DNA of 64,000 bases from Actinacidiphila guanduensis. Its GTDB lineage: Bacteria > Actinomycetota > Actinomycetes > Streptomycetales > Streptomycetaceae. Under the pieces are notes generated by a model. It was not told where the DNA came from. It made no database searches and was given only the letters and a program-made list of their open reading frames with translations. The stretch is taken from NCBI RefSeq assembly GCF_900103985.1, contig NZ_FNIE01000002.1:620001-684000 (forward strand). Reading direction: 5' to 3'. Positions 1 to 64,000 of the stretch are shown here, one piece after another. A program made the translations under genes and the position numbers. Numbering within the stretch: position 1 is the stretch's first letter; every line of letters begins with the position of its first letter.

Positions 1-852
1 CGCGACGAGCACGCTGCGCCAGTCCGCCTCGGGCGGCACCAGCGAGATGCCCGCCTGCCGGCAGCGCGCCAGCCAGGCGTTGATCTGCCAAGGGCCGTGC
101 GCGGCCCAGGCGTTGGGGTGCAGCAGGACCGCGGTGCGGAAGCCGCGGGCGGGGAGTTCGGACATCAGCCGCGGCAGCAGCGCCTCGAAGCGGGCGAAGG
201 AGGAGCGCGGGCCCCAGGTGGAGACGGCCACCAGCAGCTTCTGGCCCGCGCGCAGGCCGAGTGCCGCGCGGTAGGCGCCACGGCGGGCCCGGCTCGCCAC
301 GATCCGGTCGTGCACCGGGTCGCCGACGACGTGGGCGAACGGCACCGCGGGCGGGCAGTGGCGGCGCAGTTCGTCCAGCTCGTCGCGGTGTGGCAGGACC
401 ACGGCGGCCGGTGCGCGGCCGCCGGGGAACAGGTCGCGGCGGCGCATGCCCGCGACTCCGTCGTCGGCGGTGCCGGTGATGCGCTTCAGGTAGCCGGCGC
501 CGTGCGGCATGGTGATCAGCGGCGCCCGCACCTGTTCGATGCCACCGGGCCCGGCGGTCAGGGCCAGGTCGTAGTCGGTCCTGACCGCCTGGTCCCACGG
601 CACCGTCGCGCAGCCGCGCCGGGCGAGGAACGCCTTGACGCCCGCGCCGAACACGTGCGGCGGCACCGTGAACACCACCTGCACCCGGAAGTCGCCCTCC
701 AGGACATCGAGTACGTCGAGCAGCCGTTTCGCGTAGGTGACGGTGTGCGCGACGGCGAGAACTTTCCTGCTGCCCAGGACCGTCAGCCATTCGCGTGCTT
801 CCGGTCGGGGTGTGGTCGGTAATACGGTGGCGGCGGCTGTCCACGCCGGCAT
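1..852 (-). CDS. TarB/GT-B-like protein of unknown function (3' end cut by window edge)
   Basis: An open frame of 284 codons runs from an ATG at 852 off the left edge without a stop. The ATG has a G-rich ribosome site (GGGGGG) just upstream. The protein resembles a family common in Streptomyces, sometimes mislabelled 'translation initiation factor 2', whose fold looks like CDP-glycerol glycerophosphotransferase or GT-B enzymes. Visible landmarks are VLAVAHTVTYAKRLLDVLD near residue 32, VVFTVPPHVFG near 59, a PHGAGY motif near 118 (the position of the acceptor-binding His in TagB/TagF-like proteins), GDPVHDR near 177, VSTWGPRS near 209 and LLHPNAW near 243. No signal peptide is evident, so it is probably cytoplasmic. 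The substrate is unknown and the missing C-terminus would hold the nucleotide-binding half. The family resemblance is from memory; the enzymatic role is inference. Confidence 0.75.
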   Translation of the reverse strand, partial: MPAWTAAATVLPTTPRPEAREWLTVLGSRKVLAVAHTVTYAKRLLDVLDVLEGDFRVQVVFTVPPHVFGAGVKAFLARRGCATVPWDQAVRTDYDLALTAGPGGIEQVRAPLITMPHGAGYLKRITGTADDGVAGMRRRDLFPGGRAPAAVVLPHRDELDELRRHCPPAVPFAHVVGDPVHDRIVASRARRGAYRAALGLRAGQKLLVAVSTWGPRSSFARFEALLPRLMSELPARGFRTAVLLHPNAWAAHGPWQINAWLARCRQAGISLVPPEADWRSVLVA

Positions 853-1004
853 GGCGTCCCCCCAAGTCCAGGTCCTCCGACGGGCGTTCGGGCCCGTGTC
901 GTCGGGGGTCCCATGCCCGGGGCGGTGGGCGGAAGCCTGGACGGCGGCTTGCAGAAACCTTGCAGGGGGCGGGATCCGACCGGGCGCGGGCTGGGCCCGG
1001 CGTT

Positions 1005-1050
1005 CAGCGGCTTCAGCGGGCCCCAGCGGGCCAGCGGCCCCAGCGGGCCT
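1005..1050. repeat. Short CAGCGG tandem repeat downstream of the sialidase gene
   Basis: Five copies of CAGCGG, most extended to CAGCGGGCC or similar, follow one another at 8-10 base spacing in the gap between the sialidase stop and the upstream-facing TarB-like gene. It is probably a replication-slippage product; no terminator shape is clear. Confidence 0.5.
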
Positions 1051-1059
1051 CGGTGCGCA

Positions 1060-2301
1060 TCAGGGGGTGAGCGCGGACACCGGGATGCGGGTGAAGGTGA
1101 TGGTGTCCGTGGAGGTGGTCGTGCCCGTCTCGTAGAGCAGGCCGACGTGGGAGCCGGTGAGCTGGACCATGTCGCTGTAGGCGGCGGGGAGCGGGGAGAG
1201 GGTGAGGACGGGGGTCCAGGTGCGGCCGGCGTCCAGGCTGGCGCGGATCGTCATCGCGGCGCGGCGGGTGGGGTCGGCGGGGCCGGAGAAGAGCAGCGGT
1301 CCGTGCTCGGCCTGCAGGACGGCGCCCTGGACGACGGTGCCGGCCAACTCGGTCTGCGGGACGTAGGGGTGGACGAGCGTGGCGCCGCCGTCGGTGCTGT
1401 AGGCGTCCACCCGGACACCGGGGGCGGTGCCGCTCTGGTTGCGGGCGTTGAAGTAGATCCGGCCGTCGGTGAGTTGGGCTGCGGTGGTCTCGTTGGCGTT
1501 GACGGCGCCGTCGGGGGCGTCGTCCAGGAAGCCGATCTGCCAGGAGGTGCCGCCGTCGTCGCTGAACAGGCAATGCCCGCCGTAGTACTTGGCCTCGGTG
1601 CCGGTGTCGGGGGAGCCCGCGGGCGGCGGAGTGGAGTGGTTCGCGGGGACGACCAGGCGGCCGCGGTGCGCCCCCGCCGTCAGGGCGATGGCGTGGCCCG
1701 GGCCGGTGGCGTACCAGCGCCAGTCCGGGTGCTTCACCTCGGCGGTGATCTCGCGCGGGCGGCTGAAGGTGGCGCCGTCGTCGTCGCTGTGCTGCAGCCA
1801 CACCCGGCGTCCGTCCGCCGGGTCCACGGTGCCCGCCATGATCGCCGTCTCGCTGGCGTCGGCGCCGTTCGTGCAGGTCAGCAGGATGATACGGCCGGTG
1901 CGGGGGTCCACCACCGGGCACGGGTTGCCCTGGGTGTCGGTGCCGTCGCCGGCGACCGGCTGCAAGGGGCCCCAGGTGCGGCCCTCGTCGTGCGAGCGCT
2001 TCGCCACCACGACGATCCGGCCGGTGTCCGAGGTGCTCGCCCGCGCCTCGGCGAAGGCGATCAGGGTGCCGCGGCGGGTCCGGACGACCGCGGGGATGCG
2101 GTAGGTGTCGTAGCCCTCGGTGCCGGAGGTGTAGGGGACCGAACTCTCTAGTTCCGAGGTGGAGTTGGCGGTCTCCTCCGCAACTCCCGTCTGCTGCGGG
2201 CCACTTCCCCCGGGCGCGGCCGCCCTGGCGAGGGGGCTCGCCCACGCCAGCATGCCGGCGGTGAAGGGGAGTACGACGAGATTGCGGCGGTTGAGCGCCA
2301 T
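1060..2301 (-). CDS. nanH: Secreted exo-alpha-sialidase (GH33-type, BNR/Asp-box)
   Basis: This 413-residue protein should cleave terminal sialic acids from glycoconjugates outside the cell. The N-terminus (MALNRRN, hydrophobic stretch, ASPLARA-AAP) is a signal peptide. The YRIP motif at 67-70 carries the first arginine of the sialidase triad (R68). Five Asp-boxes (S-x-D-x-G-x-T-W/F) lie at about 103, 172, 247, 302 and 355, as expected for a six-bladed sialidase propeller. AYSDM at 374-378 fits the catalytic tyrosine region, with E391 nearby, and NARNQ near 285-289 supplies another arginine. The ATG at 2301 is preferred over the upstream ATG at 2373 because GGAGGG lies three bases before it and the signal peptide then starts the protein. 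It follows nanA in the same direction after a hairpin, so it may be a partly separate transcription unit of the sialic acid locus. Confidence 0.93.
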   Translation of the reverse strand: MALNRRNLVVLPFTAGMLAWASPLARAAAPGGSGPQQTGVAEETANSTSELESSVPYTSGTEGYDTYRIPAVVRTRRGTLIAFAEARASTSDTGRIVVVAKRSHDEGRTWGPLQPVAGDGTDTQGNPCPVVDPRTGRIILLTCTNGADASETAIMAGTVDPADGRRVWLQHSDDDGATFSRPREITAEVKHPDWRWYATGPGHAIALTAGAHRGRLVVPANHSTPPPAGSPDTGTEAKYYGGHCLFSDDGGTSWQIGFLDDAPDGAVNANETTAAQLTDGRIYFNARNQSGTAPGVRVDAYSTDGGATLVHPYVPQTELAGTVVQGAVLQAEHGPLLFSGPADPTRRAAMTIRASLDAGRTWTPVLTLSPLPAAYSDMVQLTGSHVGLLYETGTTTSTDTITFTRIPVSALTP

Positions 2302-2383
2302 GGTCCCTCCGAAATATTGCGGGTTCCGCGGGCCGGCGGCCGGCGGCGTACGGCTGCCGCCCGCCGGCGGCATACATCTGCCC

Positions 2384-2411
2384 CCGCGGACGGGCGGCCA
2401 CCCGTCCGCGG
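2384..2411 (-). terminator. Hairpin between nanA and nanH
   Basis: CCGCGGACGGG and CCCGTCCGCGG form a perfect 11-bp stem with a 6-nt loop. It sits 30 bases after the nanA stop and 83 bases before the nanH start. There is no T-run, as is common in actinomycetes. It probably ends or attenuates the nanTA message. Confidence 0.6.
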
Positions 2412-2440
2412 AGCCGGCCCCCTGCGCGGGGGCAGGCCGT

Positions 2441-3358
2441 TCACGGGACGCGGCCGAGCCCCGCCGCCTCCAGCCGCGCGGCCACCTCGCGCGACTCGGC
2501 GGCCGTGAGCGGCAGCAGCGGCGGGACCGTGCCGGGCGAGGCGATTACCCCGCGTGCGGCGAGCGCGGTCTTGAAGGCGCCGAGCGCGGCGGAGATCCGG
2601 CCGACCCGGCTCCCGTCGGCGACCTCGATGATCGTGAACAGCTCGGTCAGCCGCCGCTGTTCGGCCCGGGCGGCGGTGAAGTCGCCCGCGCGCGCGGCCT
2701 CGTACAGGCGCACGTAGCCGTGCGGGTCGACGTTGCCGAGGCCGGGGACGATGCCGTCGGCGCCGCGGGCGAGCGCGAGGTCGGCCAGCGTCTCGGAGCC
2801 GGTGAGGCAGCCGGCGCCGCTGCCCGCGGCGGCGTCCAGCACCCGCTGGAAGGACTCCAGGTCGCCCGAGGAGTCCTTGACGCCCGCGATCACCTTCGCC
2901 TGGGCGAGTTCGCCGAGCAGCGCGGGCGGCAGCTTCCAGTGCACGTTGGACGGGATGTCGTAGGCGACGACGGGCAGTTCGAGCGCCGCGTGCAGCCGCT
3001 CGTAGTGCGCCCGGACCTCGGCCTCGCCGACGCCGACGTAGAAGGGCGCGGTGACCACCACCGCGTCCGCGCCCAACGCCTGGGCCCGGCGGGCGTGTTC
3101 GAGCACGCGCAGGGTCCCGGTGTCGATCGCGCCGGCCAGCACCGGCACCTGGCCCGCCGCGGTGGCGACCACCGTGCGCAGCGCGGTGTCCCGTGCCGTG
3201 TCGGTCAGTTGGGCGACCTCGCCGGTGGAGCCGCCGACGAACAGGCCGTGCACACCGGCGTCCAGCTGGAAGGCGGTCAGCCGCTCCAGCGACGCGGTGT
3301 CCACCTCCCCGTCGGCGGTCAGCGGGGTGCACAGGGGAGGAACGACTCCGTGGAACAT
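2441..3358 (-). CDS. nanA: N-acetylneuraminate lyase / DapA-family aldolase
   Basis: A 305-residue class I aldolase of the DHDPS/N-acetylneuraminate lyase family. In this setting it should split sialic acid into pyruvate and N-acetylmannosamine in the cytoplasm. The family landmarks are present: the pyruvate-binding loop GGSTGE at 42-47, the catalytic tyrosine in AYDIP (Y133) and the Schiff-base lysine in KVIAGVKDSSGD (K161). Length is normal for the family. Its start codon overlaps the nanT stop (TGATG), indicating translational coupling. The family alone does not separate Neu5Ac lyase from dihydrodipicolinate synthase or other 2-keto acid aldolases; the call rests on the flanking sialidase and transporter. 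Confidence 0.88.
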   Translation of the reverse strand: MFHGVVPPLCTPLTADGEVDTASLERLTAFQLDAGVHGLFVGGSTGEVAQLTDTARDTALRTVVATAAGQVPVLAGAIDTGTLRVLEHARRAQALGADAVVVTAPFYVGVGEAEVRAHYERLHAALELPVVAYDIPSNVHWKLPPALLGELAQAKVIAGVKDSSGDLESFQRVLDAAAGSGAGCLTGSETLADLALARGADGIVPGLGNVDPHGYVRLYEAARAGDFTAARAEQRRLTELFTIIEVADGSRVGRISAALGAFKTALAARGVIASPGTVPPLLPLTAAESREVAARLEAAGLGRVP

Positions 3359-4797
3359 CAGACCTTCTCACTGGTAGGGGGAACCGTCGCGAGCGCCTCC
3401 TGCTGCCGTGCGCCGGCCATCCGCTGCACCCGGGCGGGCACGTCGAAGCCGACCAGCAGGACGACGATCACGGTGATGCCGAGCGAGAGCACCATGATCG
3501 AGGTGCCCAGACTCAGCGGCTCGGCGAGTTTGGCGCCGAGCACCGGCGCCGCGGCGCCGCCGAGGGCGCCGACGTTGTAGCTGAAACCGAGGGCGGCCGC
3601 GCGAATCTCGATCGGGTAGTGGTCGCTGACGTACTTCGGCAGGATGCCCGAGGCGCCCGAACTCGTGCCCACCAGCAGGAAGAGCAGCACCCACAGCCAC
3701 ACCGTGTGGCCCTCGCCGAGGGCGAAGACGGGGTAGGCGAAGGCGAGCGAGACGATCAGCATCCCGACGTACGCGCGCCGGGTGCCGAACCGGTCGCCAA
3801 GGTAGCCGACGAGCACCGAGCCGGCCGCGTAGCCGAAGCCCGCGTACAGCAGCGCGTCGGAGACCTGGGCCGGGTCGTAGTGCAGGTCGGTCTTCAGGTA
3901 CGTCGGCAGCAGCGACTGCAGCGGCCAGGAGTACATGAACGCGCAGAACACGGTGACCATCAGCGCCACCACCACCGGCCACAGCCGCCGCGCGAACTGC
4001 ACGGACATCGCCACGAAGCAGGCGGTGATCAGGGCGACCAGCAGCAGCGTCACCGTCGGCGACTCGCCGCGCAGGACCACCAGCAGTGCGACCGCGGCGA
4101 TCGCGCACACCGGCAGGTTCCACGCCTTGCAGTGGCCGGCGAAGAGCCGCGCTGTCGCGCTGACCTGCGGTGTCCCGGCCTCGCGGGCGGCCTTCCAGTC
4201 GGTGGCCTCCGGCAGTCTGCGGCGCAGGTAGATCGCCAGGATCACCGGCACGATGCCGATCCAGAACAGCACCCGCCAGCTGGTGTGCGGCACCACCCAG
4301 GCGTACGTCTTGGCGGCCAGCACGCTGCCCAGCGGGTAGCCGCTCAGCAGCATGCCGCTGGCCGTGTTGCGTATCCGCCGCGGCCAGCTCTCGATGATGT
4401 ACGTGGCGCTGGCGCTGTACTCGCCGGCCATGCCGAGACCGACCACCATGCGGAAGGCGAAGAGCGACCAGTAGCCCCAGGCGAAGCCGCACAGCACGGA
4501 GCCGACCGCGTACAGCGCGATGCTGAGCACCATCGCGGGGCGGCGGCCGAGCCGGTCGCCGAGGGCGCCGAGGGCCAGGCCGCCGAACCAGCGCGACACG
4601 AAGGCGGCGGAGACGAGGGTGGCGGCCCGCACCGTGGAAAGGTGGAAATCCTTGCCGATCTCGGTGAGGACCAGGGTGATCAGGACGAAGTCGAAGCCGT
4701 CCATGCCGTAGCCGAGCCAGGCCGCGGTGAACGCCTTCCAGTCCTGGCGGGCGAGTTCGGCGCGCCAACGGAGTGGGGGCGCCGGTGAGTTGTCCAT
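3358..4797 (-). CDS. nanT: MFS sialic acid (NanT-like) transporter
   Basis: A 479-residue major facilitator protein with about twelve hydrophobic segments. The N-terminal half matches the sialate:H+ symporter group: WLGYGMDGFDFVLI in the first helix and the cytoplasmic loop motif GALGDRLGRRPAM at about 77-89, followed by a GMAGEYSAS stretch. It should import sialic acid released by the secreted sialidase, feeding nanA, with which it overlaps by one base. It is the first gene of the minus-strand unit and starts 94 bases from the divergent GntR regulator. The palindrome at 4842-4871 lies in its promoter region. Related MFS carriers of aromatic acids look similar, so the substrate call depends on context. 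Confidence 0.85.
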   Translation of the reverse strand: MDNSPAPPLRWRAELARQDWKAFTAAWLGYGMDGFDFVLITLVLTEIGKDFHLSTVRAATLVSAAFVSRWFGGLALGALGDRLGRRPAMVLSIALYAVGSVLCGFAWGYWSLFAFRMVVGLGMAGEYSASATYIIESWPRRIRNTASGMLLSGYPLGSVLAAKTYAWVVPHTSWRVLFWIGIVPVILAIYLRRRLPEATDWKAAREAGTPQVSATARLFAGHCKAWNLPVCAIAAVALLVVLRGESPTVTLLLVALITACFVAMSVQFARRLWPVVVALMVTVFCAFMYSWPLQSLLPTYLKTDLHYDPAQVSDALLYAGFGYAAGSVLVGYLGDRFGTRRAYVGMLIVSLAFAYPVFALGEGHTVWLWVLLFLLVGTSSGASGILPKYVSDHYPIEIRAAALGFSYNVGALGGAAAPVLGAKLAEPLSLGTSIMVLSLGITVIVVLLVGFDVPARVQRMAGARQQEALATVPPTSEKV

Positions 4798-4841
4798 GGG
4801 GCTCGCATCCTCGGGAGCGTCGGTCGGCAGGTGAGCGGGTA

Positions 4842-4871
4842 GGTAGGACGTAGGATGTCCGACGTCCTACC
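4842..4871. promoter_or_regulatory. Palindromic operator in the nanT / gntR divergent promoter
   Basis: GGTAGGACGT and its exact complement ACGTCCTACC (10 bp each) flank a 10-base centre that holds a further GGA-TGTCC half-site. GntR/FadR-type regulators typically bind such TAGGA-n-TCCTA palindromes. The site is 21 bases before the regulator start and 45 bases before nanT, so it can control both. Assignment to the neighbouring regulator is inference. Confidence 0.7.
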
Positions 4872-4891
4872 GTGGCGGTAACCTAGGCTCC

Positions 4892-5674
4892 ATGCCAGCG
4901 CAGCGCAAGCCCCCCGCCCCGGTGTCGCGGACTGCGGACCGGGCCCGGCGCCCGACCGTGCAGGACCAGATCGTCGACCTGGTCGTCGACATGGACCTCG
5001 ACCCGGGCGACGCGCTGCCCGCCGAACCGGAGCTGATGCGCACGCTCGGTGTCAGCAGGAATTCGGTGCGTGAGGCGCTCAAGGGTCTGCAGGCGCTCGG
5101 CATCGTCGATATCCGGCACGGTTACGGCACGTACGTCGGCACCGCGGCGCTGCGCTCGATGGCGCCCGGGCTGCTCTTCCACTCCCGGCTCGCGGTCCGC
5201 CGCTCCAACCCGCGGGCGCTGCGCGACATCGTGGAGGTGCGCGCGCTGATGGAGAGCGGGCTGATCCGGCGGGCCGCGCGCGAGTTGAGCGCGGAGGATC
5301 TGGCACGCCTGCGTGCCGAACTGGACGCGTTGGAGGCCGACGGGGACGCCGGCCGGGCCGGCCACGACCGCCGCTTCCACGAGCTGCTCTACGAGCCGCT
5401 GGGCAACGGCCTCGCCCTCCAGTTGATCGCTCTCTTCTGGGACGTGTACCGCCAGTTGGAGGCGGACATGGCCAAGCCGCGTACCGACCACGCCCAGGTG
5501 GTCCGCCAGCACCGTCAGGTGCTTCAGGCCCTGGAGTCCCGTGACCCGGACGCGGCGGCGGCCACGATCGGGGAGCACTTCGCCGACGTGACGGCCCGGA
5601 TCGACCTGTGGGCGGGGGAGTCGGGGGCGGGGTCGGGGCCCGCGCGCCCGGAGGAGAGCGCTCCGCGGGGCTGA
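4892..5674 (+). CDS. GntR/FadR-family regulator of the sialic acid locus (NanR-like)
   Basis: A 260-residue transcription factor. The winged helix spans about residues 22-82, with LPAEPELMRTLGVSRNSVREA (recognition helix) and the wing IRHGYGTYV. The C-terminal half is an FCD ligand domain, seen in RDIVEVRALMESGLI, HDRRFHELLYEPLGN and the final helical pairs with HRQVLQALES and TIGEHF, which supply the histidines and acids that usually bind a metal. It is transcribed away from nanT, with a perfect palindrome between them, so it most likely represses the nan genes and itself until sialic acid or a breakdown product binds. The ATG at 4892 is the first in frame after the operator. The last 15 residues are Gly/Pro/Ser-rich and probably disordered. 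Confidence 0.88.
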   Translation: MPAQRKPPAPVSRTADRARRPTVQDQIVDLVVDMDLDPGDALPAEPELMRTLGVSRNSVREALKGLQALGIVDIRHGYGTYVGTAALRSMAPGLLFHSRLAVRRSNPRALRDIVEVRALMESGLIRRAARELSAEDLARLRAELDALEADGDAGRAGHDRRFHELLYEPLGNGLALQLIALFWDVYRQLEADMAKPRTDHAQVVRQHRQVLQALESRDPDAAAATIGEHFADVTARIDLWAGESGAGSGPARPEESAPRG

Positions 5675-5689
5675 GGCGGGTGCCTGCGG

Positions 5690-5870
5690 GTCCTTTGAGT
5701 TGGCTGGGCCTTGCCGACCCTTTTTGCGGGCGGGCTGTTGGCGGCTCCGGGCGTCTCGGAATGGCGGCTACGAGCAGGGTGCCTTGGGCGGTTGCGGGCC
5801 CTTGAGATTGCTGGGCCCTTTGGGGGCGGGGCTGTTGGCGGCTCCGGGCGTCTTCGAACGGCGGCTACCA
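5690..5870. repeat. Imperfect direct duplication downstream of the GntR gene
   Basis: Two copies of a segment of about 70 bases, at roughly 5692-5769 and 5802-5869, share the core GGGCTGTTGGCGGCTCCGGG and continue to GGCGGCTAC with a few substitutions. The second copy runs into the last codons of the SMI1/KNR4 gene. The 190 bases between the convergent genes consist almost entirely of this duplication. Confidence 0.6.
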
Positions 5871-6485
5871 GTCGAGCCGGGCGTGGCCCGAAGGGTGGTG
5901 GAACATCGTCGGCGTGTGGCGGCCGAAGGACGTACCGCTGGTGAGGCAGTCGGCCAGCGTGTCGAAGAACTCGGCGAGGTCGGTCGCCCACAATTCGCCC
6001 TCGACGTCCCCGGCCCCGACGCCCATCGTGTGGACATGCCCGTACCCCGGACCGGGATGGTGGTCCACGAACACCGTGCCGGCATCGTTGGAATGGGCGA
6101 ACGGCACCCACTGGTGGGCGTGCGCGATGAGGGGCTCCGCGCCGTCCTCGAAGGGCCCGTCCTCCTCCGCCACGTCCTCGAACGTCCGGGCGAACATGCG
6201 GTGGTCCTCCAGGGCCCGGTCCAGGCCGTGCGGTATGTGCGAGCCCGGCAGGAGGAACCCGGCCATGAAGCCGCCGAGTTCCGCGGGCCACTCCTCCCGT
6301 ACGCCGTCGTGCAGTTCGAACAGCGCGCGCAGGTGGGGGTGGAGCGCGAACCCCAACTCGCGTTCGACGTGGGCGATGTCGTACGGGCTCGCGCCGGCCC
6401 GCAACAGGGCGTGGTCCTCGGGCGAGTTGGCGGCGAGCCAGCTGTCGAAGCGGGACCAGGAGCGGTGGAAGCGGGTGTCGGTCAT
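5865..6485 (-). CDS. SMI1/KNR4 (SUKH-superfamily) protein
   Basis: A 206-residue soluble protein. The recognisable core runs from GASPYDIAHVERELGFALHPHLRALFELHDG (about 31-61), the classic opening of SMI1/KNR4 domains, through WVPFAHSNDAGTVFVDHHPG (about 126-145) to LAEFFDTLADCL near the end. SUKH proteins often act as immunity proteins to secreted or polymorphic toxins, but many in Streptomyces are orphans with unknown roles. No adjacent toxin gene is visible. It is read on the minus strand, downstream of the TOPRIM gene, with a 264-base gap. No signal peptide is present. Confidence 0.85.
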   Translation of the reverse strand: MTDTRFHRSWSRFDSWLAANSPEDHALLRAGASPYDIAHVERELGFALHPHLRALFELHDGVREEWPAELGGFMAGFLLPGSHIPHGLDRALEDHRMFARTFEDVAEEDGPFEDGAEPLIAHAHQWVPFAHSNDAGTVFVDHHPGPGYGHVHTMGVGAGDVEGELWATDLAEFFDTLADCLTSGTSFGRHTPTMFHHPSGHARLDW

Positions 6486-6670
6486 GGGGGAAGGCTAGGT
6501 GGGGGGTAGGACAGGGCCCCGGCGGTACGGACCTGGTGTGGGCCCGCGGGACGCGGGTGCCCTTTTGTAACGGCGGATCTCCTTCGGGGCCGGCCGGCAC
6601 GTGCAGCGGCGGGGCGGGCGTTCGGGCGAGGCCGCGGCCGTCGCGGTACGGGGAAGTCCTGGCGCGCTGC

Positions 6671-6724
6671 CGTGTTGGTACGGTGCCGTCTTGGCACATG
6701 GGGGCGTGTTGGTACGGCGCCGTC
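6671..6724. repeat. 20-bp direct repeat between SMI1/KNR4 and TOPRIM genes
   Basis: CGTGTTGGTACGGYGCCGTC occurs at 6671-6690 and 6705-6724 with one difference. The wider 6486-6749 gap is rich in GTACGG motifs and shows no coding potential. Possible protein-binding or slippage-derived repeat. Confidence 0.45.
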
Positions 6725-6749
6725 GTGGTGGTACGGGCTTGGGCCCGTG

Positions 6750-7400
6750 TCAGAGCTGGGCGAGCAGGTGGTGCAGCGGGGTGGGGGTGTGGGCGAGGTC
6801 GAGGGCGGCGACCAGGGAGCGGCCGTACTGCTCCTTACGGCCGCTGTGGGTGCCGAGGAAGCGGTGGAGCTGCTGCTCGACGGTGCGGGTTCGCTGCGCG
6901 GGCTGCTTCTGGAAGGTGCGGAACTTGCGCAGCTCGCCCTCGGCCTCGACGATCTCCTGGACGGCGCCGGCGCCCAGCGCGCGGATCAGCTCGTCCTCGA
7001 GGTCGGCGACGCACACGTGGAAGCCGAGGCGGGCCAGGTCGGGGCGGGTGAGCGCGGTGCCGTAGCGGGCCCGCTCCAGGGCGCGGGCGAACCAGCGCTC
7101 CTCGGCGGCGTCGCACAGGCCGGCGAGCCGCAGCTCCCCGCCGCCGAGCGCGCCGACGTACCGCCCCACCCCCATCGCGCCGCCGATCGGCAGCACGCAC
7201 ACCCCCTCACCGGCGAGGTCCCGCCCGAGCCGCACCCCCAGCTCCCGGACGGCGGCGGCGTCACTGACCCCCTCCACGAGCACCACCACCCGCACCCCGT
7301 CGCGCCGGGCGGCCTCCTCCACTTCCCCCGCGAGCCCGCCGATCCCCCCGCGCCCGGCCGCCACCCACCCGCGCACCGCCTCAGCAAAAGTCCCCACCAT
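6750..7400 (-). CDS. TOPRIM-domain protein (OLD-like nucleotidyl transferase/hydrolase)
   Basis: Read from the ATG at 7400, the protein has 216 residues. The TOPRIM signature is clear: VVVLVEGVSDAAAVREL near residue 41 carries the catalytic Glu and following Asp, and AGLCDAAEERWF near 98 carries the second acidic motif. A basic, coiled C-terminus (ELRKFRTFQKQPAQRTRTVEQQL) follows. TOPRIM modules of this kind occur in OLD-family nucleases and in stand-alone actinobacterial proteins. This one lacks an ATPase domain and no ATPase gene is adjacent, so nuclease activity is only a possibility. The start at 7400 is preferred over the ATG at 7493 because GGAAGG lies upstream of it and the extra 31 residues are low-complexity Arg/Trp/Gly. 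It lies in the accessory block upstream of tRNA-Pro. Confidence 0.75.
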   Translation of the reverse strand: MVGTFAEAVRGWVAAGRGGIGGLAGEVEEAARRDGVRVVVLVEGVSDAAAVRELGVRLGRDLAGEGVCVLPIGGAMGVGRYVGALGGGELRLAGLCDAAEERWFARALERARYGTALTRPDLARLGFHVCVADLEDELIRALGAGAVQEIVEAEGELRKFRTFQKQPAQRTRTVEQQLHRFLGTHSGRKEQYGRSLVAALDLAHTPTPLHHLLAQL

Positions 7401-7468
7401 CCCCCGACCTTCCCCCGCCCCACCCCGCCACCACCACTCCTTTTTCCGCGCTTCTTCCCGTGGTGCCC

Positions 7469-7966
7469 TCACTCGGTGAGCGGCAACGCCCAAGCCGCGT
7501 AGGCGCGCTGCACCTCGGCCATGTACTGCTCGATTGGGAAGCGCACTTCCTCGATGGGCTCATGGCCGGGCCCCGGGTACATCAGATCGCTCCAGACGAC
7601 CGACGCGCCGCGAAGCCGCAGCCTGAGGCGGAGGTCGCCGAGGTCGGCCTCGGAGCCCTCGCGACGTGCCACGCTCACCGTGCGAGGCGCCTCACTCGGG
7701 TACAGGGGACCACCGGGCCGGAGCAACTGCCTCGGGTGCAGTCCGACCATCCGGCTGTCGCTGCGGGCTATCACGTCGAGGCCGTCGACGAAGAGGAACG
7801 TGTGCACCGAGTCGCACGCCGGAGGTCCAGGACAGCATCCGACGAGCAGCGTGCTCGCCCTGCCACCGCTCCGCTCGCCGCCCCGCCCGCGCCGAAGCTC
7901 CCGCGGAGCCCTACGAGCCATTGCCCTCTGCGAACGCCATCCCCCGATCCTACGAGCCCGCCCCAC
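7469..7966 (-). CDS. Small hypothetical protein, start uncertain
   Basis: Up to 165 residues. The convincing part begins near VHTFLFVDGLDVIARSD (from about 7807) and runs to the end: LLRPGGPLYPSEAP, a Val/Arg-rich beta segment, ASVVWSDLMYPG and EEVRFPIEQYMAEVQRAYA. This pattern recalls a family of small Streptomyces proteins that start FVFVDGRDV and contain VVWSDW, whose function is unknown. The first 50 residues are Arg/Gly-rich and probably not translated. A GTG at 7807 matches the family start but has no good ribosome site. It may be a partly decayed gene. It lies 68 bases upstream of the TOPRIM start on the same strand. Confidence 0.5.
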   Translation of the reverse strand: MGRARRIGGWRSQRAMARRAPRELRRGRGGERSGGRASTLLVGCCPGPPACDSVHTFLFVDGLDVIARSDSRMVGLHPRQLLRPGGPLYPSEAPRTVSVARREGSEADLGDLRLRLRLRGASVVWSDLMYPGPGHEPIEEVRFPIEQYMAEVQRAYAAWALPLTE

Positions 7967-8226
7967 CCACGTCCGAGCCCCAGTGTGTTACTCCCTCCGG
8001 CTTGCTCTCGCCATCCATGCCAATTCATGGGCCCGGCGGGGCCGCCATCTGCGAAGTGCCGCGGGCCGATGAAACCGCCCATGCTCGCCGCGAGACGACG
8101 GACACGGTCGTTCTCGGCAGAGGCTACGGAGAGCTTGGTCATCAGTCGCAGATGCGGATCTGATCTTGGGCTAGTGCGCCCATCAGTATTCACTCTCGGA
8201 GAGAGACCGGATGGTTCAGTTAAAAA
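7967..8226. other. Non-coding gap with a possible gene remnant
   Basis: This 260-base interval between darG and the small hypothetical gene has lower GC than most of the window. On the minus strand, 8030-8140 encodes a protein-like stretch (MTKLSVASAENDRVRRLA, then GGFIGPRHFADGG) that soon turns into low complexity, suggesting a gene remnant. No terminator for darG is obvious. Confidence 0.35.
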
Positions 8227-9294
8227 TTAGACTGCAGAAAGCCCAACTTCTTCCAGGCGATTCCACGCGGTGGCAATGTGCGTGCTGGTGAAGAGCCGAC
8301 GTTTGCGATCGTTCCATCCCTGGATGTACTCGACTACCTTCTCGAGGGTGACGGTCGTTCCGTCCAGCTCCTCGGATGCGAAAAGAACAGTGCTGAGGAG
8401 TTCCATTCCGAAAGGTTCCTCGAATCCCGAGATGAGCTTCTGGAACCTTCGAGCAATCGCCTCGAACTCGGCCGATTCCGAAATGAACATCTCGGCCTCT
8501 TCGACTGCTTCTTTGTCGAGTTCAAGAAGTGCTTGCGCCCCGCTTGTGCCGTCGCCGAAGCCAGTGACAAAATGCCCTTCCATCACCGAAATTGCCCGGT
8601 CGAGCCGCTGGGAGTAGGGCCCGTAGGTGCCTTTGTCGAACTTTAGGCCGAGCGGTAGGCCCAGCTTTTGAAGAAAATAGGCAACCTTGTGGGCTTCGAG
8701 GAGTGACACGCGTGGCTCGATCGCAAGCCCATTCGCGATTCCCGATTGCACGTAGCGTCCCAGTGCGGCGAGGAAGGAAGCTCTTTCGCGATTCAGTGGG
8801 GGCCTGGGGGTCGCATTGGGCATCGACTTTGGAGCAGGTGATCCTGATGGTTCCCAGATCCGGACCTCTACTCCCGGAATGGTTCCAAGTGCTTGCTCGA
8901 TCAGGGGGCCGACATCATTCCAATCCAGCCCGCCATTTCCGCACCCCAACGGAGGGACGGCGATTGACTTGATTCCACGTTTTACGATCTCGTCCCGCAA
9001 GACGATCAAGCCAGAGGTGATATCTTCAAGTTTTGATGGCGAGCGCCAATGCTGCTTCGTCGGGAAGTTGATGATGTACCGTGGGCCGCTTACTTGACTG
9101 AGTTCGTGCACATGCATGCGACCGACCTGAACTTCGCCAAGGTCGCACGCGGCCTTGTAGTCATCGAAGTTGCTCGGATAAGCTCGCTTGAACTGCAGAG
9201 CGATACCCTTGCCCATTACGCCCACGGTATTAACCGTGTTAACAAGGGCATCGACATCTGCCATGAGCAGGTTGCCGGTGCCTCGCGTGATCAT
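8227..9294 (-). CDS. darG: DarG: macrodomain DNA ADP-ribosyl glycohydrolase antitoxin
   Basis: A 355-residue antitoxin that should remove ADP-ribose from thymidine in single-stranded DNA. The N-terminal macrodomain (about 1-150) shows GTGNLL at 5-10, the ADP-ribose loop VNTVNTVGVMGKGIALQFK from 18, NFPTK at 76-80 followed by HWR, and AVPPLGCGNGGLDW at 112-125. The lysine of NFPTK (K80) matches the catalytic lysine known in characterised DarG proteins. After a short linker, residues 168-355 form a second, mostly helical domain with HKVAYFLQKLGL and KGTYGPYSQRL; the equivalent C-terminal domain of longer DarG proteins is thought to bind and block DarT directly. It follows darT by 60 bases on the same strand, the usual toxin-antitoxin order. 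GC content is clearly lower than in core neighbours, which suggests transfer. Confidence 0.92.
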   Translation of the reverse strand: MITRGTGNLLMADVDALVNTVNTVGVMGKGIALQFKRAYPSNFDDYKAACDLGEVQVGRMHVHELSQVSGPRYIINFPTKQHWRSPSKLEDITSGLIVLRDEIVKRGIKSIAVPPLGCGNGGLDWNDVGPLIEQALGTIPGVEVRIWEPSGSPAPKSMPNATPRPPLNRERASFLAALGRYVQSGIANGLAIEPRVSLLEAHKVAYFLQKLGLPLGLKFDKGTYGPYSQRLDRAISVMEGHFVTGFGDGTSGAQALLELDKEAVEEAEMFISESAEFEAIARRFQKLISGFEEPFGMELLSTVLFASEELDGTTVTLEKVVEYIQGWNDRKRRLFTSTHIATAWNRLEEVGLSAV

Positions 9295-9354
9295 TGGAGC
9301 CCCTCCTTGCGGTCGATGTCGAGCCCGGTCTGATGTGGCTGGTTACCGAGCAGT

Positions 9355-10014
9355 TCAGTAGTACCACTCGCGTCTGACAGTGACGGAGAGTTCAACCCCT
9401 GCTCCCCTGAGTAGGTGAGTTACTGGTTGAACGTGTTCATGATCGTAGACCGCTACCGTGTGGATGGCGGAGATCGGCAAGTGCTCATGGACCAGGAACT
9501 CGGCGGCGCGACGGCGCATGCGGTCGCCGTCATCCCTCGTGTTGGCCCAGATTGTGGCTTTGATGACGTCCCAGTCAACGACCGCATCCATCGACGCGAG
9601 GTCCGTGTAGTGCCTGGTGATCGCAGCGGCGCAGTTGCCGTCGCTGTACACGTAGGGCTGGCCGGTGCTGACCGCGTCGTCGACGCTGGTCACGAGGTAG
9701 ACCAGGGGGCTCTGGCCGTCACTGTAGGTCGGCACGCCTCCCTTGCTGATCACGTAGAGCATCGGCGAGCGGGGGGCGAAGTAGAACGGCACGTAGTCCG
9801 CCGGGCAGCCGTAGGGCGGTAGCTTGATGTGCCTGGTTCGTCGCTCGGCCTTGATCGATCGGTCGCCGCACTCCATGGGCACGCCGCCCCTGCTCTGCAT
9901 CACGGTATCTGCCACTAGGCGCTTCTCTGCGAGGATGTGCGGCAAATTGTCCAGATGTGTGAAATGAAACAGGCTTCGATCGCCGACTGCTGTCACGACA
10001 AGCGAGTACACCAT
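9355..10014 (-). CDS. darT: DarT: DNA thymidine ADP-ribosyltransferase toxin
   Basis: A 219-residue DUF4433 toxin that should use NAD+ to modify thymidine in single-stranded DNA, blocking replication; phage infection is the known trigger in DarTG systems. Counting from the ATG at 10014, the family landmarks are SLFHFTHLDNLPHIL near 14, VPFYFAPRSPMLYV at about 75-88 with the NAD-handling arginine (R82), and RRRAAEFLVHEHLP near 167 with the catalytic glutamate (E172). The C-terminus ends in the typical VTVRREWYY strand. All key residues are present, so the toxin looks active and needs the adjacent darG. Earlier ATGs at 10053 and 10074 are in frame, but none of the candidates has a clear ribosome site; 10014 gives the family's usual length. 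Confidence 0.92.
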   Translation of the reverse strand: MVYSLVVTAVGDRSLFHFTHLDNLPHILAEKRLVADTVMQSRGGVPMECGDRSIKAERRTRHIKLPPYGCPADYVPFYFAPRSPMLYVISKGGVPTYSDGQSPLVYLVTSVDDAVSTGQPYVYSDGNCAAAITRHYTDLASMDAVVDWDVIKATIWANTRDDGDRMRRRAAEFLVHEHLPISAIHTVAVYDHEHVQPVTHLLRGAGVELSVTVRREWYY

Positions 10015-10113
10015 GGATGGACCGGCTAGGGGGATGGATAGGCATATCCTCATGGAATAGGCAAACTTGATCATCTATCAGGATGTGGCGCCCCCCTCAT
10101 TGCAGCCTCCGCA

Positions 10114-10326
10114 GCCAGTCCGGCGCACTGTGCCTCGCCGCTGTCGGCCCGGGGCGTGGAGGCGCTGACCATCGTGAAGACATTCGGGCACATCACCATC
10201 GCTGTGACGCTTGACGTGTACGCCCGTGTAGTGAACGCGACGTTGCAGGCCGCCGCGCAGCGGATGGACGACGCGCTTGGGCTGGACGATGAGACCGAGG
10301 AAGAAGGGGGCGAGACCGCCTCATAG
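10114..10326 (+). pseudogene. 3' remnant of a tyrosine site-specific integrase
   Basis: The plus strand encodes a C-terminal integrase fragment ending at a TAG at 10324-10326. It reads AHCASPLSARGVEALTIVK, then TFGHITIAVTLDVYARVV and QAAAQRMDDALGL. The GH of box II and the nucleophilic tyrosine (in LDVYA) survive, but everything upstream, including the catalytic Arg region, is missing, and HTCASLLLARGV-type residues have degenerated. It ends 81 bases from tRNA-Pro and faces the 3' end of the tRNA, the classic position of an integrase whose att site is that tRNA. This supports the 5.7-10.4 kb block being a decayed integrative element. Confidence 0.8.
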
Positions 10327-10362
10327 GGGAGCCCGCCGGGCGGGTTGATGTCACCCGCTGAT

Positions 10363-10401
10363 GTCAAAGGCCGCTCTGGAAGAATCAGAGCGGCCTTTGA
10401 C
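10363..10401. terminator. Strong bidirectional hairpin next to tRNA-Pro
   Basis: GTCAAAGGCCGCTCTG and CAGAGCGGCCTTTGAC form a perfect 16-bp stem with a 7-nt loop. It lies 5 bases beyond the 3' end of tRNA-Pro (minus strand) and 36 bases after the integrase remnant stop, so it can terminate both. T-rich on the outer flank. Confidence 0.85.
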
Positions 10402-10406
10402 CTGCG

Positions 10407-10480
10407 TCGGGACGACAGGATTTGAACCTGCGACCCCCTGACCCCCAGTCAGGTGCGCTACCAAGCTGCGCCACGTCCCG
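10407..10480 (-). tRNA. tRNA-Pro (anticodon GGG)
   Basis: The minus strand folds as a 74-nt cloverleaf: acceptor CGGGACG/CGTCCCG, discriminator A, anticodon arm CCTGA-CTGGGGG-TCAGG with anticodon GGG reading CCC/CCU, and T arm with GGTTCAAAT. CCA is not encoded. It marks the right boundary of the DarTG accessory block and is a likely attachment site. Confidence 0.96.
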
Positions 10481-10599
10481 TTTCGGATCGACTGCGGAGG
10501 GTTCCGCGGCGGTCCGACGTGGTCACTCTACCGTACGGGCGGGGCGGCTCGCGCCGCGGTATTCGGGGGTGGCGGGGCCGGGCGGTTTATGTGGGGCGG

Positions 10600-11484
10600 T
10601 CAGGGGGCCGGCTGGTGGGGGTCGCGCTTCTCGTCGTCCAGTTCGCGCAGGCGTTCCAGGGCCGGGATCGCCGCCGCAAGGGCCGCCGCCTGGGCGGGGG
10701 AGAGGTCCCCGATCAGGCTCGCGAACGCCTCGATGCTGGCCTGGCGGCGTACCGCGAGGTAGTCGGCACCCTTGTCCGTGATCGCCACCCGCACCACGCG
10801 CTTGTCGGCCGTGTCGCTGCGGCGCTCGACCAGGCCGGCGCGCTCCAGGTTGGTGACGAGCGTGGTGACCGACGGCTGGGTGACGCCCTCCACCGCGGCG
10901 AGGTCGGTGATACGGCGCGGGCCCGTACGGCTGAGGGTGGCGAGCGTCGCCAGCGAGGTCAGGCTCATGTCGCGCTGGGTGTGCCGCAGCAGCGAGGAGA
11001 GCAGGCCGTACACGGCCGCGGCCGACCGCAGCCCCGCGTCCCCGGCGTCCTCGGCGCCACCCTGGGACCCTTCTTCCGCAAGAACGGCACCCTGCGTACG
11101 GCCTGTGGCCCCCGCGTCCTGCGATGCGGCGCCCTCCGTACGAGGAGCGGAACCTTCTTCCCCGAGTTCGGTGCCCTCCGTACGGCCTGCGGCCCCTCCG
11201 CCGTGTGAGGGGGCGCCCTCCGTACGGCCTGCGGCCCCTGCGTCCGGCGACGCGGCACCCTCCGTACCAGGCGCGGAGCCCTCGTTCCCGAATCCCTCAC
11301 CCTCCGTACGGTCCACGGCTCCTCCGTCCCCGCGCACGGGACCCTCCGTACGAGGGGGCGAACCCTCCGTACGCGCCATGGCACCCGCACCCTCCGTGCC
11401 CGGTGCCGAATCCTCCGGTGCGCCCGCCGCCCCGCGCTTCCCCGTGTCCCCGGTCGTCCCCGCGGGCGTTGCCGATCGGCTCAT
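10600..11484 (-). CDS. MarR-family regulator with a long repeat-rich N-terminal extension
   Basis: About 294 residues. The C-terminal ~145 are a normal MarR protein: LLSSLLRHTQRDMSLTSLATL, the winged helix around RITDLAAVEGVTQPSVTTLVTNLERAGLVERRSD, the wing DKRVVRVAITDKG and a dimerisation helix. The N-terminal ~145 residues are unlike any MarR protein I know: Gly/Thr/Glu-rich low complexity built on RTEG/GTEG every 8-16 residues (for example VDRTEGEG, APGTEGAA, AGRTEGAP). The matching DNA is a degenerate tandem array of CCCTCCGTACG-type units. The gene is divergent from an MFS exporter with a clear promoter between them, so it probably represses that exporter. The start is ATG 11484 or GTG 11502. 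If the extension is not translated, an internal start near 11060 would give a standard MarR protein. Confidence 0.82.
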   Translation of the reverse strand: MSRSATPAGTTGDTGKRGAAGAPEDSAPGTEGAGAMARTEGSPPRTEGPVRGDGGAVDRTEGEGFGNEGSAPGTEGAASPDAGAAGRTEGAPSHGGGAAGRTEGTELGEEGSAPRTEGAASQDAGATGRTQGAVLAEEGSQGGAEDAGDAGLRSAAAVYGLLSSLLRHTQRDMSLTSLATLATLSRTGPRRITDLAAVEGVTQPSVTTLVTNLERAGLVERRSDTADKRVVRVAITDKGADYLAVRRQASIEAFASLIGDLSPAQAAALAAAIPALERLRELDDEKRDPHQPAP

Positions 11485-11528
11485 GTTCCGAAGCTTAACC
11501 ACACCCGCTCACCGTCCCACCACCTACA

Positions 11529-11556
11529 TTGACTGTCTATATAGTCTATCTATAGT
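11529..11556 (+). promoter_or_regulatory. Promoter/operator between marR and MFS exporter
   Basis: TTGACT (11529-11534), 16 bases, then TATAGT (11551-11556) fits a vegetative sigma promoter reading into the MFS gene. The spacer contains repeated GTCTATA/CTATATAG units with partial dyad symmetry, a likely MarR binding site. AT-rich compared with its surroundings. Confidence 0.7.
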
Positions 11557-11597
11557 GTTGTCATCGGGGCAGACAGGACCAGTGCAAGGGAGCCCTC

Positions 11598-12956
11598 ATG
11601 AGCCGTTCAGTCACCAGCGCCGCGGAGCCCGAGGCAGCCGTCGCGAGCCCGTTCCGGCAGCCGAAGGCCGTCTGGGCCGTGGCGTTCGCGTGCGTGATCT
11701 CCTTCATGGGGATCGGCCTGGTGGACCCGATCCTGCCGTCGCTCGCGGACCGGCTGCGGGCGAGCCCGAGCCAGGTCGAGCTGCTGTTCACCAGCTACCT
11801 CGTGGTCACCGCCGTCGCGATGCTCGTCACCGGCTGGGTCTCCAGCCGCATCGGCGCGAAGCGCACCCTGATCAGCGGCCTGGTCCTCATCGTCGTGTTC
11901 TCCGCCACCGCGGGAGCGAGCGGCAGCATCGGGCAGATCGTCGGCTTCCGGGCCGGCTGGGGCCTGGGCAACGCGCTGTTCATCGCCACCTCGCTCGCCG
12001 TCATCGTCGGCTCGGCCAGCGGCGGCTTCGCGGGCGCGATCGTGCTCTACGAGACCGCGCTCGGTGTCGGCATCGCCTGCGGCCCGCTGCTGGGCGGCCT
12101 GTTGGGCAACATCAGCTGGCGCGGCCCCTTCTTCGGCGTCGCGGCCTTGATGCTCATCGCGCTCGTGGCCACCGCCGTCCTCGTGCCTGCCACCCCGCGC
12201 CCGGAGCGCCCCTCCTCGATCAGCGAGCCGATCAAGGCGCTGCGGCACCGCAGCCTGGCCACCACCAGCGTCACCGGACTCCTCTACAACTGGGGCTTCT
12301 TCACGATCCTCGGCTACGCACCCTTCCTGATGCACCTCTCCCCGCTGCGGCTGGGCGCGGTGTTCTGCGGCTGGGGCGTACTCGTCGCGATCTTCGCGGT
12401 GTTCGGCGCGCCCTGGCTCAAGTCCCGCTTCGGCACGGCCCGCACGCTCTACGGGAACATGGTGCTGATGGCGCTGGACACCCTCGTCATCGGCCTCTTC
12501 CCCGACCACCGCGCGGTGGTGATCGCCGCCACGATCGTGTCCGGCATCTTCATCGGCACCAACAACACCCTGGTGACCACCGCGGTGATGAGCATCGCGC
12601 CGGTCCCGCGCCCGGTCGCCTCGGCCACGTACGGCTTCGTACGGTTCATCGGCGGCGGCCTCGCGCCGTACGTGGCGGGCAAGTTGGTCGAGCACTACAA
12701 CACGCACGTGCCGTTCGTGCTGGGCGCGGTCGTGGTCGCCGCCGCGGCGGTCGTCCTGAGCACGGTCCACCGCGCGCTGACGGAGGCGGACGCCGAGGAG
12801 GCCCACCCCGGGGCCTCGAAGGAGCGGGCCGACGCCGAACAGGCCCCGCGCGAGGCGCCCGCAGTGCCCGAGGAGGCGGTGCTCGCCGAGGAGGCGCTGC
12901 TGGAGGACCGCCGGCTGCTCGGCGGCACCGTGGACGACCGCACCGGCCGGGCCTGA
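11598..12956 (+). CDS. MFS multidrug efflux transporter
   Basis: A 452-residue inner-membrane protein with about twelve helices. The opening VWAVAFACVISFMGIGLVDPILPSLADRL, the motif GWVSSRIGAKRTL and the GPLLGGLLGNISWRGPFF region in helix 5 (a motif-C-like Gly-Pro stretch) fit the drug:H+ antiporter branch of the major facilitator superfamily. The cytoplasmic C-terminal tail after about residue 400 is long (over 50 residues), Ala/Glu-rich and probably disordered. Upstream are a good promoter and an AGGGAG ribosome site. The divergent MarR gene is the obvious regulator, so induction by a toxic ligand is likely. Substrates cannot be told from sequence. Confidence 0.9.
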   Translation: MSRSVTSAAEPEAAVASPFRQPKAVWAVAFACVISFMGIGLVDPILPSLADRLRASPSQVELLFTSYLVVTAVAMLVTGWVSSRIGAKRTLISGLVLIVVFSATAGASGSIGQIVGFRAGWGLGNALFIATSLAVIVGSASGGFAGAIVLYETALGVGIACGPLLGGLLGNISWRGPFFGVAALMLIALVATAVLVPATPRPERPSSISEPIKALRHRSLATTSVTGLLYNWGFFTILGYAPFLMHLSPLRLGAVFCGWGVLVAIFAVFGAPWLKSRFGTARTLYGNMVLMALDTLVIGLFPDHRAVVIAATIVSGIFIGTNNTLVTTAVMSIAPVPRPVASATYGFVRFIGGGLAPYVAGKLVEHYNTHVPFVLGAVVVAAAAVVLSTVHRALTEADAEEAHPGASKERADAEQAPREAPAVPEEAVLAEEALLEDRRLLGGTVDDRTGRA

Positions 12957-12992
12957 GCGGGGCCCGGCCAGGGGCGCCCAACCCTCCTGCCG

Positions 12993-13259
12993 CTACTTGC
13001 AGTTGGGGTCCGGCAGCACCACGGGTGCGGCCTCGCGGGTGGTGACGAAGGCGCGGAAACCGGGCGCTCCGGCAACGCACTTGGTGGCGATGTTGGCGAA
13101 GTGGTCGGGGAAGTTGGTGACGTTGGCCGGGGAGTCGTCGCCCCGCTGGTTGGCGACGGGGGAGTCCGCGGTGCCGCGCTTCTCGCTCGCGCAACCGGAC
13201 AGGAGGGGCAGCGCGACGGCTGCGAGCACAGCGGCGGTCAGCAGGCGCGGCATACGCTT
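12993..13259 (-). CDS. Small secreted lipoprotein of unknown function
   Basis: From the GTG at 13259 the product has 88 residues: VKRMPRLLTAAVLAAVALP, then a lipobox LLSGC, so it should be lipid-anchored outside the membrane. The mature part is about 65 residues with FPDHFANIATKC and LPDPNCK; the two cysteines may pair. The GTG is chosen because GAGGTT sits three bases upstream and the charged-hydrophobic signal starts there; the longer frame up to 13493 adds low-complexity residues. Similar short DUF-type lipoproteins are common in Streptomyces. Convergent with the MFS gene. Confidence 0.8.
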   Translation of the reverse strand, partial: KRMPRLLTAAVLAAVALPLLSGCASEKRGTADSPVANQRGDDSPANVTNFPDHFANIATKCVAGAPGFRAFVTTREAAPVVLPDPNCK

Positions 13260-13534
13260 CACGGCAACCTCACATCGGGAGTTCGCGTCCTTTTCGATTC
13301 CCCGGGGAGGACACGCGTAGTGGCTTGAACGGTTCCCTCGCCGCGGGGGTTCAGGCCGCCGCCCGACTGCGGGCCGGCGAGCGGTTGCCCGCGCAGTTCC
13401 TCCCCCGGAGCAGCCCGTCAGGTCGTGGATCCAGCGTTCGCGCGCAGCCCTACCCCACCGCGGAAGCTGCATGATCCTGGCGCCCGAAGCCATACGCGGG
13501 CGCCCCCACGACCAAAAGACGTACCCTGGGTTGC

Positions 13535-14476
13535 GTGATCCTGCCGGAGACCCCGTATGAGACCGCGCCCTTCGTGCGGCGGGAGCACCTGCTCGGGGAG
13601 CTGCGGGAGTTGATCGCGCGGCATGCGCGGACGGACCAAAAGACCGTGATCGACGGGCTGCTGCTGGCCGCCGAGGACAGAACGGGGGAGCCGAGTCCCG
13701 CCAGGACCGGCACTGTGGTCGCGCTGATCGCGCAGGGTGCCAAGCGGGTCGCGCTCGGCGAGCGCACGTACGACTACGGCCCCGGCCAGTACCTCGTCGC
13801 CTCCATCGACCTGCCGATCACCGGGCACTACATCGAGGCGAGCCCGCAGCGCCCCGCGCTCGGCCTCGGGCTGGTGATCCGCCCGGCCGCGCTGGCCCCG
13901 ATGTTGCTGGAGGGCCCGGCCGCCGACCGCCCCTCGCGCCCGGCCGCGCCCGCCGCGGCCCTCGGCGTCGCCGACGCGGACGACGACCTGCTCGACGCCG
14001 CCGCCCGCATGCTGCGCCTGCTGGACGCCGGCCCCGCCGACCGGGCCGTCCTCGCCCCGATGATCGAGCGCGAGATCCTGTGGCGGCTGCTCAACGGCCC
14101 GATGGGCGCCACGATGCGGCAGATCGCGCTCGCCGACAGCAGCCTGACCCGGATCGGCCGGGCCGTGCAGTGGATCACCGACCACTACGCGGAGCCGTTC
14201 CGGATCGAGGACCTGGCCCGCACCTGCGCGATGAGCGCCTCCGCCTTCCACCGCGCCTTCCACGCGGTCACCGCCTACAGCCCGATCCAGTTCCAGAAGC
14301 AGATCCGCCTCCACCAGTCCCGCCTGCTGCTCCTGGCCGGCGCCGACGACGTGGCCACGGTCGGCTTCCGCGTCGGCTACGACAGCGCGTCCCAGTTCAG
14401 CCGCGAGTACCGCCGCCACTTCGGCCTCCCCCCGGGCCGGGACGCGGAGCGGCTGCGCGCCGCGGCGGCCTCGTGA
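13535..14476 (+). CDS. AraC-family regulator with AraC N-terminal (type-I effector) domain
   Basis: A 313-residue transcription factor starting at a GTG. The N-terminal domain (about 15-185) matches the group whose ligand region reads HARTDQKTVIDGLLLA, VVALIAQGAKRVALGERTYDYGPGQYLVASIDLPITGH. The two helix-turn-helix motifs follow: DHYAEPFRIEDLARTCAMSASAFHRAFHAVT and the AraC signature ATVGFRVGYDSASQFSREYRRHFGLPPGRD. TACCCT lies about 15 bases before the GTG and no ribosome site is seen, so translation may be leaderless. No adjacent target gene is obvious; such regulators often control a divergent oxidoreductase. The flanking genes here are a lipoprotein and an SGNH hydrolase. Confidence 0.88.
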   Translation: MILPETPYETAPFVRREHLLGELRELIARHARTDQKTVIDGLLLAAEDRTGEPSPARTGTVVALIAQGAKRVALGERTYDYGPGQYLVASIDLPITGHYIEASPQRPALGLGLVIRPAALAPMLLEGPAADRPSRPAAPAAALGVADADDDLLDAAARMLRLLDAGPADRAVLAPMIEREILWRLLNGPMGATMRQIALADSSLTRIGRAVQWITDHYAEPFRIEDLARTCAMSASAFHRAFHAVTAYSPIQFQKQIRLHQSRLLLLAGADDVATVGFRVGYDSASQFSREYRRHFGLPPGRDAERLRAAAAS

Positions 14477-14603
14477 CGCCTCAGGACGCCACCGCGTACG
14501 TCGGCACGGGAAAGCGGGGCGCGAGGCGGTCGACCCGAGGCAGTCCGGAGAGGCGACCCCGCTGGGGGACCGGAACCCGCCTCCCGAGGGTGATCGGAAC
14601 CCG

Positions 14604-14632
14604 CCCGGGGAAGCGGAGCCGCCCTCCCCGGG
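14604..14632. terminator. Hairpin between convergent araC and SGNH genes
   Basis: CCCGGGGA and TCCCCGGG form an 8-bp stem with a 13-nt loop, placed between two converging stops. The flanks repeat GGAACCCGCC twice. Plausible bidirectional terminator without a T-run. Confidence 0.5.
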
Positions 14633-14660
14633 ATGGGAACCCAACCTCCCCAGGAGCGGA

Positions 14661-15908
14661 TCAGCTGTCGGCGAGGGTCCAGTTCTGGGCGGCCGTGCCG
14701 TTGCAGTCGAAGATCTGGAGCTGGGTGCGGTCGGTGGTGGAGCTGTTGGGATCGTCCAGGCACTTGCCCGACTCGGGGTTGACCAAAGAGCCGTTCGCGC
14801 CGGTCACCCAGCGCTGGGCGCCGGTGCCGTTGCACTGCCACAGCTGCACCTTCGTGAAGTCGGCGGTGCCGCTGCCGCTGACGTCCAGGCACCCACCCAG
14901 GGCCCGCAGCGTCCCGCCGTCGCCGGGCGTGTACGTCCAGCGCTGCGCAACGGTGCCGTTGCACCCGTAGATCTGCACGGGCGTGCCGTTCGCGGTGTTC
15001 TGCCCGTCCACGTCGAGGCACTTGCCGGCGATCCCGGAGTGCGCCACGGCCGTGCGCAGTTGCCCGGCTCCGGCCAGCGCGGACTCCACGAGGGTGGCGG
15101 CCCCGCGCATCCCGGCCTCGTTCGGGTGGTACGGCGTACGGCCCGCCGCCGGCCGGTACGTCTCGACCCATGGCGTGGCCGCGCACGCGTCGTGCCCGTG
15201 GCTGGCGGCGGCCAGGTCCACCAGGGTCGCCCCCGCCGTACTCGCCGCGGTCGCGGTCGCGGTGGCGAGCCGGCTGGCGATGCTGCGCTCGTAGGCGGCC
15301 TGGTCATCGGTGAGGGGCACGTTCGCGCAGACCCCCGTATCGGGCAGGATCGTGAAGTAATTGACCAGGTAGACGTGCGCCTGCGGAGCCGCGCTGTGCA
15401 CGGCGTCGACGACGTTCTCCAGCCGCCCGGCCAGCTGGCCGAAGGTCTGGTCGATCGCGTTCCGGTCCACGGACCCGCAGTTGGAGCCGCCCCCGGTCAG
15501 GCACGAGTACGTGTCGATGCTCCCCAGGTAGTTCACGTCGTTGCCGCCGATCGTCACGGTCACCACCTTGGCCGCGCTGGTGACCGCCTGGATCTGCGGC
15601 GGCTGCCCGGACTGCGGGTCCGTCAGCACGTTCGCCGTCGTCGCCCCGCTGCACGACGCGTCCGTCAGGTTCGCCCCGATGTCGCGCGCCACGATGCTCG
15701 CGTAGTTGTTGTCCGACCGCGAGCAAGCGGCCGCACCCGCCCCGGACTGCGTGGGCGGAATCCCGGGCCCGGCGGCGAACGAACTCCCCAGCGCCACATA
15801 GTCGAGCCCCGACCCCCCACCCGCGGCCCCGGCACTCCCCCCGCCCACCACCACAGCGGACACCCCGAGGGCCACCACGACCCCCGCCCCCACCATCCCC
15901 CGCAGCAC
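14661..15908 (-). CDS. Secreted SGNH/GDSL hydrolase with C-terminal ricin-type lectin domain
   Basis: About 415 residues from the GTG at 15908 (411 from the ATG at 15896). A hydrophobic signal peptide is followed by an SGNH esterase/lipase domain: YVALGSSFAAGPG holds the block-I serine, TVTIGGNDVNY the block-III GGND, and YHPNEAGM the catalytic His. The serine motif is GSSFAAG rather than GDSL, as in Streptomyces lipases of the SCO7513 type. From about residue 290 a beta-trefoil of three QxW units (AQRW, AQRW, AQNW) should bind carbohydrate. It is therefore probably an extracellular lipase or acetyl esterase targeted to a polysaccharide. GGAAGGGG precedes the GTG. The upstream frame continues open to 16580 but is satellite DNA. 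Confidence 0.88.
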   Translation of the reverse strand: MLRGMVGAGVVVALGVSAVVVGGGSAGAAGGGSGLDYVALGSSFAAGPGIPPTQSGAGAAACSRSDNNYASIVARDIGANLTDASCSGATTANVLTDPQSGQPPQIQAVTSAAKVVTVTIGGNDVNYLGSIDTYSCLTGGGSNCGSVDRNAIDQTFGQLAGRLENVVDAVHSAAPQAHVYLVNYFTILPDTGVCANVPLTDDQAAYERSIASRLATATATAASTAGATLVDLAAASHGHDACAATPWVETYRPAAGRTPYHPNEAGMRGAATLVESALAGAGQLRTAVAHSGIAGKCLDVDGQNTANGTPVQIYGCNGTVAQRWTYTPGDGGTLRALGGCLDVSGSGTADFTKVQLWQCNGTGAQRWVTGANGSLVNPESGKCLDDPNSSTTDRTQLQIFDCNGTAAQNWTLADS

Positions 15909-16440
15909 CCGCCCCTTCCCCTTGACCTTCCCCCACCCCGACCGTCGTCCCCCACCCGTACGCAAACCGGCCACCGCCCACCTCCACGAGTACGGATGCG
16001 CCCCCGGCGTCCACGGGACCACACCCGAGCCTGGCAACGTTGTCGTGTCCGCAACATAACCCCACCCCCCCACCCAGCCAACCCCCACAACACCCCCCAC
16101 TCCCCCCACAACCGATCCCTTCAACGAGCAGCGACGCCGAGCCGCGGACAGCCCCACGGGCGCGGAGCCGCGGGACGGCAGGAGACGCCGAGGCGGAGGG
16201 ATGGCGAGGGGAGGGGCGGGGAGGCCGCGGAAGCCGGGCGAGGCCGGAGACGGTCCGTCACGGGGCCGCGGCGGAGACGTGGCGAGGTGGGGGCGTAGAG
16301 GCGGGAGCCCAAGCGGCCTGCCGGGAGCCGGGCGCCCTGCGGGCGAGGTCACAGCGGAGTGCGGTGGCCGCGGAACCGGGACGGCGAGGCCGAGGCGGTC
16401 CGTCACCGGGACGCGGCGGAGACGCGGCGGGATGGTCAGC

Positions 16441-16542
16441 CCAGGAGCCCAGGAGCCCAGGAGCCCAGGAGCCCAGGAGCCCAGGAGTCGTGAAGCCGTG
16501 AAGCTTGTGGCCGTGGAGCCGTGGAGCCGTGGAGCCGTGGAG
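16441..16542. repeat. 8-bp-period minisatellite
   Basis: Six tandem CCAGGAGC units (16441-16488, the last ending in T) are followed by two CGTGAAGC units and, after a short break, four CCGTGGAG units (16511-16542). All keep an 8-base period, which is not a multiple of three, so it cannot encode a repeating peptide in one frame. Such arrays expand by slippage. Confidence 0.85.
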
Positions 16543-16667
16543 CCCTGTGGCCGTGGGCGCCGTACGTGCTGCTGGCCCAAGGGAGTTTCGGTGAGGGACC
16601 CGGTGTTCCAAGCTGAAAGGGTGCTCGGCCGCTTCGGGGTAACCCTGGGGTGCCCACGGGGAGGGGG

Positions 16668-16748
16668 CGGGACCTGGGGGGCGAAATGCTTCCGTGTATT
16701 TGTGGGCCGCCAGGCCCGTAAATATACGATTTCGCCCCCCAGGTCCCG
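16668..16748. repeat. 81-nt near-perfect inverted repeat (giant hairpin)
   Basis: Outer arms at 16668-16687 and 16729-16748 are perfectly complementary over 20 bases (CGGGACCTGGGGGGCGAAAT and its complement). The interior continues the helix: after a 5-base bulge, CGTGTATTT pairs with AAATATACG (one G-T) and GTGGGCC with GGCCCGT around a GCCA loop. The fold is one continuous stem of roughly 36 pairs. It lies 157 bases before the AraC start. It could be a very strong terminator, a small mobile repeat or a structured RNA; none can be chosen from one copy. Confidence 0.85.
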
Positions 16749-16905
16749 TCACCGACCTACCGCACCGAGCCGCACCACAAGACACGGCACCACAAGACAC
16801 CGCACGGCACAGCACAACACCGCACCAGACAGCCAAGGCACCGAACCGCACAGCACCGCACCCCCAAAACACCGCACCGCACCGGCCAAAGGAAAGAAGG
16901 GCACC

Positions 16906-17727
16906 GTGACAAGAGAGCAAGCGCTCTGGACGCGAGCCCGCCTCGGCCGCAGCGGCCCCCCTCTCGACCTCCTCACCGCCCGCTTCGACCGCCACGTCTA
17001 CGCCCCCCACGCCCACGCCGACTTCACCATCGGCGTGTGCACCGGCGGCGAGGAGGTCATCGACTACAGAGGCGGCCGTATCCGTACAGGCCCGGGCTCG
17101 ATCGTGGTGCTGGCGCCGGGGGAGGTGCACACGGGCGGCCCGGCGGCGTCGGAGGGGTACGCGTACCGAGCGGTGTACGCGGCGAGCAACCTCCTGACCG
17201 ACGGAGTCACCGGCACCCCCCACTTCAAGGAACCGCTCCTCGACGACCCCGAGCTCGCGGCAGCGCTCCGCACCACCCACAGAGAACTGAGCACGTGCCC
17301 CGACCCACTGGAAGCCGAGTCCCGCATCCCCTGGCTCCTCGCGGCACTGGCCCGCCGCCACTCGACAGCCCGCCCCCTCGACACGGCGGTACCGGGCGCC
17401 GCGACCATCGCCCGCAGCGTCCGCGACCGGCTGGCCGACGACCTCACGGCCCCACCCTCCTTGGCCGAACTCGCCGCCGAACTCGGCATGTCCCGCTACC
17501 AGTTGCTGCGCGCCTTCCGTACGGCGACGGGCATCCCGCCGTACGCGTGGCTGGCCCAGTACCGGGTCGAAAGAGCCCGCGGCCTGCTGGAAGCGGGGCT
17601 GCGCCCGGCCGAGGTGGCGCCATTGGTGGGGTTCGCCGACCAGGCCCACCTGACCCGGTGGTTCCGCAGGGTGCTGGGGGTGACCCCGGCGGCGTACCGC
17701 AACAGCGTTCAAGACGCGCACAGGTGA
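16906..17727 (+). CDS. AraC-family regulator (cupin-type N-terminus)
   Basis: A 273-residue regulator starting at a GTG with AAAGGAAAGAAGGG upstream. The N-terminal cupin-like ligand domain shows HVYAPHAHADFTIGVCTGG and GSIVVLAPGEVHTG, typical of AraC_binding domains in which clustered His residues line the barrel. The DNA-binding half reads LAELAAELGMSRYQLLRAFRTATGIPPYAWL and VAPLVGFADQAHLTRWFRRVLGVTPAAYR. The DMT transporter begins 19 bases after its stop, so the two form an operon; AraC/EamA pairs of this type are frequent and often mediate amino acid or metabolite export under ligand control. The 5' leader is long, C/A-rich and follows the giant hairpin. Confidence 0.9.
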   Translation: MTREQALWTRARLGRSGPPLDLLTARFDRHVYAPHAHADFTIGVCTGGEEVIDYRGGRIRTGPGSIVVLAPGEVHTGGPAASEGYAYRAVYAASNLLTDGVTGTPHFKEPLLDDPELAAALRTTHRELSTCPDPLEAESRIPWLLAALARRHSTARPLDTAVPGAATIARSVRDRLADDLTAPPSLAELAAELGMSRYQLLRAFRTATGIPPYAWLAQYRVERARGLLEAGLRPAEVAPLVGFADQAHLTRWFRRVLGVTPAAYRNSVQDAHR

Positions 17728-17746
17728 GCGGGGCGAGAGTGGGCCC

Positions 17747-18697
17747 ATGACTGCACGCGGCTGGTTCCTGTTCTCGCTGATGGGGGTGGTCTGGGGCATC
17801 CCCTACCTGATGATCAAGGTGGCGGTGGACGTCGTGTCCCCGTCCACCGTGGTGTTCACGCGCTGCGCGCTCGGAGCGCTGCTCCTGCTGCCGTTCGCTC
17901 TGCGCCAGGGCGGCCTGACGCGGACCGTCCGCACGCATTGGCGCCCCATGCTCGCCTTCGCCTGCATCGAGATCATCGGCCCCTGGTTCACCCTGACCGA
18001 CGCGGAGCGCCGGCTGTCCAGCTCGACCTCCGGCCTGCTGATCGCGGGCGTGCCGATCGTCGGGCTCGCGCTGTCGCGATTCCTGGGCACGCGCGAGCAG
18101 TTGGGCACCCGCCGCCTGGGCGGACTGCTGCTGGGCCTGGCGGGGGTGGTCGTCCTCACCGTGCCGCACCTGACCGGGGGCGACGCCCGCTCGCTGGCCG
18201 AGGTGCTGGTGACGGTCGTCGGGTACGCCACGGCGCCGATGATCGCGGCCCGCCATCTGAAGGACGTGCCGACCCTGCAACTCACCGCGCCCTGCCTGGC
18301 GTTGGCCGCGCTGGTGTACGCGCCCGCCGCCGCGGCCACGTTCCCTTCCGCGGTGCCGGCGCCCCATGTGCTGGCCGCCCTCGCGGGGTTGGGCGTGGTC
18401 TGCACGGCCGTGGCCTTCGTCGCGTTCCTCGAGCTGATCAAGGAGGCCGGTCCCGCCCGCGCCACCGTGATCACCTACGTCAACCCGGCGATCGCGGTCG
18501 CCGCGGGCGCCCTGTTCCTCGGCGAGCCGCTGAGCCCGACCATCGTCTCGGCCTTCGTCCTGATCCTGGCCGGCTCGGTGTTGGCGACGGCCGCGGCACC
18601 AGGACGTACTGCGGAGGCTCCGGAACAGCGGAGCGAGGAGCCCCGACTGCCGCCCGCCCCGGCCGGGTTGGCGGAGGAGAGCGTCGAATCCCCCTGA
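17747..18697 (+). CDS. EamA/DMT-family transporter
   Basis: A 316-residue membrane protein with ten predicted helices arranged as two EamA repeats: WFLFSLMGVVWGIPYLMIKVAVD with TVVFTRCALGALLLLPF in the first, and ATVITYVNPAIAVAAGALFLGEPLSP (the signature end of the second repeat) near 245. The last ~45 residues are Ala/Pro/Glu-rich and cytoplasmic. The family exports metabolites, often amino acids or nucleotides; the substrate here is unknown. Co-transcribed with the AraC gene 19 bases upstream. Confidence 0.88.
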   Translation: MTARGWFLFSLMGVVWGIPYLMIKVAVDVVSPSTVVFTRCALGALLLLPFALRQGGLTRTVRTHWRPMLAFACIEIIGPWFTLTDAERRLSSSTSGLLIAGVPIVGLALSRFLGTREQLGTRRLGGLLLGLAGVVVLTVPHLTGGDARSLAEVLVTVVGYATAPMIAARHLKDVPTLQLTAPCLALAALVYAPAAAATFPSAVPAPHVLAALAGLGVVCTAVAFVAFLELIKEAGPARATVITYVNPAIAVAAGALFLGEPLSPTIVSAFVLILAGSVLATAAAPGRTAEAPEQRSEEPRLPPAPAGLAEESVESP

Positions 18698-18976
18698 GGC
18701 GCGCGGCGAGTCACCGGCTCGCGCGTCGAACGCCGCCCCGGCCCTCGCGCCGGCCGAGCCGCCCCGACCGGCGAGCCGAGGCCGCCCTCACTCGCGCGCC
18801 GAAGTCCCCTTGAGCGCACGGCTCGCAGCCCCGCACCGTGTCCGATCCGTTGTGAAATGCCGGTCAGTACAAGGGAGTTGCGCGCACACCGTGTGCAGCC
18901 ACTGTTCGCGTACGGGTCGCCGCAATGACATGTACGCAACGCGCGGCATCCGTGCTGCTGCCCCATCAATGGCGGC

Positions 18977-21900
18977 ATGACTCTTCCCAAGAAGGCCCGC
19001 TGGACGGCCGCGGCGGCGGCGATCGCCGCGGCCGTGGCGGCGATGGGCCTGGCCGTGGCGGACGCCGGCGGCCAGAGCGCGCACGCGGCCGCCCCGTCGC
19101 AGAGCTACACCGCCGCCTGTCCTGCCGCGGACACCATCACCCCGGCGCTGGGCGCCAACCTGGTCGAGAACCCCGGCGCCGAGGACTTCACCGCGGTGAC
19201 CGCGCTGGGCGCCCCGGACGGCGACCCGCAGGACGTCCCCGACTGCTGGACGGCCACCTCCCCGATGAACGCGCCGGGCGCCGTCCTGGAGTCGTACGCC
19301 TCCTCGACGCCGGGCCAGAGCGGCAGCCGCGCCTTCTACGGCGGCTACGACTACGACTCCCCGCAGATCTCCGTCGTGGGCGTCACCACCACGGCCACCC
19401 AGACCGTGGACGTCAGCGCGCTGGACGCCGGCGGCAAGTCGTTCAGCCTGACCGGCGCGATCGGCGGCTACACCACCCAGGGCGACTACGCGACCGTCAC
19501 CGCCGCCTTCGAGGGCGCCGACGGCACCACGCTGGGCTCGGCCGTCCTCGGCCCGGTCGACTCCGCCCACCGCGGCGGCGTCACCAGCCTCGTCCCGCGG
19601 GCCGCCGTGGGCACGGTCCCGGCCGGCACGCAGAAAGTGCTGGTCACCATCGCCTCCACCGGCGTCAGCGCCGGGTACGGCATCGACGGCCGCGCCGACA
19701 GCATCGACCTGCGGATCACCCGGGCCGGCAGCGGCCAGCACTACGCCGCCGCCTGCCCGGCCGCCGACCAGGTCGCCCCGGCGCTGGAGAAGAACCTGAT
19801 CGCCAACCCGGGCGCCGAGGACTACACCGCGGCCACCGACCTGGGCGCCGCCGCGGGCGACGACCAGACGATCGCCGACTGCTGGACCAGCGACTCCCCG
19901 CTCGCCGCGCCCGACGGGACCCAGGAGTCGCGCGCCTCCACGTACCCCGGCACGGTCGGCAGCCGCGTCTTCTACGGCGGCACCAACCCGAGCACGGTCG
20001 CGGTCGCGGGCACGGTCACCACCGGCACCCAGCTGATCGACGTGAGCACGCTGGGCGCGGACGGGAAGCCGTTCAAGCTGACCGGCGACGTCGGCGGCTA
20101 CTCCACGCAGAGTGACTACGCCGAGGTCGTCGCCACCTTCCAGGGCGCGGACGGCGCCACCCTCGGCACCGCGGGTATCGGCCCGGCCACCGCCGCCCAG
20201 CGCGACAACACCTCCGAGCTGCTGCCGGACGGCGCCTACGGCACGGTGCCGGCGGGCACCAAGAAGGTGCTGGTCACTGTCATCACCGTGGCCGTCAGCG
20301 GCGGCGCCAACAGCGACGGGACCGCCGACGATCTCGACCTGACCATCGGCCGGAGCGCCGGCGGCCAGCGCTACACCGCGGCCTGCCCGGCCGCCGACCA
20401 GGTCACGCCGGCGCTGGACAAGAACCTCATCGCCAACCCCGGCGCCGAGGACTACACGGCGGCCACCGCGCTCGGCGCCCCGCTCGGCGACGACCAGACC
20501 GTCGCGGACTGCTGGACCAGCGCCTCCCCGCTCAACCCGCCGGACGGCACCCAGGAGTCGCGCGCCTCGACGTACCCGGGCACGGTCGGCAGCCGCGTCT
20601 TCTACGGCGGCACCAACCCCAGCACCGTCTCCATCCCCGGTGTCACCACCACCGGCACCCAGACGGTCGACCTGAGCGCCATCGACGCCGGCGGCAAGCC
20701 CTTCCGGCTCTCCGGCCAGCTCGGCGGCTACTCCACGCAGGGCGACTACGCCACGGTGACCGCCGCCTTCGAGGCCTCGGACGGCTCCTCGCTCGGCTCG
20801 GGCGTCATCGGCCCGGTCAGCGCCGCCCAGCGCGACAACACCTCCAGCCTGATCCCCCAGTCCTGGTACGGCACCGTGCCGGACGGCACCGCCAAGGTCG
20901 TCGTCACCATCGCCACGGCGGGCGTCAGCAGCGGCGCCAACAGCGACGGCACCGCCGACGACCTCAAGCTCGTCGTCGGCCCCAGCGCGGTGCCCCCGGG
21001 GCCGATCCTGCAGACGCTGCCGTACGCCTCGGTGGGCGACACCACGGGCACCCACATCGACCCCGGCACCGGCGCGACCGTCCCCAACGTGACCCCGGGC
21101 TCGCTGTACCGCCCGGCCGGCCTGTCCGCCGACAACGGCACCGTCTACGTGGCGAACACCGGCGACAACGTGGTCGCCGCGCTGCGCAAGGGCGAGACCA
21201 CGATCGTCGCCGGCTCCCTGGAGGGCAACGGCGAGACAGGCGACGGCGGCACCGCCGACAAGTCCACGCTCTACCAGCCGGCCGGCACCGCGGTGGACGC
21301 CAAGGGCGACCTGTTCATCGCCGACAGCGGCGACCACGTGGTCCGCGAGGTCACCGCGGCCGGCGTGATCGAGCGCTTCGCCGGCACCGGCACCGCGGGC
21401 GACCGGCCCGGCCGCGACGCGCGCGGCACCCGGCTCGACCGCCCGACGGCGGTCGCGGTCGACCCGGCAGGCGACGTCTTCGTCTCCGACACCGGCGCCG
21501 ACCGGGTGCTGGAGTTCTCCGCCAAGGGCGCCGTCCTGCGCACGACCGGCACCGGCCGGGCCGGGTACGGCGGCGACGGCAGGACGGCCGCGGCAGCGCT
21601 GCTCGACCAGCCGGCCGGAATCGCGCTGGACGCCAAGGGCGACCTGTACATCGCCGATTCCGCCAACAACGTGATCCGCCGGGTGGACGCCCGCACCCAC
21701 GTCATCAGCACCGTGGCGGGCAACCGCGCCGCGGGCGCGGCCGACGACGGCCTGGGCGGCTTCTCCGGCGACGGCGGCCCCGCCACCTCGGCCCGGCTCA
21801 ACGACCCGCAGGGCGTGGCCCTGGACGGCGCCGGCGACCTGTTCATCGCCGACACCTTCAACAACGCGGTGCGCGAGGTCACTTCGGCCGGGACGATCTC

Positions 21901-22123
21901 CACGCTCGTCAACTCCTCGGCGGCGCCCGGCGGTGAGAGCAGCGGCGCGGCCCCGGCCGCCTCCAAGCTCAACACCCCCGGCGCGCTGGCGGTCGACCCC
22001 TCCGGCGGCCTGCTCTACATCGCCGACACCCGCAACAGCGCCGTCGCCGAAGTGCTCGGCGCCGTGCGGACCGGCGACGCGGCCGGCCCGGCAGGGACCG
22101 CACCGGCCCCGCGGACATCGTGA
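18977..22123 (+). CDS. Large secreted protein: three ~205-residue repeats plus NHL beta-propeller
   Basis: 1048 residues with a signal peptide (KKARW, long Ala stretch, ending near AHAA at 36-39). Three homologous modules occupy about 44-250, 256-459 and 465-668. Each begins YTAACPAAD, continues NLIANPGAEDYTAAT and DCWTS, then TYPGTVGSRVFYGG and GTADDLDL. Modules 2 and 3 are the closest pair, and each has two conserved cysteines. The fold looks like a galactose-binding/carbohydrate-module type beta-sandwich. Residues 690-1040 hold NHL-type propeller repeats (LFIADSGDHVVREV, VFVSDTGADRVLEF, LYIADSANNVIRRV, LFIADTFNNAVREV). It is probably an extracellular binding protein. It has no clear ribosome site and is followed 29 bases later by the phosphoesterase, suggesting joint function. 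Confidence 0.8.
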   Translation: MTLPKKARWTAAAAAIAAAVAAMGLAVADAGGQSAHAAAPSQSYTAACPAADTITPALGANLVENPGAEDFTAVTALGAPDGDPQDVPDCWTATSPMNAPGAVLESYASSTPGQSGSRAFYGGYDYDSPQISVVGVTTTATQTVDVSALDAGGKSFSLTGAIGGYTTQGDYATVTAAFEGADGTTLGSAVLGPVDSAHRGGVTSLVPRAAVGTVPAGTQKVLVTIASTGVSAGYGIDGRADSIDLRITRAGSGQHYAAACPAADQVAPALEKNLIANPGAEDYTAATDLGAAAGDDQTIADCWTSDSPLAAPDGTQESRASTYPGTVGSRVFYGGTNPSTVAVAGTVTTGTQLIDVSTLGADGKPFKLTGDVGGYSTQSDYAEVVATFQGADGATLGTAGIGPATAAQRDNTSELLPDGAYGTVPAGTKKVLVTVITVAVSGGANSDGTADDLDLTIGRSAGGQRYTAACPAADQVTPALDKNLIANPGAEDYTAATALGAPLGDDQTVADCWTSASPLNPPDGTQESRASTYPGTVGSRVFYGGTNPSTVSIPGVTTTGTQTVDLSAIDAGGKPFRLSGQLGGYSTQGDYATVTAAFEASDGSSLGSGVIGPVSAAQRDNTSSLIPQSWYGTVPDGTAKVVVTIATAGVSSGANSDGTADDLKLVVGPSAVPPGPILQTLPYASVGDTTGTHIDPGTGATVPNVTPGSLYRPAGLSADNGTVYVANTGDNVVAALRKGETTIVAGSLEGNGETGDGGTADKSTLYQPAGTAVDAKGDLFIADSGDHVVREVTAAGVIERFAGTGTAGDRPGRDARGTRLDRPTAVAVDPAGDVFVSDTGADRVLEFSAKGAVLRTTGTGRAGYGGDGRTAAAALLDQPAGIALDAKGDLYIADSANNVIRRVDARTHVISTVAGNRAAGAADDGLGGFSGDGGPATSARLNDPQGVALDGAGDLFIADTFNNAVREVTSAGTISTLVNSSAAPGGESSGAAPAASKLNTPGALAVDPSGGLLYIADTRNSAVAEVLGAVRTGDAAGPAGTAPAPRTS

Positions 22124-22152
22124 CGCCGCCCACCCCACACGGAAGAGAGACG

Positions 22153-23724
22153 ATGAGCAGCAAGCGCACCCAGTCCCCGCGCGCGGGCATGTCCCGCCGC
22201 CGGTTCGTCACCACCGCGGCGACGCTCGCCGGGGCGGCGGGCCTGGCCGGCACCCTGCCGGAGAACCTCGCCAGGGCCGCGACCGCGCGCCCCGCCAAGG
22301 GCGGCCTGGAGCAGGTCAGGCACGTGGTGTACGTCATGATGGAGAACCGGTCGTTCGACCACTACTTCGGCACCTTCCCCGGCGCCCGCGGCTTCTCCGA
22401 CCCCACCGCCATGACGCTGCCGAACGGCAACTCCGTCTTCCGGCAGCCCGATCCGGCGAACCCGGACGGCTACCTCGAACCCTTCCACATGTCCACCATC
22501 AGCACCGGCGCCGCCGCGGTCCCGTCGCTGTCGCACGACTGGCGCGACCAGCACGCCGCCTGGAACCACGGCGCCATGGACGGCTGGCTGACCACCCACC
22601 TCGCCTCGGACGGCGAGGTCAACGGCTCGTACACGATGGGCTACTACACACGCGAGGACATCCCCTTCCACTGGGCGCTCGCGGAGTCCTTCACCCTGCT
22701 GGACAACTACCACTGCTCGGTGCTCGGCCCGACGGACCCGAACCGGCTGGTGTGGATGTCGGGCACCAACGACCCGCAGGGCCTGTACGGCGGGCCGGTG
22801 CTGGAGACCGTCACGCCCAACCCGCTCACCCACCCGTCGGCCGCGGAGATCCTCTACAAGGCCGGCTACAGCGTCAAGGCGTACTACTCCGACGCGACCA
22901 GCGGCTTCAACGTCTTCTCCTGGTTCGCCAACTTCCAGAACAGGACGGCGCTGCCGGCCGGGCTCTACAACTCCGTGATGACCGGCGGCACCCTCTTCGG
23001 CAACGGGCAGCCCGGCATGGCGGGCGACCCGGGCGCGCCGACGCCCGCCGCCGAGGCGACCCTCGCCTTCGAGGAGGACTGCGCCAACGGCGTGCTGCCG
23101 GACGTGTCCTGGCTGCTGATGCCGAGCGCGGCCGACGAGCACCCGCCCAACCTCCCGGCGGCGGGCGCCCAGTACCTCGCCGCCAAGCTCGAAGCCCTCG
23201 CCTCCAACGAGGAGTTGTGGAACTCGACCGTCTTCGTCCTCAACTACGACGAGAACGACGGGTTCTTCGACCACGTGCTGCCGCCGACACCGCATCCGGC
23301 GGAGTACCCCGAGGAGTTCGTGACGGTGCCCTCGCCCAAGGGCACCCCGGGCGGCGGCCTGCCGGTCGGCGCGGGCTTCCGGGTGCCGTGCGTCATCGTG
23401 TCGCCGTGGACGGTGGGCGGCAGGATCTTCTCCGAGGTCAGCGACCACACCTCGGGCCTGCGGTTCATCGAGGCGGTCACCAGGGCGGGCGGCCTGTCCG
23501 GCCTCGGCCCGGTCACCTTCACGCCGATCAGCAGGTGGCGGCGGCGCACCTTCGGCGACTTCACCGGCGCGCTGCGGCTGCACGACCGCAAACCCGCCCC
23601 GGCCAACACCCAGTTCGAGGCGGCCACCACCGCGGCGAACCTGGCGGCCCAGACCACGGCGGCGGCCCAGCCGATGCCGCCGCGGCCGGGCGCGACGCAG
23701 CACATGCCGCGGCAGTCGCACTGA
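22153..23724 (+). CDS. Tat-exported phospholipase C / acid phosphatase-like phosphoesterase
   Basis: 523 residues from the ATG at 22153, which has GGAAGAGAG upstream. The signal SRRRFVTTAATLAGAAGLAG (14-33) is a twin-arginine type. The mature enzyme belongs to the phosphoesterase (PF04185-like) family of non-haemolytic phospholipases C and AcpA phosphatases: VMMENRSFDHYFGTFPGARG at 61-80 carries the metal ligand and nucleophile region, NYDENDGFFDHV near 369 the second metal site, and SDHTSG near 427 another conserved segment. It should act outside the membrane on phospholipids or other phosphate esters. It lies 29 bases after the triple-repeat NHL protein in the same direction and is closed by a strong hairpin. 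Confidence 0.9.
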   Translation: MSSKRTQSPRAGMSRRRFVTTAATLAGAAGLAGTLPENLARAATARPAKGGLEQVRHVVYVMMENRSFDHYFGTFPGARGFSDPTAMTLPNGNSVFRQPDPANPDGYLEPFHMSTISTGAAAVPSLSHDWRDQHAAWNHGAMDGWLTTHLASDGEVNGSYTMGYYTREDIPFHWALAESFTLLDNYHCSVLGPTDPNRLVWMSGTNDPQGLYGGPVLETVTPNPLTHPSAAEILYKAGYSVKAYYSDATSGFNVFSWFANFQNRTALPAGLYNSVMTGGTLFGNGQPGMAGDPGAPTPAAEATLAFEEDCANGVLPDVSWLLMPSAADEHPPNLPAAGAQYLAAKLEALASNEELWNSTVFVLNYDENDGFFDHVLPPTPHPAEYPEEFVTVPSPKGTPGGGLPVGAGFRVPCVIVSPWTVGGRIFSEVSDHTSGLRFIEAVTRAGGLSGLGPVTFTPISRWRRRTFGDFTGALRLHDRKPAPANTQFEAATTAANLAAQTTAAAQPMPPRPGATQHMPRQSH

Positions 23725-23747
23725 GGTCCGGGGCTGTCCGGTGACAC

Positions 23748-23780
23748 GTGGGGCCGTCCGCATCCGGCGGACGGCCCCAC
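23748..23780. terminator. Bidirectional terminator between phosphoesterase and tRNA-Glu
   Basis: GTGGGGCCGTCCGC and GCGGACGGCCCCAC form a perfect 14-bp stem with a 5-nt loop, midway between the plus-strand phosphoesterase stop and the 3' end of minus-strand tRNA-Glu. Confidence 0.88.
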
Positions 23781-23798
23781 GGTCGCTGCGTACTCAGG

Positions 23799-23871
23799 TG
23801 CCCCCAACGGGATTCGAACCCGTGCTACCGCCTTGAAAGGGCGGCGTCCTGGGCCACTAGACGATGAGGGC
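23799..23871 (-). tRNA. tRNA-Glu (anticodon TTC)
   Basis: The minus strand folds into a 73-nt cloverleaf: acceptor GCCCTCA/TGGGGGC with one wobble, anticodon arm CCGCC-CTTTCAA-GGCGG giving anticodon TTC, T arm with GGTTCGAAT, discriminator A. No encoded CCA. Confidence 0.96.
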
Positions 23872-24005
23872 TGGGGTGGCCGTCCGCGTGGGCCTGCCGG
23901 CGCACATCGGGGACCTGCGCAGCATAGGCGATCCGCGCACGGTACGGCAAAACGCTTTCGCCCCGGCCAGGGCGCCGCCCGGGTCCCGTCGGCGACAATG
24001 GGGGC

Positions 24006-24356
24006 GTGCTGGAAATGAGCCGGGAGGCCTTCGAGGAACTGGTCGGCGAGGCCCTGGACCGGGTGCCGCCCGAGCTGACCCGCCTGATGGACAACGTCGC
24101 CGTCTTCGTCGAGGACGAGCCCGACGCCGCGACCCCCGATCTGCTCGGCCTCTACGAGGGCACGCCGCTGACCGAGCGCGGCGAGTGGTACGCCGGGGTG
24201 CTGCCGGACCGCATCACCATCTACCGCGGCCCCACCCTGCGGATGTGCACCTCGCGCGAGCAGGCGGTCGCCGAGACGGAGATCACGGTCGTCCACGAGA
24301 TCGCCCACCACTTCGGCATCGACGACGCCCGCCTCCACGCCTTGGGCTACGCCTGA
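24006..24356 (+). CDS. Zincin-like metallopeptidase family protein
   Basis: A 116-residue cytoplasmic protein of the 'possibl zinc metallo-peptidase' family (zincin_1, PF06262-like). The N-terminus reads SREAFEELVGEALDRVPPEL; the middle has DLLGLYEGTPLTERG and LPDRITIYRGP; the active-site motif VVHEIAHHFGIDD lies at about 95-107 and supplies HExxH with the third acidic ligand (D106 or D107). Size is normal for this minimal family. Start is GTG 24006, or ATG 24015 three codons later. Substrates are unknown. It is monocistronic, downstream of tRNA-Glu on the opposite strand. Confidence 0.9.
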   Translation: MLEMSREAFEELVGEALDRVPPELTRLMDNVAVFVEDEPDAATPDLLGLYEGTPLTERGEWYAGVLPDRITIYRGPTLRMCTSREQAVAETEITVVHEIAHHFGIDDARLHALGYA

Positions 24357-24536
24357 GGGTCCCTGCGGGGGCGTACGGGGCGGCCCGGGCGCGGTGGCCG
24401 GGGTGGAGCCGCGCGCTGGGCCCCCGTGCGGGGGTGGGCGTGTCCTCGGGGGGTGCGGGGGCGTTGGTTCCAGGGACCCCTCGCGCGCGGACGGGTGACC
24501 TACGCGCGTTCCGAACCCCCACCCCGAGGTGCCGAC

Positions 24537-25088
24537 GTGCTGCATCCCCCCGCTGCCCGTTCCGTACGAGCCGGCCGCGCCCCCGTGCCGCCCCGTCCGC
24601 CGGGCGCGGCGGTGCGGGCCGGAGTGCGGGCGGCCGTGCTGGTGACCGTGGTGGCCGCCGGGGTCGCCGCCTGCGTGAGCGCGGGCGGGGCCGTACCGGA
24701 CTCCAAGGCGCCCTCGCACGGCGCGGCCCGCTCCGGCGGGGGCCAGGCGCCGCTGGGCGGCGGGCCGCTGGCGCCGCACCGGGGCGACGGCCACCTCTCG
24801 CCCGGGCCGTCGGGCAGCGGCTCGGCGTCGCCGAGCGGCCGTGCCACGGCGTCGCGCCGGGCGAGCGCGGGCGCCAGCCCCGCCGCGAGCGGCCCGCGGC
24901 CCAGCGCCCAGCACTCGCCGACGGGCGGCGGGGCGCCGGCCAGCACGGCGCCCACCGGTGGCGGGGCGAGCGGGGACCCTACCGGCCCGGCGAGCCCCAC
25001 CGACCCGCCCACCACGGCACCCCCCTCCGACGACACCTCGGACCCGGGCTCGGGGGACGCGGGGGGCTCCGCGGGCACGGGCGGGTGA
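24537..25088 (+). CDS. Low-complexity Pro/Ser/Gly-rich membrane-anchored or lipoprotein
   Basis: From the GTG at 24537 (GAGGTG upstream) the product has 183 residues. A basic N-terminus (RPPGAAVRAGVR) precedes one hydrophobic segment, AAVLVTVVAAGVAAC, whose final cysteine could serve as a weak lipobox. The remaining 140 residues are almost entirely Gly, Ser, Pro, Thr and Ala with no folded domain visible, as in wall-spanning or mucin-like linkers. The frame can be extended to 24426, but the extra part is arginine-rich. Codon third positions remain GC-biased, which supports translation but is weak evidence in such composition. No function can be named. Confidence 0.5.
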   Translation: MLHPPAARSVRAGRAPVPPRPPGAAVRAGVRAAVLVTVVAAGVAACVSAGGAVPDSKAPSHGAARSGGGQAPLGGGPLAPHRGDGHLSPGPSGSGSASPSGRATASRRASAGASPAASGPRPSAQHSPTGGGAPASTAPTGGGASGDPTGPASPTDPPTTAPPSDDTSDPGSGDAGGSAGTGG

Positions 25089-25608
25089 GGGTCACTGTCG
25101 GGCTACGAGGGCGCGAAGGGCGTCCGGGAGCCAGGGCGGGGGCGCACCCTCGTAGCGCCCTCGCCCGTACCGCCTCTCACTCCGTACCGGCTTCCGCCCC
25201 ACACCGTCCGCGCCCGTACCGCCTCGCGCGCCCCCGTACCACGTGCCGCGTACCACCCCCCCGTACCGCCTCGCGCGGCTCCGCACCGCCTCCTGGGCCC
25301 CGCCTCCCTGGGTGCCGTACCGCGGCATACACACAAGGTGGCGCGGTCGGCACCCAGGGAGCCGTATGCTGGTCTCGACGCCCTACCACTGCCTTCCTGG
25401 GCGCTTCGCAAGCCGCTGAGCGGGTGATTGGCGTTCGGGCTTCCGTATGCGTATGCTGGTAGATCGTCTGATCCCACTTGCCTGGCGCCTGATGTGATGC
25501 GCCCCCGTGGCGCGTTCCTAATCTCCCGTGGCTGACCGCATCGAGGCGGTTGCAACCAACCTGCGGAGCTGGCGCGTGCCGTTAGTCTCCGAGAGGTTTA
25601 GCTTCCGC
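25089..25608. other. 520-bp leader region of the DEAD-box helicase gene
   Basis: No gene is seen. The first half repeats GTACCGCCTC-like units. An inverted repeat, CTCCCTGGGTGCCG (25304-25317) and CGGCACCCAGGGAG (25348-25361), gives a perfect 14-bp stem around a 30-nt loop. After it the sequence is less GC-rich for about 240 bases up to the helicase ATG, with GAGAGG 18 bases before the start. Cold-inducible RNA helicases often carry long structured leaders, so regulation there is plausible. Confidence 0.6.
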
Positions 25609-27672
25609 ATGTCCCTTGACAGTGTTGACCGTTCCGCCATGCCCGAGAACGCAGCCGACGCCACCGCCACCGAGGCGATCGAGGCCCCGCAGGCCACCAC
25701 GCCGGACGTGACCGGCCCCACCTTCGCCGACCTCGGCCTCCCCGAGGCCATCGTCCGCAAGCTCACCCAGAACGGTGTGGTCACCCCGTTCCCCATCCAG
25801 GCCGCCACGATCCCGGACGCCCTGGCCGGGCGGGACATCCTGGGCCGCGGCCGCACCGGCTCCGGCAAGACCCTCTCCTTCGGCCTGCCGCTGCTGACCC
25901 AGCTGGCCGGCGGCCGCACCGAGCGCAAGCACCCCCGCGGCGTCATCCTCACCCCGACCCGCGAGCTGGCGATGCAGGTCGCCGACGCCCTGCAGCCCTA
26001 CGGCGACGTCCTCGGCCTGAAGATGAAGGTCGTCTGCGGCGGCACCTCCATGCAGAACCAGATCTACGCCCTCGAGCGCGGCGTGGACATCCTCGTGGCC
26101 ACCCCGGGCCGGCTGCGCGACCTGATCAACCGCGGCGCGGCCGTGCTCGACCAGGTCGAGGTCGCCGTCCTGGACGAGGCCGACCAGATGGCCGACATGG
26201 GCTTCCTGCCCGAGGTCACCGAGATCCTCGACCTGATCCCGGCCGGCGGCCAGCGGCTGCTCTTCTCCGCCACGCTGGAGAACGAGATCGACACGCTCGT
26301 CAAGCGCTACCTGGTCGAGCCCGTCACCCACGAGGTGGACGCCGCCCAGGGCGCGGTCACCACGATGAGCCACCACGTGCTCGTGGTGAAGCCGAAGGAC
26401 AAGGCCCCGGTCACCGCGGCCATCGCCGCGCGCAAGGGCCGCACGATCATCTTCGTCCGCACCCAGATGGGCGCCGACCGCGTCGCCGAGCAGCTGATCG
26501 AGACCGGTGTGCGGGCCGACGCGCTGCACGGCGGCATGACCCAGGGCGCCCGCACCCGCACCCTGGAGGACTTCAAGTCCGGCCAGGTCAGCGTCCTGGT
26601 CGCCACCGACGTCGCCGCCCGCGGCATCCACGTGGACGACATCGACCTGGTGCTCAACGTGGACCCGGCCGGCGACCACAAGGACTACCTGCACCGCTCG
26701 GGCCGCACCGCCCGCGCCGGCCGCTCCGGCACCGTGGTCTCGCTCGCCCTGCCGCACCAGCGCAAGCAGATCTTCCGGCTGATGGAGGACGCGGGCGTGG
26801 ACGCCTCGCGGCACGTCATCGGCGGCGCCGGCGCCTTCGACGAGGACGTCGCCCGCATCACGGGCGCGCGCTCGCTGACCGACGTGCAAGCCGACGCCGT
26901 GCAGAACGCGGCGACCCAGGCCGAGCGCGAGGTCGCCGAGCTGACCCGGCAGCTGGAGCGGGCGCAGAAGCGGGCGACCGAACTGCGCGAGGAGGCCGAC
27001 CGGCTGACCGCGCGTTCGGCCCGCGAGCGGGGCGAGGACCCCGAGGAGGCGCTGGCGGCCAAGGCCGCCGAGCTGGCGGCGGAGGCCGCGGCCGAGGAGG
27101 CCGCAGCAGCCGCTGCGGCGGCGGCCGCGGTGCCGGAGCCGCGCGAACGGCGAGACGACCGGGGGAACTTCGACCGGCGCGACCGGCGGCCGTCCTATGG
27201 CGACCGGGACCGGGATCGTGGCGAGCGGCGCGACGCGCGGCCGTCGTACGGGGACCGCGACCGGCGCCCCGCGTACGGGGACCGGGACCGCCGCGACGAC
27301 CGCCCGTCCTACGGTGACCGCGACCGCCGCGACTCCCGTCCCTCGTACGGTGACCGGGACCGTGGCGAGCGGCGCGACGCCCGTCCGTCGTACGGCGACC
27401 GGGACCGGCGCCCCTCGTACGGGGACCGCGACCGCGACCACCGCGACGCGCGCCCTTCGTACGGTGACCGCCGGCCGTCCTACGGCGACCGCGACCGTGA
27501 CCGCCGCCCGTCGTACGAGCGGCGCGACGACCGCCCGTTCAACCGCGACCGCCGCGACTCGCGCCCGTCCTACGGTGACCGCGACCGCCGCGACTCCCGT
27601 CCCTCGTACGGCCGGGACAACGCGCCGACCTCGTACGGCGACCGCAAGCCGCGCTGGAAGCGCAACGGCTGA
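25609..27672 (+). CDS. DEAD-box ATP-dependent RNA helicase with SYGDRDR-rich tail
   Basis: 687 residues from the ATG at 25609 (MSLDSVDRSAMPENAAD, the usual beginning of this Streptomyces helicase). Core motifs occur in order: Q motif (TPFPIQAATIPDAL), I (GRTGSGKT), Ia (PTRELAMQV), II (DEAD, in VLDEADQMADMGF), III (SAT), V (TDVAARGIHV) and VI (HRSGRTARAG). A coiled coil with Ala/Glu follows (about 430-510). The last ~170 residues are a disordered Arg-rich tail of repeated RRPSYGDRD units. Such RGG-like tails bind RNA and promote condensates. The enzyme probably remodels mRNA or ribosome precursors, especially in the cold (CsdA/DeaD-like). An earlier ATG-like frame to 25528 lies in the leader and is not the family start. 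Confidence 0.93.
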   Translation: MSLDSVDRSAMPENAADATATEAIEAPQATTPDVTGPTFADLGLPEAIVRKLTQNGVVTPFPIQAATIPDALAGRDILGRGRTGSGKTLSFGLPLLTQLAGGRTERKHPRGVILTPTRELAMQVADALQPYGDVLGLKMKVVCGGTSMQNQIYALERGVDILVATPGRLRDLINRGAAVLDQVEVAVLDEADQMADMGFLPEVTEILDLIPAGGQRLLFSATLENEIDTLVKRYLVEPVTHEVDAAQGAVTTMSHHVLVVKPKDKAPVTAAIAARKGRTIIFVRTQMGADRVAEQLIETGVRADALHGGMTQGARTRTLEDFKSGQVSVLVATDVAARGIHVDDIDLVLNVDPAGDHKDYLHRSGRTARAGRSGTVVSLALPHQRKQIFRLMEDAGVDASRHVIGGAGAFDEDVARITGARSLTDVQADAVQNAATQAEREVAELTRQLERAQKRATELREEADRLTARSARERGEDPEEALAAKAAELAAEAAAEEAAAAAAAAAAVPEPRERRDDRGNFDRRDRRPSYGDRDRDRGERRDARPSYGDRDRRPAYGDRDRRDDRPSYGDRDRRDSRPSYGDRDRGERRDARPSYGDRDRRPSYGDRDRDHRDARPSYGDRRPSYGDRDRDRRPSYERRDDRPFNRDRRDSRPSYGDRDRRDSRPSYGRDNAPTSYGDRKPRWKRNG

Positions 27673-27785
27673 CCCAGCCCCAGGGCCCCAGAGCGCTCCG
27701 CGCCCTGGGGCCCTCGGCTGCCGCCACCGCCACGCGGGAACCCTGCTGATCCCCGCTCGGCACCCCGTTATGCTGTTGTCGGCGC

Positions 27786-27858
27786 GGGCCGCTAGCTCAA
27801 TTGGCAGAGCAGTGGACTTTTAATCCATTGGTTGTGGGTTCGAGTCCCACGCGGCCTA
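27786..27858 (+). tRNA. tRNA-Lys (anticodon TTT)
   Basis: A 73-nt cloverleaf: acceptor GGGCCGC/GCGGCCT with G-T at the end, D arm GCTC-GAGC, anticodon arm GTGGA-CTTTTAA-TCCAT with TTT, T arm GTGGG-TTCGAGT-CCCAC, discriminator A. It marks the left edge of a second accessory block. Confidence 0.96.
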
Positions 27859-27863
27859 CCGCA

Positions 27864-27909
27864 GGAAGCCCAGGTCAGAGCACATCCGACCTGGGCTTCC
27901 GTACGTTTT
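27864..27909 (+). terminator. Rho-independent terminator after tRNA-Lys
   Basis: GGAAGCCCAGGTC and GACCTGGGCTTCC form a perfect 13-bp stem with an 11-nt loop, followed within five bases by TTTTT. Confidence 0.92.
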
Positions 27910-27926
27910 TGGTCATGTGCAGGACC

Positions 27927-27959
27927 GCTGCTCGCTCGCTGCTCGCTCGCTGCTCGCTC
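27927..27959. repeat. Three tandem 11-bp repeats
   Basis: GCTGCTCGCTC is repeated three times without a gap, 18 bases after the tRNA-Lys terminator, in otherwise non-coding DNA before the MazG-like gene. Confidence 0.8.
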
Positions 27960-28099
27960 AGCTGCTGGCCGCCCTCACGGCTCACGCCGCTCCTCTGGGG
28001 TCCCGCCGGCGACCCGGTCTGTGAACCGTTCCACGACCTGGACCGGCGATCGGGGGACAACTCAACCGCCGCCATCCACGCTCTTGCGGATCAATACAG

Positions 28100-28432
28100 C
28101 TAGGCCAAGGACCTTTCCGCGACGGCGTCCAGGCGCTCCTGGAAGCGCTTCGCCGCGTCGGGGGTGATGGTGGCCAGCGCGACCATGCTGCTCAGGATCA
28201 CGTCGCACAGCTCGTTCTGGACGTCATCCCAGGTGTGGCTGTGGCCTTTGCGTGGGTTGGCGTTCATCGCGCCCATCGCGGCCTGCGCGACCTCGCCGAC
28301 CTCCTCCTGGATTTTGAGCAGCCGCAACAGCCGTGCCTCGCCCGGCGTCGCGTTGTCCTTCGCGTCCAGCCAATCCTTGAGCCGTTCGATCGTCGCCCAA
28401 GTGTCCTCGCCGATGCCGGTGTTGAGGGTCAT
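28100..28432 (-). CDS. MazG-like nucleotide pyrophosphohydrolase
   Basis: A 110-residue all-alpha NTP pyrophosphohydrolase. The metal-binding motif EEVGEVAQAAMGAMN (about 43-57) gives the ExxE pair, and NELCDVILSSMVAL (about 73-86) the following ExxD. Stand-alone MazG-like proteins hydrolyse (d)NTPs or modified nucleotides and act in housecleaning or anti-phage settings. The start codon overlaps the stop of the frameshifted kinase remnant upstream (ATGA), so it was once translationally coupled to a kinase. It lies near tRNA-Lys in a block with several mobile-element-type genes. Confidence 0.85.
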   Translation of the reverse strand: MTLNTGIGEDTWATIERLKDWLDAKDNATPGEARLLRLLKIQEEVGEVAQAAMGAMNANPRKGHSHTWDDVQNELCDVILSSMVALATITPDAAKRFQERLDAVAERSLA

Positions 28433-28650
28433 GCGGGGGTTGCTCCTTGCGTCGGTGCCGGTCCGGAATCCAGGGGAGGGACGTTACCGAGCCCGAGGGC
28501 GGGGGTCGTGATCCGTTCGGCGACCGCCTCCGGTGTCGCGCTGTCGGCGTCGATGACTCGGTGTCGATGACCAGGACGGGCACGCCCATGCCGCGCAGTG
28601 GTTCGGCTCCTTCGCGGTACAGCGCGGTCTCGCGAACCAGGACCCCGGAA
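28429..28650 (-). pseudogene. C-terminal remnant of a P-loop kinase, broken by a 14-bp duplication
   Basis: Upstream of the MazG-like gene the minus strand encodes RETALYREGAEPLRGMG, VPVLVID in one frame and, after a break, VIDADSATPEAVAERI to PPLDSGPAPTQGATPA in another. The break is caused by a tandem 14-bp duplication: 28544-28557 and 28558-28571 differ at one base, and 14 is not a multiple of three. Removing one copy restores VLVIDADSATPEAVAERI, typical of the end of small P-loop nucleoside or shikimate-type kinases. The P-loop half is absent, so the gene is dead. The family is inferred from a short stretch only. Confidence 0.65.
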
Positions 28651-28784
28651 TGACTCGGCAGGGGTTACCTGTTGCCTGCTGAGGAGGGACGCACTCACCC
28701 GTCGGCCTCGGGAGTTGGACATGTCCATACGCCCTGACCTGGGGGTATATCGGCTGTTTAGTCGTGCCTCTCTAGGGTTGCCCC

Positions 28785-28958
28785 GTGATACCCGTTCTCG
28801 CTGACGGCCGCCCCGGCGTGGCCGAGATCAACGCCCGGATCAGGTGCCTGATGGAGGCTCCTGCAAGCCCGGAGCGCACGGACCGCTACGTGCGGCTGCT
28901 TCGGGAGTGGGCCGAAGCGCACCCGTCCGGTGCCACTGCCGCTGCCACCGAACTTTGA
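28785..28958 (+). CDS. 57-residue hypothetical protein
   Basis: A short frame starting at GTG 28785: MIPVLADGRPGVAEINARI, then RCLMEAPASPERTDRYV, RLLREWAEAHPSGA and a short Ala/Thr tail. It is amphipathic, without membrane segments. Proteins of this form (AEINARIR...RYVRLLREWAEA) are common beside integrative elements of Streptomyces. TAGGGT sits seven bases before the GTG and there is no ribosome site, indicating a leaderless transcript. Function unknown; possibly a small element-encoded regulator. Confidence 0.65.
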   Translation: MIPVLADGRPGVAEINARIRCLMEAPASPERTDRYVRLLREWAEAHPSGATAAATEL

Positions 28959-28988
28959 CCGCGCTGCGCTTGGGAGCACAGCGTGCTG

Positions 28989-29336
28989 TCACGCGTGGTG
29001 ATCGTGGTTGCCCGTGAAGCTCGTCTCCGGCGGTGGCTCCCACACGAGCCCCTCCTCCTCCAGGCTGTCAAGGATCCACTTCCGGCCGGTCTCCCCTGCA
29101 ACCGCCCAGGTGTAACGCATGCAATGGCGGCGCTCCCGTCGGAACCTCCACGGCGTCGTTCGCGCAGGAGGCGCTGCCAGGTTGTGCACAAGGTCGGCAA
29201 GCCACCCGATGCAGACGACGTAGTCATCGCCCATCCACTCGTAGTAGGGCTGCCGCCGCCGGGCCATGGCGCGAATCTGAATCACAGCGAGGTACGTCAG
29301 GGCCCCAGCGGCCTCGTCATCGTCCACCGCCCTCAT
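28989..29336 (-). CDS. Hypothetical protein of integrative-element type
   Basis: A 115-residue protein that I recognise only as a family seen in Streptomyces accessory regions: MRAVDDDEAAGALTYLAVIQ, IRAMARRRQPYYEWMGDDY, VCIGWLADLVHNL and, near the end, RYTWAVAGETGRKWILDSLE and GLVWEPPPE. It has no signal peptide or known catalytic motif. The helical WMGDDY...ADLVHNL core and the C-terminal W/P pattern are conserved in relatives. Convergent with the 57-residue gene and downstream of a decayed frame. Confidence 0.6.
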   Translation of the reverse strand: MRAVDDDEAAGALTYLAVIQIRAMARRRQPYYEWMGDDYVVCIGWLADLVHNLAAPPARTTPWRFRRERRHCMRYTWAVAGETGRKWILDSLEEEGLVWEPPPETSFTGNHDHHA

Positions 29337-29396
29337 GGCGCCCCCGCCCCCTCCAAGCCGCCGAGTCCTACCCGGTCAAACTTCGGTGTCGGGAAA

Positions 29397-29700
29397 CTAC
29401 CGGTCGTCAAAGTTCAGTGGCAAACAGTGAGCCTTTTCCAACCTGCTGATGCGGTGGTGCAGTTGGGGTGACAACGTGGTGAAGCCCCTGGTAGATGGGT
29501 TTTCGACCAAGATGCCCAGGGGAACCCAGTCCCGCAGCCACGCCTCCGCCACCGGCGACTCGGACGTCGACTGGCACAGGTTGAACGGCGGCTCAAGGAC
29601 CCGGGCAGCGAACAGCGCCTCCAGGTCCGTACGCCGCCACGCGTACGGCAGGCCAAGTAGTCGGTGTCGGCCCAGCGCAGCAGGTCGAAGACGAACCGAG
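29397..29700 (-). pseudogene. Frameshifted remnant of an unidentified gene
   Basis: Two protein-like stretches lie in different minus-strand frames: RFVFDLLRWADTDYL (about 29695-29650), then YAWRRTDLEALFAARVLEPP, WLRDWVPLGILVENPS and LSPQLHHRISRLEKA (to 29397). Joining them across a single shift near 29655 would make one protein. A stop precedes the first stretch and no start codon is available. It sits directly downstream of the M1 peptidase. Identity unknown. Confidence 0.35.
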
Positions 29701-29735
29701 GGCATCACCGCTGGAGTCTGCGCGCTCCCACGCAA

Positions 29736-31166
29736 TCAGCCCGGGGTCTGTCGGGACGGGAAGAAGGCCGGCTTGGCTGCGGTGTACAGCCAGGTGGTGA
29801 AGAAGTCACTCAGGTCCTTGCCTGCGTACTGCTCGGCGAGCGCCTCAAACTCGGTGATGGTGCCGTTGCCGTAGCGGTGACGGGTCGGCCATGCCTTGAG
29901 GAGACGCAAGAAATCGGTGTCGTCCATGGTGTCCCGCAGTGCCTGAACGGCGACTTCGCCCCGCTCGTACACAGCGTCGTCGAACTCGCGGGCGGGACCG
30001 GGATCGCCGGGCTTCACGCTCCAGAACGGGTCGCCAGCCGGGTAGGCATCGTAGATCCGTTGGGCGATCTCCTGCGGGGTGCCGTTGCCCTCGTGCTCGG
30101 ACCACAGCATTTCGGCGTATCCGGCGAAGCCTTCGTTGAGCCAGATGTCGGACCAGCGGTCCAGGGAGACGCTGTCGCCGTACCACTGGTGGGCCACTTC
30201 GTGCGCGACCACCGAAGTGTTAGGAGCCTTGGCGAAGAACTTCGGACTGTAGAAGATCCGGGTCTGCGTCTCGAGCGCGAAGCCCGCTGTGACGTTCGGG
30301 ACGTAGCCGCCCGCAGAGTCGAACGGGTACGGGCCGAAGTAGCCGCTGAGGAAGTCTATGATCTCCCCGGTGCGCTCGACGCTGGCCCGAGCGTTGGCGG
30401 CGGTGGTCGGGTCGAGATCGGGACTGTAGGCGTTGACCACCGGTATCCCCGTGGCCGTCCGCGAGTGGGTGAGGTCGAAGTGTCCGACGGCCAGGGTGGC
30501 GAGGTAGGTGGCCTGCGGCTTGTCCTGCCGCCAGTGGTAGCTGGTCCAACTGCGCTCCGTGTGCTCGGAGACCAGCACACCGTTGCTGATCGCCTGGTCG
30601 GTCCCAGGCACGCGGATGTTCACGTCGTAGGTCGCTTTGTCGGAAGGGTGGTCGTTGCTCGGGAACCACCACCATGCGGACTCGGGCTCGTTGGCAGCCA
30701 CCCCACCGTCGGCAGTACGTATCCAGGAGGTGAGGCCGTCCGGGTGCATCGTGGACGGAACTCCGGTATAGGCGACGGTGACAGTGAGGCGTTCACCCTT
30801 GGCGATCGGCAGGGTCGGGGTGATCACCAGCTTGTGCCGACCGTACGTGGCGAAGCGGGCGGACCGGCCGTTGACGGACACCCTGCTGACGCCAAGCACG
30901 AAGTCAAGGTCAAACCTGCTCAGGCCCTGCGTTGCCTTCGCGGTGATGGTAGTGGCGCCGGTGAGCGCGTCAGTGGCAGGCTGGTACCGCAAGGTGACGG
31001 CGTAGTGCGACACGTCATAGCCACCGTTGCCGTAGGTGGGGTGGTACGGGTCGCCGACGCCGGGCGCGCCGTGACCCGGTTCGGATGCCGCAGACGCTGA
31101 GACCGCAAATAGCCCGAAAGCAGCAGCGGCGGCGGCTAGTATCGGAATTCGGAGACGGGAACCCAC
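29736..31166 (-). CDS. Secreted M1-family metallopeptidase (aminopeptidase N-like)
   Basis: From the GTG at 31166 (AGAGGA upstream) the product has 476 residues. A signal peptide (RLRIPILAAAAAAFGLFAVSASA) leads into an M1 N-terminal saddle domain with YDVSHYAVTLRYQP. The zinc site is VVAHEVAHQWYGDSVSL near 317 with WLNEGFAGYAEML 18 residues later, so HExxH and the third ligand Glu are intact. The exopeptidase GAMEN motif is replaced by AGFALETQTR, as in a known actinobacterial M1 subgroup, so strict aminopeptidase activity is uncertain. At about 480 residues it is much shorter than PepN because the C-terminal helical domain is absent. It lies within the accessory block after tRNA-Lys. Confidence 0.88.
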   Translation of the reverse strand: MGSRLRIPILAAAAAAFGLFAVSASAASEPGHGAPGVGDPYHPTYGNGGYDVSHYAVTLRYQPATDALTGATTITAKATQGLSRFDLDFVLGVSRVSVNGRSARFATYGRHKLVITPTLPIAKGERLTVTVAYTGVPSTMHPDGLTSWIRTADGGVAANEPESAWWWFPSNDHPSDKATYDVNIRVPGTDQAISNGVLVSEHTERSWTSYHWRQDKPQATYLATLAVGHFDLTHSRTATGIPVVNAYSPDLDPTTAANARASVERTGEIIDFLSGYFGPYPFDSAGGYVPNVTAGFALETQTRIFYSPKFFAKAPNTSVVAHEVAHQWYGDSVSLDRWSDIWLNEGFAGYAEMLWSEHEGNGTPQEIAQRIYDAYPAGDPFWSVKPGDPGPAREFDDAVYERGEVAVQALRDTMDDTDFLRLLKAWPTRHRYGNGTITEFEALAEQYAGKDLSDFFTTWLYTAAKPAFFPSRQTPG

Positions 31167-31186
31167 CTCGGTCCTCTCTGACCGGA

Positions 31187-31606
31187 ATGACGACGACGCG
31201 TCAGTGTGACAGACCCGTGCAGACGCTCGCAGGTCGTACCACGCCCGTCCCACCAGCCCTCCTGCTGCCCTTCCGCGAAGTCGTCAAGGCCCGTCTGACA
31301 CAGCTCGCCTGTCCCGCGCAGCCTGGCACGCCTGTCCGTGGTGATCCCGGGTTCAGCATCACCCTCGCATCCGCGTTCACCGGTTGCTACAAGTACCGCG
31401 AGCGCAGCTACTTCCTCCGGCAGACAGCTGCCGCCATCAAGGAGGAGCTCAACGCCGTGATGCTCGACATCGGTGACTACAGCCAGTTCACCGAGGAACA
31501 GGAGGACCAGGCCCTCGCGAAATTCACTCAGCGCGTCGAGGTGCTTTGCTACGCGCAGCGGCGCCGCGAGCAGCAGCTGGTCATATCCTGGTGGAGGGCC
31601 GAGTAG
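31187..31606 (+). CDS. Hypothetical protein, doubtful
   Basis: A 139-residue frame starting at ATG 31187, only 20 bases from the divergent M1 start. Its second half looks protein-like: GFSITLASAFTGCYKYRERS, YFLRQTAAAIKEELNAVM, DIGDYSQFTEEQEDQAL and AKFTQRVEVLCYAQRRREQQ. The first half is Arg/Thr/Pro-rich. The sequence here is less GC-rich than core genes and the frame has no strong ribosome site. Since the M1 promoter must lie inside it, it is either a fragment of a larger lost gene or a shadow. Confidence 0.3.
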   Translation: MTTTRQCDRPVQTLAGRTTPVPPALLLPFREVVKARLTQLACPAQPGTPVRGDPGFSITLASAFTGCYKYRERSYFLRQTAAAIKEELNAVMLDIGDYSQFTEEQEDQALAKFTQRVEVLCYAQRRREQQLVISWWRAE

Positions 31607-31821
31607 CCGCGCGGCCAGACCGGTGCGTGCGCGACGAACTCCCGGCTGTTGACGATGGTGAGGCGGTTGAGGTCCGCGACGCGAAGCCGGTTGGCGTCGC
31701 TTGGGTCGCGGGAGGTGATCGCGCCGAGCCGGCGACACCGCCACCGGCAGGAGGACCGGGTGGGGCTTCTGTCCATTCGGGCACCGGCAGGACGTCAATA
31801 CCTGCCCGTGAGCCTTTTCCA
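31607..31821. other. Gap with a possible gene fragment beside the IS element
   Basis: No complete gene is present. On the minus strand, about 31730-31600 encodes RDPSDANRLRVADLNRLTIV, then NSREFVAHAPVWPRGYSALHQ, which reads like real protein but lacks a start and soon loses sense. It may be a gene interrupted when the neighbouring IS arrived. Confidence 0.3.
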
Positions 31822-32500
31822 TCATTGCTCTGAGCTGGCCAAATGCAGGGTGAGGACGGCTTTGACGAGGGCGGTGATCGGGGTGGTGGAGCATCGGAGC
31901 TTGCGCAGGAGTCGCCAGTTCTTGAGGGTGGCCATGGCCTGTTCGACGAGTGCGCGGATCTTGGCGTGGGACCGGTTGACTGCTTTCTGACCTGGGGAAA
32001 GGGTGTCCCATCGTCCCCAGTACGGGATGCGGACTGTGCCGCCGGCGCCGCGGTAGCCCTTGTCGGCCCAGCACGTGACATCGGCCTGGGCGAGGGCGTC
32101 GACGATGCCGTGTTCGCGGGCGGCTCGAATGTCGTGGACGGCGCCGGGCAGGGCAGGCGAGGCCCACAGCAGGCGGCCGAACGGATCGGTGAGGACCTGC
32201 ACGTTCATGGCGTGCCTCTTGTGCTTCCCGGAGGGGAAGGGTTGGTCCGCGGCGATGTGGTCGATCGGCAGGAGCGTGCCGTCCAGGAGCACAAACGCCT
32301 TCGTATACGCGGTGCGTACGGCTTCGGCCAGGGTGGGAGCGAGGGCGGCCGCGAGGTCGACGGCCTCGGTGACGTAGCGGTATGCGGTCGTGGTCCCGAC
32401 GCCGAACCCGGCCGCGAGCTGGGCGTAGGTGTGTCCCATACGAAGGTGGGCGAGCGCGGGGAGGGCCTGTCGGTCGGCGCTCAGCCTCCGCTCCCTGTTC
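31805..32500 (-). mobile_element. 5'-truncated IS5-family insertion sequence
   Basis: The element covers the recognisable transposase sequence. Its 3' boundary is probably near 31805, where TGAGCCTTTTCCATCATTG follows the stop on the complementary strand. No matching inverted repeat is visible beyond 32500, consistent with loss of the upstream end. Boundaries are approximate. Confidence 0.5.
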
Positions 32501-32637
32501 TCCGGCGGCGCCCCGGGTGGCGGAGGCTCCTCGGAATCGGGCAAGTCTGGTATGCGGCAGTTCACTCGGTGGATCGTGCCCCGCAGCGAGCCGCCGTTGT
32601 CGGGTCGGCGAAGCACGGAGGACCTGGTAGTGGGCAT
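31822..32637 (-). CDS. IS5-family DDE transposase, 5' end replaced
   Basis: A 271-residue frame. From about residue 50 it is a typical Streptomyces IS5-family transposase: LSADRQALPALAHLRMGHTY, GFGVGTTTAYRYV (HTH), FVLLDGTLLPIDHIA (first catalytic Asp), CWADKGYRGAG (second Asp), and VNRSHAKIRALVEQAMATLK (the Glu). The C-terminus LTLHLASSEQ is the family's usual end. The first ~50 residues (Pro/Glu-rich) do not resemble the normal N-terminus, so the 5' end of the element seems lost and the frame runs into foreign DNA. Activity is doubtful, although all three catalytic acids remain. Confidence 0.85.
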   Translation of the reverse strand: MPTTRSSVLRRPDNGGSLRGTIHRVNCRIPDLPDSEEPPPPGAPPENRERRLSADRQALPALAHLRMGHTYAQLAAGFGVGTTTAYRYVTEAVDLAAALAPTLAEAVRTAYTKAFVLLDGTLLPIDHIAADQPFPSGKHKRHAMNVQVLTDPFGRLLWASPALPGAVHDIRAAREHGIVDALAQADVTCWADKGYRGAGGTVRIPYWGRWDTLSPGQKAVNRSHAKIRALVEQAMATLKNWRLLRKLRCSTTPITALVKAVLTLHLASSEQ

Positions 32638-32813
32638 CGGCTCATGCCCCGTGGGTGCGGACCTGGACCGTGCCCGCGGGCGGGGGACGGCGGCGGGCCC
32701 AGGGGGACGGAGAGCATGGGCGTTTTGTTCAATCGGTCGCTGTGAGAAGAGTCATGCGTGGGCCCGGGCGGCAATCGTGCGTGCGTGACGGGACTCGGCT
32801 ATCGTCTCCGCTC

Positions 32814-33770
32814 GTGGATACGGAGACAGGTTTCCCCGGCATGCAGGACGAATTGCTGGCGGGTAGAACCGGAGCTTTCTTCCACTTCCCCGCCGAAAAT
32901 GCCGAGCCTCGTCCGTCCGCCCCCACGAAGGCCGTGGACCACCCGCGGGCCATCGACATCCGGCTGCTTGTCGGCAGGACGACGGTATTACTGGCGGGTG
33001 CCCCCTCGTGCCCGCTGCGGGTGGAGCGGCCGGCCATGGACAATTCGGCTTCGCCCGTCCTCTATGCGGTTATTCCTGTGGCCGGACAGGTGACCGTGGA
33101 ACACCTCGGTGGCGAATACCGTGTGCGGCCGGGTCAGATGATCCTGTGCACGACGAGCAGGAGGGCCGTCGCCCGCTATGCCGGCGGGGAGCAGGTGTTC
33201 ATGGTCTTCCTGTGCGGTGGCAGCCGGGAACTGCCGGCGACGACTGCCGACGCCGTCCTGGGCCGTGTCCTGGAACTCGATGGCATCGGTGAGCTGCTCG
33301 TGACGCACCTGCACGCGACCATGAGGACGGGCCCCCGGCTGAGCGCGGTCGCGCTGGACGTCGCGGCGAGCGTCGCCGGCGACCTCCTGCGCGCCACCCT
33401 CGTGGTGAAGGCGGACGAACTCCCGTCCGACAGCGACGCGGCGTGGCGGACCCGTATCGACACCTACATCGAGTCGCGGCTCAACGACCCCTCGCTCGGC
33501 GTGCACATGATCGCCGCAGCCCATCACATGTCCGTACGCACGGTGTACCGGCTCTTCGAACGGACCGGCGAGAGCGTGCACGGCTACATCCGGCGGCGGC
33601 GCCTGGAGCGCTTCCGCATCGCCATCCAGGCGCAGCCCGATGTGAGCATGTCCGTGGTGTGCGTGCGCTACGGACTCGACCCCAAGCACCTGTCGCGCCA
33701 ATATCGCGCCTTTTTCGGTGAGCTGCCCAGCGAAACGCGAAGAGAACTCTCCGCGCGGTCGCGCTCGTAA
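32814..33770 (+). CDS. AraC-family regulator (AraC_binding_2-like N-terminus)
   Basis: From the GTG at 32814 the protein has 318 residues; an ATG nine codons later is an alternative. The N-terminal domain contains VLYAVIPVAGQVTVEHLGGEYRVRPGQMILCTTSRRA, the effector/dimer domain of ActR/NphR-type regulators. The DNA-binding domain has RIDTYIESRLNDPSLGVHMIAAAHHMSVRTVYRLFERTG and the weaker second motif SVVCVRYGLDPKHLSRQYRAFFG. TATCGT lies 8 bases before the GTG, so the mRNA may be leaderless. It precedes the ThDP enzyme and the methyltransferase in the same direction with a 270-base gap, and is a candidate regulator for them. Confidence 0.82.
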   Translation: MDTETGFPGMQDELLAGRTGAFFHFPAENAEPRPSAPTKAVDHPRAIDIRLLVGRTTVLLAGAPSCPLRVERPAMDNSASPVLYAVIPVAGQVTVEHLGGEYRVRPGQMILCTTSRRAVARYAGGEQVFMVFLCGGSRELPATTADAVLGRVLELDGIGELLVTHLHATMRTGPRLSAVALDVAASVAGDLLRATLVVKADELPSDSDAAWRTRIDTYIESRLNDPSLGVHMIAAAHHMSVRTVYRLFERTGESVHGYIRRRRLERFRIAIQAQPDVSMSVVCVRYGLDPKHLSRQYRAFFGELPSETRRELSARSRS

Positions 33771-34040
33771 CCCGACGAATTTCTCGCGTCTCGGCCCGGA
33801 ACACCACCCCACCTGGTGCCAAGACAGTTCACCAATGCGTGCCATTGCGGGAATGTGCATAGTGCGGCGTGAAAGGGCGGCACTATGGTGGCCGATACGG
33901 ACGGCTGCCCACCCATCGCGCATGGGATTTCGCGCGACGTGGGCCGGAACCCGGAAGCCGTGTGCGAGGCGATTACCGCCATGGGGTGACATCCCGGCGC
34001 GACCGTCTTCCTGATGGCCTTGAGCGTGGAGGAGATCGAC

Positions 34041-35774
34041 GTGTCCAGAACGGTCGCGGACGAACTGTGGGAAATGCTGGCCGGCGCGGGGGTCCGCCGT
34101 TGCTACGGGATCGTCGGCGATGCCCTGAATCCCGTCGTGGACGCGATGCGCCGCAACGGTTCGCTGGACTTCGTCCACGTGCGGCACGAGGAGTACGGGG
34201 CGTTCGCCGCGGTCGCCGAAGCCCGCCTGACCGGGCGCCCGGTAGCGGTGTGCGGCACCGCCGGCCCGGGGGTCGTGCACCTGATCAACGGCATCCTCGA
34301 CGCGCGCAAGGAGCGGGTGCCGATCATCGTGATCGCGGGCGACACCGAGACCGGCGTCATGGACAGCGAGACCGTCGAGGAACTCAACCCGTACCAGTTC
34401 TTCGGCCAGGCCGCCCTGTACGTCGGGCGGCTGGTCAATCCGCAGCAGCTGCGGACGGTCGTCACTTCCGCGGTGACCACCGCGATCACGAGTTCCGGTC
34501 CGGTCGTGCTGTCGATCCCCGGGGACGTGGCCGCCGCCGACGCCCCGAAGGGCCGCTTCGAGCTCCGGGTGCCGCGGCCGGCCCGGCCGCCGGCCGCTCC
34601 GGCCGACCTCGACGCCATGGCCTCGATCATCAATGAGGCGCGCACGGTCGCGATCTTCGGCGGCTACGGCTGCGCCGACGCCGGCGCCGAGGTGCGGGCA
34701 CTGGCGGAGAAACTGAGCGCGCCCGTCGGCTACTCGCTCAAGGGCAAGCAGTTCCTGGAGCACGACAACCCGCACGCGGTGGGGATGACCGGGCTGCTCG
34801 GCTACGGCGGCTGCTGGGAGGCGATCAACGGCGCCGACGTGCTGCTGATGCTCGGAACGGACTTCCCGTTCAGCAGCTTCCTGCCGCACAAGAAGGTGCG
34901 GATCATCCAGCTCGACCAGGACGCGAGCCGCCTCGGCCGGCGCGTGCCCGTGGAGCTGGGCGTGGTGGGGGACGTACGGGCCACCGTGTCCGCGCTGCTG
35001 CCGATGGTCGAGGCGAAGCCCGCGAACAGCCTGCTCACCGACGCCGTCAAGAAGACCGAGCGGTTCCACCGGCGGGCGCGGCACTACGTCGACAAGGGGC
35101 CGCGGACCAAGCCGATCCGCCCGGAGTTCCTGGCCGCGACGGTGAGCGATCTCGCCGCCGACGACGCGCTGTTCTTCGCCGACACCGGCACCGCCGTCAT
35201 CTGGGCCGCCCGCCACATCCGCTACGGAGGCGGTCGGCGCCTGTTCGGTTCGTTCTCCTGGGCGTCGATGGCCAACGCCGCCCCGAACGCCTTCGGCGCG
35301 CAACTCGCATACCCCGGGCGCCAGACGATCGCGCTGTGCGGCGACGGCGGATTCACCATGCTGGGCCTCGGCGACCTGCTCACCCAGGTGGAGCGCCGTG
35401 CGCAGGTCGTGCAGATCGTGCTGAACAACGGCGGCCTGGACTTCGTCAAGATCGAGCAACAGGAGGCGGGCATCGTCCCGTTCGGGACGGCGTTCACGAA
35501 CCCCGACTTCGCCGCGGTCGCGGAGGCGATGGGGGCCAAGGGCATCCGCGTCGAGGACCCCGCTGATCTGGCCGGCGGGGTGCGCGAGGCACTGGCACAC
35601 AAGGGCGGGCCGGTCGTCCTCGATGTGCTCGTGGACCCGTACGCCCTGGCGCTGCCCGCCCACGTCCCGGCGGAGACCGCCAAGGGCTTCACCTTGAGCG
35701 TGACCAAGCAGGTGTTCACCGGCCATCTCGACGAGGTCGTCGAGACGGCCGCGCACAACATCGGGCTCGTCTGA
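34041..35774 (+). CDS. poxB: ThDP-dependent pyruvate dehydrogenase (quinone)/PoxB-like enzyme
   Basis: From the GTG at 34041, which has GGAGGAGA upstream, the protein has 577 residues, the size of E. coli PoxB (572). The three ThDP-enzyme domains are visible: the PYR domain with GIVGDALNPVVDAMRRNG and the catalytic Glu in VRHEEYGAFAAVAEA, the central FAD-type domain with GGYGCADAGAEV and GTDFPFSSFLP, and the PP domain with CGDGGFTMLG and NNGGLDFVKIEQQEAGI (GDG...NN cofactor motif). PoxB decarboxylates pyruvate to acetate and passes electrons to quinone at the membrane. Acetolactate synthase-like or oxalyl-CoA decarboxylase-like relatives are less likely. It is followed 111 bases later by a methyltransferase. 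Confidence 0.85.
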   Translation: MSRTVADELWEMLAGAGVRRCYGIVGDALNPVVDAMRRNGSLDFVHVRHEEYGAFAAVAEARLTGRPVAVCGTAGPGVVHLINGILDARKERVPIIVIAGDTETGVMDSETVEELNPYQFFGQAALYVGRLVNPQQLRTVVTSAVTTAITSSGPVVLSIPGDVAAADAPKGRFELRVPRPARPPAAPADLDAMASIINEARTVAIFGGYGCADAGAEVRALAEKLSAPVGYSLKGKQFLEHDNPHAVGMTGLLGYGGCWEAINGADVLLMLGTDFPFSSFLPHKKVRIIQLDQDASRLGRRVPVELGVVGDVRATVSALLPMVEAKPANSLLTDAVKKTERFHRRARHYVDKGPRTKPIRPEFLAATVSDLAADDALFFADTGTAVIWAARHIRYGGGRRLFGSFSWASMANAAPNAFGAQLAYPGRQTIALCGDGGFTMLGLGDLLTQVERRAQVVQIVLNNGGLDFVKIEQQEAGIVPFGTAFTNPDFAAVAEAMGAKGIRVEDPADLAGGVREALAHKGGPVVLDVLVDPYALALPAHVPAETAKGFTLSVTKQVFTGHLDEVVETAAHNIGLV

Positions 35775-35885
35775 GCATTCCGCGACGAAGGAATTGCCCG
35801 GCAGGGCGGCCCTTGCGCGGCAGCGCGCAAGAGGCGCGCTGAAAGACACATGTGCCCGCGAAAATTTATTCATTGGAGAACATCG

Positions 35886-36929
35886 ATGGCAGTAACCGAC
35901 GCACCCGCGGCGTCCGCGGGCGGACTCCCCGCGATTCCCCCCTCGGCCGTCATGGTGCAGATGCTGGCGGGGTTCCAGATCTCCCAGGCCCTGATGGCGG
36001 TCGCCGAACTGGACATCGCCACGGTGCTCGTCGGGGGACCGCTCACCGTGGGCGAGGTCGCCGGCAGGACGGGCACGGACGCGTCCGCCGTCCTGCGGCT
36101 GGTCCGGTCCCTGGAACCGCTCGGCATCTTCGTCCTCGGCGAGGGCGACCTGGTCACCGTCACCCCGCTCGGTGCGACGCTCGCACGGGGCACCGACCAT
36201 TCGGTGCGGGACGCGGCTCTTTACTGGCAGCACACCCACTACGCGCCCTTCGGCGAGTTCTCGCACAGCGTGCGCACGGGCGAAGCAGGCACGGTGAAGT
36301 TCCTCGGAAAGCCGTTCTTCGAGTGGGTCGCGGAGGACCCCGCGCTGGTGGAGCTGCAGAACAACTGCTTCGCCACCGTGACGGACACCCTGAAGATCGG
36401 CATGTTCGAGGGCTACCGGCTGCCGGCCGGCACCGTCGTCGCGGACATCGGCGGTGCGGACGGCGCCATGCTCGCGCAGCTCCTCGCCGACGAGCCGGAC
36501 AGGAAGGGGATCGTCTTCGACCTCCCCGGTGTCGTCGCCGACGTGCCGCAACTCCTGGCGGCCCAGGGCTTGTCCGCACGTATCCAGGCCGTCGGGGGAG
36601 ACTTCTTCGACGAGGTGCCGGCCGCGGACGTCTACGTCCTGTCCCATGTCGTCCACGACTGGGACGACGAATCCGCCGCGCGCATCCTGAGGAACATCGC
36701 GCGGGCGGCTGAGCCCGGTGCGCGCCTCGTCGTGATCGAGAGCGTGATCCCGGCGACCGGCGAGCCGCATTTCTCGAAGATGCTCGACCTCATCATGCTC
36801 GGCCTCTACCCCGGCCGTGAACGCACCGAATCGGAGTACCGCGCGCTGCTCGCCACCGCCGGATTCACGCTCGACCGTGTCGTCCCCAGCCCGACGCCGT
36901 ATTCCTTCATCGAGGCCACGCTGGACTGA
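35886..36929 (+). CDS. SAM-dependent O-methyltransferase (plant OMT/ASMT-like)
   Basis: 347 residues from the ATG at 35886, which has GGAGA upstream. The N-terminal dimerisation domain spans about 15-100 (QMLAGFQISQALMAVAELDI, winged helix with VLRLVRSLEPLGIF). The SAM-binding motif is VVADIGGADGAMLAQLL (185-201), with FDLPGVV and GGDFFDEVP following. The catalytic base is probably H257 in LSHVVHDWDDE. Enzymes of this class methylate hydroxyl groups of small aromatic or polyketide metabolites, often in antibiotic clusters. The only linked partners here are the PoxB-like enzyme and the AraC regulator, so the substrate is unknown. Confidence 0.88.
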   Translation: MAVTDAPAASAGGLPAIPPSAVMVQMLAGFQISQALMAVAELDIATVLVGGPLTVGEVAGRTGTDASAVLRLVRSLEPLGIFVLGEGDLVTVTPLGATLARGTDHSVRDAALYWQHTHYAPFGEFSHSVRTGEAGTVKFLGKPFFEWVAEDPALVELQNNCFATVTDTLKIGMFEGYRLPAGTVVADIGGADGAMLAQLLADEPDRKGIVFDLPGVVADVPQLLAAQGLSARIQAVGGDFFDEVPAADVYVLSHVVHDWDDESAARILRNIARAAEPGARLVVIESVIPATGEPHFSKMLDLIMLGLYPGRERTESEYRALLATAGFTLDRVVPSPTPYSFIEATLD

Positions 36930-36996
36930 GGAAGCTCGCCGCCGTGCCGGTACGTCGTCCGGCCCGCCGAAACCGGCGGTGTGCGGCGGAATTCGG

Positions 36997-37036
36997 CCCC
37001 GGCCCCCCGTACTGAGGACGGTACGGAGGGCCGGGG
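36997..37036. terminator. Terminator between methyltransferase and GH12 genes
   Basis: CCCCGGCCCCCCGTAC and GTACGGAGGGCCGGGG pair over about 15 bases (two imperfections) with an 8-nt loop, between two convergent genes. Confidence 0.7.
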
Positions 37037-37140
37037 TCGGTGATCCGCTCGGCCGGTCATCCCGACCGGCCATCGCCACCCGGTGCGGCATCCGCCGGCC
37101 GTGGGATTGCTCCGACGCTCTCGGTGGGGCCGAGAGGGGA

Positions 37141-38361
37141 TCAACTGGGCAGGGTCCACTGCTGGTTGGTGCCGTTGCCGCAGTCCCAGATCTGCAGCCG
37201 GGTGCCGTTGGCGGAACTCGGGCCGGTCGCGTCGAGGCACTTGCCGGAGCCGGTGTTGACCAGGTGCCCGCCGGTGGCGGTCCACTTCTGGGCGGCTGTG
37301 CCGTTGCAGTCGTACAGCTGCACCTGGGTGCCGTCGGCGGTGCCCGCCGCCGTCACGTCCATGCACTTGCCCAGGGCCCGAAGGCTGCCGTCCGGGCCTG
37401 TGGTCCAGTTCTGCGCGCTCGTCCCGTTGCAGTCGTAGAGCTGTACGGCGGCACCGTTGGCCGTGGAGGCGCCGGCCACGTCGGCGCACTTGCCCGCGTA
37501 GCCCGAACGGATCGGCCCGGTGGGCCCGCTGCCGCTCCCGCTGGCCTGTGCGGCGTCGAAGGAGAAGGAGTTCGTGCCGAGTCCCTGGCCGCCCTGCCAG
37601 ATCTCGAAGCCGGCCTCGGCGTCGATGAGGTAGGAGTTCGGGCCGGTGGTGCCGCGGCGCACGGAGTCGTCGATCAGCGCCTTGATGTCGAGGCCGGAGA
37701 CGGACGTGGCGCCGCCCTGCAGGACGTAGGAGACGATGTTCCACGAGGTCTGGCGTCCCTGGTAGACGTCCCAGGTGTGGCCGGACACCGTGGTGGTGGC
37801 GGTCTTCGAGCCGAACGGGGCGACGCCGCCGCGGCTGTTGAGCCAGATCATGATCTCGCTGTCGTCCGGCTGGCCGCCGGTGGTGGGAGCGCTGTCGGTC
37901 CACAGGTCGTAGGCGACGTCGTAGGCGCCGGTCGCGGGCTGCGTGGTGGACCATGAGGAGGTCGCGCTCGCCAGCCGGCTCACCTGGATCGGCAGGTTGC
38001 TGCCGGTGGTGCACGCGCCCCAGTGGCAGCCCTTGTAGATCGACGGGTAGGTGGCGGGAGCGCCGCCGGAGAGGTGGAAATTCGCGGTGCTCACGGACCA
38101 TGCCGTGCCGCCGGTGGCGGTGACGCACTGCGGGTCGCCGGAGTTCCACTCGTTGTTCTGCAGGGTGTACGCCCCGCCGGCGAGGCTGATCGAGCCCTGC
38201 GGCTGGCAGTTGGTGATCGGGGTGTCCTCAGGGCGGACCGTCCGGGAGGTCTGGGCGGCGTGGGCCGGCTGGCCGAAGGCGGCCAAGGCGAGGCAGGCGG
38301 CCGTGGCGGCGAGTGCCGCACGTGCGTGCCGGGGCCTGATCGTCAGGGGGAATGTGAGCAT
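37141..38361 (-). CDS. Secreted GH12 glucanase with ricin-type lectin domain
   Basis: 406 residues from the ATG at 38361, with GAGG upstream. The signal peptide (RPRHARAALAATAACLALAAFGQPAHA) precedes a GH12 beta-jelly-roll domain: YTLQNNEWNSGDPQCV at the start, DSEIMIWLNSRGG with the likely nucleophile Glu near 147, TWDVYQGRQTSWNIVSYV, and DAEAGFEIWQGG with the acid/base Glu near 233. From about 265, three ricin QxW repeats (AQNW, AQKW, QQW) form a beta-trefoil that should bind sugar. The enzyme probably cuts cellulose, beta-glucan or xyloglucan outside the cell. An upstream ATG at 38433 is in frame but would bury the signal peptide. Confidence 0.9.
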   Translation of the reverse strand: MLTFPLTIRPRHARAALAATAACLALAAFGQPAHAAQTSRTVRPEDTPITNCQPQGSISLAGGAYTLQNNEWNSGDPQCVTATGGTAWSVSTANFHLSGGAPATYPSIYKGCHWGACTTGSNLPIQVSRLASATSSWSTTQPATGAYDVAYDLWTDSAPTTGGQPDDSEIMIWLNSRGGVAPFGSKTATTTVSGHTWDVYQGRQTSWNIVSYVLQGGATSVSGLDIKALIDDSVRRGTTGPNSYLIDAEAGFEIWQGGQGLGTNSFSFDAAQASGSGSGPTGPIRSGYAGKCADVAGASTANGAAVQLYDCNGTSAQNWTTGPDGSLRALGKCMDVTAAGTADGTQVQLYDCNGTAAQKWTATGGHLVNTGSGKCLDATGPSSANGTRLQIWDCGNGTNQQWTLPS

Positions 38362-38689
38362 GGCCTCGTACCCTTCCGTGGGGGGACTTTCCGCTGGGCG
38401 AGGTCCGGCCCGGTGCCGGTGGAGCGCTCCCACGGGGGGGTGCGGGGGAGAACCGCGCTTCGCGGATTGCTGGACGGGGTGCGCTGTACGTGGGGTGGTG
38501 CGGGCCCGCCCAGGACGGGCAGGCGGCCGCCGGCTGTCGCGCAGGTGCGATTGAACCGGCCCGCTGGGGCCCGGTCAAGGTCTGGACCAATGGGGGCCGG
38601 TGTGCGGGTCCCGGCTGGCGGGCGGGGGCGGACTCCTGCTCATGGACCCTGCCGGGCCGGGCACGGCTCCCTGCCCGGCAGGGGATCGG

Positions 38690-39409
38690 TCAGTCCTTCG
38701 CCGCGACGACCAGCGTGTCCGCGAGTGCCTCGGGGTGGGTCAGCATCGCCTCGTGCGGGCCGTCGCATTCGAGGACACGCGGGTTGGCCAGCCTGCCGGC
38801 CATCTCCTGGAAGAGCGCGCGGGGTACGCCTTGGTCGTCGCGCAGGAAGATGTAGCCGGCCGGCGGCGGGGTCTCCCAGAACCGGGGAAGGGAGATCGGC
38901 TCGGCCACCCATCCGAGGGGGACCGGGACCAGCCGGTCCATGACGGCGGCGAACTGCGCGTCGGTGGCCCCGTTCATGAAGTGGGCCTTCCAGACCTCGT
39001 GGTCGATCGGGATGGTCCGGTCCGGGTGCCGCGCGGCCGCCGCGTGGTCCGCCGCCACGAAGTGCCGGGGCAGCACGTCGTGGATCGCCTCGCCGTCACG
39101 GAGCACCCAGGCGTCGACGAAGACGATTCTGCGGGTCTCCTCCCGCAGCCGGTCCGCGACGTACTGGACGACCGGTCCGCCGCCGCTGTGGCCCACGAGC
39201 ACGAAGTCCCCGAGACCCTGCCGCCCGATGGCCCGGACGAGCGCGTCCCCGATGGTGTTGAGGGTGACGCCGTCGCGGCTCGCGGCGCCTTCCTCCGAAC
39301 CGAGGAGGGTGGGCGCGAATACGTCATGTCCGCCGGCGCGAAGATGCGCGGCCACCGCGTCCCAGCACCAGCCGCCCTGCCATCCGCCATGGACGAGAAC
39401 AAATTGCAT
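38690..39409 (-). CDS. Alpha/beta hydrolase (EstC/salicylate-esterase type)
   Basis: A 239-residue cytoplasmic alpha/beta hydrolase. VLVHGGWQGGWCWDAV (4-19) supplies the oxyanion region, GHSGGGPVVQYVADRL the nucleophile elbow (Ser near 75), and CDGPHEAMLTHPEALA the catalytic His near the C-terminus. The HGGWxGGWCW opening is typical of the group containing methyl-salicylate esterases and bacterial EstC. Length is standard. It is divergent from the phosphodiesterase; the palindrome at 39580-39597 lies 170 bases upstream and could bind a regulator of either gene. The natural substrate is unknown. Confidence 0.9.
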   Translation of the reverse strand: MQFVLVHGGWQGGWCWDAVAAHLRAGGHDVFAPTLLGSEEGAASRDGVTLNTIGDALVRAIGRQGLGDFVLVGHSGGGPVVQYVADRLREETRRIVFVDAWVLRDGEAIHDVLPRHFVAADHAAAARHPDRTIPIDHEVWKAHFMNGATDAQFAAVMDRLVPVPLGWVAEPISLPRFWETPPPAGYIFLRDDQGVPRALFQEMAGRLANPRVLECDGPHEAMLTHPEALADTLVVAAKD

Positions 39410-39579
39410 CAGAACACCCGATTCTGTTCATGTGCCGCCATAGCCGGGCCGTAGCCGGAGGGCGATGCCCACTCTCGCGTCCCCGCGTCCCGTATCGCCA
39501 CCCCACACCGGGCCCTGCGGATTCGCCGATCCGTGCCATGTTCCGGTCCAGGGTGCGGGCCGGGCTCGGGGGCGTGACC

Positions 39580-39597
39580 GTCTACAGGACTGTAGAC
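39580..39597. promoter_or_regulatory. Perfect palindromic operator between hydrolase and phosphodiesterase
   Basis: GTCTACAG-GA-CTGTAGAC is an exact 8-2-8 inverted repeat, AT-richer than its surroundings, in the divergent intergenic region. The form suits a TetR- or GntR-type dimer. No regulator gene is adjacent, so the factor would act from elsewhere. Confidence 0.65.
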
Positions 39598-39693
39598 ATT
39601 CACGGGTGGGACGCCTGGGCGCCGTGGGGTGTTCATCCGCCGCACCTCTCATCGGTCGGCAGGAAACGCCGGACTCCTCCGAACTGGAGAACC

Positions 39694-41346
39694 ATGAACA
39701 AGGCAACCCGACTCGCCACGGCCCTCGCCGTGCTCGGCCTCACCGCCGCGGCCGTTCCCACCGCGTCCGCGACCAGCGGGCGCCCGCACCACCAAGGCGC
39801 GACCGCCCGGCACGTCCTGCTGCTGTCGGTCGACGGCCTGCACCAGTCGGACCTGGCCTGGTACGTCGCCCGGCACCCGCACTCCGCGCTCGCCCGCCTG
39901 GTGGGCGACGGCACCGAGTACACCCACGCGCGGACGACCGTCCCCTCCGACTCCTTCCCCGGCATGATCGGGCAGCTGACCGGCGGCAACCCCGGCACCA
40001 CCGGCGTCTACTACGACGACACCTACAGCACCGCGCTGCTGCCCGCCGGCACGACCGACTGCAGGACGGCCGAGCCCGGTGCCGAGGTCGACCTGACCGA
40101 GGACCTCGACCGGAACAAGGACTCCCTCGACGCCGGCCAGGGCCTGGCCGGCCTGCCGGGCAGCATCCTCGGCATGACCGGTGACGCGCGCTCGCTCATC
40201 GACCCCGCGAAGCTGCCGGTCGACCCCAAGACCTGCAAGCCGCTCTACCCGAACTCCTACCTGCGGGTGAACACGGTCTTCGAGGTGGCCCGTACGGCGG
40301 GTCTGCGCACCGCCTGGTCGGACAAGCACGCCGCCTACGACATCCTCAGCGGCCCGTCCGGCACCGGGATACAGGACCTGTTCGCCCCCGAGATCAACAG
40401 CCAGGCGATCGGCTACCCCGCCGGTGAGGACTGGACGAGCGACAACGCGGCCACCGAGCAGTACGACGCGTACAAGGTGCAGGCCGTGCGCAACGAGATC
40501 GACGGCTTCGACCACAGCGGCACGCACAAGGTCGGCACCCCCGCGATCTTCGGCATGAACTTCCAGTCCGTGTCCACCGCCCAGAAGCTGCCGCAGTCGG
40601 ACGGCCTCAAGGGCGGCTACACCGCGACGGGAGCGCCGGGTCCGCTGCTCGCGAAGAACCTCGACTACATCGACGCCCAAGTCGCCACGCTGGAAGCCGA
40701 GATCGCCAAGCAGCACCTCCAGGACAGCACGACCGTCATCCTGTCCGCCAAGCACGGCCAGTCGCCGACCGATCCGGGCGCGCTGACCCGGATCGACGAC
40801 GGACCGCTCCTCGACGGCCTCAACGCGGCCTGGAAGGCCGCCCATCCGGGCGCCGGCGACCTCGTGGTGCACTCCGTGGACGACGACGCCATGCTGCTGT
40901 GGCTCAGCGACCGCTCCCAGGCCGCGGCCGACTTCGCCAAGGACTACCTGCTGCGCCAGTCCGGCACCGGCAACGGCATCGACGGCGCCGCGAAGCCGTT
41001 CACCGCCGCGGGCCTCAGCAAGGTGTACGCCGGGGACGAGGCGGCTCACTACTTCGGGGCGAAGCCCGGCGACTCGCGGGTCCCCGACCTCTTCGGCATC
41101 ACGCAGTACGGCGTCGTCTACACCGGCGGCAAGGGCAAGATCGCCGAGCACGGCGGGGCGCTCGCCGACGACCGTGACGTCCCCCTCGTCGTCTCCGGCG
41201 CGGACACCCCGCACGGCAGGCACGTGGCCGCGGCCGTCGAGACCACCCAGATCGCGCCCACGATCCTGCACCTGCTGGGCCTGGACCCGAACGCCCTGCA
41301 GGCGGTGCGGACCGACCACACCCGGGTGCTGCCCGCCGAGCACTGA
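39694..41346 (+). CDS. Secreted alkaline-phosphatase-superfamily phosphodiesterase/nucleotide pyrophosphatase
   Basis: 550 residues from the ATG at 39694, preceded by GGAG. A signal peptide (KATRLATALAVLGLTAAAVPTASA) leads into a type I phosphodiesterase domain. VLLLSVDGLHQSDL gives the first metal Asp, TTVPSDSFPGMIGQLTGG the nucleophilic Thr in the NPP-type TxPSxSFPG motif, DKHAAYDIL, the KHGQSP site near 350 and AEHGGALADDRDVPLVVSG the last metal ligands. The C-terminus has QIAPTILHLLGLDPNAL, the usual end of the fold. It probably hydrolyses nucleotide or other phosphodiesters outside the cell for phosphate supply. Confidence 0.9.
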   Translation: MNKATRLATALAVLGLTAAAVPTASATSGRPHHQGATARHVLLLSVDGLHQSDLAWYVARHPHSALARLVGDGTEYTHARTTVPSDSFPGMIGQLTGGNPGTTGVYYDDTYSTALLPAGTTDCRTAEPGAEVDLTEDLDRNKDSLDAGQGLAGLPGSILGMTGDARSLIDPAKLPVDPKTCKPLYPNSYLRVNTVFEVARTAGLRTAWSDKHAAYDILSGPSGTGIQDLFAPEINSQAIGYPAGEDWTSDNAATEQYDAYKVQAVRNEIDGFDHSGTHKVGTPAIFGMNFQSVSTAQKLPQSDGLKGGYTATGAPGPLLAKNLDYIDAQVATLEAEIAKQHLQDSTTVILSAKHGQSPTDPGALTRIDDGPLLDGLNAAWKAAHPGAGDLVVHSVDDDAMLLWLSDRSQAAADFAKDYLLRQSGTGNGIDGAAKPFTAAGLSKVYAGDEAAHYFGAKPGDSRVPDLFGITQYGVVYTGGKGKIAEHGGALADDRDVPLVVSGADTPHGRHVAAAVETTQIAPTILHLLGLDPNALQAVRTDHTRVLPAEH

Positions 41347-41448
41347 CCCCCGCCCCGCCGGGCCGGTGCCGCGGTGCCCACGTCGGGGCGCCGCGGTGCC
41401 GGTCCGATCCGGTCACGCCCGGCCCCGGTGGTGAACGGGCCCCCGGGG

Positions 41449-42621
41449 TCAGCGGGTTGCCGTGGCCAGGAGCAGATCGGTGAGGCGGGCGGCGGCGTCG
41501 GGGCGGCCGTGGGCGCGGGCGCGGGCCGACATCGTGGCGCGCAGCGCCGGGTCGGCGAGCAGCGGGGCCGCCGCCGCCCGCAGGGCGTCGGGGGTGACAT
41601 CGCCGCGCAGGGTGACCGCGGCGCCCGCGGCCTCCAGATAACGGGCGTTGTGCACCTGCTCGTTGCCCGCCGAAGTGGCCAGCGGCACGAAGACCGCCGG
41701 CTTGCCGAGCGCGGTGAGTTCGGCGAGGGTGCCGGCGCCGCTGCGGGAGATCACCAGGTCGGCCAGCGCGAGGACATCGGGCAGTTCGGGTCCGACGAAG
41801 CCGGTGAGGTGGTAGCGGGCGGCCAGATCGGGCCGCAGCAGCGGGAGTTGGGCGCGCAGCGCGTCGAAGTTGGCCGGACCGCACTGGTGCACGACGTTCG
41901 CCTGCTCCAGCAGCCAGGGCAGCGTGTCCCGGACGACGTCGTTGATCTGCTGGGCGCCCTGGGCGCCGCCGGTGACGTACACCGTGGGCAGCCGGCGGTC
42001 GAAGCCGCGCAGGCCGAGTGACCAGACCGCCTTGTCGGCGTCGCCGCCCAGGACTTCGGGCCGCACCGGGTTGCCCGTCACCACGGCGATGCCGCGCACG
42101 GCGGCGGGCAGCAGCGGCAGCGAGGACTCCGAGGAGACGGCGATGCGGGTGGCCGAGCCGGCGAGCTTGCGGTTGGCCAGGCCCAGCCGGACGGTCTGCT
42201 CGTGCAGCACCAGCGGGCGACGGCACATGCGGGCGGCCAGGCCCGCGGGCACTGCGACGTACCCACCCGTGGCGAGCACGACGTCCGGCCGGAACGCCAG
42301 GATCGCCCGGCGCGCCTGCGCGACGCCGAGCGGCACCCGAGCCATGTCCCGCACGTTCGACGGCGAGACCATCATCAGCGGGTTGCTCGCCCGCCGCAGC
42401 TTGCCGGTGGAGACCGGGGTGAACGCGATGCCCTCGGCGGGCGCGACCCGCGCCTCCAGCCCGTCCTGCGCGCCGATCCACAGCACGTCCAGCGCCCGCC
42501 CCTCCTCGGCGAGCCGGGCCCGCAGTGTGCGGACCGCGGTCAGGGCGGGGTAGGTGTGGCCGCCGGTGCCCCCTCCGGTGACGATCAGGCGGAAGGGCGG
42601 CAGGGACGAAGCGCTGTTCAC
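41449..42621 (-). CDS. MurG paralogue (lipid-linked N-acetylglucosaminyltransferase)
   Basis: 390 residues from the GTG at 42621. It is a GT-B glycosyltransferase of the MurG (GT28) family: GGGTGGHTYPALTAVRTL (16-33) with the catalytic-loop His, LRRASNPLMMV and VLATGGYVAVPAGLAA in the N-domain, and in the C-domain TGGAQGAQQIND, HQCG and RSGAGTLAELTALGKPAVFVPL with the donor-binding Glu. MurG adds GlcNAc to lipid I. The gene stands alone, not in a dcw cluster, so it is probably a second copy with a special role (spore wall, altered glycan or self-resistance). The MurG GGSxGA motif reads GGAQGA. It is divergent from an ATP-grasp ligase over 300 bases. Confidence 0.85.
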   Translation of the reverse strand: MNSASSLPPFRLIVTGGGTGGHTYPALTAVRTLRARLAEEGRALDVLWIGAQDGLEARVAPAEGIAFTPVSTGKLRRASNPLMMVSPSNVRDMARVPLGVAQARRAILAFRPDVVLATGGYVAVPAGLAARMCRRPLVLHEQTVRLGLANRKLAGSATRIAVSSESSLPLLPAAVRGIAVVTGNPVRPEVLGGDADKAVWSLGLRGFDRRLPTVYVTGGAQGAQQINDVVRDTLPWLLEQANVVHQCGPANFDALRAQLPLLRPDLAARYHLTGFVGPELPDVLALADLVISRSGAGTLAELTALGKPAVFVPLATSAGNEQVHNARYLEAAGAAVTLRGDVTPDALRAAAAPLLADPALRATMSARARAHGRPDAAARLTDLLLATATR

Positions 42622-42921
42622 GCCGCGCAGCCTACTGGGTGGGAAGGGTGAGCGGAGCGCACCCGCGCAAGGCACCGCGGGCCCCCAACGGGCCCCGGAG
42701 CCAAGGAAGTTCGGCCCGGACGGGCCGAAGAGCGGCCCGGTGCCGGAGGAGTTCACCGGCCCTTCGCGGCCGCCTCGCCCGGACGCAACGTGTGTACGGG
42801 ACATGTGAAATCTCACGGACACAGATGAGAGCTAGGATCCGCTCACACATGATCGGGTTTTGGCCGCGAGGCGCCGCGAAAGCGATGCGCCCGGGGCGGG
42901 GCCGGGCTGCTCGGATGCCGG

Positions 42922-44193
42922 GTGCAGCAAGCGGGCGGGGCCGGGGGAAGGAGCTGTGCCATCGCACTTCGGATATGGCTGAGCAGCGCGGGGGTGGCGT
43001 CGGCCCAGGTGATGCGGATGCTGCGGGAGAACCCGGACGGCGTGGGCGTCCGGGTGTACGGGACGAACGTGGATCGGGACGCGCCGGCGCTGTCGGCGTG
43101 CGACGTCGCCGAGGTGGAGCCGCGCTACGTCGGGGACCGCGAGTACGCCCAGTTCGCCCTGGACTTCTGCCGGCGCCACGCGATCGACGTGATGATCCCG
43201 CCCAGGCGGCTGCCCGCGCTGGCCGGCCACGCGGACGCCTTCGCGGCGGTCGGGACCCGGCTGATGTGCTCGCCGCCGGCCGCCATCGACGTCCTGACCA
43301 GCAAGTCCCGTACGTACGAGGCCGCGCGCGAGGCCGGGGTGCCGGTGCCGCCGTGGCGGCTGGCCGCCGACGCGCAGGGCTTCCGGGACGCCGTCGCGGA
43401 GGTGGCGGCCACCGGCGAGCGGGTGTGCTTCAAACCGGCGGGCGAGTTCTCGGCGTTCGGCTTCCGGGTGATCGAGGACGGGCCGCTGCGGCTGAAGGAC
43501 CTGCTGGTCGCACCGGCCCCGGTGGCCTCGGCCGCCGCGGTGGCCGACGCGCTCCAGCAGGCAGCCGACGAAGGGCAGAAGGTGCCCGAGTTCCTTGTGA
43601 TGCCCTACCTGGAGGGGCCCGAGGTGAGCGTGGACTGCCTGTCCGCGCCCGGCGGCGACATGATCGTCGGCATCGCCCGCGCCAAGCACGGCCGCTACCG
43701 GCACCTGCTGGACGACCCCTCGCTGGTCGCCATCGCCCGCCGGCTGGTCGGACACTTCGGCCTCGCCTACCTCACCAATGTGCAACTGCGCTTCCTGCAG
43801 GGCCGGCCGGTGCTGCTGGAGGCCAACCCCCGTCCCTCCGCCGGGATCTTCCAGACCGCCTTCACCGGGCTGAACCTGCCCTGGGCGGCGGTGCGCCTGC
43901 TGCTCACCGGTGACACCGGGCCGCTGCCCGCGCCGCGGCTGGGCGGCAGGGTCGCGGTCACCGAGGTCGTCGTGGACGTGGACGGCCCGCACGGCGACTC
44001 CCCGTTCGGCCCGGCGCGCCAGCCGGCGGCTGCCGCCCATGCGGAGTCGGCGGTCCTGGCGCTCGCCGAACCGCCCGCCGAACTGGTGCCGGGCGAACGC
44101 GTGCCGGCCGAACTGCTGGCGACCGAACGCGTGGCGACCGAGCTCGTGCCCAATGGTCTGCTCGCCGAGGAGCCGCGGGCCGCGGCCGGCTGA
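42922..44193 (+). CDS. ATP-grasp ligase of unknown specificity
   Basis: Up to 423 residues. Pre-ATP-grasp segment: RIWLSSAGVASAQVMRMLRE near 17, NPDGVGVRVYGTNVD and CDVAEVEPRY. ATP-grasp core: LTSKSRTYEAAREAGVPVPP, VCFKPAGEFSAFGFRVIED (ATP lysine), FLVMPYLEGPEVSVDCLS (adenine-binding hinge) and VLLEANPRPSAGIFQ (metal ligands Glu and Asn). The protein is closest to carbamoyl-phosphate-synthase-like ATP-grasp proteins of Streptomyces, which start MRIWLNRT. The annotated GTG at 42922 has a poor ribosome site, whereas GGAAGGAG precedes an in-frame ATC at 42961 just where relatives start. The last ~60 residues are an Ala/Glu/Val repeat (ELVPGERVPAELLATERVATELV). It probably forms an amide or peptide bond; its substrate is unknown. 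Confidence 0.8.
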   Translation: MQQAGGAGGRSCAIALRIWLSSAGVASAQVMRMLRENPDGVGVRVYGTNVDRDAPALSACDVAEVEPRYVGDREYAQFALDFCRRHAIDVMIPPRRLPALAGHADAFAAVGTRLMCSPPAAIDVLTSKSRTYEAAREAGVPVPPWRLAADAQGFRDAVAEVAATGERVCFKPAGEFSAFGFRVIEDGPLRLKDLLVAPAPVASAAAVADALQQAADEGQKVPEFLVMPYLEGPEVSVDCLSAPGGDMIVGIARAKHGRYRHLLDDPSLVAIARRLVGHFGLAYLTNVQLRFLQGRPVLLEANPRPSAGIFQTAFTGLNLPWAAVRLLLTGDTGPLPAPRLGGRVAVTEVVVDVDGPHGDSPFGPARQPAAAAHAESAVLALAEPPAELVPGERVPAELLATERVATELVPNGLLAEEPRAAAG

Positions 44194-44278
44194 ACGGAAC
44201 CCCCGACCCACAACTGCCCTGCTTAGCTGCTCTGTTGGCCAATTCCCCGCCGAGTCGCCCCCGTTGGGGGGCGGCTCC

Positions 44279-44725
44279 TCAGGGGCGGCAGAGCGTGAGC
44301 TTCAGCGCTGAGTTGATCGCCGCTCCCTGTGCGTCGGTGAGCGGGTGGTCCGGGGAGCCGAACCGCTCGGCCGTGAGGTGGTCGGCGGTCTCGGGGTCGG
44401 TGGCGATGCGCTTGCACTGGGTGCGGCCGTTCGCCAGGGCCCGGTCGGGGTCGGCGGCCAGGGCCGGGTCCACGGCCCGCACGGCGGCGAGGAAGGCGTC
44501 CTTGCGGGGACCGTCCGCGAGGGTGGTCAGGCCGCCGGTGCCGGGGGTGGCGACCGGCGCGGTGCCGGTGGGTGCGGTGGCGGGCGCGGTGGCCGTCCCC
44601 GGGTCCTTCCCGGCCGCGTCCTCGTCGTGCCCGCCCCCTGAGGAGCAGGCGGTCGCGCCCAGCGTGAGGACGGCCGCGGCGAGGACGGCCGCGGCGGCGG
44701 TGCGGATGCCGTTACGTGTACGCAT
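44279..44725 (-). CDS. Small lipoprotein, DUF732-like
   Basis: 148 residues from the ATG at 44725. Charged N-terminus (MRTRNGIR), hydrophobic segment, then lipobox LGATAC, so it should be lipid-anchored. A Thr/Pro/Ala linker covers about 30-65. The folded part, FLAAVRAVDPALAADPDRALANGRTQCKRI to INSALKLTLCRP, has two cysteines and resembles DUF732 proteins of actinobacteria, small helical extracellular domains of unknown function. Convergent with the ATP-grasp gene. Confidence 0.8.
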   Translation of the reverse strand: MRTRNGIRTAAAAVLAAAVLTLGATACSSGGGHDEDAAGKDPGTATAPATAPTGTAPVATPGTGGLTTLADGPRKDAFLAAVRAVDPALAADPDRALANGRTQCKRIATDPETADHLTAERFGSPDHPLTDAQGAAINSALKLTLCRP

Positions 44726-45100
44726 GCCGTCAAGGCTCCCCACCCGGCGGCCCGGTGTCCGCCCCTGTGACGGGGCTGTGACGACATCGGCGTCCGGCCC
44801 GGACGGCGGTGACGGGGCCGGCCCGGAGCGAGGCCGGGGCGCCCGCGAACCAGGCCGGCGGGCGCCGAACGAAGCCGAGGGATAGCACGTGGGGCTGGCC
44901 GCTGCCCTCGCACGCAGTCGCGCGCCCGCCCCGTACGGACTCCGGAACGGCCCCGCGCGGGCCCCGTATCGCGTGAAATGCCCACGTCACCGTCGCCGTA
45001 GCGTTATTCGCTCTTGACGCTCCGGATATGCGCCAAGGGGTCCCCGAACGGTGCGGACGGCGTTACGGTGTGTCCCCTCGCGTCCCGGTCTGGGGGAAAC

Positions 45101-45649
45101 ATGCGCATCCGCACCATCGTCCGCACCACCCGCACCAGCTCCGCCCTCGCGCTGGGTGCCGCCGTCCTGGCCGCCTGCGTGGGGCTCGCGGGGTGCTCGT
45201 CGGGGAGCGCGGACACCGGTGCGGCAAAGGAGGACACGCAGCAGGTGGCCGTGGGGCTGAAGACGGCCGAGCAGGTCGCCACGGCCGTGGAGCAGAGCGT
45301 CTCCTCGATGACCACGACGGTGGAGTACACCGTGGCCACCGACCCCGACCACCTGCTGGGCAAGCCGAACGGCTACCTGTCGAAGGTCGCCTTCACCGAC
45401 TCGCGGGTGCAGTCCGCGGATGTCGAGGGCACCAAGCCGGACGCGGTGGCGCGCGGCGGCTGCGTCGAGACCTTCGCCACCGCCGCCCAGGCCCGCGCGC
45501 GGGCGAAGGCGATCGAGCAGGGTTCCGAGGGCTCGGTGAGCGCCGGCGAGTACCACTACGTGATCGGCACGTCGCTGCTGCGGGTCTCGCAGGTCCTCAC
45601 CACGGCCCAGGCCGAGGACTACGCCCTGGCGGCCCGGACCCTCACCTGA
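45101..45649 (+). CDS. Secreted lipoprotein of unknown function
   Basis: 182 residues from the ATG at 45101, with GGGGGA upstream. Signal: MRIRTIVRTTRTSSALALGA followed by lipobox GLAGC at about 25-29. The mature domain has QVAVGLKTAEQVATAVEQSV, TDPDHLLGKPNGYLSKVAFT, GGCVETFATAAQARARAKAI and YHYVIGTSLLRVSQVLTTAQ, a pattern seen in Streptomyces lipoproteins without assigned function. Only one cysteine remains in the mature domain besides the lipidated one. Convergent with the nitrate reductase gene, 46 bases away. Confidence 0.8.
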   Translation: MRIRTIVRTTRTSSALALGAAVLAACVGLAGCSSGSADTGAAKEDTQQVAVGLKTAEQVATAVEQSVSSMTTTVEYTVATDPDHLLGKPNGYLSKVAFTDSRVQSADVEGTKPDAVARGGCVETFATAAQARARAKAIEQGSEGSVSAGEYHYVIGTSLLRVSQVLTTAQAEDYALAARTLT

Positions 45650-45695
45650 CGTAGCGTCAACTCTCGCCTGTGGCGGACGCGGATGGCGCGGGGAT

Positions 45696-48600
45696 TCAGT
45701 ACACGTCCCGCACGTACCGCCTCTCGGCGGCCAGTTGCTTCAGGTACGCCGCCGCCGACTCCGCGCTGTGCCCGCCGTGGTCGGCCGCGATGCCGCGCAG
45801 CGCCCGGTCGACGTCCTTGGCCATCCGCGAGGCGTCGCCGCACACGTACAGGTGGGCGCCCTCCTGGAGCCACTTCCACAGCAGCGGGCCGTGCTCGCGC
45901 AGCCGGTCCTGGACGTAGAGCTTGGCCCGCTGGTCGCGGGAGAAGGCGGTGTCCAGGCGGGTGAGGGTGCCCTCGGCGCGGAAGGCGGCGAGCTCGGGCT
46001 CGTAGTAGAAGTCGGTGGCGCGGTGCTGCTCGCCGAACAGCAGCCAATTGGGGCCGCGGTGGCCGCGGGCGCGCCGCTCGTCGAGGAAGCCGAGGAAGGG
46101 GGCGACGCCGGTGCCGGGGCCGATCATCACCATCGGCGCCGCTGGGTCGGTGGGGATTCGGAAGTGCGGGGCGGGGCGCACGGCGACCGGCACGGGGGAG
46201 CCGGGTGCGGCGTCGGCGAGGAAGGGCGAGCAGACGCCTTGGCGGGGGCGGCCGTCGGGGCTGTCGTAGCGCACGACGGAGACGGTCAGCGACACCTCGT
46301 GCGGCGCCGTGAGCGGGCTGGACGATATCGAGTACAGCCGCGGCTGGAGCCGCCGCAGCACCCCGGCCCATGCCTCGGCGTCCGCCCTGACCGGGAAGCC
46401 GGCCACGACGTCCACCGCTTGGCGGCCCCAACTCCACTGCGCCAGCCGGTCCTTGTTGTCCGGCCTGATCAGGGTGCGCAGGTCGCGGTCGCGGCTGCGG
46501 TCGGCGACGAAGCGCAGCAGGGCGGGGGTGATGCGGGTGATGTCCAGGTGCCGGTGGAGCGCCTCGCCGAAGGCGACCTCGCCGACGCCGCGCACCTGCA
46601 CGGGGGTTGCCGCGTCGAGCCCGGTCACGTCGAGCCATTCGGCCACCAGCTGGGGTGAGTTGACGGGCATGACGCTGAGCGCGTCCCCGGCCTCGTACGC
46701 CAGCGGCCGCTCGGCGGCGCGGGTGTCGAAGGTGAGCCGCCGTACGTCCTTGGCGCCGCCGGGCCGGCCGAGCCGCCGGTTGCCGGTGAGCAGGGCGGTG
46801 ACGGGAGAACGAGTCTGCAAGGAGGGCGAGTTGGCGACCGCAGGGTTCACCGGGGCGGGCGGGCTTACGGGGGCAGGCGGCGCCGCGGGCGCGGACGGTA
46901 CGGGGGCGGGCGGCGCCCCCGCGGCAACCGGCCCCGTGGAGGCGGGCGGTGTCCCGGGCGTCCCGGTCGGAGCGGGGACCGTGAGGGCGGCCAGCACCGT
47001 GTCGAGCCAGGCGGCGGCCGCGCCCTCGTAGTCCGGTTCGCAGTCGGTGCGGGGGGCGAGCCGGGTGGCGCCGAGTTCGCCGAGCCGGTGGTCCAGGCGG
47101 CGGCCGTGGCCGCAGAAGTCGTCGTACGAGGAGTCGCCGAGGGCGAGCACGGCGTAGCGGCGGCCCTCCAGGCGCGGGCAGCCGGGCGAAGCGAGGGCGG
47201 ACCAGAAGCCGCTGCCGTTGTCGGGGGCCTCGCCGTCGCCGAAGGTGCTGGTGATCACCAGCAGGTCGGCACCGTCCGGCAGCGCGTGCGGCTGCGCGCT
47301 GTCCATCGCGAGCAGCACGGCGCGGTGCCCCTCGGCGGTCAGCCGCTCGGCCGCGGCGGCGGCGCACTCCTCGGCGTTGCCGGTCTGCGAGGCCCACAGC
47401 ACGACGATCTCCCGTACGGGAGTGGGCTGTTGCCCGCCCGCGGTCACGGATGCGGGGCGGCGCGCGTACATCCCGGCGAGCAGGCCGTTGACCCACAGCG
47501 CGTGCTCGTCCGTGAGGGGCGCCCGCGGCGGAAGCACGGGCACCCCGGCCACGCCGCTGCCGAGACCGGCGAAGAAGCCCGCGAGGTAGCGCCGTTCGAC
47601 CTCGTCCAGCACAGGCGGTGCTATGGCCCCGAGCCCCAGCACCTCGGCCACGACAGCCGGCCCACCCGCGACCCCGGACGCCACCCCGCCGGGCAGGTCC
47701 ACGGGACGGGTGCCCGCCGCTCCGTCGTCCGCCGGCGGTCCGGGCCGGGCTCCGCGCGGGGTGCCGCCGCTTCGTGCAGGCGGGGGTGCGGTCCGGTCCT
47801 GCGCCGCGAGCTGCGGGACCTTCGTCAGGGCCACCGCGCACGCCTTGAACTCCGGCTGGAAGGAGAGCGGGTCCACCGCGTCGTTCGTCACCGCGTTGAC
47901 GCTCAGGTACTCGCCGAAGAGGTCGTTCCAGTGGAAGGGGGCGAAGCAGGAGCCCTCGCGGACGCGGGTGGTGAGCGCTGCGGGCAGGACCGCGCGGCCG
48001 CGGCGGGAGGCGAGTTCGACCGGGTCGCCCTCGACGATGCCGAGGCGGGCGGCGTCCTCGGGGTGCAGTTCGAGGAAGGGCCCGGGGTTCAGGCGGTTGA
48101 GCTTGGCGACCCGGCCGGTCTTGGTGAGGGTGTGCCACTGGTGCGGCAGACGGCCGGTGCTGAGGACGAACGGGTAGTCGTCGTCGGGGAGTTCGGCAGG
48201 CGGCAGGTGCGGGCGCGGGTGGAAGACGGCGCGGCCGCTCGGGGTGGGGAAGCGCGGGCCGCCGGGTCCGGCGTAGCGGACGGGGTTGCGGGCGGGGCCG
48301 TCCGGGTCGGGGGCGGGCCACTGGACGGGGGCGTCGCGCAGCCGCGCGTGGCTGGTGCCGCGCAGGTCGTAGCCCGTCATGGGGTTGGCGGCGCGTTTGA
48401 GCTCCTCGAAGACCTCCTCGGCGGAGGCGAAGTCGAAGCCCTCGCTGTAGCCCATCGCGCGGGCCACACCGGCGATCAGCTGCCAGTCGGGCAGGGCCTC
48501 GCCGGGCGGGTCGGCGGCCCGGCGGGCGAGGGTGAGGGTGCGCTCGCTGCTGACCAGCACGCCGTCCCCTTCGGTCCACAGCGCGCCGGGCAGCACCACG

Positions 48601-49973
48601 TCGGCGTAGGCGGTGGTCTCGGTCTCGGCGAACGCGTCCTGGACGACGACGAGTTCGGCGGCCTCCAGGCCCTCGATGACGGTCTTGCGGTTGGCGACCG
48701 AGGCGACCGGGTTGGTGCAGATGATCCAGCACGCCTTCACCTCGCCGGCGGCCATCCGCCGGAACATCTCCACGGTGCCGCCCGCGGCCGCCTCGCCCCG
48801 GATCGTGCCGGGCGGCAGGCCCCACAACTCCTCGGTGAACGCGCGGTCCTCGGCGTTCAGCGCCGAGCGCTGGCCGGGCAGCCCCGGGCCCATGTAGCCC
48901 ATCTCGCGGCCGCCCATGGCGTTGGGCTGGCCGGTCAGCGAGAAGGGGCCGCTGCCGGGGCGGCAGATGGCGCCGGTGGCCAGGTGCAGGTTGATCAGCG
49001 CGTTGGTGTTCCAGGTGCCGTGGGTGGACTGGTTGAGGCCCATCGTCCAGCAGCTGGTCCACTCGCCCGCCCCGCCGATCAGCCGGGCGGCCTCCCGCAG
49101 CGCCTCCTCGGACACACCCGTCAACTCGGCGACCACCGCGGGCGGGTAGTCCGCGAGCAGCGCCGGCATCTCCGCCCAGCCCTCGGTGTGCGCGGCGATG
49201 AACTCCGGGTCGGTGTCGCCGTTCTCGACGACGAGGTGGAGCAGCCCGTTGAGCAGCGCGATGTCGGTGCCGGGACGCAGCTGGAGGAACAGGTCGGCCT
49301 TCTCCGCGGTGGCGGTGCGCCGGGGGTCCACCACGATCAACTTCGCGCCCGCGCGCACCCGTTCCATCATCCGCAGGAAGAGGATCGGGTGGCAGTCGGC
49401 CATGTTGGCGCCGATGACGAGGAAGACGTCGGCGCGAGCGAAGTCGTCGTAGGAGCCGGGCGGGCCGTCCGCGCCGAGCGAGAGCTTGTAGCCGCCGGCC
49501 GCGCTCGCCATGCACAGGCGGGAGTTGGACTCGATGGCGGTGGTGCGCACGAAGCCCTTGGCGAGTTTGTTCGCCAGGTACTGCGCCTCCAGGCTCATCT
49601 GCCCGGAGACGTAGAACGCGACGGCGTCCGGGCCGTGTTCGTCCATGATCGCGCGCAGCCGGGCCCCCACGGCGGCCATCGCCTCGGCCACCGGGACGGG
49701 TTCGGGCGCGGCCTCGCGGGTGCGGCGCGCCAGCGCGGTGGACAGCCGGCCGGGGGCGGCGAGCATGTCGGCGGTGGTGGCGCCCTTCGTGCACAGCCGG
49801 CCGCGGTTGGCCGGGTGCTCCTTGTCGCCGTACGCCTTGAGTACGCTCCTGCGGCCGTCCGGGCCGGTGCCGACGTCCAGCACCAGCCCGCAGCCGACCC
49901 CGCAGTACGAGCACACGGTGCGCACCTGCTCGACGGCGGCCCGCGGCTGCGGCCCGGGCACGGTTGCGGTCAC
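45696..49973 (-). CDS. Assimilatory nitrate reductase fused to flavoprotein reductase (FMN/FAD)
   Basis: A 1425-residue fusion that should reduce nitrate to nitrite in the cytoplasm with electrons from NAD(P)H. Residues 1-740 are the molybdenum bis-MGD subunit: [4Fe-4S] ligands C21, C24, C28 and C61, [42 protein letters not shown] and the C-terminal barrel with [14 protein letters not shown] and [12 protein letters not shown]. After a variable linker a flavodoxin domain starts near 855 ([15 protein letters not shown], then [13 protein letters not shown]). Residues about 1065-1425 are a CysJ-like FAD/NAD(P) reductase with RLYSISSSP near 1211, [14 protein letters not shown], and ending RRYVRDVY. 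This fusion is known in Streptomyces. It starts at a GTG with GGGGAAGG upstream. A GlnR-like box lies 50 bases upstream. Confidence 0.92.
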
Positions 49974-50022
49974 GGCCTTCCCCTCTCGCCGGCAGCCGAC
50001 CGCCCGACCGTACGAAGGGCCC

Positions 50023-50038
50023 GTTACCCCGCTGTCAC
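50023..50038 (-). promoter_or_regulatory. Putative GlnR box upstream of the nitrate reductase gene
   Basis: Read on the minus strand the site is GTGAC-AGCGGG-GTAAC, two half-sites six bases apart, matching the a-site/b-site form recognised by the actinomycete nitrogen regulator GlnR. It is 50 bases from the nitrate reductase start. A second dyad, GTGACCGGGGTCAC, lies at 50110-50123. Confidence 0.55.
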
Positions 50039-50160
50039 GCCCGCCGATCGACGGCGGTTACGCCCCCTGCACACCGGGGAGGCGTGCGGTGTGAGGATGA
50101 CGGGGAGATGTGACCGGGGTCACGCACGCCTCTTGACGTGGTCGGGAGCGGGCGCGCATG

Positions 50161-50198
50161 GTTCCACCATCCGGTAGGTGCCTACCGGGTGGCGGAAC
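50161..50198. promoter_or_regulatory. Extended palindromic operator before glcD
   Basis: The core CCGGTAGG-TG-CCTACCGG (50171-50188) is a perfect inverted repeat. The flanks GTTCC and GGAAC (50161-50165, 50194-50198) extend it to about 38 bases. It is 100 bases before glcD and is a likely site for a GntR/FadR-type regulator of glycolate or lactate use; that gene is not in the window. Confidence 0.65.
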
Positions 50199-50297
50199 AG
50201 TAGGACGGCGACCCCTGGGAGGACGCATGCGGCAGCGCACCCCGGCGCGCATCCCCGGACCCGCCGCCCCGCGCCCCCGCGGCACGGCCCCGGCCGC

Positions 50298-51761
50298 ATG
50301 ACCCCCGCGCGGGCGAGCGCGCTCGCCGCCCCGCTACGGGCCGCGATCGGCGCGGCAAAGGTGCTCACCGACCCCGCCCAGTTGCGCACCTACGAGTGCG
50401 ACGGCCTGGCCACCGTGCGGGTCCGCCCGGCCCTGGTGGTGCTCGCCGAGGACCGCGACGACGTCGTGGCCGCGGTGCGGATCTGCGCCGCCGCGGGCGT
50501 GCCCTTCGTCGCCCGCGGCTCGGGCACGGGCCTTTCCGGCGGCGCGGTGCCGGTCGCAGACGGCGTGCTCGTGGTGCTCTCCCGGCTGCGCGCGATCCAC
50601 GCGGTGGACCCCGGCAACGCGCGGGTGACCGCGGGGCCCGGCGTGATCAACCTCTCGGTGACCCGCGCGGCCGCCCCGCACGGCCAGGCGTACGCCCCCG
50701 ACCCCTCCTCCCAGCAGGTCTGCTCGCTCGGCGGCAACATCGCCGAGAACGCCGGCGGCGCGCACTGCCTGAAGTACGGCTTCACCGTCAACCACGTCAC
50801 CGGCGCCGAAGTGGTGCTGCCCGACGGGGAGGTGGTGCGCCTGGGCGGCATCGCGCCCGAGCACCCCGGCCTGGACCTGCTCGGCGCCTTCGTCGGCAGC
50901 GAGGGCACGCTGGGCATCGCCACCGAGATCACCGTGCGCACGGTGCAGGCCCCCGAGACCGTGCGCACCATGCTCGTCGGCTTCCACAGCGTGGCCGACG
51001 CGGCCGGCACCGTCAGCGACATCATCGCCGAGGGCATCCTGCCGGCTGCCGTGGAGATGATGGACGCCCTCGCCATCCAGGCCGCCGAGGCCGCCGTCCA
51101 ATGCGGCTACCCCGAGGGCGCGGTGGCGGTCCTCGTGGTCGAACTCGACGGCCCCGCGGTCGAGGTGGACGAGCAGTTCCGGCAGGTCGAGCGGATCGCC
51201 GCCGCCCGGCATGCCTTCGAGACCCGCATCGCGCGCGACGAGGACGAGCGCGCCCTGATGTGGAAGGGCCGCAAGTCCGCCTTCGCCGCGGTGGGCAGGA
51301 TCAGCCCCGCCTACTACGTGCAGGACGGCGTCATCCCCCGCACCCGGCTGCCCGAAGTCCTGGACGAGGTCGCCCGGTTGGCGGACGCGGCCGGCATCCG
51401 CGTGGCGAACGTCTTCCACGCCGGCGACGGCAACCTGCACCCGCTGATCCTCTTCGACGACGCCGTCGAGGGCGCCGGACACGCAGCAGAGCAGCTGGGA
51501 TTCGCGATCCTCGACCTGTGCCTCGCGAACGGCGGCTCCATCACCGGCGAACACGGCGTCGGCGTGGAGAAGAAGGCCAAGATGGCCGACCAGTTCACCC
51601 CCGGCGACCTCGACGCCATGCACCGGCTGCGCTGCGCCTTCGACCCCGCCGGCCTCGCCAACCCCGGCAAGCTCTTCCCCACCCCGCGGCTGTGCGGCGA
51701 GCGCCCCGGCCCGCACACGGCCGAGGCGCCCCGCGACCCCGCGCTCGGCGAGGTGTTCTGA
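50298..51761 (+). CDS. glcD: Glycolate oxidase subunit GlcD (FAD-linked oxidase)
   Basis: 487 residues from the ATG at 50298. FAD-binding PCMH/VAO domain: PALVVLAEDRDDVVAAVRIC, then PFVARGSGTGLSGGAVPV, PDPSSQQVCSLGGNIAENAGG and LGAFVGSEGTLGI. The C-terminal FAD-oxidase C domain has AAVEMMDALAIQAAEAAVQ, RISPAYYVQDGVIPRTRLPE, VFHAGDGNLHPLILFD and GGSITGEHGVGVEKKAKM (conserved His ligands). With GlcE and GlcF it oxidises glycolate (or D-lactate) to glyoxylate (or pyruvate). glcE starts two bases after the stop, showing tight coupling. The longer frame from 50178 is not likely because it covers the operator. Confidence 0.92.
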   Translation: MTPARASALAAPLRAAIGAAKVLTDPAQLRTYECDGLATVRVRPALVVLAEDRDDVVAAVRICAAAGVPFVARGSGTGLSGGAVPVADGVLVVLSRLRAIHAVDPGNARVTAGPGVINLSVTRAAAPHGQAYAPDPSSQQVCSLGGNIAENAGGAHCLKYGFTVNHVTGAEVVLPDGEVVRLGGIAPEHPGLDLLGAFVGSEGTLGIATEITVRTVQAPETVRTMLVGFHSVADAAGTVSDIIAEGILPAAVEMMDALAIQAAEAAVQCGYPEGAVAVLVVELDGPAVEVDEQFRQVERIAAARHAFETRIARDEDERALMWKGRKSAFAAVGRISPAYYVQDGVIPRTRLPEVLDEVARLADAAGIRVANVFHAGDGNLHPLILFDDAVEGAGHAAEQLGFAILDLCLANGGSITGEHGVGVEKKAKMADQFTPGDLDAMHRLRCAFDPAGLANPGKLFPTPRLCGERPGPHTAEAPRDPALGEVF

Positions 51762-51762
51762 C

Positions 51763-52980
51763 ATGGACCCCGCCGCATCGGGCGCCCGCTGGCCCGCCGC
51801 CGAGACGGTCGCCCCCCGCAGCACCGCCGAGACCGCCGACCTGCTGCGCGGCACCACCGGCACCGTCGTCCCGGTCGGCGCCGGCACCAAGACCGGCTGG
51901 GCCGCCCCGCCCGAGCGCTGCGACCTGCTGCTGCGCACCACCGCGCTGGACCGGATCACCGAGTACGCGCCCGGCGACCTGGTCGTCGTCGCCGAGGCCG
52001 GGGTGCCGCTGGCCGCCCTGCAGAAGCAGCTCGCCGAGCACAGCCAGATGCTCGCCCTCGACCCGCCCGAGGAGGGCGCCACCCTCGGCGGCATCGTGGC
52101 CGCCAACGCCTCCGGGCCCCGCCGGCTGCGCTACGGCACCGTGCGCGACCTGCTCATCGGCGTCACCGCGGTGCTCGCCGACGGCACAGTGGCCCGCTCC
52201 GGCGGCAAAGTGGTCAAGAACGTCGCCGGATACGACCTCGGCAAACTGCACACCGGCGCGCACGGCGCCCTCGGCGTCGTGGTCTCCACGACCTGGCGGC
52301 TCCACCCGCGCCCACCCGCGACCGCGACCGTCACCGCCCCCGTCCACGGCAGCGCCCACGCCGCGGACCTCGCCTTCCGCGTCGCCCGCTCCACCCTCAC
52401 CCCCACCGCCCTCGAACTGAACTGGCGGCGCGGCCCGTTCGACGTCACCGGCGAACTCCTCGCCCTCTTCGAGAGCAGCCCGGCCTCGGTGGCGGGCCAA
52501 GCGGCCGCCTGCGCAGGACTGCTGGCGGGGGAGGAGAGCAAGGCGGCTGTGTACGAGGGGGATTCGGCGCCCTCGGCACACGGCACCTCCCACGACCCGG
52601 ACCGTGTCGCCATCGGCGCCGCGCTGCCCGCCTGGTTCGGCCAACGCCCCACCGGGCCAATGGTGTTGCGGCTCGCCTACGCGCCCGCCGCGCTGCCGCA
52701 CGTGCTGGACGCGCTGCCGCCCGGGGCGCACGGCACCGCGTCGGCCGCCGTGGGCGTCGGGTACGCCGCGGTGCCGCCCGAGACCGACCTGGCCGCGCTG
52801 CGGGCCGCGCTCGCACCCCACGACGGGTCGGCCGTCGTGCTCGCCGCACACCCCGACCTGCGCGCGGGCCTGGACCACTGGGGCCCGCCCGGCGACGCGT
52901 TCGGCCTGATGACGCGGGTCAAGGACCGCTTCGACCCCGCGCGGCGGCTGTCGCCGGGACGGCTCCTGGGAGGACTGTGA
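51763..52980 (+). CDS. glcE: Glycolate oxidase subunit GlcE (FAD-binding)
   Basis: 405 residues. A single FAD-binding PCMH domain: TVVPVGAGTKTGWAAPPERC, DLVVVAEAGVPLAALQKQLA, DPPEEGATLGGIVAANASGP, LIGVTAVLADGTVARSGGKV and VKNVAGYDLGKLHTGAHGAL, the GlcE signature. The C-terminal part lacks the FAD-oxidase C domain of GlcD, as expected, and ends MTRVKDRFDPARRLSPGRLL, a typical terminus. Its stop overlaps the glcF start. It probably forms part of the GlcDEF membrane-associated complex. Confidence 0.92.
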   Translation: MDPAASGARWPAAETVAPRSTAETADLLRGTTGTVVPVGAGTKTGWAAPPERCDLLLRTTALDRITEYAPGDLVVVAEAGVPLAALQKQLAEHSQMLALDPPEEGATLGGIVAANASGPRRLRYGTVRDLLIGVTAVLADGTVARSGGKVVKNVAGYDLGKLHTGAHGALGVVVSTTWRLHPRPPATATVTAPVHGSAHAADLAFRVARSTLTPTALELNWRRGPFDVTGELLALFESSPASVAGQAAACAGLLAGEESKAAVYEGDSAPSAHGTSHDPDRVAIGAALPAWFGQRPTGPMVLRLAYAPAALPHVLDALPPGAHGTASAAVGVGYAAVPPETDLAALRAALAPHDGSAVVLAAHPDLRAGLDHWGPPGDAFGLMTRVKDRFDPARRLSPGRLLGGL

Positions 52981-54470
52981 TGCACCCGAACCCGTCGCAG
53001 GACCCGTCCCCCGCAGGAGGCGGCAGCCCATCAGGCCCCCCGGCCCCCGCTCCCGCCCTCCCCCTCGGGCCCGTCGTCGCCGCCAGCGCCGCGTCCGCCA
53101 CCGTGGGGCTCGGAATGCCCGGCTTCGGGCTGCCGCAGGGCTTCGACGCGGTACAGCCGCCCGACGCCGCACTCGCGGCGGACTGCGTGCACTGCGGGTT
53201 CTGCCTGCCGAGCTGCCCGACCTATGTGCTGTGGGGCGAGGAGATGGACAGCCCCCGCGGGCGGATCGACCTGATCAAGGGCGGGCTGGCAGGCGAGGGA
53301 CTGGACGCGACCGCCGTACGCCACCTGGACCAGTGCCTGGGGTGCATGGCGTGCGTGACCGCGTGCCCCTCGGGCGTGCAGTACGACAAGCTGATCGAGG
53401 CCACGCGCGCCCAGGTCGAACGCCGCGCCACCCGCCCCTGGCGCGAGCGCCTGCTGCGCACCCTTGTGTACAGCCTGTTCCCGCACCCGCGGCGGCTGCG
53501 CGCCCTGCGCGTCCCCTTGCGCGCCTGCCAGCGCAGCGGCCTGCGCACCCTCGCCGCCCGCGCGGGCCTGCTGCGGCTGCTGCCCGCCCGGCTGCGGGCG
53601 ATGGAGGCGCTCGCCCCGCGACTCGGCCCCGCGCCCGCCCTGCCCCGGCGCGTGCCCGCGATGGGCACCCGGCGGCTGACCGTGGGGCTCCTCACCGGCT
53701 GCGTGCAGGGCACCTTCTTCCCCGACGTGAACGCCGCGACCACGCGGGTGCTCGCCGCCGAGGGCTGCGAGGTGATCGTGCCGCGCGGGCAGGGCTGCTG
53801 CGGGGCGCTGTCCGCGCACGCCGGGCGGTCCCGGGAGGCGGTGCGCTTCGCCAAGGCGGTGATCGGGGCCTTCGAGACGGCCGGGGTCGACGCGATCGTG
53901 GTCAACGCCGCCGGCTGCGGCTCCCAACTCAAGGAGTACGGCCACCTGCTGCGCGACGAAGGGGCCGACTGGCCGCGGCGGGCCGCCGAGTTGGCGGCGA
54001 AGGTCCGTGACATCGCCGAACTGCTCGACGAGATCGGCCCGGTGGCACCCAGGCATCCACTGGAGGTGACCGTCGCCTACCAGGACGCCTGCCACCTCGC
54101 CCACGCGCAAGGGGTGCGCGACCAGCCCCGGCGGCTGCTGCGCTCGGTGCCCGGCGTGCAGCTGCGCGAACTGCCCGAGGCGGAGATCTGCTGCGGCAGC
54201 GCGGGCACCTACAACCTGCTGCACCCCGAGCCCGCCCGCGAGTTGGGCGAGCGCAAGGCGCGCGCGGTGCTCGCCACCGGCGCCGGCCTGATGGTCACCG
54301 CCAACCCCGGCTGCTGGATGCAGGTCGCCACCACGCTCGCCGGGATGGGCGCGCGGATGCCGGTCGCGCACACCGTCCAGGTGCTCGACGCGGCCATCCG
54401 CGGCGTCCCCGTCGAACGGCTGCTCGCCGACGCCCTCGACGGCCCCGGCACCCCGCTGCCCGCTCCCTGA
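52980..54470 (+). CDS. glcF: Glycolate oxidase iron-sulfur subunit GlcF
   Basis: 496 residues from the ATG at 52980; a GTG three bases earlier is possible, with GGAGGA upstream. After a Pro/Gly/Ala-rich extension of about 45 residues unusual for the family, two ferredoxin-type [4Fe-4S] motifs follow: CVHCGFCLPSCP and CLGCMACVTACP. The C-terminal part has two cysteine-rich CCG domains, LLTGCVQGTFFPDVN ... GQGCCGALSAHAG ... NAAGCGSQLKEYG and AYQDACHLAHAQG ... EICCGSAGTYNLL ... NPGCWMQ. It should pass electrons from the FAD subunits to the quinone pool. It overlaps glcE (TGATG). Confidence 0.92.
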   Translation: MHPNPSQDPSPAGGGSPSGPPAPAPALPLGPVVAASAASATVGLGMPGFGLPQGFDAVQPPDAALAADCVHCGFCLPSCPTYVLWGEEMDSPRGRIDLIKGGLAGEGLDATAVRHLDQCLGCMACVTACPSGVQYDKLIEATRAQVERRATRPWRERLLRTLVYSLFPHPRRLRALRVPLRACQRSGLRTLAARAGLLRLLPARLRAMEALAPRLGPAPALPRRVPAMGTRRLTVGLLTGCVQGTFFPDVNAATTRVLAAEGCEVIVPRGQGCCGALSAHAGRSREAVRFAKAVIGAFETAGVDAIVVNAAGCGSQLKEYGHLLRDEGADWPRRAAELAAKVRDIAELLDEIGPVAPRHPLEVTVAYQDACHLAHAQGVRDQPRRLLRSVPGVQLRELPEAEICCGSAGTYNLLHPEPARELGERKARAVLATGAGLMVTANPGCWMQVATTLAGMGARMPVAHTVQVLDAAIRGVPVERLLADALDGPGTPLPAP

Positions 54471-54768
54471 CCGAGCCGCCCGGCACCGCCGGCTCACGTA
54501 CGGGCCACGCACGGACACCGGGCGAGAAGCCGAGTACGGGCACGTACGCACCTGGGCACGGCTCGTACGCACCCGGGCTTCGCCCGTACGCACCCGAAGC
54601 ACCGCCCCCGCCCACGTCGACCCCGCGGAACCCCGCTGCCGCAGGGCCTGGCCCCCGTATCCGGAGCCCCCGCACCAGGAAATCCCCGCACCCGGAACCC
54701 CCTTCACCCAGCGCCCGCGCATCCCCCCACTTCACGGCACCGCTCGCACCCGAACGAAGAGGTCCCCC

Positions 54769-56643
54769 ATGTCCCTCGCCGTGCACTCCGCCCTCGCCCC
54801 GGCCGCCCCGCCCGGCCACCCGGGCCTGCCCGGTCTCGTCCACCTCGCCTCCTACCAGCAGGACTACCGCCCGGTCGGCGACTCGCTCGGCTGGTCCTCA
54901 CTGATCGCCGTACTGCCGCTGCTCGTGCTCTTCGTCCTGCTCGGCGTGCTGCGGATGAGAGCCTGGCTCGCCTCGCTGATCGGGCTCGCCGTCGCGCTCC
55001 TGCTCGCCATCACCGTCTACTCGATGCCGGCCGGCGACGCCTTCGACAGCGGCCTGCTCGGCGCCGCGTTCGGCTTCTTCCCGATCATGTGGATCGTCAT
55101 CAACGCGATCTGGGTCCACAACCTCACCGTGCAGACCGGCCACTTCGACGTGCTGCGCCGCTCGTTCGCCTCCGTCAGCGACGACCAGCGGGTGCAGGCG
55201 GTCATCATCGCCTTCTGCTTCGGCGCGCTCATGGAGGCCCTCGCCGGATTCGGCACGCCGGTCGCCATGTGCTCGGTGATGCTGATAGCGCTGGGCTTCC
55301 GGCCGCTCAAGGCCGCGACGGTGGCGCTGGTCGCCAACACGGCGCCCGTCGCCTTCGGTGCCATCGCCGTGCCGATCACCACGCTCGCCGGCGTCACCGG
55401 GATGCCCGTGGACGACCTGGGCTCCATGGTCGGCCGGCAGACCCCGGTGCTGGCCCTCTTCGTGCCGCTGGCGCTGGTCTTCATCGTCGACGGCCGGCGC
55501 GGGCTGCGGCAGACCTGGCAGCCGGCGGTGCTGTGCGGGGTGGTCTTCGCCGTCTTCCAGTACCTGGCCTCGAACTTCTGGTCGGTGCAGCTTGCCGACA
55601 TCATCGCCGCGCTCGCCTCCGCGCTCGCCCTGCTCGCCCTGACCCGCGTGTGGCACGCGGCCGAGCCCTACCAGGAGAGCGACACCGACGAGGAGCCGGG
55701 CGGCACGGGCGCCAACCCGCCCGCGGGAGACGGCGGTACGGTCCCGGTGGGCGGAACGGGCGGCGGGCCCGCGGCAGGCGGTGGGCACACCGACGCCATG
55801 GTGCTCACCCGGGTGGAATCCGGACCCGAACCCGCGCCCGCCGACTCGCGGTTGGACGTCTTCCGCGCGTACGCGCCCTACCTGGCCATCATCGTGGTGT
55901 TCGTGCTCGCCACCCGCGTCCCGGCGATCACCGGCAAGCCGCCGGCCAAGCCCGGCGCCTCCGGCACCGGCATCGAGTCCGTGACCCGGATCGTCAACTG
56001 GCCCGGTCTGCACATCACCAACGCCGACGGCAACGCCGTGGCCACCACCTTCAAGCTCAACTACCTCTCGGCGGCGGGCAGTCTGCTGCTCATCTCCGGA
56101 CTGCTCAGCATGGCGCTGCTCGGCGTCGGCGCCCGCCGGGCGCTGGCCGCCTACGGACGCACCCTGGACCAGCTGAAGTTCGCCGTGCTCACCGTGATGC
56201 TCGTGCTCGCGCTCGGCTACATCATGAACGAGTCCGGCGAGACCACCACCCTGGGCCTGTGGGCGGCCGGCGCGGGCGGCGCCTTCGCCCTGCTCTCCCC
56301 GCTGCTCGGCTGGCTCGGCACCGCCGTCACCGGCTCCGACACCTCCTCCAACTCCCTCTTCGGCACCCTCCAGGTCACCGCCGCCCACCAGGCGGGTCTG
56401 TCCCCGCTGCTGATGGCCGCGGCCAACTCCTCCGGTGGCGTGCTCGGCAAGATGATCTCCCCGCAGAACCTGGCCATCGCGGCGGCGGCCGTCGGCTACC
56501 AGGGCCGCGAAGGGGTCATCTTCCGCCGGGTGTTCCTGTGGAGCGTGGTCTTCGTCGCTTTCATGTGCCTGCTGGTGTACCTGCAGAGCACGCAGGTGCT
56601 GGACTGGATGGTGGTGGGCACCCCGAAGCCGGCGGCGCCGTAG
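54769..56643 (+). CDS. L-lactate/glycolate permease (LldP/GlcA family)
   Basis: 624 residues with about 12-14 membrane helices. The family core is visible in VLPLLVLFVLLGVLRMRAWL, FFPIMWIVINAIWVHNLTVQTG, CFGALMEALAGFGTPVAMCSVM, VANTAPVAFGAIAVPITTLA, FFVL-type helices and, near the end, GTAVTGSDTSSNSLFGTLQVTAA, ANSSGGVLGKMISPQNLAIA. This signature is specific to LldP-type lactate and glycolate carriers. A hydrophilic insert of about 70 residues near 300-370 (Gly/Pro/Glu-rich) is longer than usual. It lies 298 bases after glcF; that gap carries repeated CGTACGCACC units but no strong terminator, so co-regulation with glcDEF is likely. Confidence 0.92.
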   Translation: MSLAVHSALAPAAPPGHPGLPGLVHLASYQQDYRPVGDSLGWSSLIAVLPLLVLFVLLGVLRMRAWLASLIGLAVALLLAITVYSMPAGDAFDSGLLGAAFGFFPIMWIVINAIWVHNLTVQTGHFDVLRRSFASVSDDQRVQAVIIAFCFGALMEALAGFGTPVAMCSVMLIALGFRPLKAATVALVANTAPVAFGAIAVPITTLAGVTGMPVDDLGSMVGRQTPVLALFVPLALVFIVDGRRGLRQTWQPAVLCGVVFAVFQYLASNFWSVQLADIIAALASALALLALTRVWHAAEPYQESDTDEEPGGTGANPPAGDGGTVPVGGTGGGPAAGGGHTDAMVLTRVESGPEPAPADSRLDVFRAYAPYLAIIVVFVLATRVPAITGKPPAKPGASGTGIESVTRIVNWPGLHITNADGNAVATTFKLNYLSAAGSLLLISGLLSMALLGVGARRALAAYGRTLDQLKFAVLTVMLVLALGYIMNESGETTTLGLWAAGAGGAFALLSPLLGWLGTAVTGSDTSSNSLFGTLQVTAAHQAGLSPLLMAAANSSGGVLGKMISPQNLAIAAAAVGYQGREGVIFRRVFLWSVVFVAFMCLLVYLQSTQVLDWMVVGTPKPAAP

Positions 56644-56866
56644 GCCACTTGGGCCGCAGGATGAGTACGGGCGGGGCCGCGTCGTACGGTGGCGGCCGCG
56701 TCCGTACGGCGCTGTTCCCGTCCGTACCCCCGCGTGCGACCGTCCGTACCCGCGCTGACCGTGCACCGACAGCCGGCGCGTACACCCCGCTGACGCTGGG
56801 TCAACCACCCGTCCGGCAGGCGGAATTACGATGGCGCGCAAAGGAGCCCCTGGCATAGTCCCAGGC

Positions 56867-57463
56867 ATGCTGACCGACACCCTGTGGACACTCGTCGAGG
56901 ACTGCAGGCGGCAGGGGCTCGGTGGCTGCGCCCGGGACGCGTGGCTGCTCGACACCCTCTCCCGGCAGCCCCCGGACGGGATCGTCCGCTTCCAGGCGTG
57001 CCTGGACCACCTGCTCGGCGAGTCGCTCAGCTGGAACCTGTGGGCGGCGGCCGACCGCATCCTGGGCACCTGGTGCTCCGACCAGAGCTTCTGCTTCTTC
57101 CAGTGCTGGCTGCTGGGCCTGGGCCGGCCGGTCTTCGAGGCCGCCGTCGCCGACCCGGACGTCCTCGCCCTCGCCCCCGAGGTGCGCCGGCTCGCCCGGC
57201 TGCCGCGCCCCGACTGGCCGCCCGCCGACCGCCCCGGCTGGGAGCTGCTCACCGCGCTGCCGGCCCGGGCGTACGAGGCGGCGGCCGGGGGCTTCGAGGA
57301 CGGCGGCGACGCCTTCTACCGCGCGGCCCGCCGCGTGCTGGATGAGGAGGGCCTGCGGCCCGCCCCGCTGCTGCCGCGGGGCCACCGCTGGAGCGCGCGC
57401 GACGAGGCCGAGGCGGCGCGGCGGCTGCCGCGGCTCGCGGCGATGTTCCCGCTGGAGCGGTGA
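56867..57463 (+). CDS. DUF4240 domain protein
   Basis: 198 residues from the ATG at 56867; an ATG at 56831 is also in frame. The N-terminus LTDTLWTLVEDCRRQG, the segment IVRFQACLDHLLGESLSWNLWAAADRILGTWCSDQSFCFFQCWLLGLGR (about 40-90) and DVLALAPEVRRLARL define a DUF4240 domain, common in Streptomyces and without known function. Many Trp and Cys residues cluster in the middle. The C-terminal ~60 residues have RAYEAAAGGFEDGGDAFYRAARRVL, also seen in relatives. Cytoplasmic. Upstream 56644-56866 is non-coding with GTACGGC repeats. Confidence 0.85.
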   Translation: MLTDTLWTLVEDCRRQGLGGCARDAWLLDTLSRQPPDGIVRFQACLDHLLGESLSWNLWAAADRILGTWCSDQSFCFFQCWLLGLGRPVFEAAVADPDVLALAPEVRRLARLPRPDWPPADRPGWELLTALPARAYEAAAGGFEDGGDAFYRAARRVLDEEGLRPAPLLPRGHRWSARDEAEAARRLPRLAAMFPLER

Positions 57464-57594
57464 AGGGGCCGCGGGTCGCGGCGGGTACGGGGCGGCTCGT
57501 GGGCCGCGACGGTGAGGGGGCCGCGCACCGGCACACAGCCGTACAACCGGCCCGCCGCCTTGCCGGCACAGCCGTCAACCGGCTCACACAGCCC

Positions 57595-57691
57595 GGCCCA
57601 CAGCCGTTCAGCCAGCACAGGGCCCCGGCCCACAGCCGTCCAGCCAGCGCAGGGCCCCTGCCCGCAGCCGTTCCGGCCGGCGCACGGCCCC
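57595..57691. repeat. Three tandem 32-33-bp repeats
   Basis: Units at 57595-57626, 57627-57658 and 57659-57691 share GGCCCACAGCCGTYCAGCC and end GGGCCCC; the third is the most diverged. They fill the convergent gap between the DUF4240 and amidase genes. Confidence 0.75.
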
Positions 57692-57704
57692 TCCGTGACC
57701 CGTC

Positions 57705-58355
57705 TCAGCCGCCGTTGACCAGGCGGATGTAGCGCACCCAGTCCCAGTTCGGGCCCGGGTCCGTGTGGTCGGTGCCGGGCACCTCGACGTGGCCGATGAT
57801 GTGCTCGCGGTCCTTCGGGATGCCGTACTTGGTGCAGATCTCGGCGGTCAGGGCCGCGGACGCGTGGTACATCGCCGTGGTGAACCACGAGGGGTCGTCC
57901 ACGTACCCCTCGTGTTCGATGCCGATGCTGCGGGTGTTGTAGTCCCAGTTGCCCGCGTGCCAGGCGACGTCGTGCTCGCGCACGCACTGGTCGATGGCGC
58001 CGTCGGCGGAGCGGACCACGTAGTGCGCGCAGGCCGCGTGGGCGGGGTCCTGGAAGAGGGAGATGGTGTCGGCGAAGGTCTCCTGGGTGACGTGGATCAC
58101 CACGAGGTTGATCGGGTAGGTCGAAGGGCGGTTGGCGGCGGTGTAGTTGGCGGTGCTGGCCGGGGCCCAGGTGGCGCCGGGGTAGTCCACGGTGGCGGCC
58201 GAGGCGGTGCCCGCGGTCCACAGGTCGCCGGCGAGGGCGGCGCCGGCCGCGGCGCCGAGGGCGAGGCCGCCGCGCAGCAGCGATCTGCGGGCGGGGCCGG
58301 ACGGGGAGGCGGTGCGGGGGAGTTCGGGACCGGACGAGCTGCTGGGGCGTTCCAT
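57705..58355 (-). CDS. Tat-exported N-acetylmuramoyl-L-alanine amidase (Amidase_2/PGRP)
   Basis: 216 residues from the ATG at 58355 (GGGAG upstream), or 230 from the ATG at 58397. The signal GPARRSLLRGGLALGAAAGAALAG has a twin-arginine pair. The Amidase_2 domain follows: INLVVIHVTQETFADTISLF (first zinc His), AHYVVRSADGAIDQCVREHD, WHAGNWDYNTRSIGIEHEGY (a second His region and conserved Glu) and EHIIGHVEVPGTDHTDPGPNWDW with the remaining zinc His. It cuts the lactyl-amide bond of peptidoglycan, acting in wall turnover. It is divergent from the c-di-AMP-controlled M23 peptidase gene. Confidence 0.9.
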   Translation of the reverse strand: MERPSSSSGPELPRTASPSGPARRSLLRGGLALGAAAGAALAGDLWTAGTASAATVDYPGATWAPASTANYTAANRPSTYPINLVVIHVTQETFADTISLFQDPAHAACAHYVVRSADGAIDQCVREHDVAWHAGNWDYNTRSIGIEHEGYVDDPSWFTTAMYHASAALTAEICTKYGIPKDREHIIGHVEVPGTDHTDPGPNWDWVRYIRLVNGG

Positions 58356-58770
58356 GACGAGGGGCTCCCTGGGGCGTCGCGGTGGCGTCGAGTTCATGAC
58401 AACAACGATCGTGCGGTCCGGGATGGGGGCGTGCCAAGCGGTTCGCGCACCGGCACAGGTCCATACCGGTGGCGGTTGAAGGCCGAGAGGGTGTCGGACG
58501 GGGTCCGGGCGGCCGCATTCCGGGATCGCCCGCTCACCCAACGTAGCAACAGCGACCCGTTCCGATAACGACTGATGCACGCTCACATCACCGCCCGGCC
58601 ACGTCGGATGACGGTCTTGCCCGCTCTGGGCACGTCATGTGCGATTTGTTCCGGCGGCCAACTCTCGGATTCGGCTTGGAAAACGCCCCCGGCTCTATTA
58701 ACGTTCGATAACGCAGCGCGGTCGTCACCGCCGCCGCCAGGACGGCGGACCGCGCGCTTGCCGAATCCCG
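58356..58770. promoter_or_regulatory. Divergent promoter region of amidase and M23 peptidase genes
   Basis: About 415 bases without a gene. The stretch 58560-58725 is less GC-rich and includes TTGGAA and TCTATTAACGTTCGATAAC (near 58694), a plausible promoter for the riboswitch-controlled transcript. No confident -10/-35 pair can be set. Confidence 0.4.
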
Positions 58771-58885
58771 TCCGCGGGAACCGGGGACCCGAGAACATGG
58801 GGTGAATCGGGCAGTAGCCAGGCCCGTAGGAGACCTTCTTCCTCCGAACCCGTCAGCTAACCCGGTAGGCGAGAGGGAAGGAAAG
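58771..58885 (+). promoter_or_regulatory. c-di-AMP riboswitch (ydaO/yuaA class)
   Basis: The leader has the conserved blocks of the ydaO class: CCGGGGACCCGAGAACATGG, GGGTGAATCGGGC, GTAGGAGACCTTCTTCCTCC, GAACCCGTCAGCTAACCCGG and TAGGCGAGAGGGAAGGA. It ends 13 bases before the GTG of the M23 peptidase. In Streptomyces this RNA binds cyclic di-AMP and switches off genes for wall-lytic enzymes. The left boundary is approximate. Confidence 0.93.
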
Positions 58886-58898
58886 GAGAGCGCCCGTC

Positions 58899-59897
58899 GT
58901 GGCGTCCGACCAGCTTGCCTACGCGCCCGCCCGCCCCGAGGGCGACACCGTCCAGGAGCGCGAGGACTTCCGCCTCCCCCAGCAGCGCATCCCCGCCCCG
59001 GCGTTCGCCGCGATGGCCGGGTCCGGCGCCGCGGGGCTGGCCCCCGCACCCGCCAAGCAGCCGCTGCCGCCGGCCCAGCCCGCGCCGATAGCCCTGCCCG
59101 ACGCGGGCCCCGGCACCCGGCTGACCGGCGTGCCGACCTACGACCCCACGGCGCTCGCGCCCGCGGCCGCCCCCTCCCCGGCTCCGACTGCCGTGCCGGA
59201 GGCGCCCATTGCCGAGCCGGCCGAGCCCGTCACGGCCGCTGTGCCCACGCTGCCCGCGCCCGCCGACCCCGGTGCCGCGCTGTGCGCGCGCCTGCTCGGC
59301 GAGGTCGCCGCCCAGCGCGAGGCCGCCGCCCGTGCCGAGCGCGAGGCCGCGGAGAAGGCCGCCGCCGCGCAGGCCGCCCGCGAGGCCGCCGAGCGCCGGG
59401 TGCGCGAGCAGGCCGCCGCCGCCAAGGCCGCCGCCGAGGAGAAGGCGCGGGCCGAGGCCGAGGCCGCCGCCCGCGCGGAGGCCGAGCGGCTGGAGCGGCT
59501 GGCCGCCTCCTACATCAAGCCGGTCGTCTCCTGCACGCTGGGCGCGGGCTTCGGCGAGGCAGACCCGTGGTCCAACCTCCACACCGGCCAGGACTTCGCC
59601 GCGCCGACCGGCACCCCCGTGCACGCCGTCCACGGCGGCACCATCACCTCAGCGGGCTGGGCCGGCGCCTACGGCTACCGCGTCGTGCTCACCCTCGACG
59701 ACGGCACTGAGCTCTGGTACTGCCACCTGTCCACGATGGTCGCCACCGAGGGCCGCGTCACCACCGGCGACACCGTCGGCCGCGTGGGCGCCACGGGCAA
59801 CGTCCCGGCGCCCCACCTCCACCTGGAGGTCCGCCCCGCCGGCGCCGCCCCGATCGACCCCCTCCCCTGGCTCCGCGCCCACGACGTCACCGTCTGA
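58899..59897 (+). CDS. M23 peptidoglycan endopeptidase under c-di-AMP control
   Basis: 332 residues from the GTG at 58899 with AAGGAG upstream. The first ~125 residues are Pro/Ala-rich and disordered; a classical signal peptide is not evident. An Ala/Glu/Arg coiled coil spans about 128-200 (AREAAERRVREQAAAAKAAA). The LytM/M23 domain follows: NLHTGQDFAAPTGTPVHAVH (zinc His and Asp), YGYRVVLTLDDGTELWYCHLS and GNVPAPHLHLEVRP (HxH site). It should cut peptide cross-links of the wall. The c-di-AMP riboswitch in its leader fits control of wall growth or germination. How it leaves the cell is unclear. Confidence 0.9.
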   Translation: MASDQLAYAPARPEGDTVQEREDFRLPQQRIPAPAFAAMAGSGAAGLAPAPAKQPLPPAQPAPIALPDAGPGTRLTGVPTYDPTALAPAAAPSPAPTAVPEAPIAEPAEPVTAAVPTLPAPADPGAALCARLLGEVAAQREAAARAEREAAEKAAAAQAAREAAERRVREQAAAAKAAAEEKARAEAEAAARAEAERLERLAASYIKPVVSCTLGAGFGEADPWSNLHTGQDFAAPTGTPVHAVHGGTITSAGWAGAYGYRVVLTLDDGTELWYCHLSTMVATEGRVTTGDTVGRVGATGNVPAPHLHLEVRPAGAAPIDPLPWLRAHDVTV

Positions 59898-59996
59898 CCC
59901 GAAGCCCCCCAGCACCACCCCCCGCCCCGGCGGCCCCGGCGCCCACCCCCCCTGCGCCGGGGCCGCCGGTCTTTCGCTGCCCGGTCCGCGCGCGGG

Positions 59997-60560
59997 CTAC
60001 TCGGACGTGGGATACGGGCGCAGCTCCGTCGTCCGCAGCTTCCACGGCCCGACGCTGACGTCGTCGCCGAAGACGTAGTCGTGCCGGGCCCGGTAACGCG
60101 GCCCGTCGGGGTGAGGGCCCGGGTCCGTGAAGACGGAGAGCGTGCTGCGACGGGGGTCGACCAGGAGGTAGACCTCGATTCCCATGGCCGAGTAGTCGCC
60201 GGTCCTCGTTGCGCAGCCGTGGCCCGAGGGCGGGACGACGTCCACGACCAGGGTCACGTCGTCGGGGTGGAAGGGTCCCGTTGTGGGCTTGGTGGACAGG
60301 CCGTACGGCATGACGATCACGTCGGGCCGCCGCAGCCTTCCCACGGATGCGTTCTCCACCGCGGCGCCCGCGGCGGCGATGAGCGAGGGGCCGAGGTGCT
60401 GGGCCAACTCCCGGCGGACGCGCAGAACGGCGCCTTCGTGCGGCCGCGACGGCCACGCCGTCAAGACGATGCCCTCGCCCGTGATCTCGTAGCCGCGGAT
60501 GTCGTCGGGAGCAAGCCTGGCGAGCTCTTCGGCGACGGCGTGGAACCGCGCATAGGTCAT
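59997..60560 (-). CDS. Uma2-family (DUF820) putative endonuclease
   Basis: 187 residues from the ATG at 60560. It matches the Uma2 family, a PD-(D/E)XK nuclease-like fold common in actinomycetes and cyanobacteria: YARFHAVAEELARLAPDDIR at the start, GIVLTAWPSRPHEGAVLRVR, RRPDVIVMPYGLSTKPT (the Asp of the active site), DVTLVVDVVPPSGHGCATRTGDYSAMGIEVYLLVDPRR, in which the usual ExxS...K is changed to VVDVVPPSGHGCATRTGDY, so the catalytic Glu/Lys may be lost. Biological role unknown. The frame continues open far upstream, but only this part resembles the family. Confidence 0.82.
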   Translation of the reverse strand: MTYARFHAVAEELARLAPDDIRGYEITGEGIVLTAWPSRPHEGAVLRVRRELAQHLGPSLIAAAGAAVENASVGRLRRPDVIVMPYGLSTKPTTGPFHPDDVTLVVDVVPPSGHGCATRTGDYSAMGIEVYLLVDPRRSTLSVFTDPGPHPDGPRYRARHDYVFGDDVSVGPWKLRTTELRPYPTSE

Positions 60561-60619
60561 GCACCCATCGTCCGCCTGGAACCGCTCGCCCTGGCACGCA
60601 CGTCGGCCCGGCGGCGTTT

Positions 60620-61960
60620 TCAGAGGTGTTTGCCGGGGGTGGGGGACTGCCAGGTGGGGCGGGGGTGGGGGAAGGGCGGTGGGGGCGCGGGGGGTGGGGT
60701 GGGCCAGGTGCGGGGGGCGTTCGTGGCGAGGTAGGCGGCGGCCAGGGCCGGGCGGGCCCAGGTCTTGCGGTGCCAGATGTGGGCGAGGAGTTCGGACTCG
60801 CGGGCCGCGAAGTCGGGGCCCGGGGCGCCGCGTACGGCGGCCGCGCGCAGGAAGGCGAGGTGCGTGGCGAAGGCGATGTAGTCGCGCACCGCCCGGGCGG
60901 CCGCCTCGCCGTGCAGGCGCCGCGCCACCCGGCGGGCTTCGGCCCGTACCTGCATCGAGGCAAGCGCGGCCGGCTCCCCCACCGGCAGCCAGCCCGCGGC
61001 CGCGTACACCGCCAGGTGCCGCCGCACCGTGCGCAGTTCGTTCGCCCGCGCCCAGAAGGCCAGCCACACCACCAGCCCGAACACCGGCACCATCACCGAG
61101 AAGTACACCGTCAGGAACCCCACCGGCGACAGCTCCGAGGTGCCGTTCCACGTCCCGTGCAGCACCATCGCCAGCAGCCAGCCCGCCACCGGCGGCAGCC
61201 AGCGCCAGCGCCACCGCACCCCGGGCCGGACAACTGCCGCGAGCGCGAAGCCGATCCCGGTCATCGAGGTGAAGAGCGGGTGCGCGAAGGGCGTCATCAG
61301 CACCCGCACCACGAAGGTCGCCGCGGTGGTGCCGACCCCGTCCCCGCCGAGTGCCTTGTCCTCGTTGAAGGCCGTGCCGAGGTAGAGGATGTTCTCGGTG
61401 AAGGCGAAGCCGGTCGCGGTGAGCCCGGCCAGCACGATCCCGTCCACCAGCGACTCGATGTGCCGCCGCCGCAGCAGGAACAGCAGCAGCAGCGCCGTGC
61501 CCTTCGCGGTCTCCTCCACCAGTGGCGCGACGAACATCGCGCCCCACTGGTCGGATTGCGTGGGCGTGGCGGAGAAGGTCGAGGCGAGCAGTTTCGCCCC
61601 GTACTCGTTGGCGAAGATCGCCACCAGGGTCGCCGCGCAGGCGCCCCAGGAGAAGGCGAAGGCGACGTTCTGCCACGGGCTGGGCGCCACATGGTCGAAC
61701 CACAGGTAGGCCCAGCCGATCAGCGGCACCGGCACGATCGCCAGCGCAAGCCCCACCAGGAAGGGCTCGGTGCCGATGTGGTGGCGCACCACCGCGAGGA
61801 TGACCACCCCGCACACGGCGAGCGCGGTGAAGAGCGCACCCGTCCGCACCGCCCGGCTCTCCCGGAAGGAGCGGCGCGGCCCGTAGTGCACCGTGGCCGG
61901 CTCGGCCGGCCCGCTTGCGGCGGGGGAGCCCGACGCGGACGGGTACGAGTAGGTCGTCAC
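60620..61960 (-). CDS. PrsW-family intramembrane metalloprotease
   Basis: 446 residues with about eight membrane helices. The conserved PrsW motifs are present: APLVEETAKGTALLLLF (EExxK, near 144), GLTATGFAFTENILYLG (FxxxEN, near 181), MTPFAHPLFTSMTGIGFA (H, near 222) and AMVLHGTWNGTSE (H, near 265). Family members such as Bacillus PrsW cut membrane anti-sigma factors; many Streptomyces homologues are uncharacterised. The N-terminal 40 residues are Ser/Ala/Pro-rich, and the C-terminal ~150 are cytoplasmic, ending in a Pro-rich stretch. It is read on the same strand as trmB upstream, with a 63-base gap. Confidence 0.9.
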   Translation of the reverse strand: MTTYSYPSASGSPAASGPAEPATVHYGPRRSFRESRAVRTGALFTALAVCGVVILAVVRHHIGTEPFLVGLALAIVPVPLIGWAYLWFDHVAPSPWQNVAFAFSWGACAATLVAIFANEYGAKLLASTFSATPTQSDQWGAMFVAPLVEETAKGTALLLLFLLRRRHIESLVDGIVLAGLTATGFAFTENILYLGTAFNEDKALGGDGVGTTAATFVVRVLMTPFAHPLFTSMTGIGFALAAVVRPGVRWRWRWLPPVAGWLLAMVLHGTWNGTSELSPVGFLTVYFSVMVPVFGLVVWLAFWARANELRTVRRHLAVYAAAGWLPVGEPAALASMQVRAEARRVARRLHGEAAARAVRDYIAFATHLAFLRAAAVRGAPGPDFAARESELLAHIWHRKTWARPALAAAYLATNAPRTWPTPPPAPPPPFPHPRPTWQSPTPGKHL

Positions 61961-62023
61961 CCTGCGACAGTACGGGGGCGGGGGTGCGCCGCGCGAGAGT
62001 ACGGACGAACCCGGCAGAGCCGG

Positions 62024-62785
62024 TCAGAAGGCCGGCCGGACCCGCTCGAAGAGCAGGTCGCGCACCACGTGGCCCTTCGCGAGGCCCTGCCGCTCGAACT
62101 TCGTCATCGGCCGGAAGTCCGGTCGCGGGGCGAAACCGTCGTGCAGGTTGGCCAGGCCCGGGGCCGCTGTCAGCACCTGGAGCATCTGCTCGGCGTAGGG
62201 CTCCCAGTCGGTCGCGCAGTGCAGCACCGCGCCGGGCCGCAGCAGCGGCGTCACCAGGGCGAGGAACTCCGGCTGGATCAGCCGCCGTTTGTGGTGGCGG
62301 GTCTTGGGCCAGGGGTCGGGGAAGTACACCCGCAGGCCCGACAGGCTCGCCGGCGGCAGCATGTCGCGCAGCAGCACGATCGCGTCGCCGTTGCCGATCC
62401 GCAGGTTCGCCAGGCCCATCCGGTCCGCGAGCGCCAGCAGGTTGCCCTGCCCGGGGGTGTGGACATCGACGGCGAGGATGCCGGTCGAGGGGTCCGCGGC
62501 CGCCATCTGCGCGGTGGCGTCGCCCATGCCGAAGCCGATCTCCACGACCACGCGCGGCTCGGGCACCCCGAACAGGGCGGCGAGGTCGAGTGGAGAGCCG
62601 TCCAGTTCGACGCCCCAGCGGTCCCAGTGCCGCGCGATGGCGGCGGCCTGGGCGGGCGTGATGCGGCCCCGCCGGGCGTGGAAGGAGCGGATGCGGTGCT
62701 CGCCGCGCGAGCCCGCGGGATCGGGCGCGGGCCCCTCGGGGAACATCCGGGCGGCGGTCGGGGTGGAGGCAGGCGAAGTGGACAC
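62024..62785 (-). CDS. trmB: tRNA (guanine-46-N7)-methyltransferase
   Basis: A 253-residue SAM-dependent methyltransferase that makes m7G46 in the variable loop of tRNAs. Family landmarks: RIRSFHARRGRITPAQAAAI near 31, VVVEIGFGMGDATAQMAAAD (SAM motif, 79-98), NLRIGNGDAIVLLRDMLP, LRVYFPDPWPKTRHHKRRLI (PDPWPKxRHxKRR, the hallmark motif) and FRPMTKFERQGLAKGHVVRDL at the C-terminus (TxFExxGLxxG). Length is normal for an actinomycete enzyme with a short N-terminal extension. Confidence 0.95.
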   Translation of the reverse strand: MSTSPASTPTAARMFPEGPAPDPAGSRGEHRIRSFHARRGRITPAQAAAIARHWDRWGVELDGSPLDLAALFGVPEPRVVVEIGFGMGDATAQMAAADPSTGILAVDVHTPGQGNLLALADRMGLANLRIGNGDAIVLLRDMLPPASLSGLRVYFPDPWPKTRHHKRRLIQPEFLALVTPLLRPGAVLHCATDWEPYAEQMLQVLTAAPGLANLHDGFAPRPDFRPMTKFERQGLAKGHVVRDLLFERVRPAF

Positions 62786-62866
62786 AGTGCCTCGATTCTA
62801 CGGGGGTACGGGGCCGGACCTTCGAGGCGCAGGTCACAGGGGGGCGGGGCCCTGCGGGGCTCAGCG

Positions 62867-63050
62867 CGTACGGCCTCGTTTGCCTGGGGCGGCGTCTGCG
62901 TGCCCGGCTGGGCTGCTACGGCCCCGCGTGCTCGGGGCGCCCGCGTGCGTGGGACTCCGCCCGTACGGTCTCGTGTGCCTGGGGCGCCTGCATGCCGGCT
63001 GGCCTCGTACGGCCCCGCGTGCCCGGGGGCGCCCGCTGTACGACTCTGCC
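62867..63050. repeat. Two tandem copies of a ~90-95-bp repeat
   Basis: Copy 1 (62867-62961) and copy 2 (62962-63050) share GTACGGYCTCGTKTGCCTGG, TACGGCCCCGCGTGC and GGGGCGCCCGC; a degenerate third copy begins at 63051. The whole 62786-63160 gap between trmB and lhgO is non-coding and built from these GTACGG-anchored units. Confidence 0.75.
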
Positions 63051-63160
63051 CGTACAGCCCCGCGCGCTGCCTGCGGGCGGCCGCGGCCGTACGGGCCCGC
63101 GCGGCTTCCTTGTCAGGACGGCCCCCCGTACGGGGCCCCGCAAAGCGCCGCCGTGCCCGC

Positions 63161-64000
63161 TCAGCCGCGTTCCAGCGCCTCCAGGGCGCGCCGGGCGATC
63201 TCGCGGCCGATCGGCAGGGCCGCGGTGGCCGCGGGGGAGGGCGCGTTGAGGACGTGGACGAAGGGACCCTCGCCGGCGAAGAGGAAGTCGTCGACGAGCG
63301 TGCCGTCCGGCAGCAGCGCCTGGGCCCGTACGCCGGCCGGGGCGGGCCGCAAGTCCTCCGGGCGCAGGGCGGGCAGCAGCCGCCGGGCCGCGGCGGTGAA
63401 CGCCCGCTTCGACAGGGAGCGGCGCACCTCGCCGGCCTCGTCGCGCCAGTGCCGGCGCAGGATGCGCCAGGTGCCGGGGAAGGCCGCGGTGCCGGCGAGG
63501 TCGCGCAGCCGTACGGTGCCGCGCCGGTAGCCCTCGCGGGCGGCGGCGGGCACGGCGTTGGGACCCAGGTGCACGTGGCCGTGCACGTCACGGGTCAGGT
63601 GCACGCCGAGGAAGGGGAAGCGCGGGTCGGGCACCGGGTAGACCAGCCCCCGTACGAGGTCGGCCCGCTCGGGCGCGAGCTGCCAGAACTCGCCGCGGAA
63701 CGGCACGATCCGCGCCCCCGGCCGGTGGCCGGCCATCCGCGCGACGCGGTCGCTGTGCAGCCCGGCGCAGTTGACGACCACCCGGCTGCGGACGGCTCCG
63801 CCGGACGTACGGATCAGGACGGTGCCCACGCCGCCGCTCTCGTCCCGGCGGGCCCCGGTGTCCGCACTCGGGTCCCCCGTGCCGGCACCCTCCTCGCGCC
63901 GGGTGCCGGCCGTGGACAGCGCGGTCACCGCTTCTCCGTAGCGGATCGTGCCGCCCGCGGCGGTGACCTCCTCGGCGAGCGCGGCGGCCATCGCGGGGAA
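63161..64000 (-). CDS. lhgO: L-2-hydroxyglutarate oxidase (5' end cut by window edge)
   Basis: 280 C-terminal codons are visible. The protein is an FAD-dependent DAO-family oxidoreductase: GGTIRYGEAVTAL, RVVVNCAGLHSDRVARMAGH, RIVPFRGEFWQLAPERADLV, GLVYPVPDPRFPFLGVHLTR and DVHGHVHLGPNAVPAAAREGY, the last two being characteristic of LhgO/YgaF. The C-terminus GVRAQALLPDGTLVDDFLF and VLNAPSPAATAALPIGREIA closes the FAD site. LhgO recycles L-2-hydroxyglutarate to 2-oxoglutarate. An acidic Gly/Asp/Arg-rich insert of about 25 residues (near residues 34-58 of the visible part) is unusual. The N-terminal FAD-binding fold lies beyond 64000. Confidence 0.9.
   Translation of the reverse strand, partial: FPAMAAALAEEVTAAGGTIRYGEAVTALSTAGTRREEGAGTGDPSADTGARRDESGGVGTVLIRTSGGAVRSRVVVNCAGLHSDRVARMAGHRPGARIVPFRGEFWQLAPERADLVRGLVYPVPDPRFPFLGVHLTRDVHGHVHLGPNAVPAAAREGYRRGTVRLRDLAGTAAFPGTWRILRRHWRDEAGEVRRSLSKRAFTAAARRLLPALRPEDLRPAPAGVRAQALLPDGTLVDDFLFAGEGPFVHVLNAPSPAATAALPIGREIARRALEALERG

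Follow-up and report, generated by a model that had tools for sequence, protein, structure and literature searches.

REP, ERIC and similar dispersed palindromes are most familiar from Gram-negative bacteria. REP/REPIN elements with RAYT are dispersed extragenic palindromes with one-strand features and a REP palindrome length of about 20-40 nt, and HUH-type enzymes recognize asymmetric hairpins with features like a bulge and a wobble pair. RU-1 is the same element as ERIC. RU-1 (127 bp), RU-2 and RU-3 are presented as small mobile intergenic sequences of enterobacteria, found in multiple intergenic regions and likened to MITEs (PMC2759123). The hairpin analyzed below is one copy of a dispersed, non-coding, folded repeat that stands between genes of Streptomycetaceae. 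A literature search with short sets of terms returned no description of this hairpin family in the titles and abstract starts among the matches listed.

The window, a stretch of 64,000 nt from Actinacidiphila guanduensis, carries an 81-nt hairpin at 16668-16748 with exact 20-nt outer arms, coordinates and arms being as given in the preliminary description. The copy is composed as follows:

16655..16761, + strand: full extent of the family match to covariance model R1 (103.6 bits on the + strand, the window copy itself being among the sequences used to build R1; 48 bits on the - strand)
16668..16687, + strand: outer 5' arm, perfect over 20 nt (sequence, fold)
16688..16692, + strand: 5-nt bulge GCTTC, on the 5' side only (fold, alignments)
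16693..16708, + strand: inner 5' arm CGTGTATTTGTGGGCC, containing the family core TATTTG (fold, alignments)
16709..16712, + strand: GCCA tetraloop (fold)
16713..16728, + strand: inner 3' arm GGCCCGTAAATATACG, which includes the family core TAAATA as well as the U partner in the invariant G.U pair (fold, alignments)
16729..16748, + strand: outer 3' arm, perfect over 20 nt (sequence, fold)

The plus strand of 16658-16758 folded as a single long hairpin of −79.9 kcal/mol, whereas dinucleotide shuffles gave a mean of −43.1 kcal/mol (z −9.8) and 0 of 200 were as stable; the earlier statement that the structure lies far beyond a normal terminator holds. The minus strand of the same stretch gave a weaker fold of −64.5 kcal/mol (z −6.7). 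The inner part had been described as a continuation of the pairing down to a 4-nt loop. A 16-bp inner stem is indeed present and the loop is GCCA in the predicted fold, but the pairing is not simply continuous, as the 5-nt bulge interrupts it on the 5' side. Likewise, the reported wobble pairs are G.U pairs on the plus strand but become A.C mismatches when the minus strand is read. An Rfam search of window positions 15500-18000 gave nothing above cut-off, the only match being MIR5084 with 23 bits against a cut-off of 110 (E 0.28).

Multiple copies had been expected to indicate a MITE-like repeat and covariation a structured RNA; both signatures are present. The home genome holds four distinct copies, two beyond the window copy being found by blastn and the fourth, longer one by model R1, which was built from 27 copies. 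Within the genus, 10 of 35 genomes matched by blastn and 23 of 35 by R1, the home genome counted in both cases. In a sample of the family, R1 matched 32 of 150 genomes and 5 of 17 genera, one of these (g14) with marginal matches only (E 4e-4 to 7e-4). The R1 match counts in both scans include both strands of the palindrome, so that copies are fewer than matches. With model R2, for which 40 diverse copies were used, 4 of 394 genomes of the class had hits among the matches listed when filters were strict; all four belong to the same family and the home genome is one of them. With such filters, and for the matches listed, absence outside the family is a weak negative. A contig scan for the exact core yielded 41 stretches in five organisms, namely Actinacidiphila acididurans, Streptomyces fildesensis and Streptomyces sp. 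HPF1205, H39-S7 and PH10-H1, Actinacidiphila being a member of Streptomycetaceae. No match to the hairpin was obtained by blastn in the plasmid and phage collections. Instead of a single-copy sequence lacking conservation, which had been named as the outcome that would speak against the idea, we therefore found dispersed copies with conserved pairing.

Model matches were about 106-147 nt long, which corresponds to a family unit of roughly 110-140 bases. The chromosome of genome G018 contains at least 34 element places; the 34 among the matches listed all lie at 1.86-6.37 Mb of 9.12 Mb, with none in the outer 20% on either side. A check for conserved neighbors showed mostly unrelated flanks at representative loci. 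The exception is the long form conserved at one orthologous site of G004, G010, G024 and G027 (L090, L091, L098 and L094/L178, respectively), where the same gene starts about 20 nt downstream of it. The repeat unit that copies share extends beyond the hairpin in G008/G025 and in G029. For 6 G029 copies (loci L169-L173), the consensus left flank includes a stretch similar to the 5' arm some 150 nt ahead of the complete element, and this stretch belongs to the longer unit. G049 has two oppositely oriented copies (L112:1042-1186 and 1501-1645) separated by about 315 nt; the pair is flanked by two convergent genes, and no gene was called in the spacer.

In alignment A1, changes on both sides with pairing kept were seen in 16 of 36 pairs; 97.9% of the cells were paired and 0 of 500 shuffles reached any of five measures. 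Alignment A2, the diverse set, showed compensatory change in 19 of 30 pairs, with 195 cells against 58.3 in shuffles, 0 of 500 being as good. The G.U pair was invariant in 40 of 40 aligned copies and the pairs of UAUUUG/UAAAUA were nearly fixed. The bulge position held 5 letters in all 27 rows of A1 (mostly GCTGC) and fewer in some long-form rows of A2. The long form has about 28 nt extra in an extended apical arm and was found at 12 loci from 12 genomes among those printed; some of the 136-137-nt copies in G007 and G018 are not native long forms but short ones containing a nested repeat. In G088 the sequence of the outer stem is very different; the long stem, the 5' bulge and an AUUUG/AUAAAU core recur.

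The two strands of the element are not equivalent. In all 87 located copies, oriented by the model, the plus-strand fold was more stable than the minus-strand fold. G.U cells outnumbered A.C cells by 25 to 4 in A1 and by 42 to 9 in A2 (three near-fixed columns omitted per alignment), an excess that is not significant when distinct combinations of pair and type are counted (12 to 4, p 0.08; 14 to 6, p 0.12). Taken together, the stability and the G.U excess indicate that the folded plus strand is probably the form that is selected or recognized, RNA and single-stranded DNA being equally compatible with this.

Some further repeats were seen in and around the copies. A second palindromic repeat of about 27-30 nt (TGGGGGCACCCCCGGCCGAAGGTTGGGGGA-like) occurs inside several copies, within either the apical loop or the outer stem, including orthologous sites in G007 and G019 (for example L268, L270, L280, L298, L311 and L321). 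A similar stretch lies outside an element in L126, and the window has no copy of this repeat within 5 substitutions. A GCGCCTGCGGCGGGCTTTTCCCC-like stretch, consisting of a hairpin and a T run, recurs in the same orientation upstream of several G018 copies (L126, L131, L134, L136, L137 and L138) and is also present at some hairpin-free sites. A second small covarying hairpin in the upstream 45 nt, suspected by eye, was not supported (mean z +0.23 upstream and +0.09 downstream).

The sites of 25 G018 copies were compared with the orthologous sites in close relatives where these were found; for G021 the comparison covered 8 of the 25. Automatic scoring as present/absent/partial gave 14/8/0 for G007, 5/14/1 for G019, 2/17/2 for G020 and 1/7/0 for G021, whereby remnants, such as that at the L122 site in G007, count as present and stumps as absent. 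The L127 site is occupied in G018 and G007; in G019, G020 and G021 the two convergent stop codons there are separated by nothing but a short spacer. In G018 the element at the L130 site sits within the loop of a terminator-like hairpin, which G019 and G020 possess in intact form. At the L137 and L124 sites in G007 and at the L123 site in G020 and G021, the palindrome has seemingly been deleted and a stump left. Since the sites scored as absent include such stumps, part of the polymorphism represents loss. E3 of L125 was considered as a clean empty-site pair and discarded, a gene fragment being involved. The orthologous sites are too diverged to fix the element borders for a target-site duplication.

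Where the element was kept, in 22 orthologous pairs, 42 doubly changed cells were still paired, compared to 6.9 in the shuffle null, and pair-breaking single changes numbered 60 against 111. The presence of the element varies between orthologous sites, and its shape is kept while many letters change. At several sites the core differs by a whole subfamily, as for L131 in G007 with 6 double changes and no single one. Such whole-subfamily swaps suggest gene conversion or re-insertion instead of stepwise compensation, and these processes explain part of the paired changes. The selection on structure that the preliminary description had read from the wobble pairs holds, although gene conversion accounts for some of the paired changes.

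Placement relative to genes was determined for 84 copies, mostly the best-scoring among the matches listed and not independent of each other, after 3 of 87 had been dropped as orthologues of L091. Genes were called by a home-made, unvalidated script based on GC content by codon position, and each gap was taken from the model match. With strands given relative to the element, the flanking genes were +- in 28 copies, -- in 25, ++ in 19 and -+ in 7, with one side uncalled in 5; a single copy was called inside a gene. In 43 of 84 copies a convergent gene had its stop codon no more than 60 nt from the element's 3' end (median gap 26.5 nt among 56 genes), whereas in 11 a co-directional gene had its stop codon this close to the 5' end (median 158 among 48). 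Both stops were near in 9 copies and the sign test gave p 2e-8. By genome, 3'-side versus 5'-side stops numbered 18 to 8 in G018, 7 to 1 in G001 (where the gap difference was not significant in a rank test, p 0.12), 4 to 0 in G029, 3 to 1 in G021, 1 to 0 in G026 and 10 to 1 in the mixed set. The copies of G008, G025 and G000 had no stop codon within 60 nt on either side. A polar preference for gene 3' ends is therefore present in most but not all carriers. In the set of flanks inspected by eye, the 3' side is C-rich and a U tract is not evident in either direction.

On balance we favor the view that the family is a non-autonomous, strand-asymmetric, mobile palindromic repeat that is spreading in Streptomycetaceae. 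A trans-acting enzyme would recognize the folded plus strand, namely the bulge together with UAUUUG/UAAAUA and its invariant G.U, and would insert copies with polarity behind stop codons, into the terminator region or next to it. The inserted element would then persist in the 3' intergenic region, where its stable hairpin is either maintained or tolerated, and may serve there as a terminator or as an mRNA 3'-end structure; it would be lost by deletion of the palindrome, with a stump remaining. A narrower version, in which a non-Y1 enzyme reads the shape and a few core letters of a strictly strand-specific, hairpin-only element and inserts it with polarity at transcription terminators, is speculative and on present grounds unlikely. 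If true, stems of very different sequence, for example those of G088 and G018, would stay substrates of one kind of machinery.

The position near stop codons may also be read in another way, with the element being primarily a cis-acting RNA (a 3' UTR stabilizer, an RNase III substrate or a terminator without a U tract) that is retained for this function and spreads by duplication and gene conversion. The short median gap to the convergent stop codon, the 42 doubly changed cells with pairing kept at orthologous loci and the ordinary hairpin found at the same place in some orthologues (L128 and L130 sites) would all fit such a function. However, the mRNA of the anchored gene reads the element's minus strand, with its A.C mismatches and weaker fold, the flanks are C-rich without an evident U tract, and the element is missing at most of the sites examined in G019, G020 and G021. 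We regard this explanation as unlikely.

For the mobile repeat that we prefer, a mobilizing enzyme was not found in the two genes scanned between neighboring copies, which are ordinary (CobU and GH92). A REP/RAYT- or IS200/IS605-type HUH (Y1) transposase that moves, or once moved, the element as single-stranded DNA would suit a one-strand asymmetric hairpin with a bulge and an invariant wobble pair. Of the 11 genus genomes with at least 10 R1 matches, 6 (G008, G013, G019, G021, G025 and G029) have PF01797 (Y1_Tnp), compared to 1 of the remaining 24 (G009, which has no R1 match), a difference with a Fisher p of 0.0017 for a cut-off of 10 that was picked after seeing the table. Between carriers and non-carriers the difference was not significant (6 of 23 vs 1 of 12, p 0.38), and 17 of the 23 carrier genomes, including G000 and the match-rich G001, G007, G017, G018 and G026, had no PF01797 match. 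The coincidence of Y1 with a high match number may reflect a shared load of mobile DNA. Around 12 Y1 genes in six genomes, scanned for about 9 kb on each side (one of them beside a contig end), 11 surroundings were without an element at E <0.01; in the single exception, contig G021:C171, the Y1 gene at 22948-23310 and the element at 25379-25495 (L350) are about 2 kb apart. Nor was a switch of orientation seen at dnaA (4.67 Mb) in G018, where a hand count gave 14+/7- on the left and 8+/5- on the right (p 1.0). Movement by such an enzyme thus appears improbable.

Pairing might also be kept by mutation and not by selection, if template switching within the palindrome copied one arm onto the other. 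The double changes of L131 in G007 agree with this and other sites lean likewise, but such correction should remove the bulge and the G.U pair, yet the latter is found in every aligned copy, and G.U prevails over A.C in both alignments, though not significantly by distinct combinations; we consider this explanation very improbable.

Finally, the window copy had been linked to the AraC/EamA operon, and the neighboring genes are:

14661-15908, - strand: GDSL lipase with a ricin-type lectin domain
16906-17727, + strand, the same as the hairpin: AraC regulator
17747-18697: EamA transporter

The copy sits between divergent genes, some 145 nt ahead of the AraC start, and is not located at a stop codon. 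Directly to its left, 16439-16555 consists of short tandem repeats with CAGGAGCC and GTGGAGCC units, and to its right 16757-16880 is C/A-rich and G-poor. None of 13 loci (some overlapping) from orthologues of AraC/EamA and of the lipase contained an element copy; they include the AraC/EamA region of G017, where the upstream region of the AraC orthologue is unrelated to that of the window. The proposed link to the operon was accordingly abandoned, as the hairpin is not a conserved leader when no copy is found by the operon's orthologue. That it is a conserved structured leader RNA of this operon can practically be dismissed, since, for all its position upstream of AraC on the same strand, it was not found upstream of the G017 orthologue and other family members adjoin unrelated genes. 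From the copy-free loci and the unrelated G017 upstream region, the window copy is best read as a lineage-specific insertion, and it is probably neutral at its site.

With at least 34 places in G018, covariation, a fixed strand and a polar stop-codon bias, the family constitutes a defined system for how such elements move, and lets one ask whether they set transcript 3' ends in bacteria in which terminators are often without U tracts. It is also a warning for annotators that long hairpins in intergenic regions of Streptomycetaceae may be repeats and not local regulators.

Compared to known systems, the family shares with intrinsic terminators a stable GC-rich hairpin that is often near stop codons, but differs by its conserved AT-rich core, its bulge, its length of about 110-140 nt and its many related copies; the hairpin followed by a U tract was not seen when flanks were judged by eye. 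Like MITEs it is short and non-coding, with terminal inverted repeats and several copies whose number varies between genomes, but no target-site duplication could be fixed at the diverged orthologous sites, and no autonomous partner with the same ends was seen among CobU, GH92 and the 12 Y1 surroundings. With REP elements of the REP/RAYT system the family shares dispersed palindromes and one-strand features. REP has a conserved tetranucleotide at the foot of its palindrome; at this place, inspection by eye showed a GACGTGAG-like left flank in some subfamilies. The REP palindromes are short, whereas the unit here is much longer (about 106-147 nt), and Y1 (RAYT) is missing from most carriers, the 6 with PF01797 being match-rich. 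The Ype, Efa, Bor and NEMIS elements are likewise repeated stem-loops; they differ in their hosts (Yersiniae, Enterococci, Bordetellae and Neisseria, respectively), and covariation across genera together with short and long forms is seen in the Streptomycetaceae family. RU/ERIC elements are similar in length and in occupying many intergenic regions. In the genomes scanned, the present family was seen only in Streptomycetaceae, and its one-strand asymmetry, invariant G.U, 5' bulge and polar anchoring at stop codons are features of its own. As with elements of the ERIC/SLS type, it is a dispersed imperfect palindrome in intergenic DNA that is polymorphic at orthologous sites, and by this analogy it is best read as an element like ERIC or NEMIS in kind.
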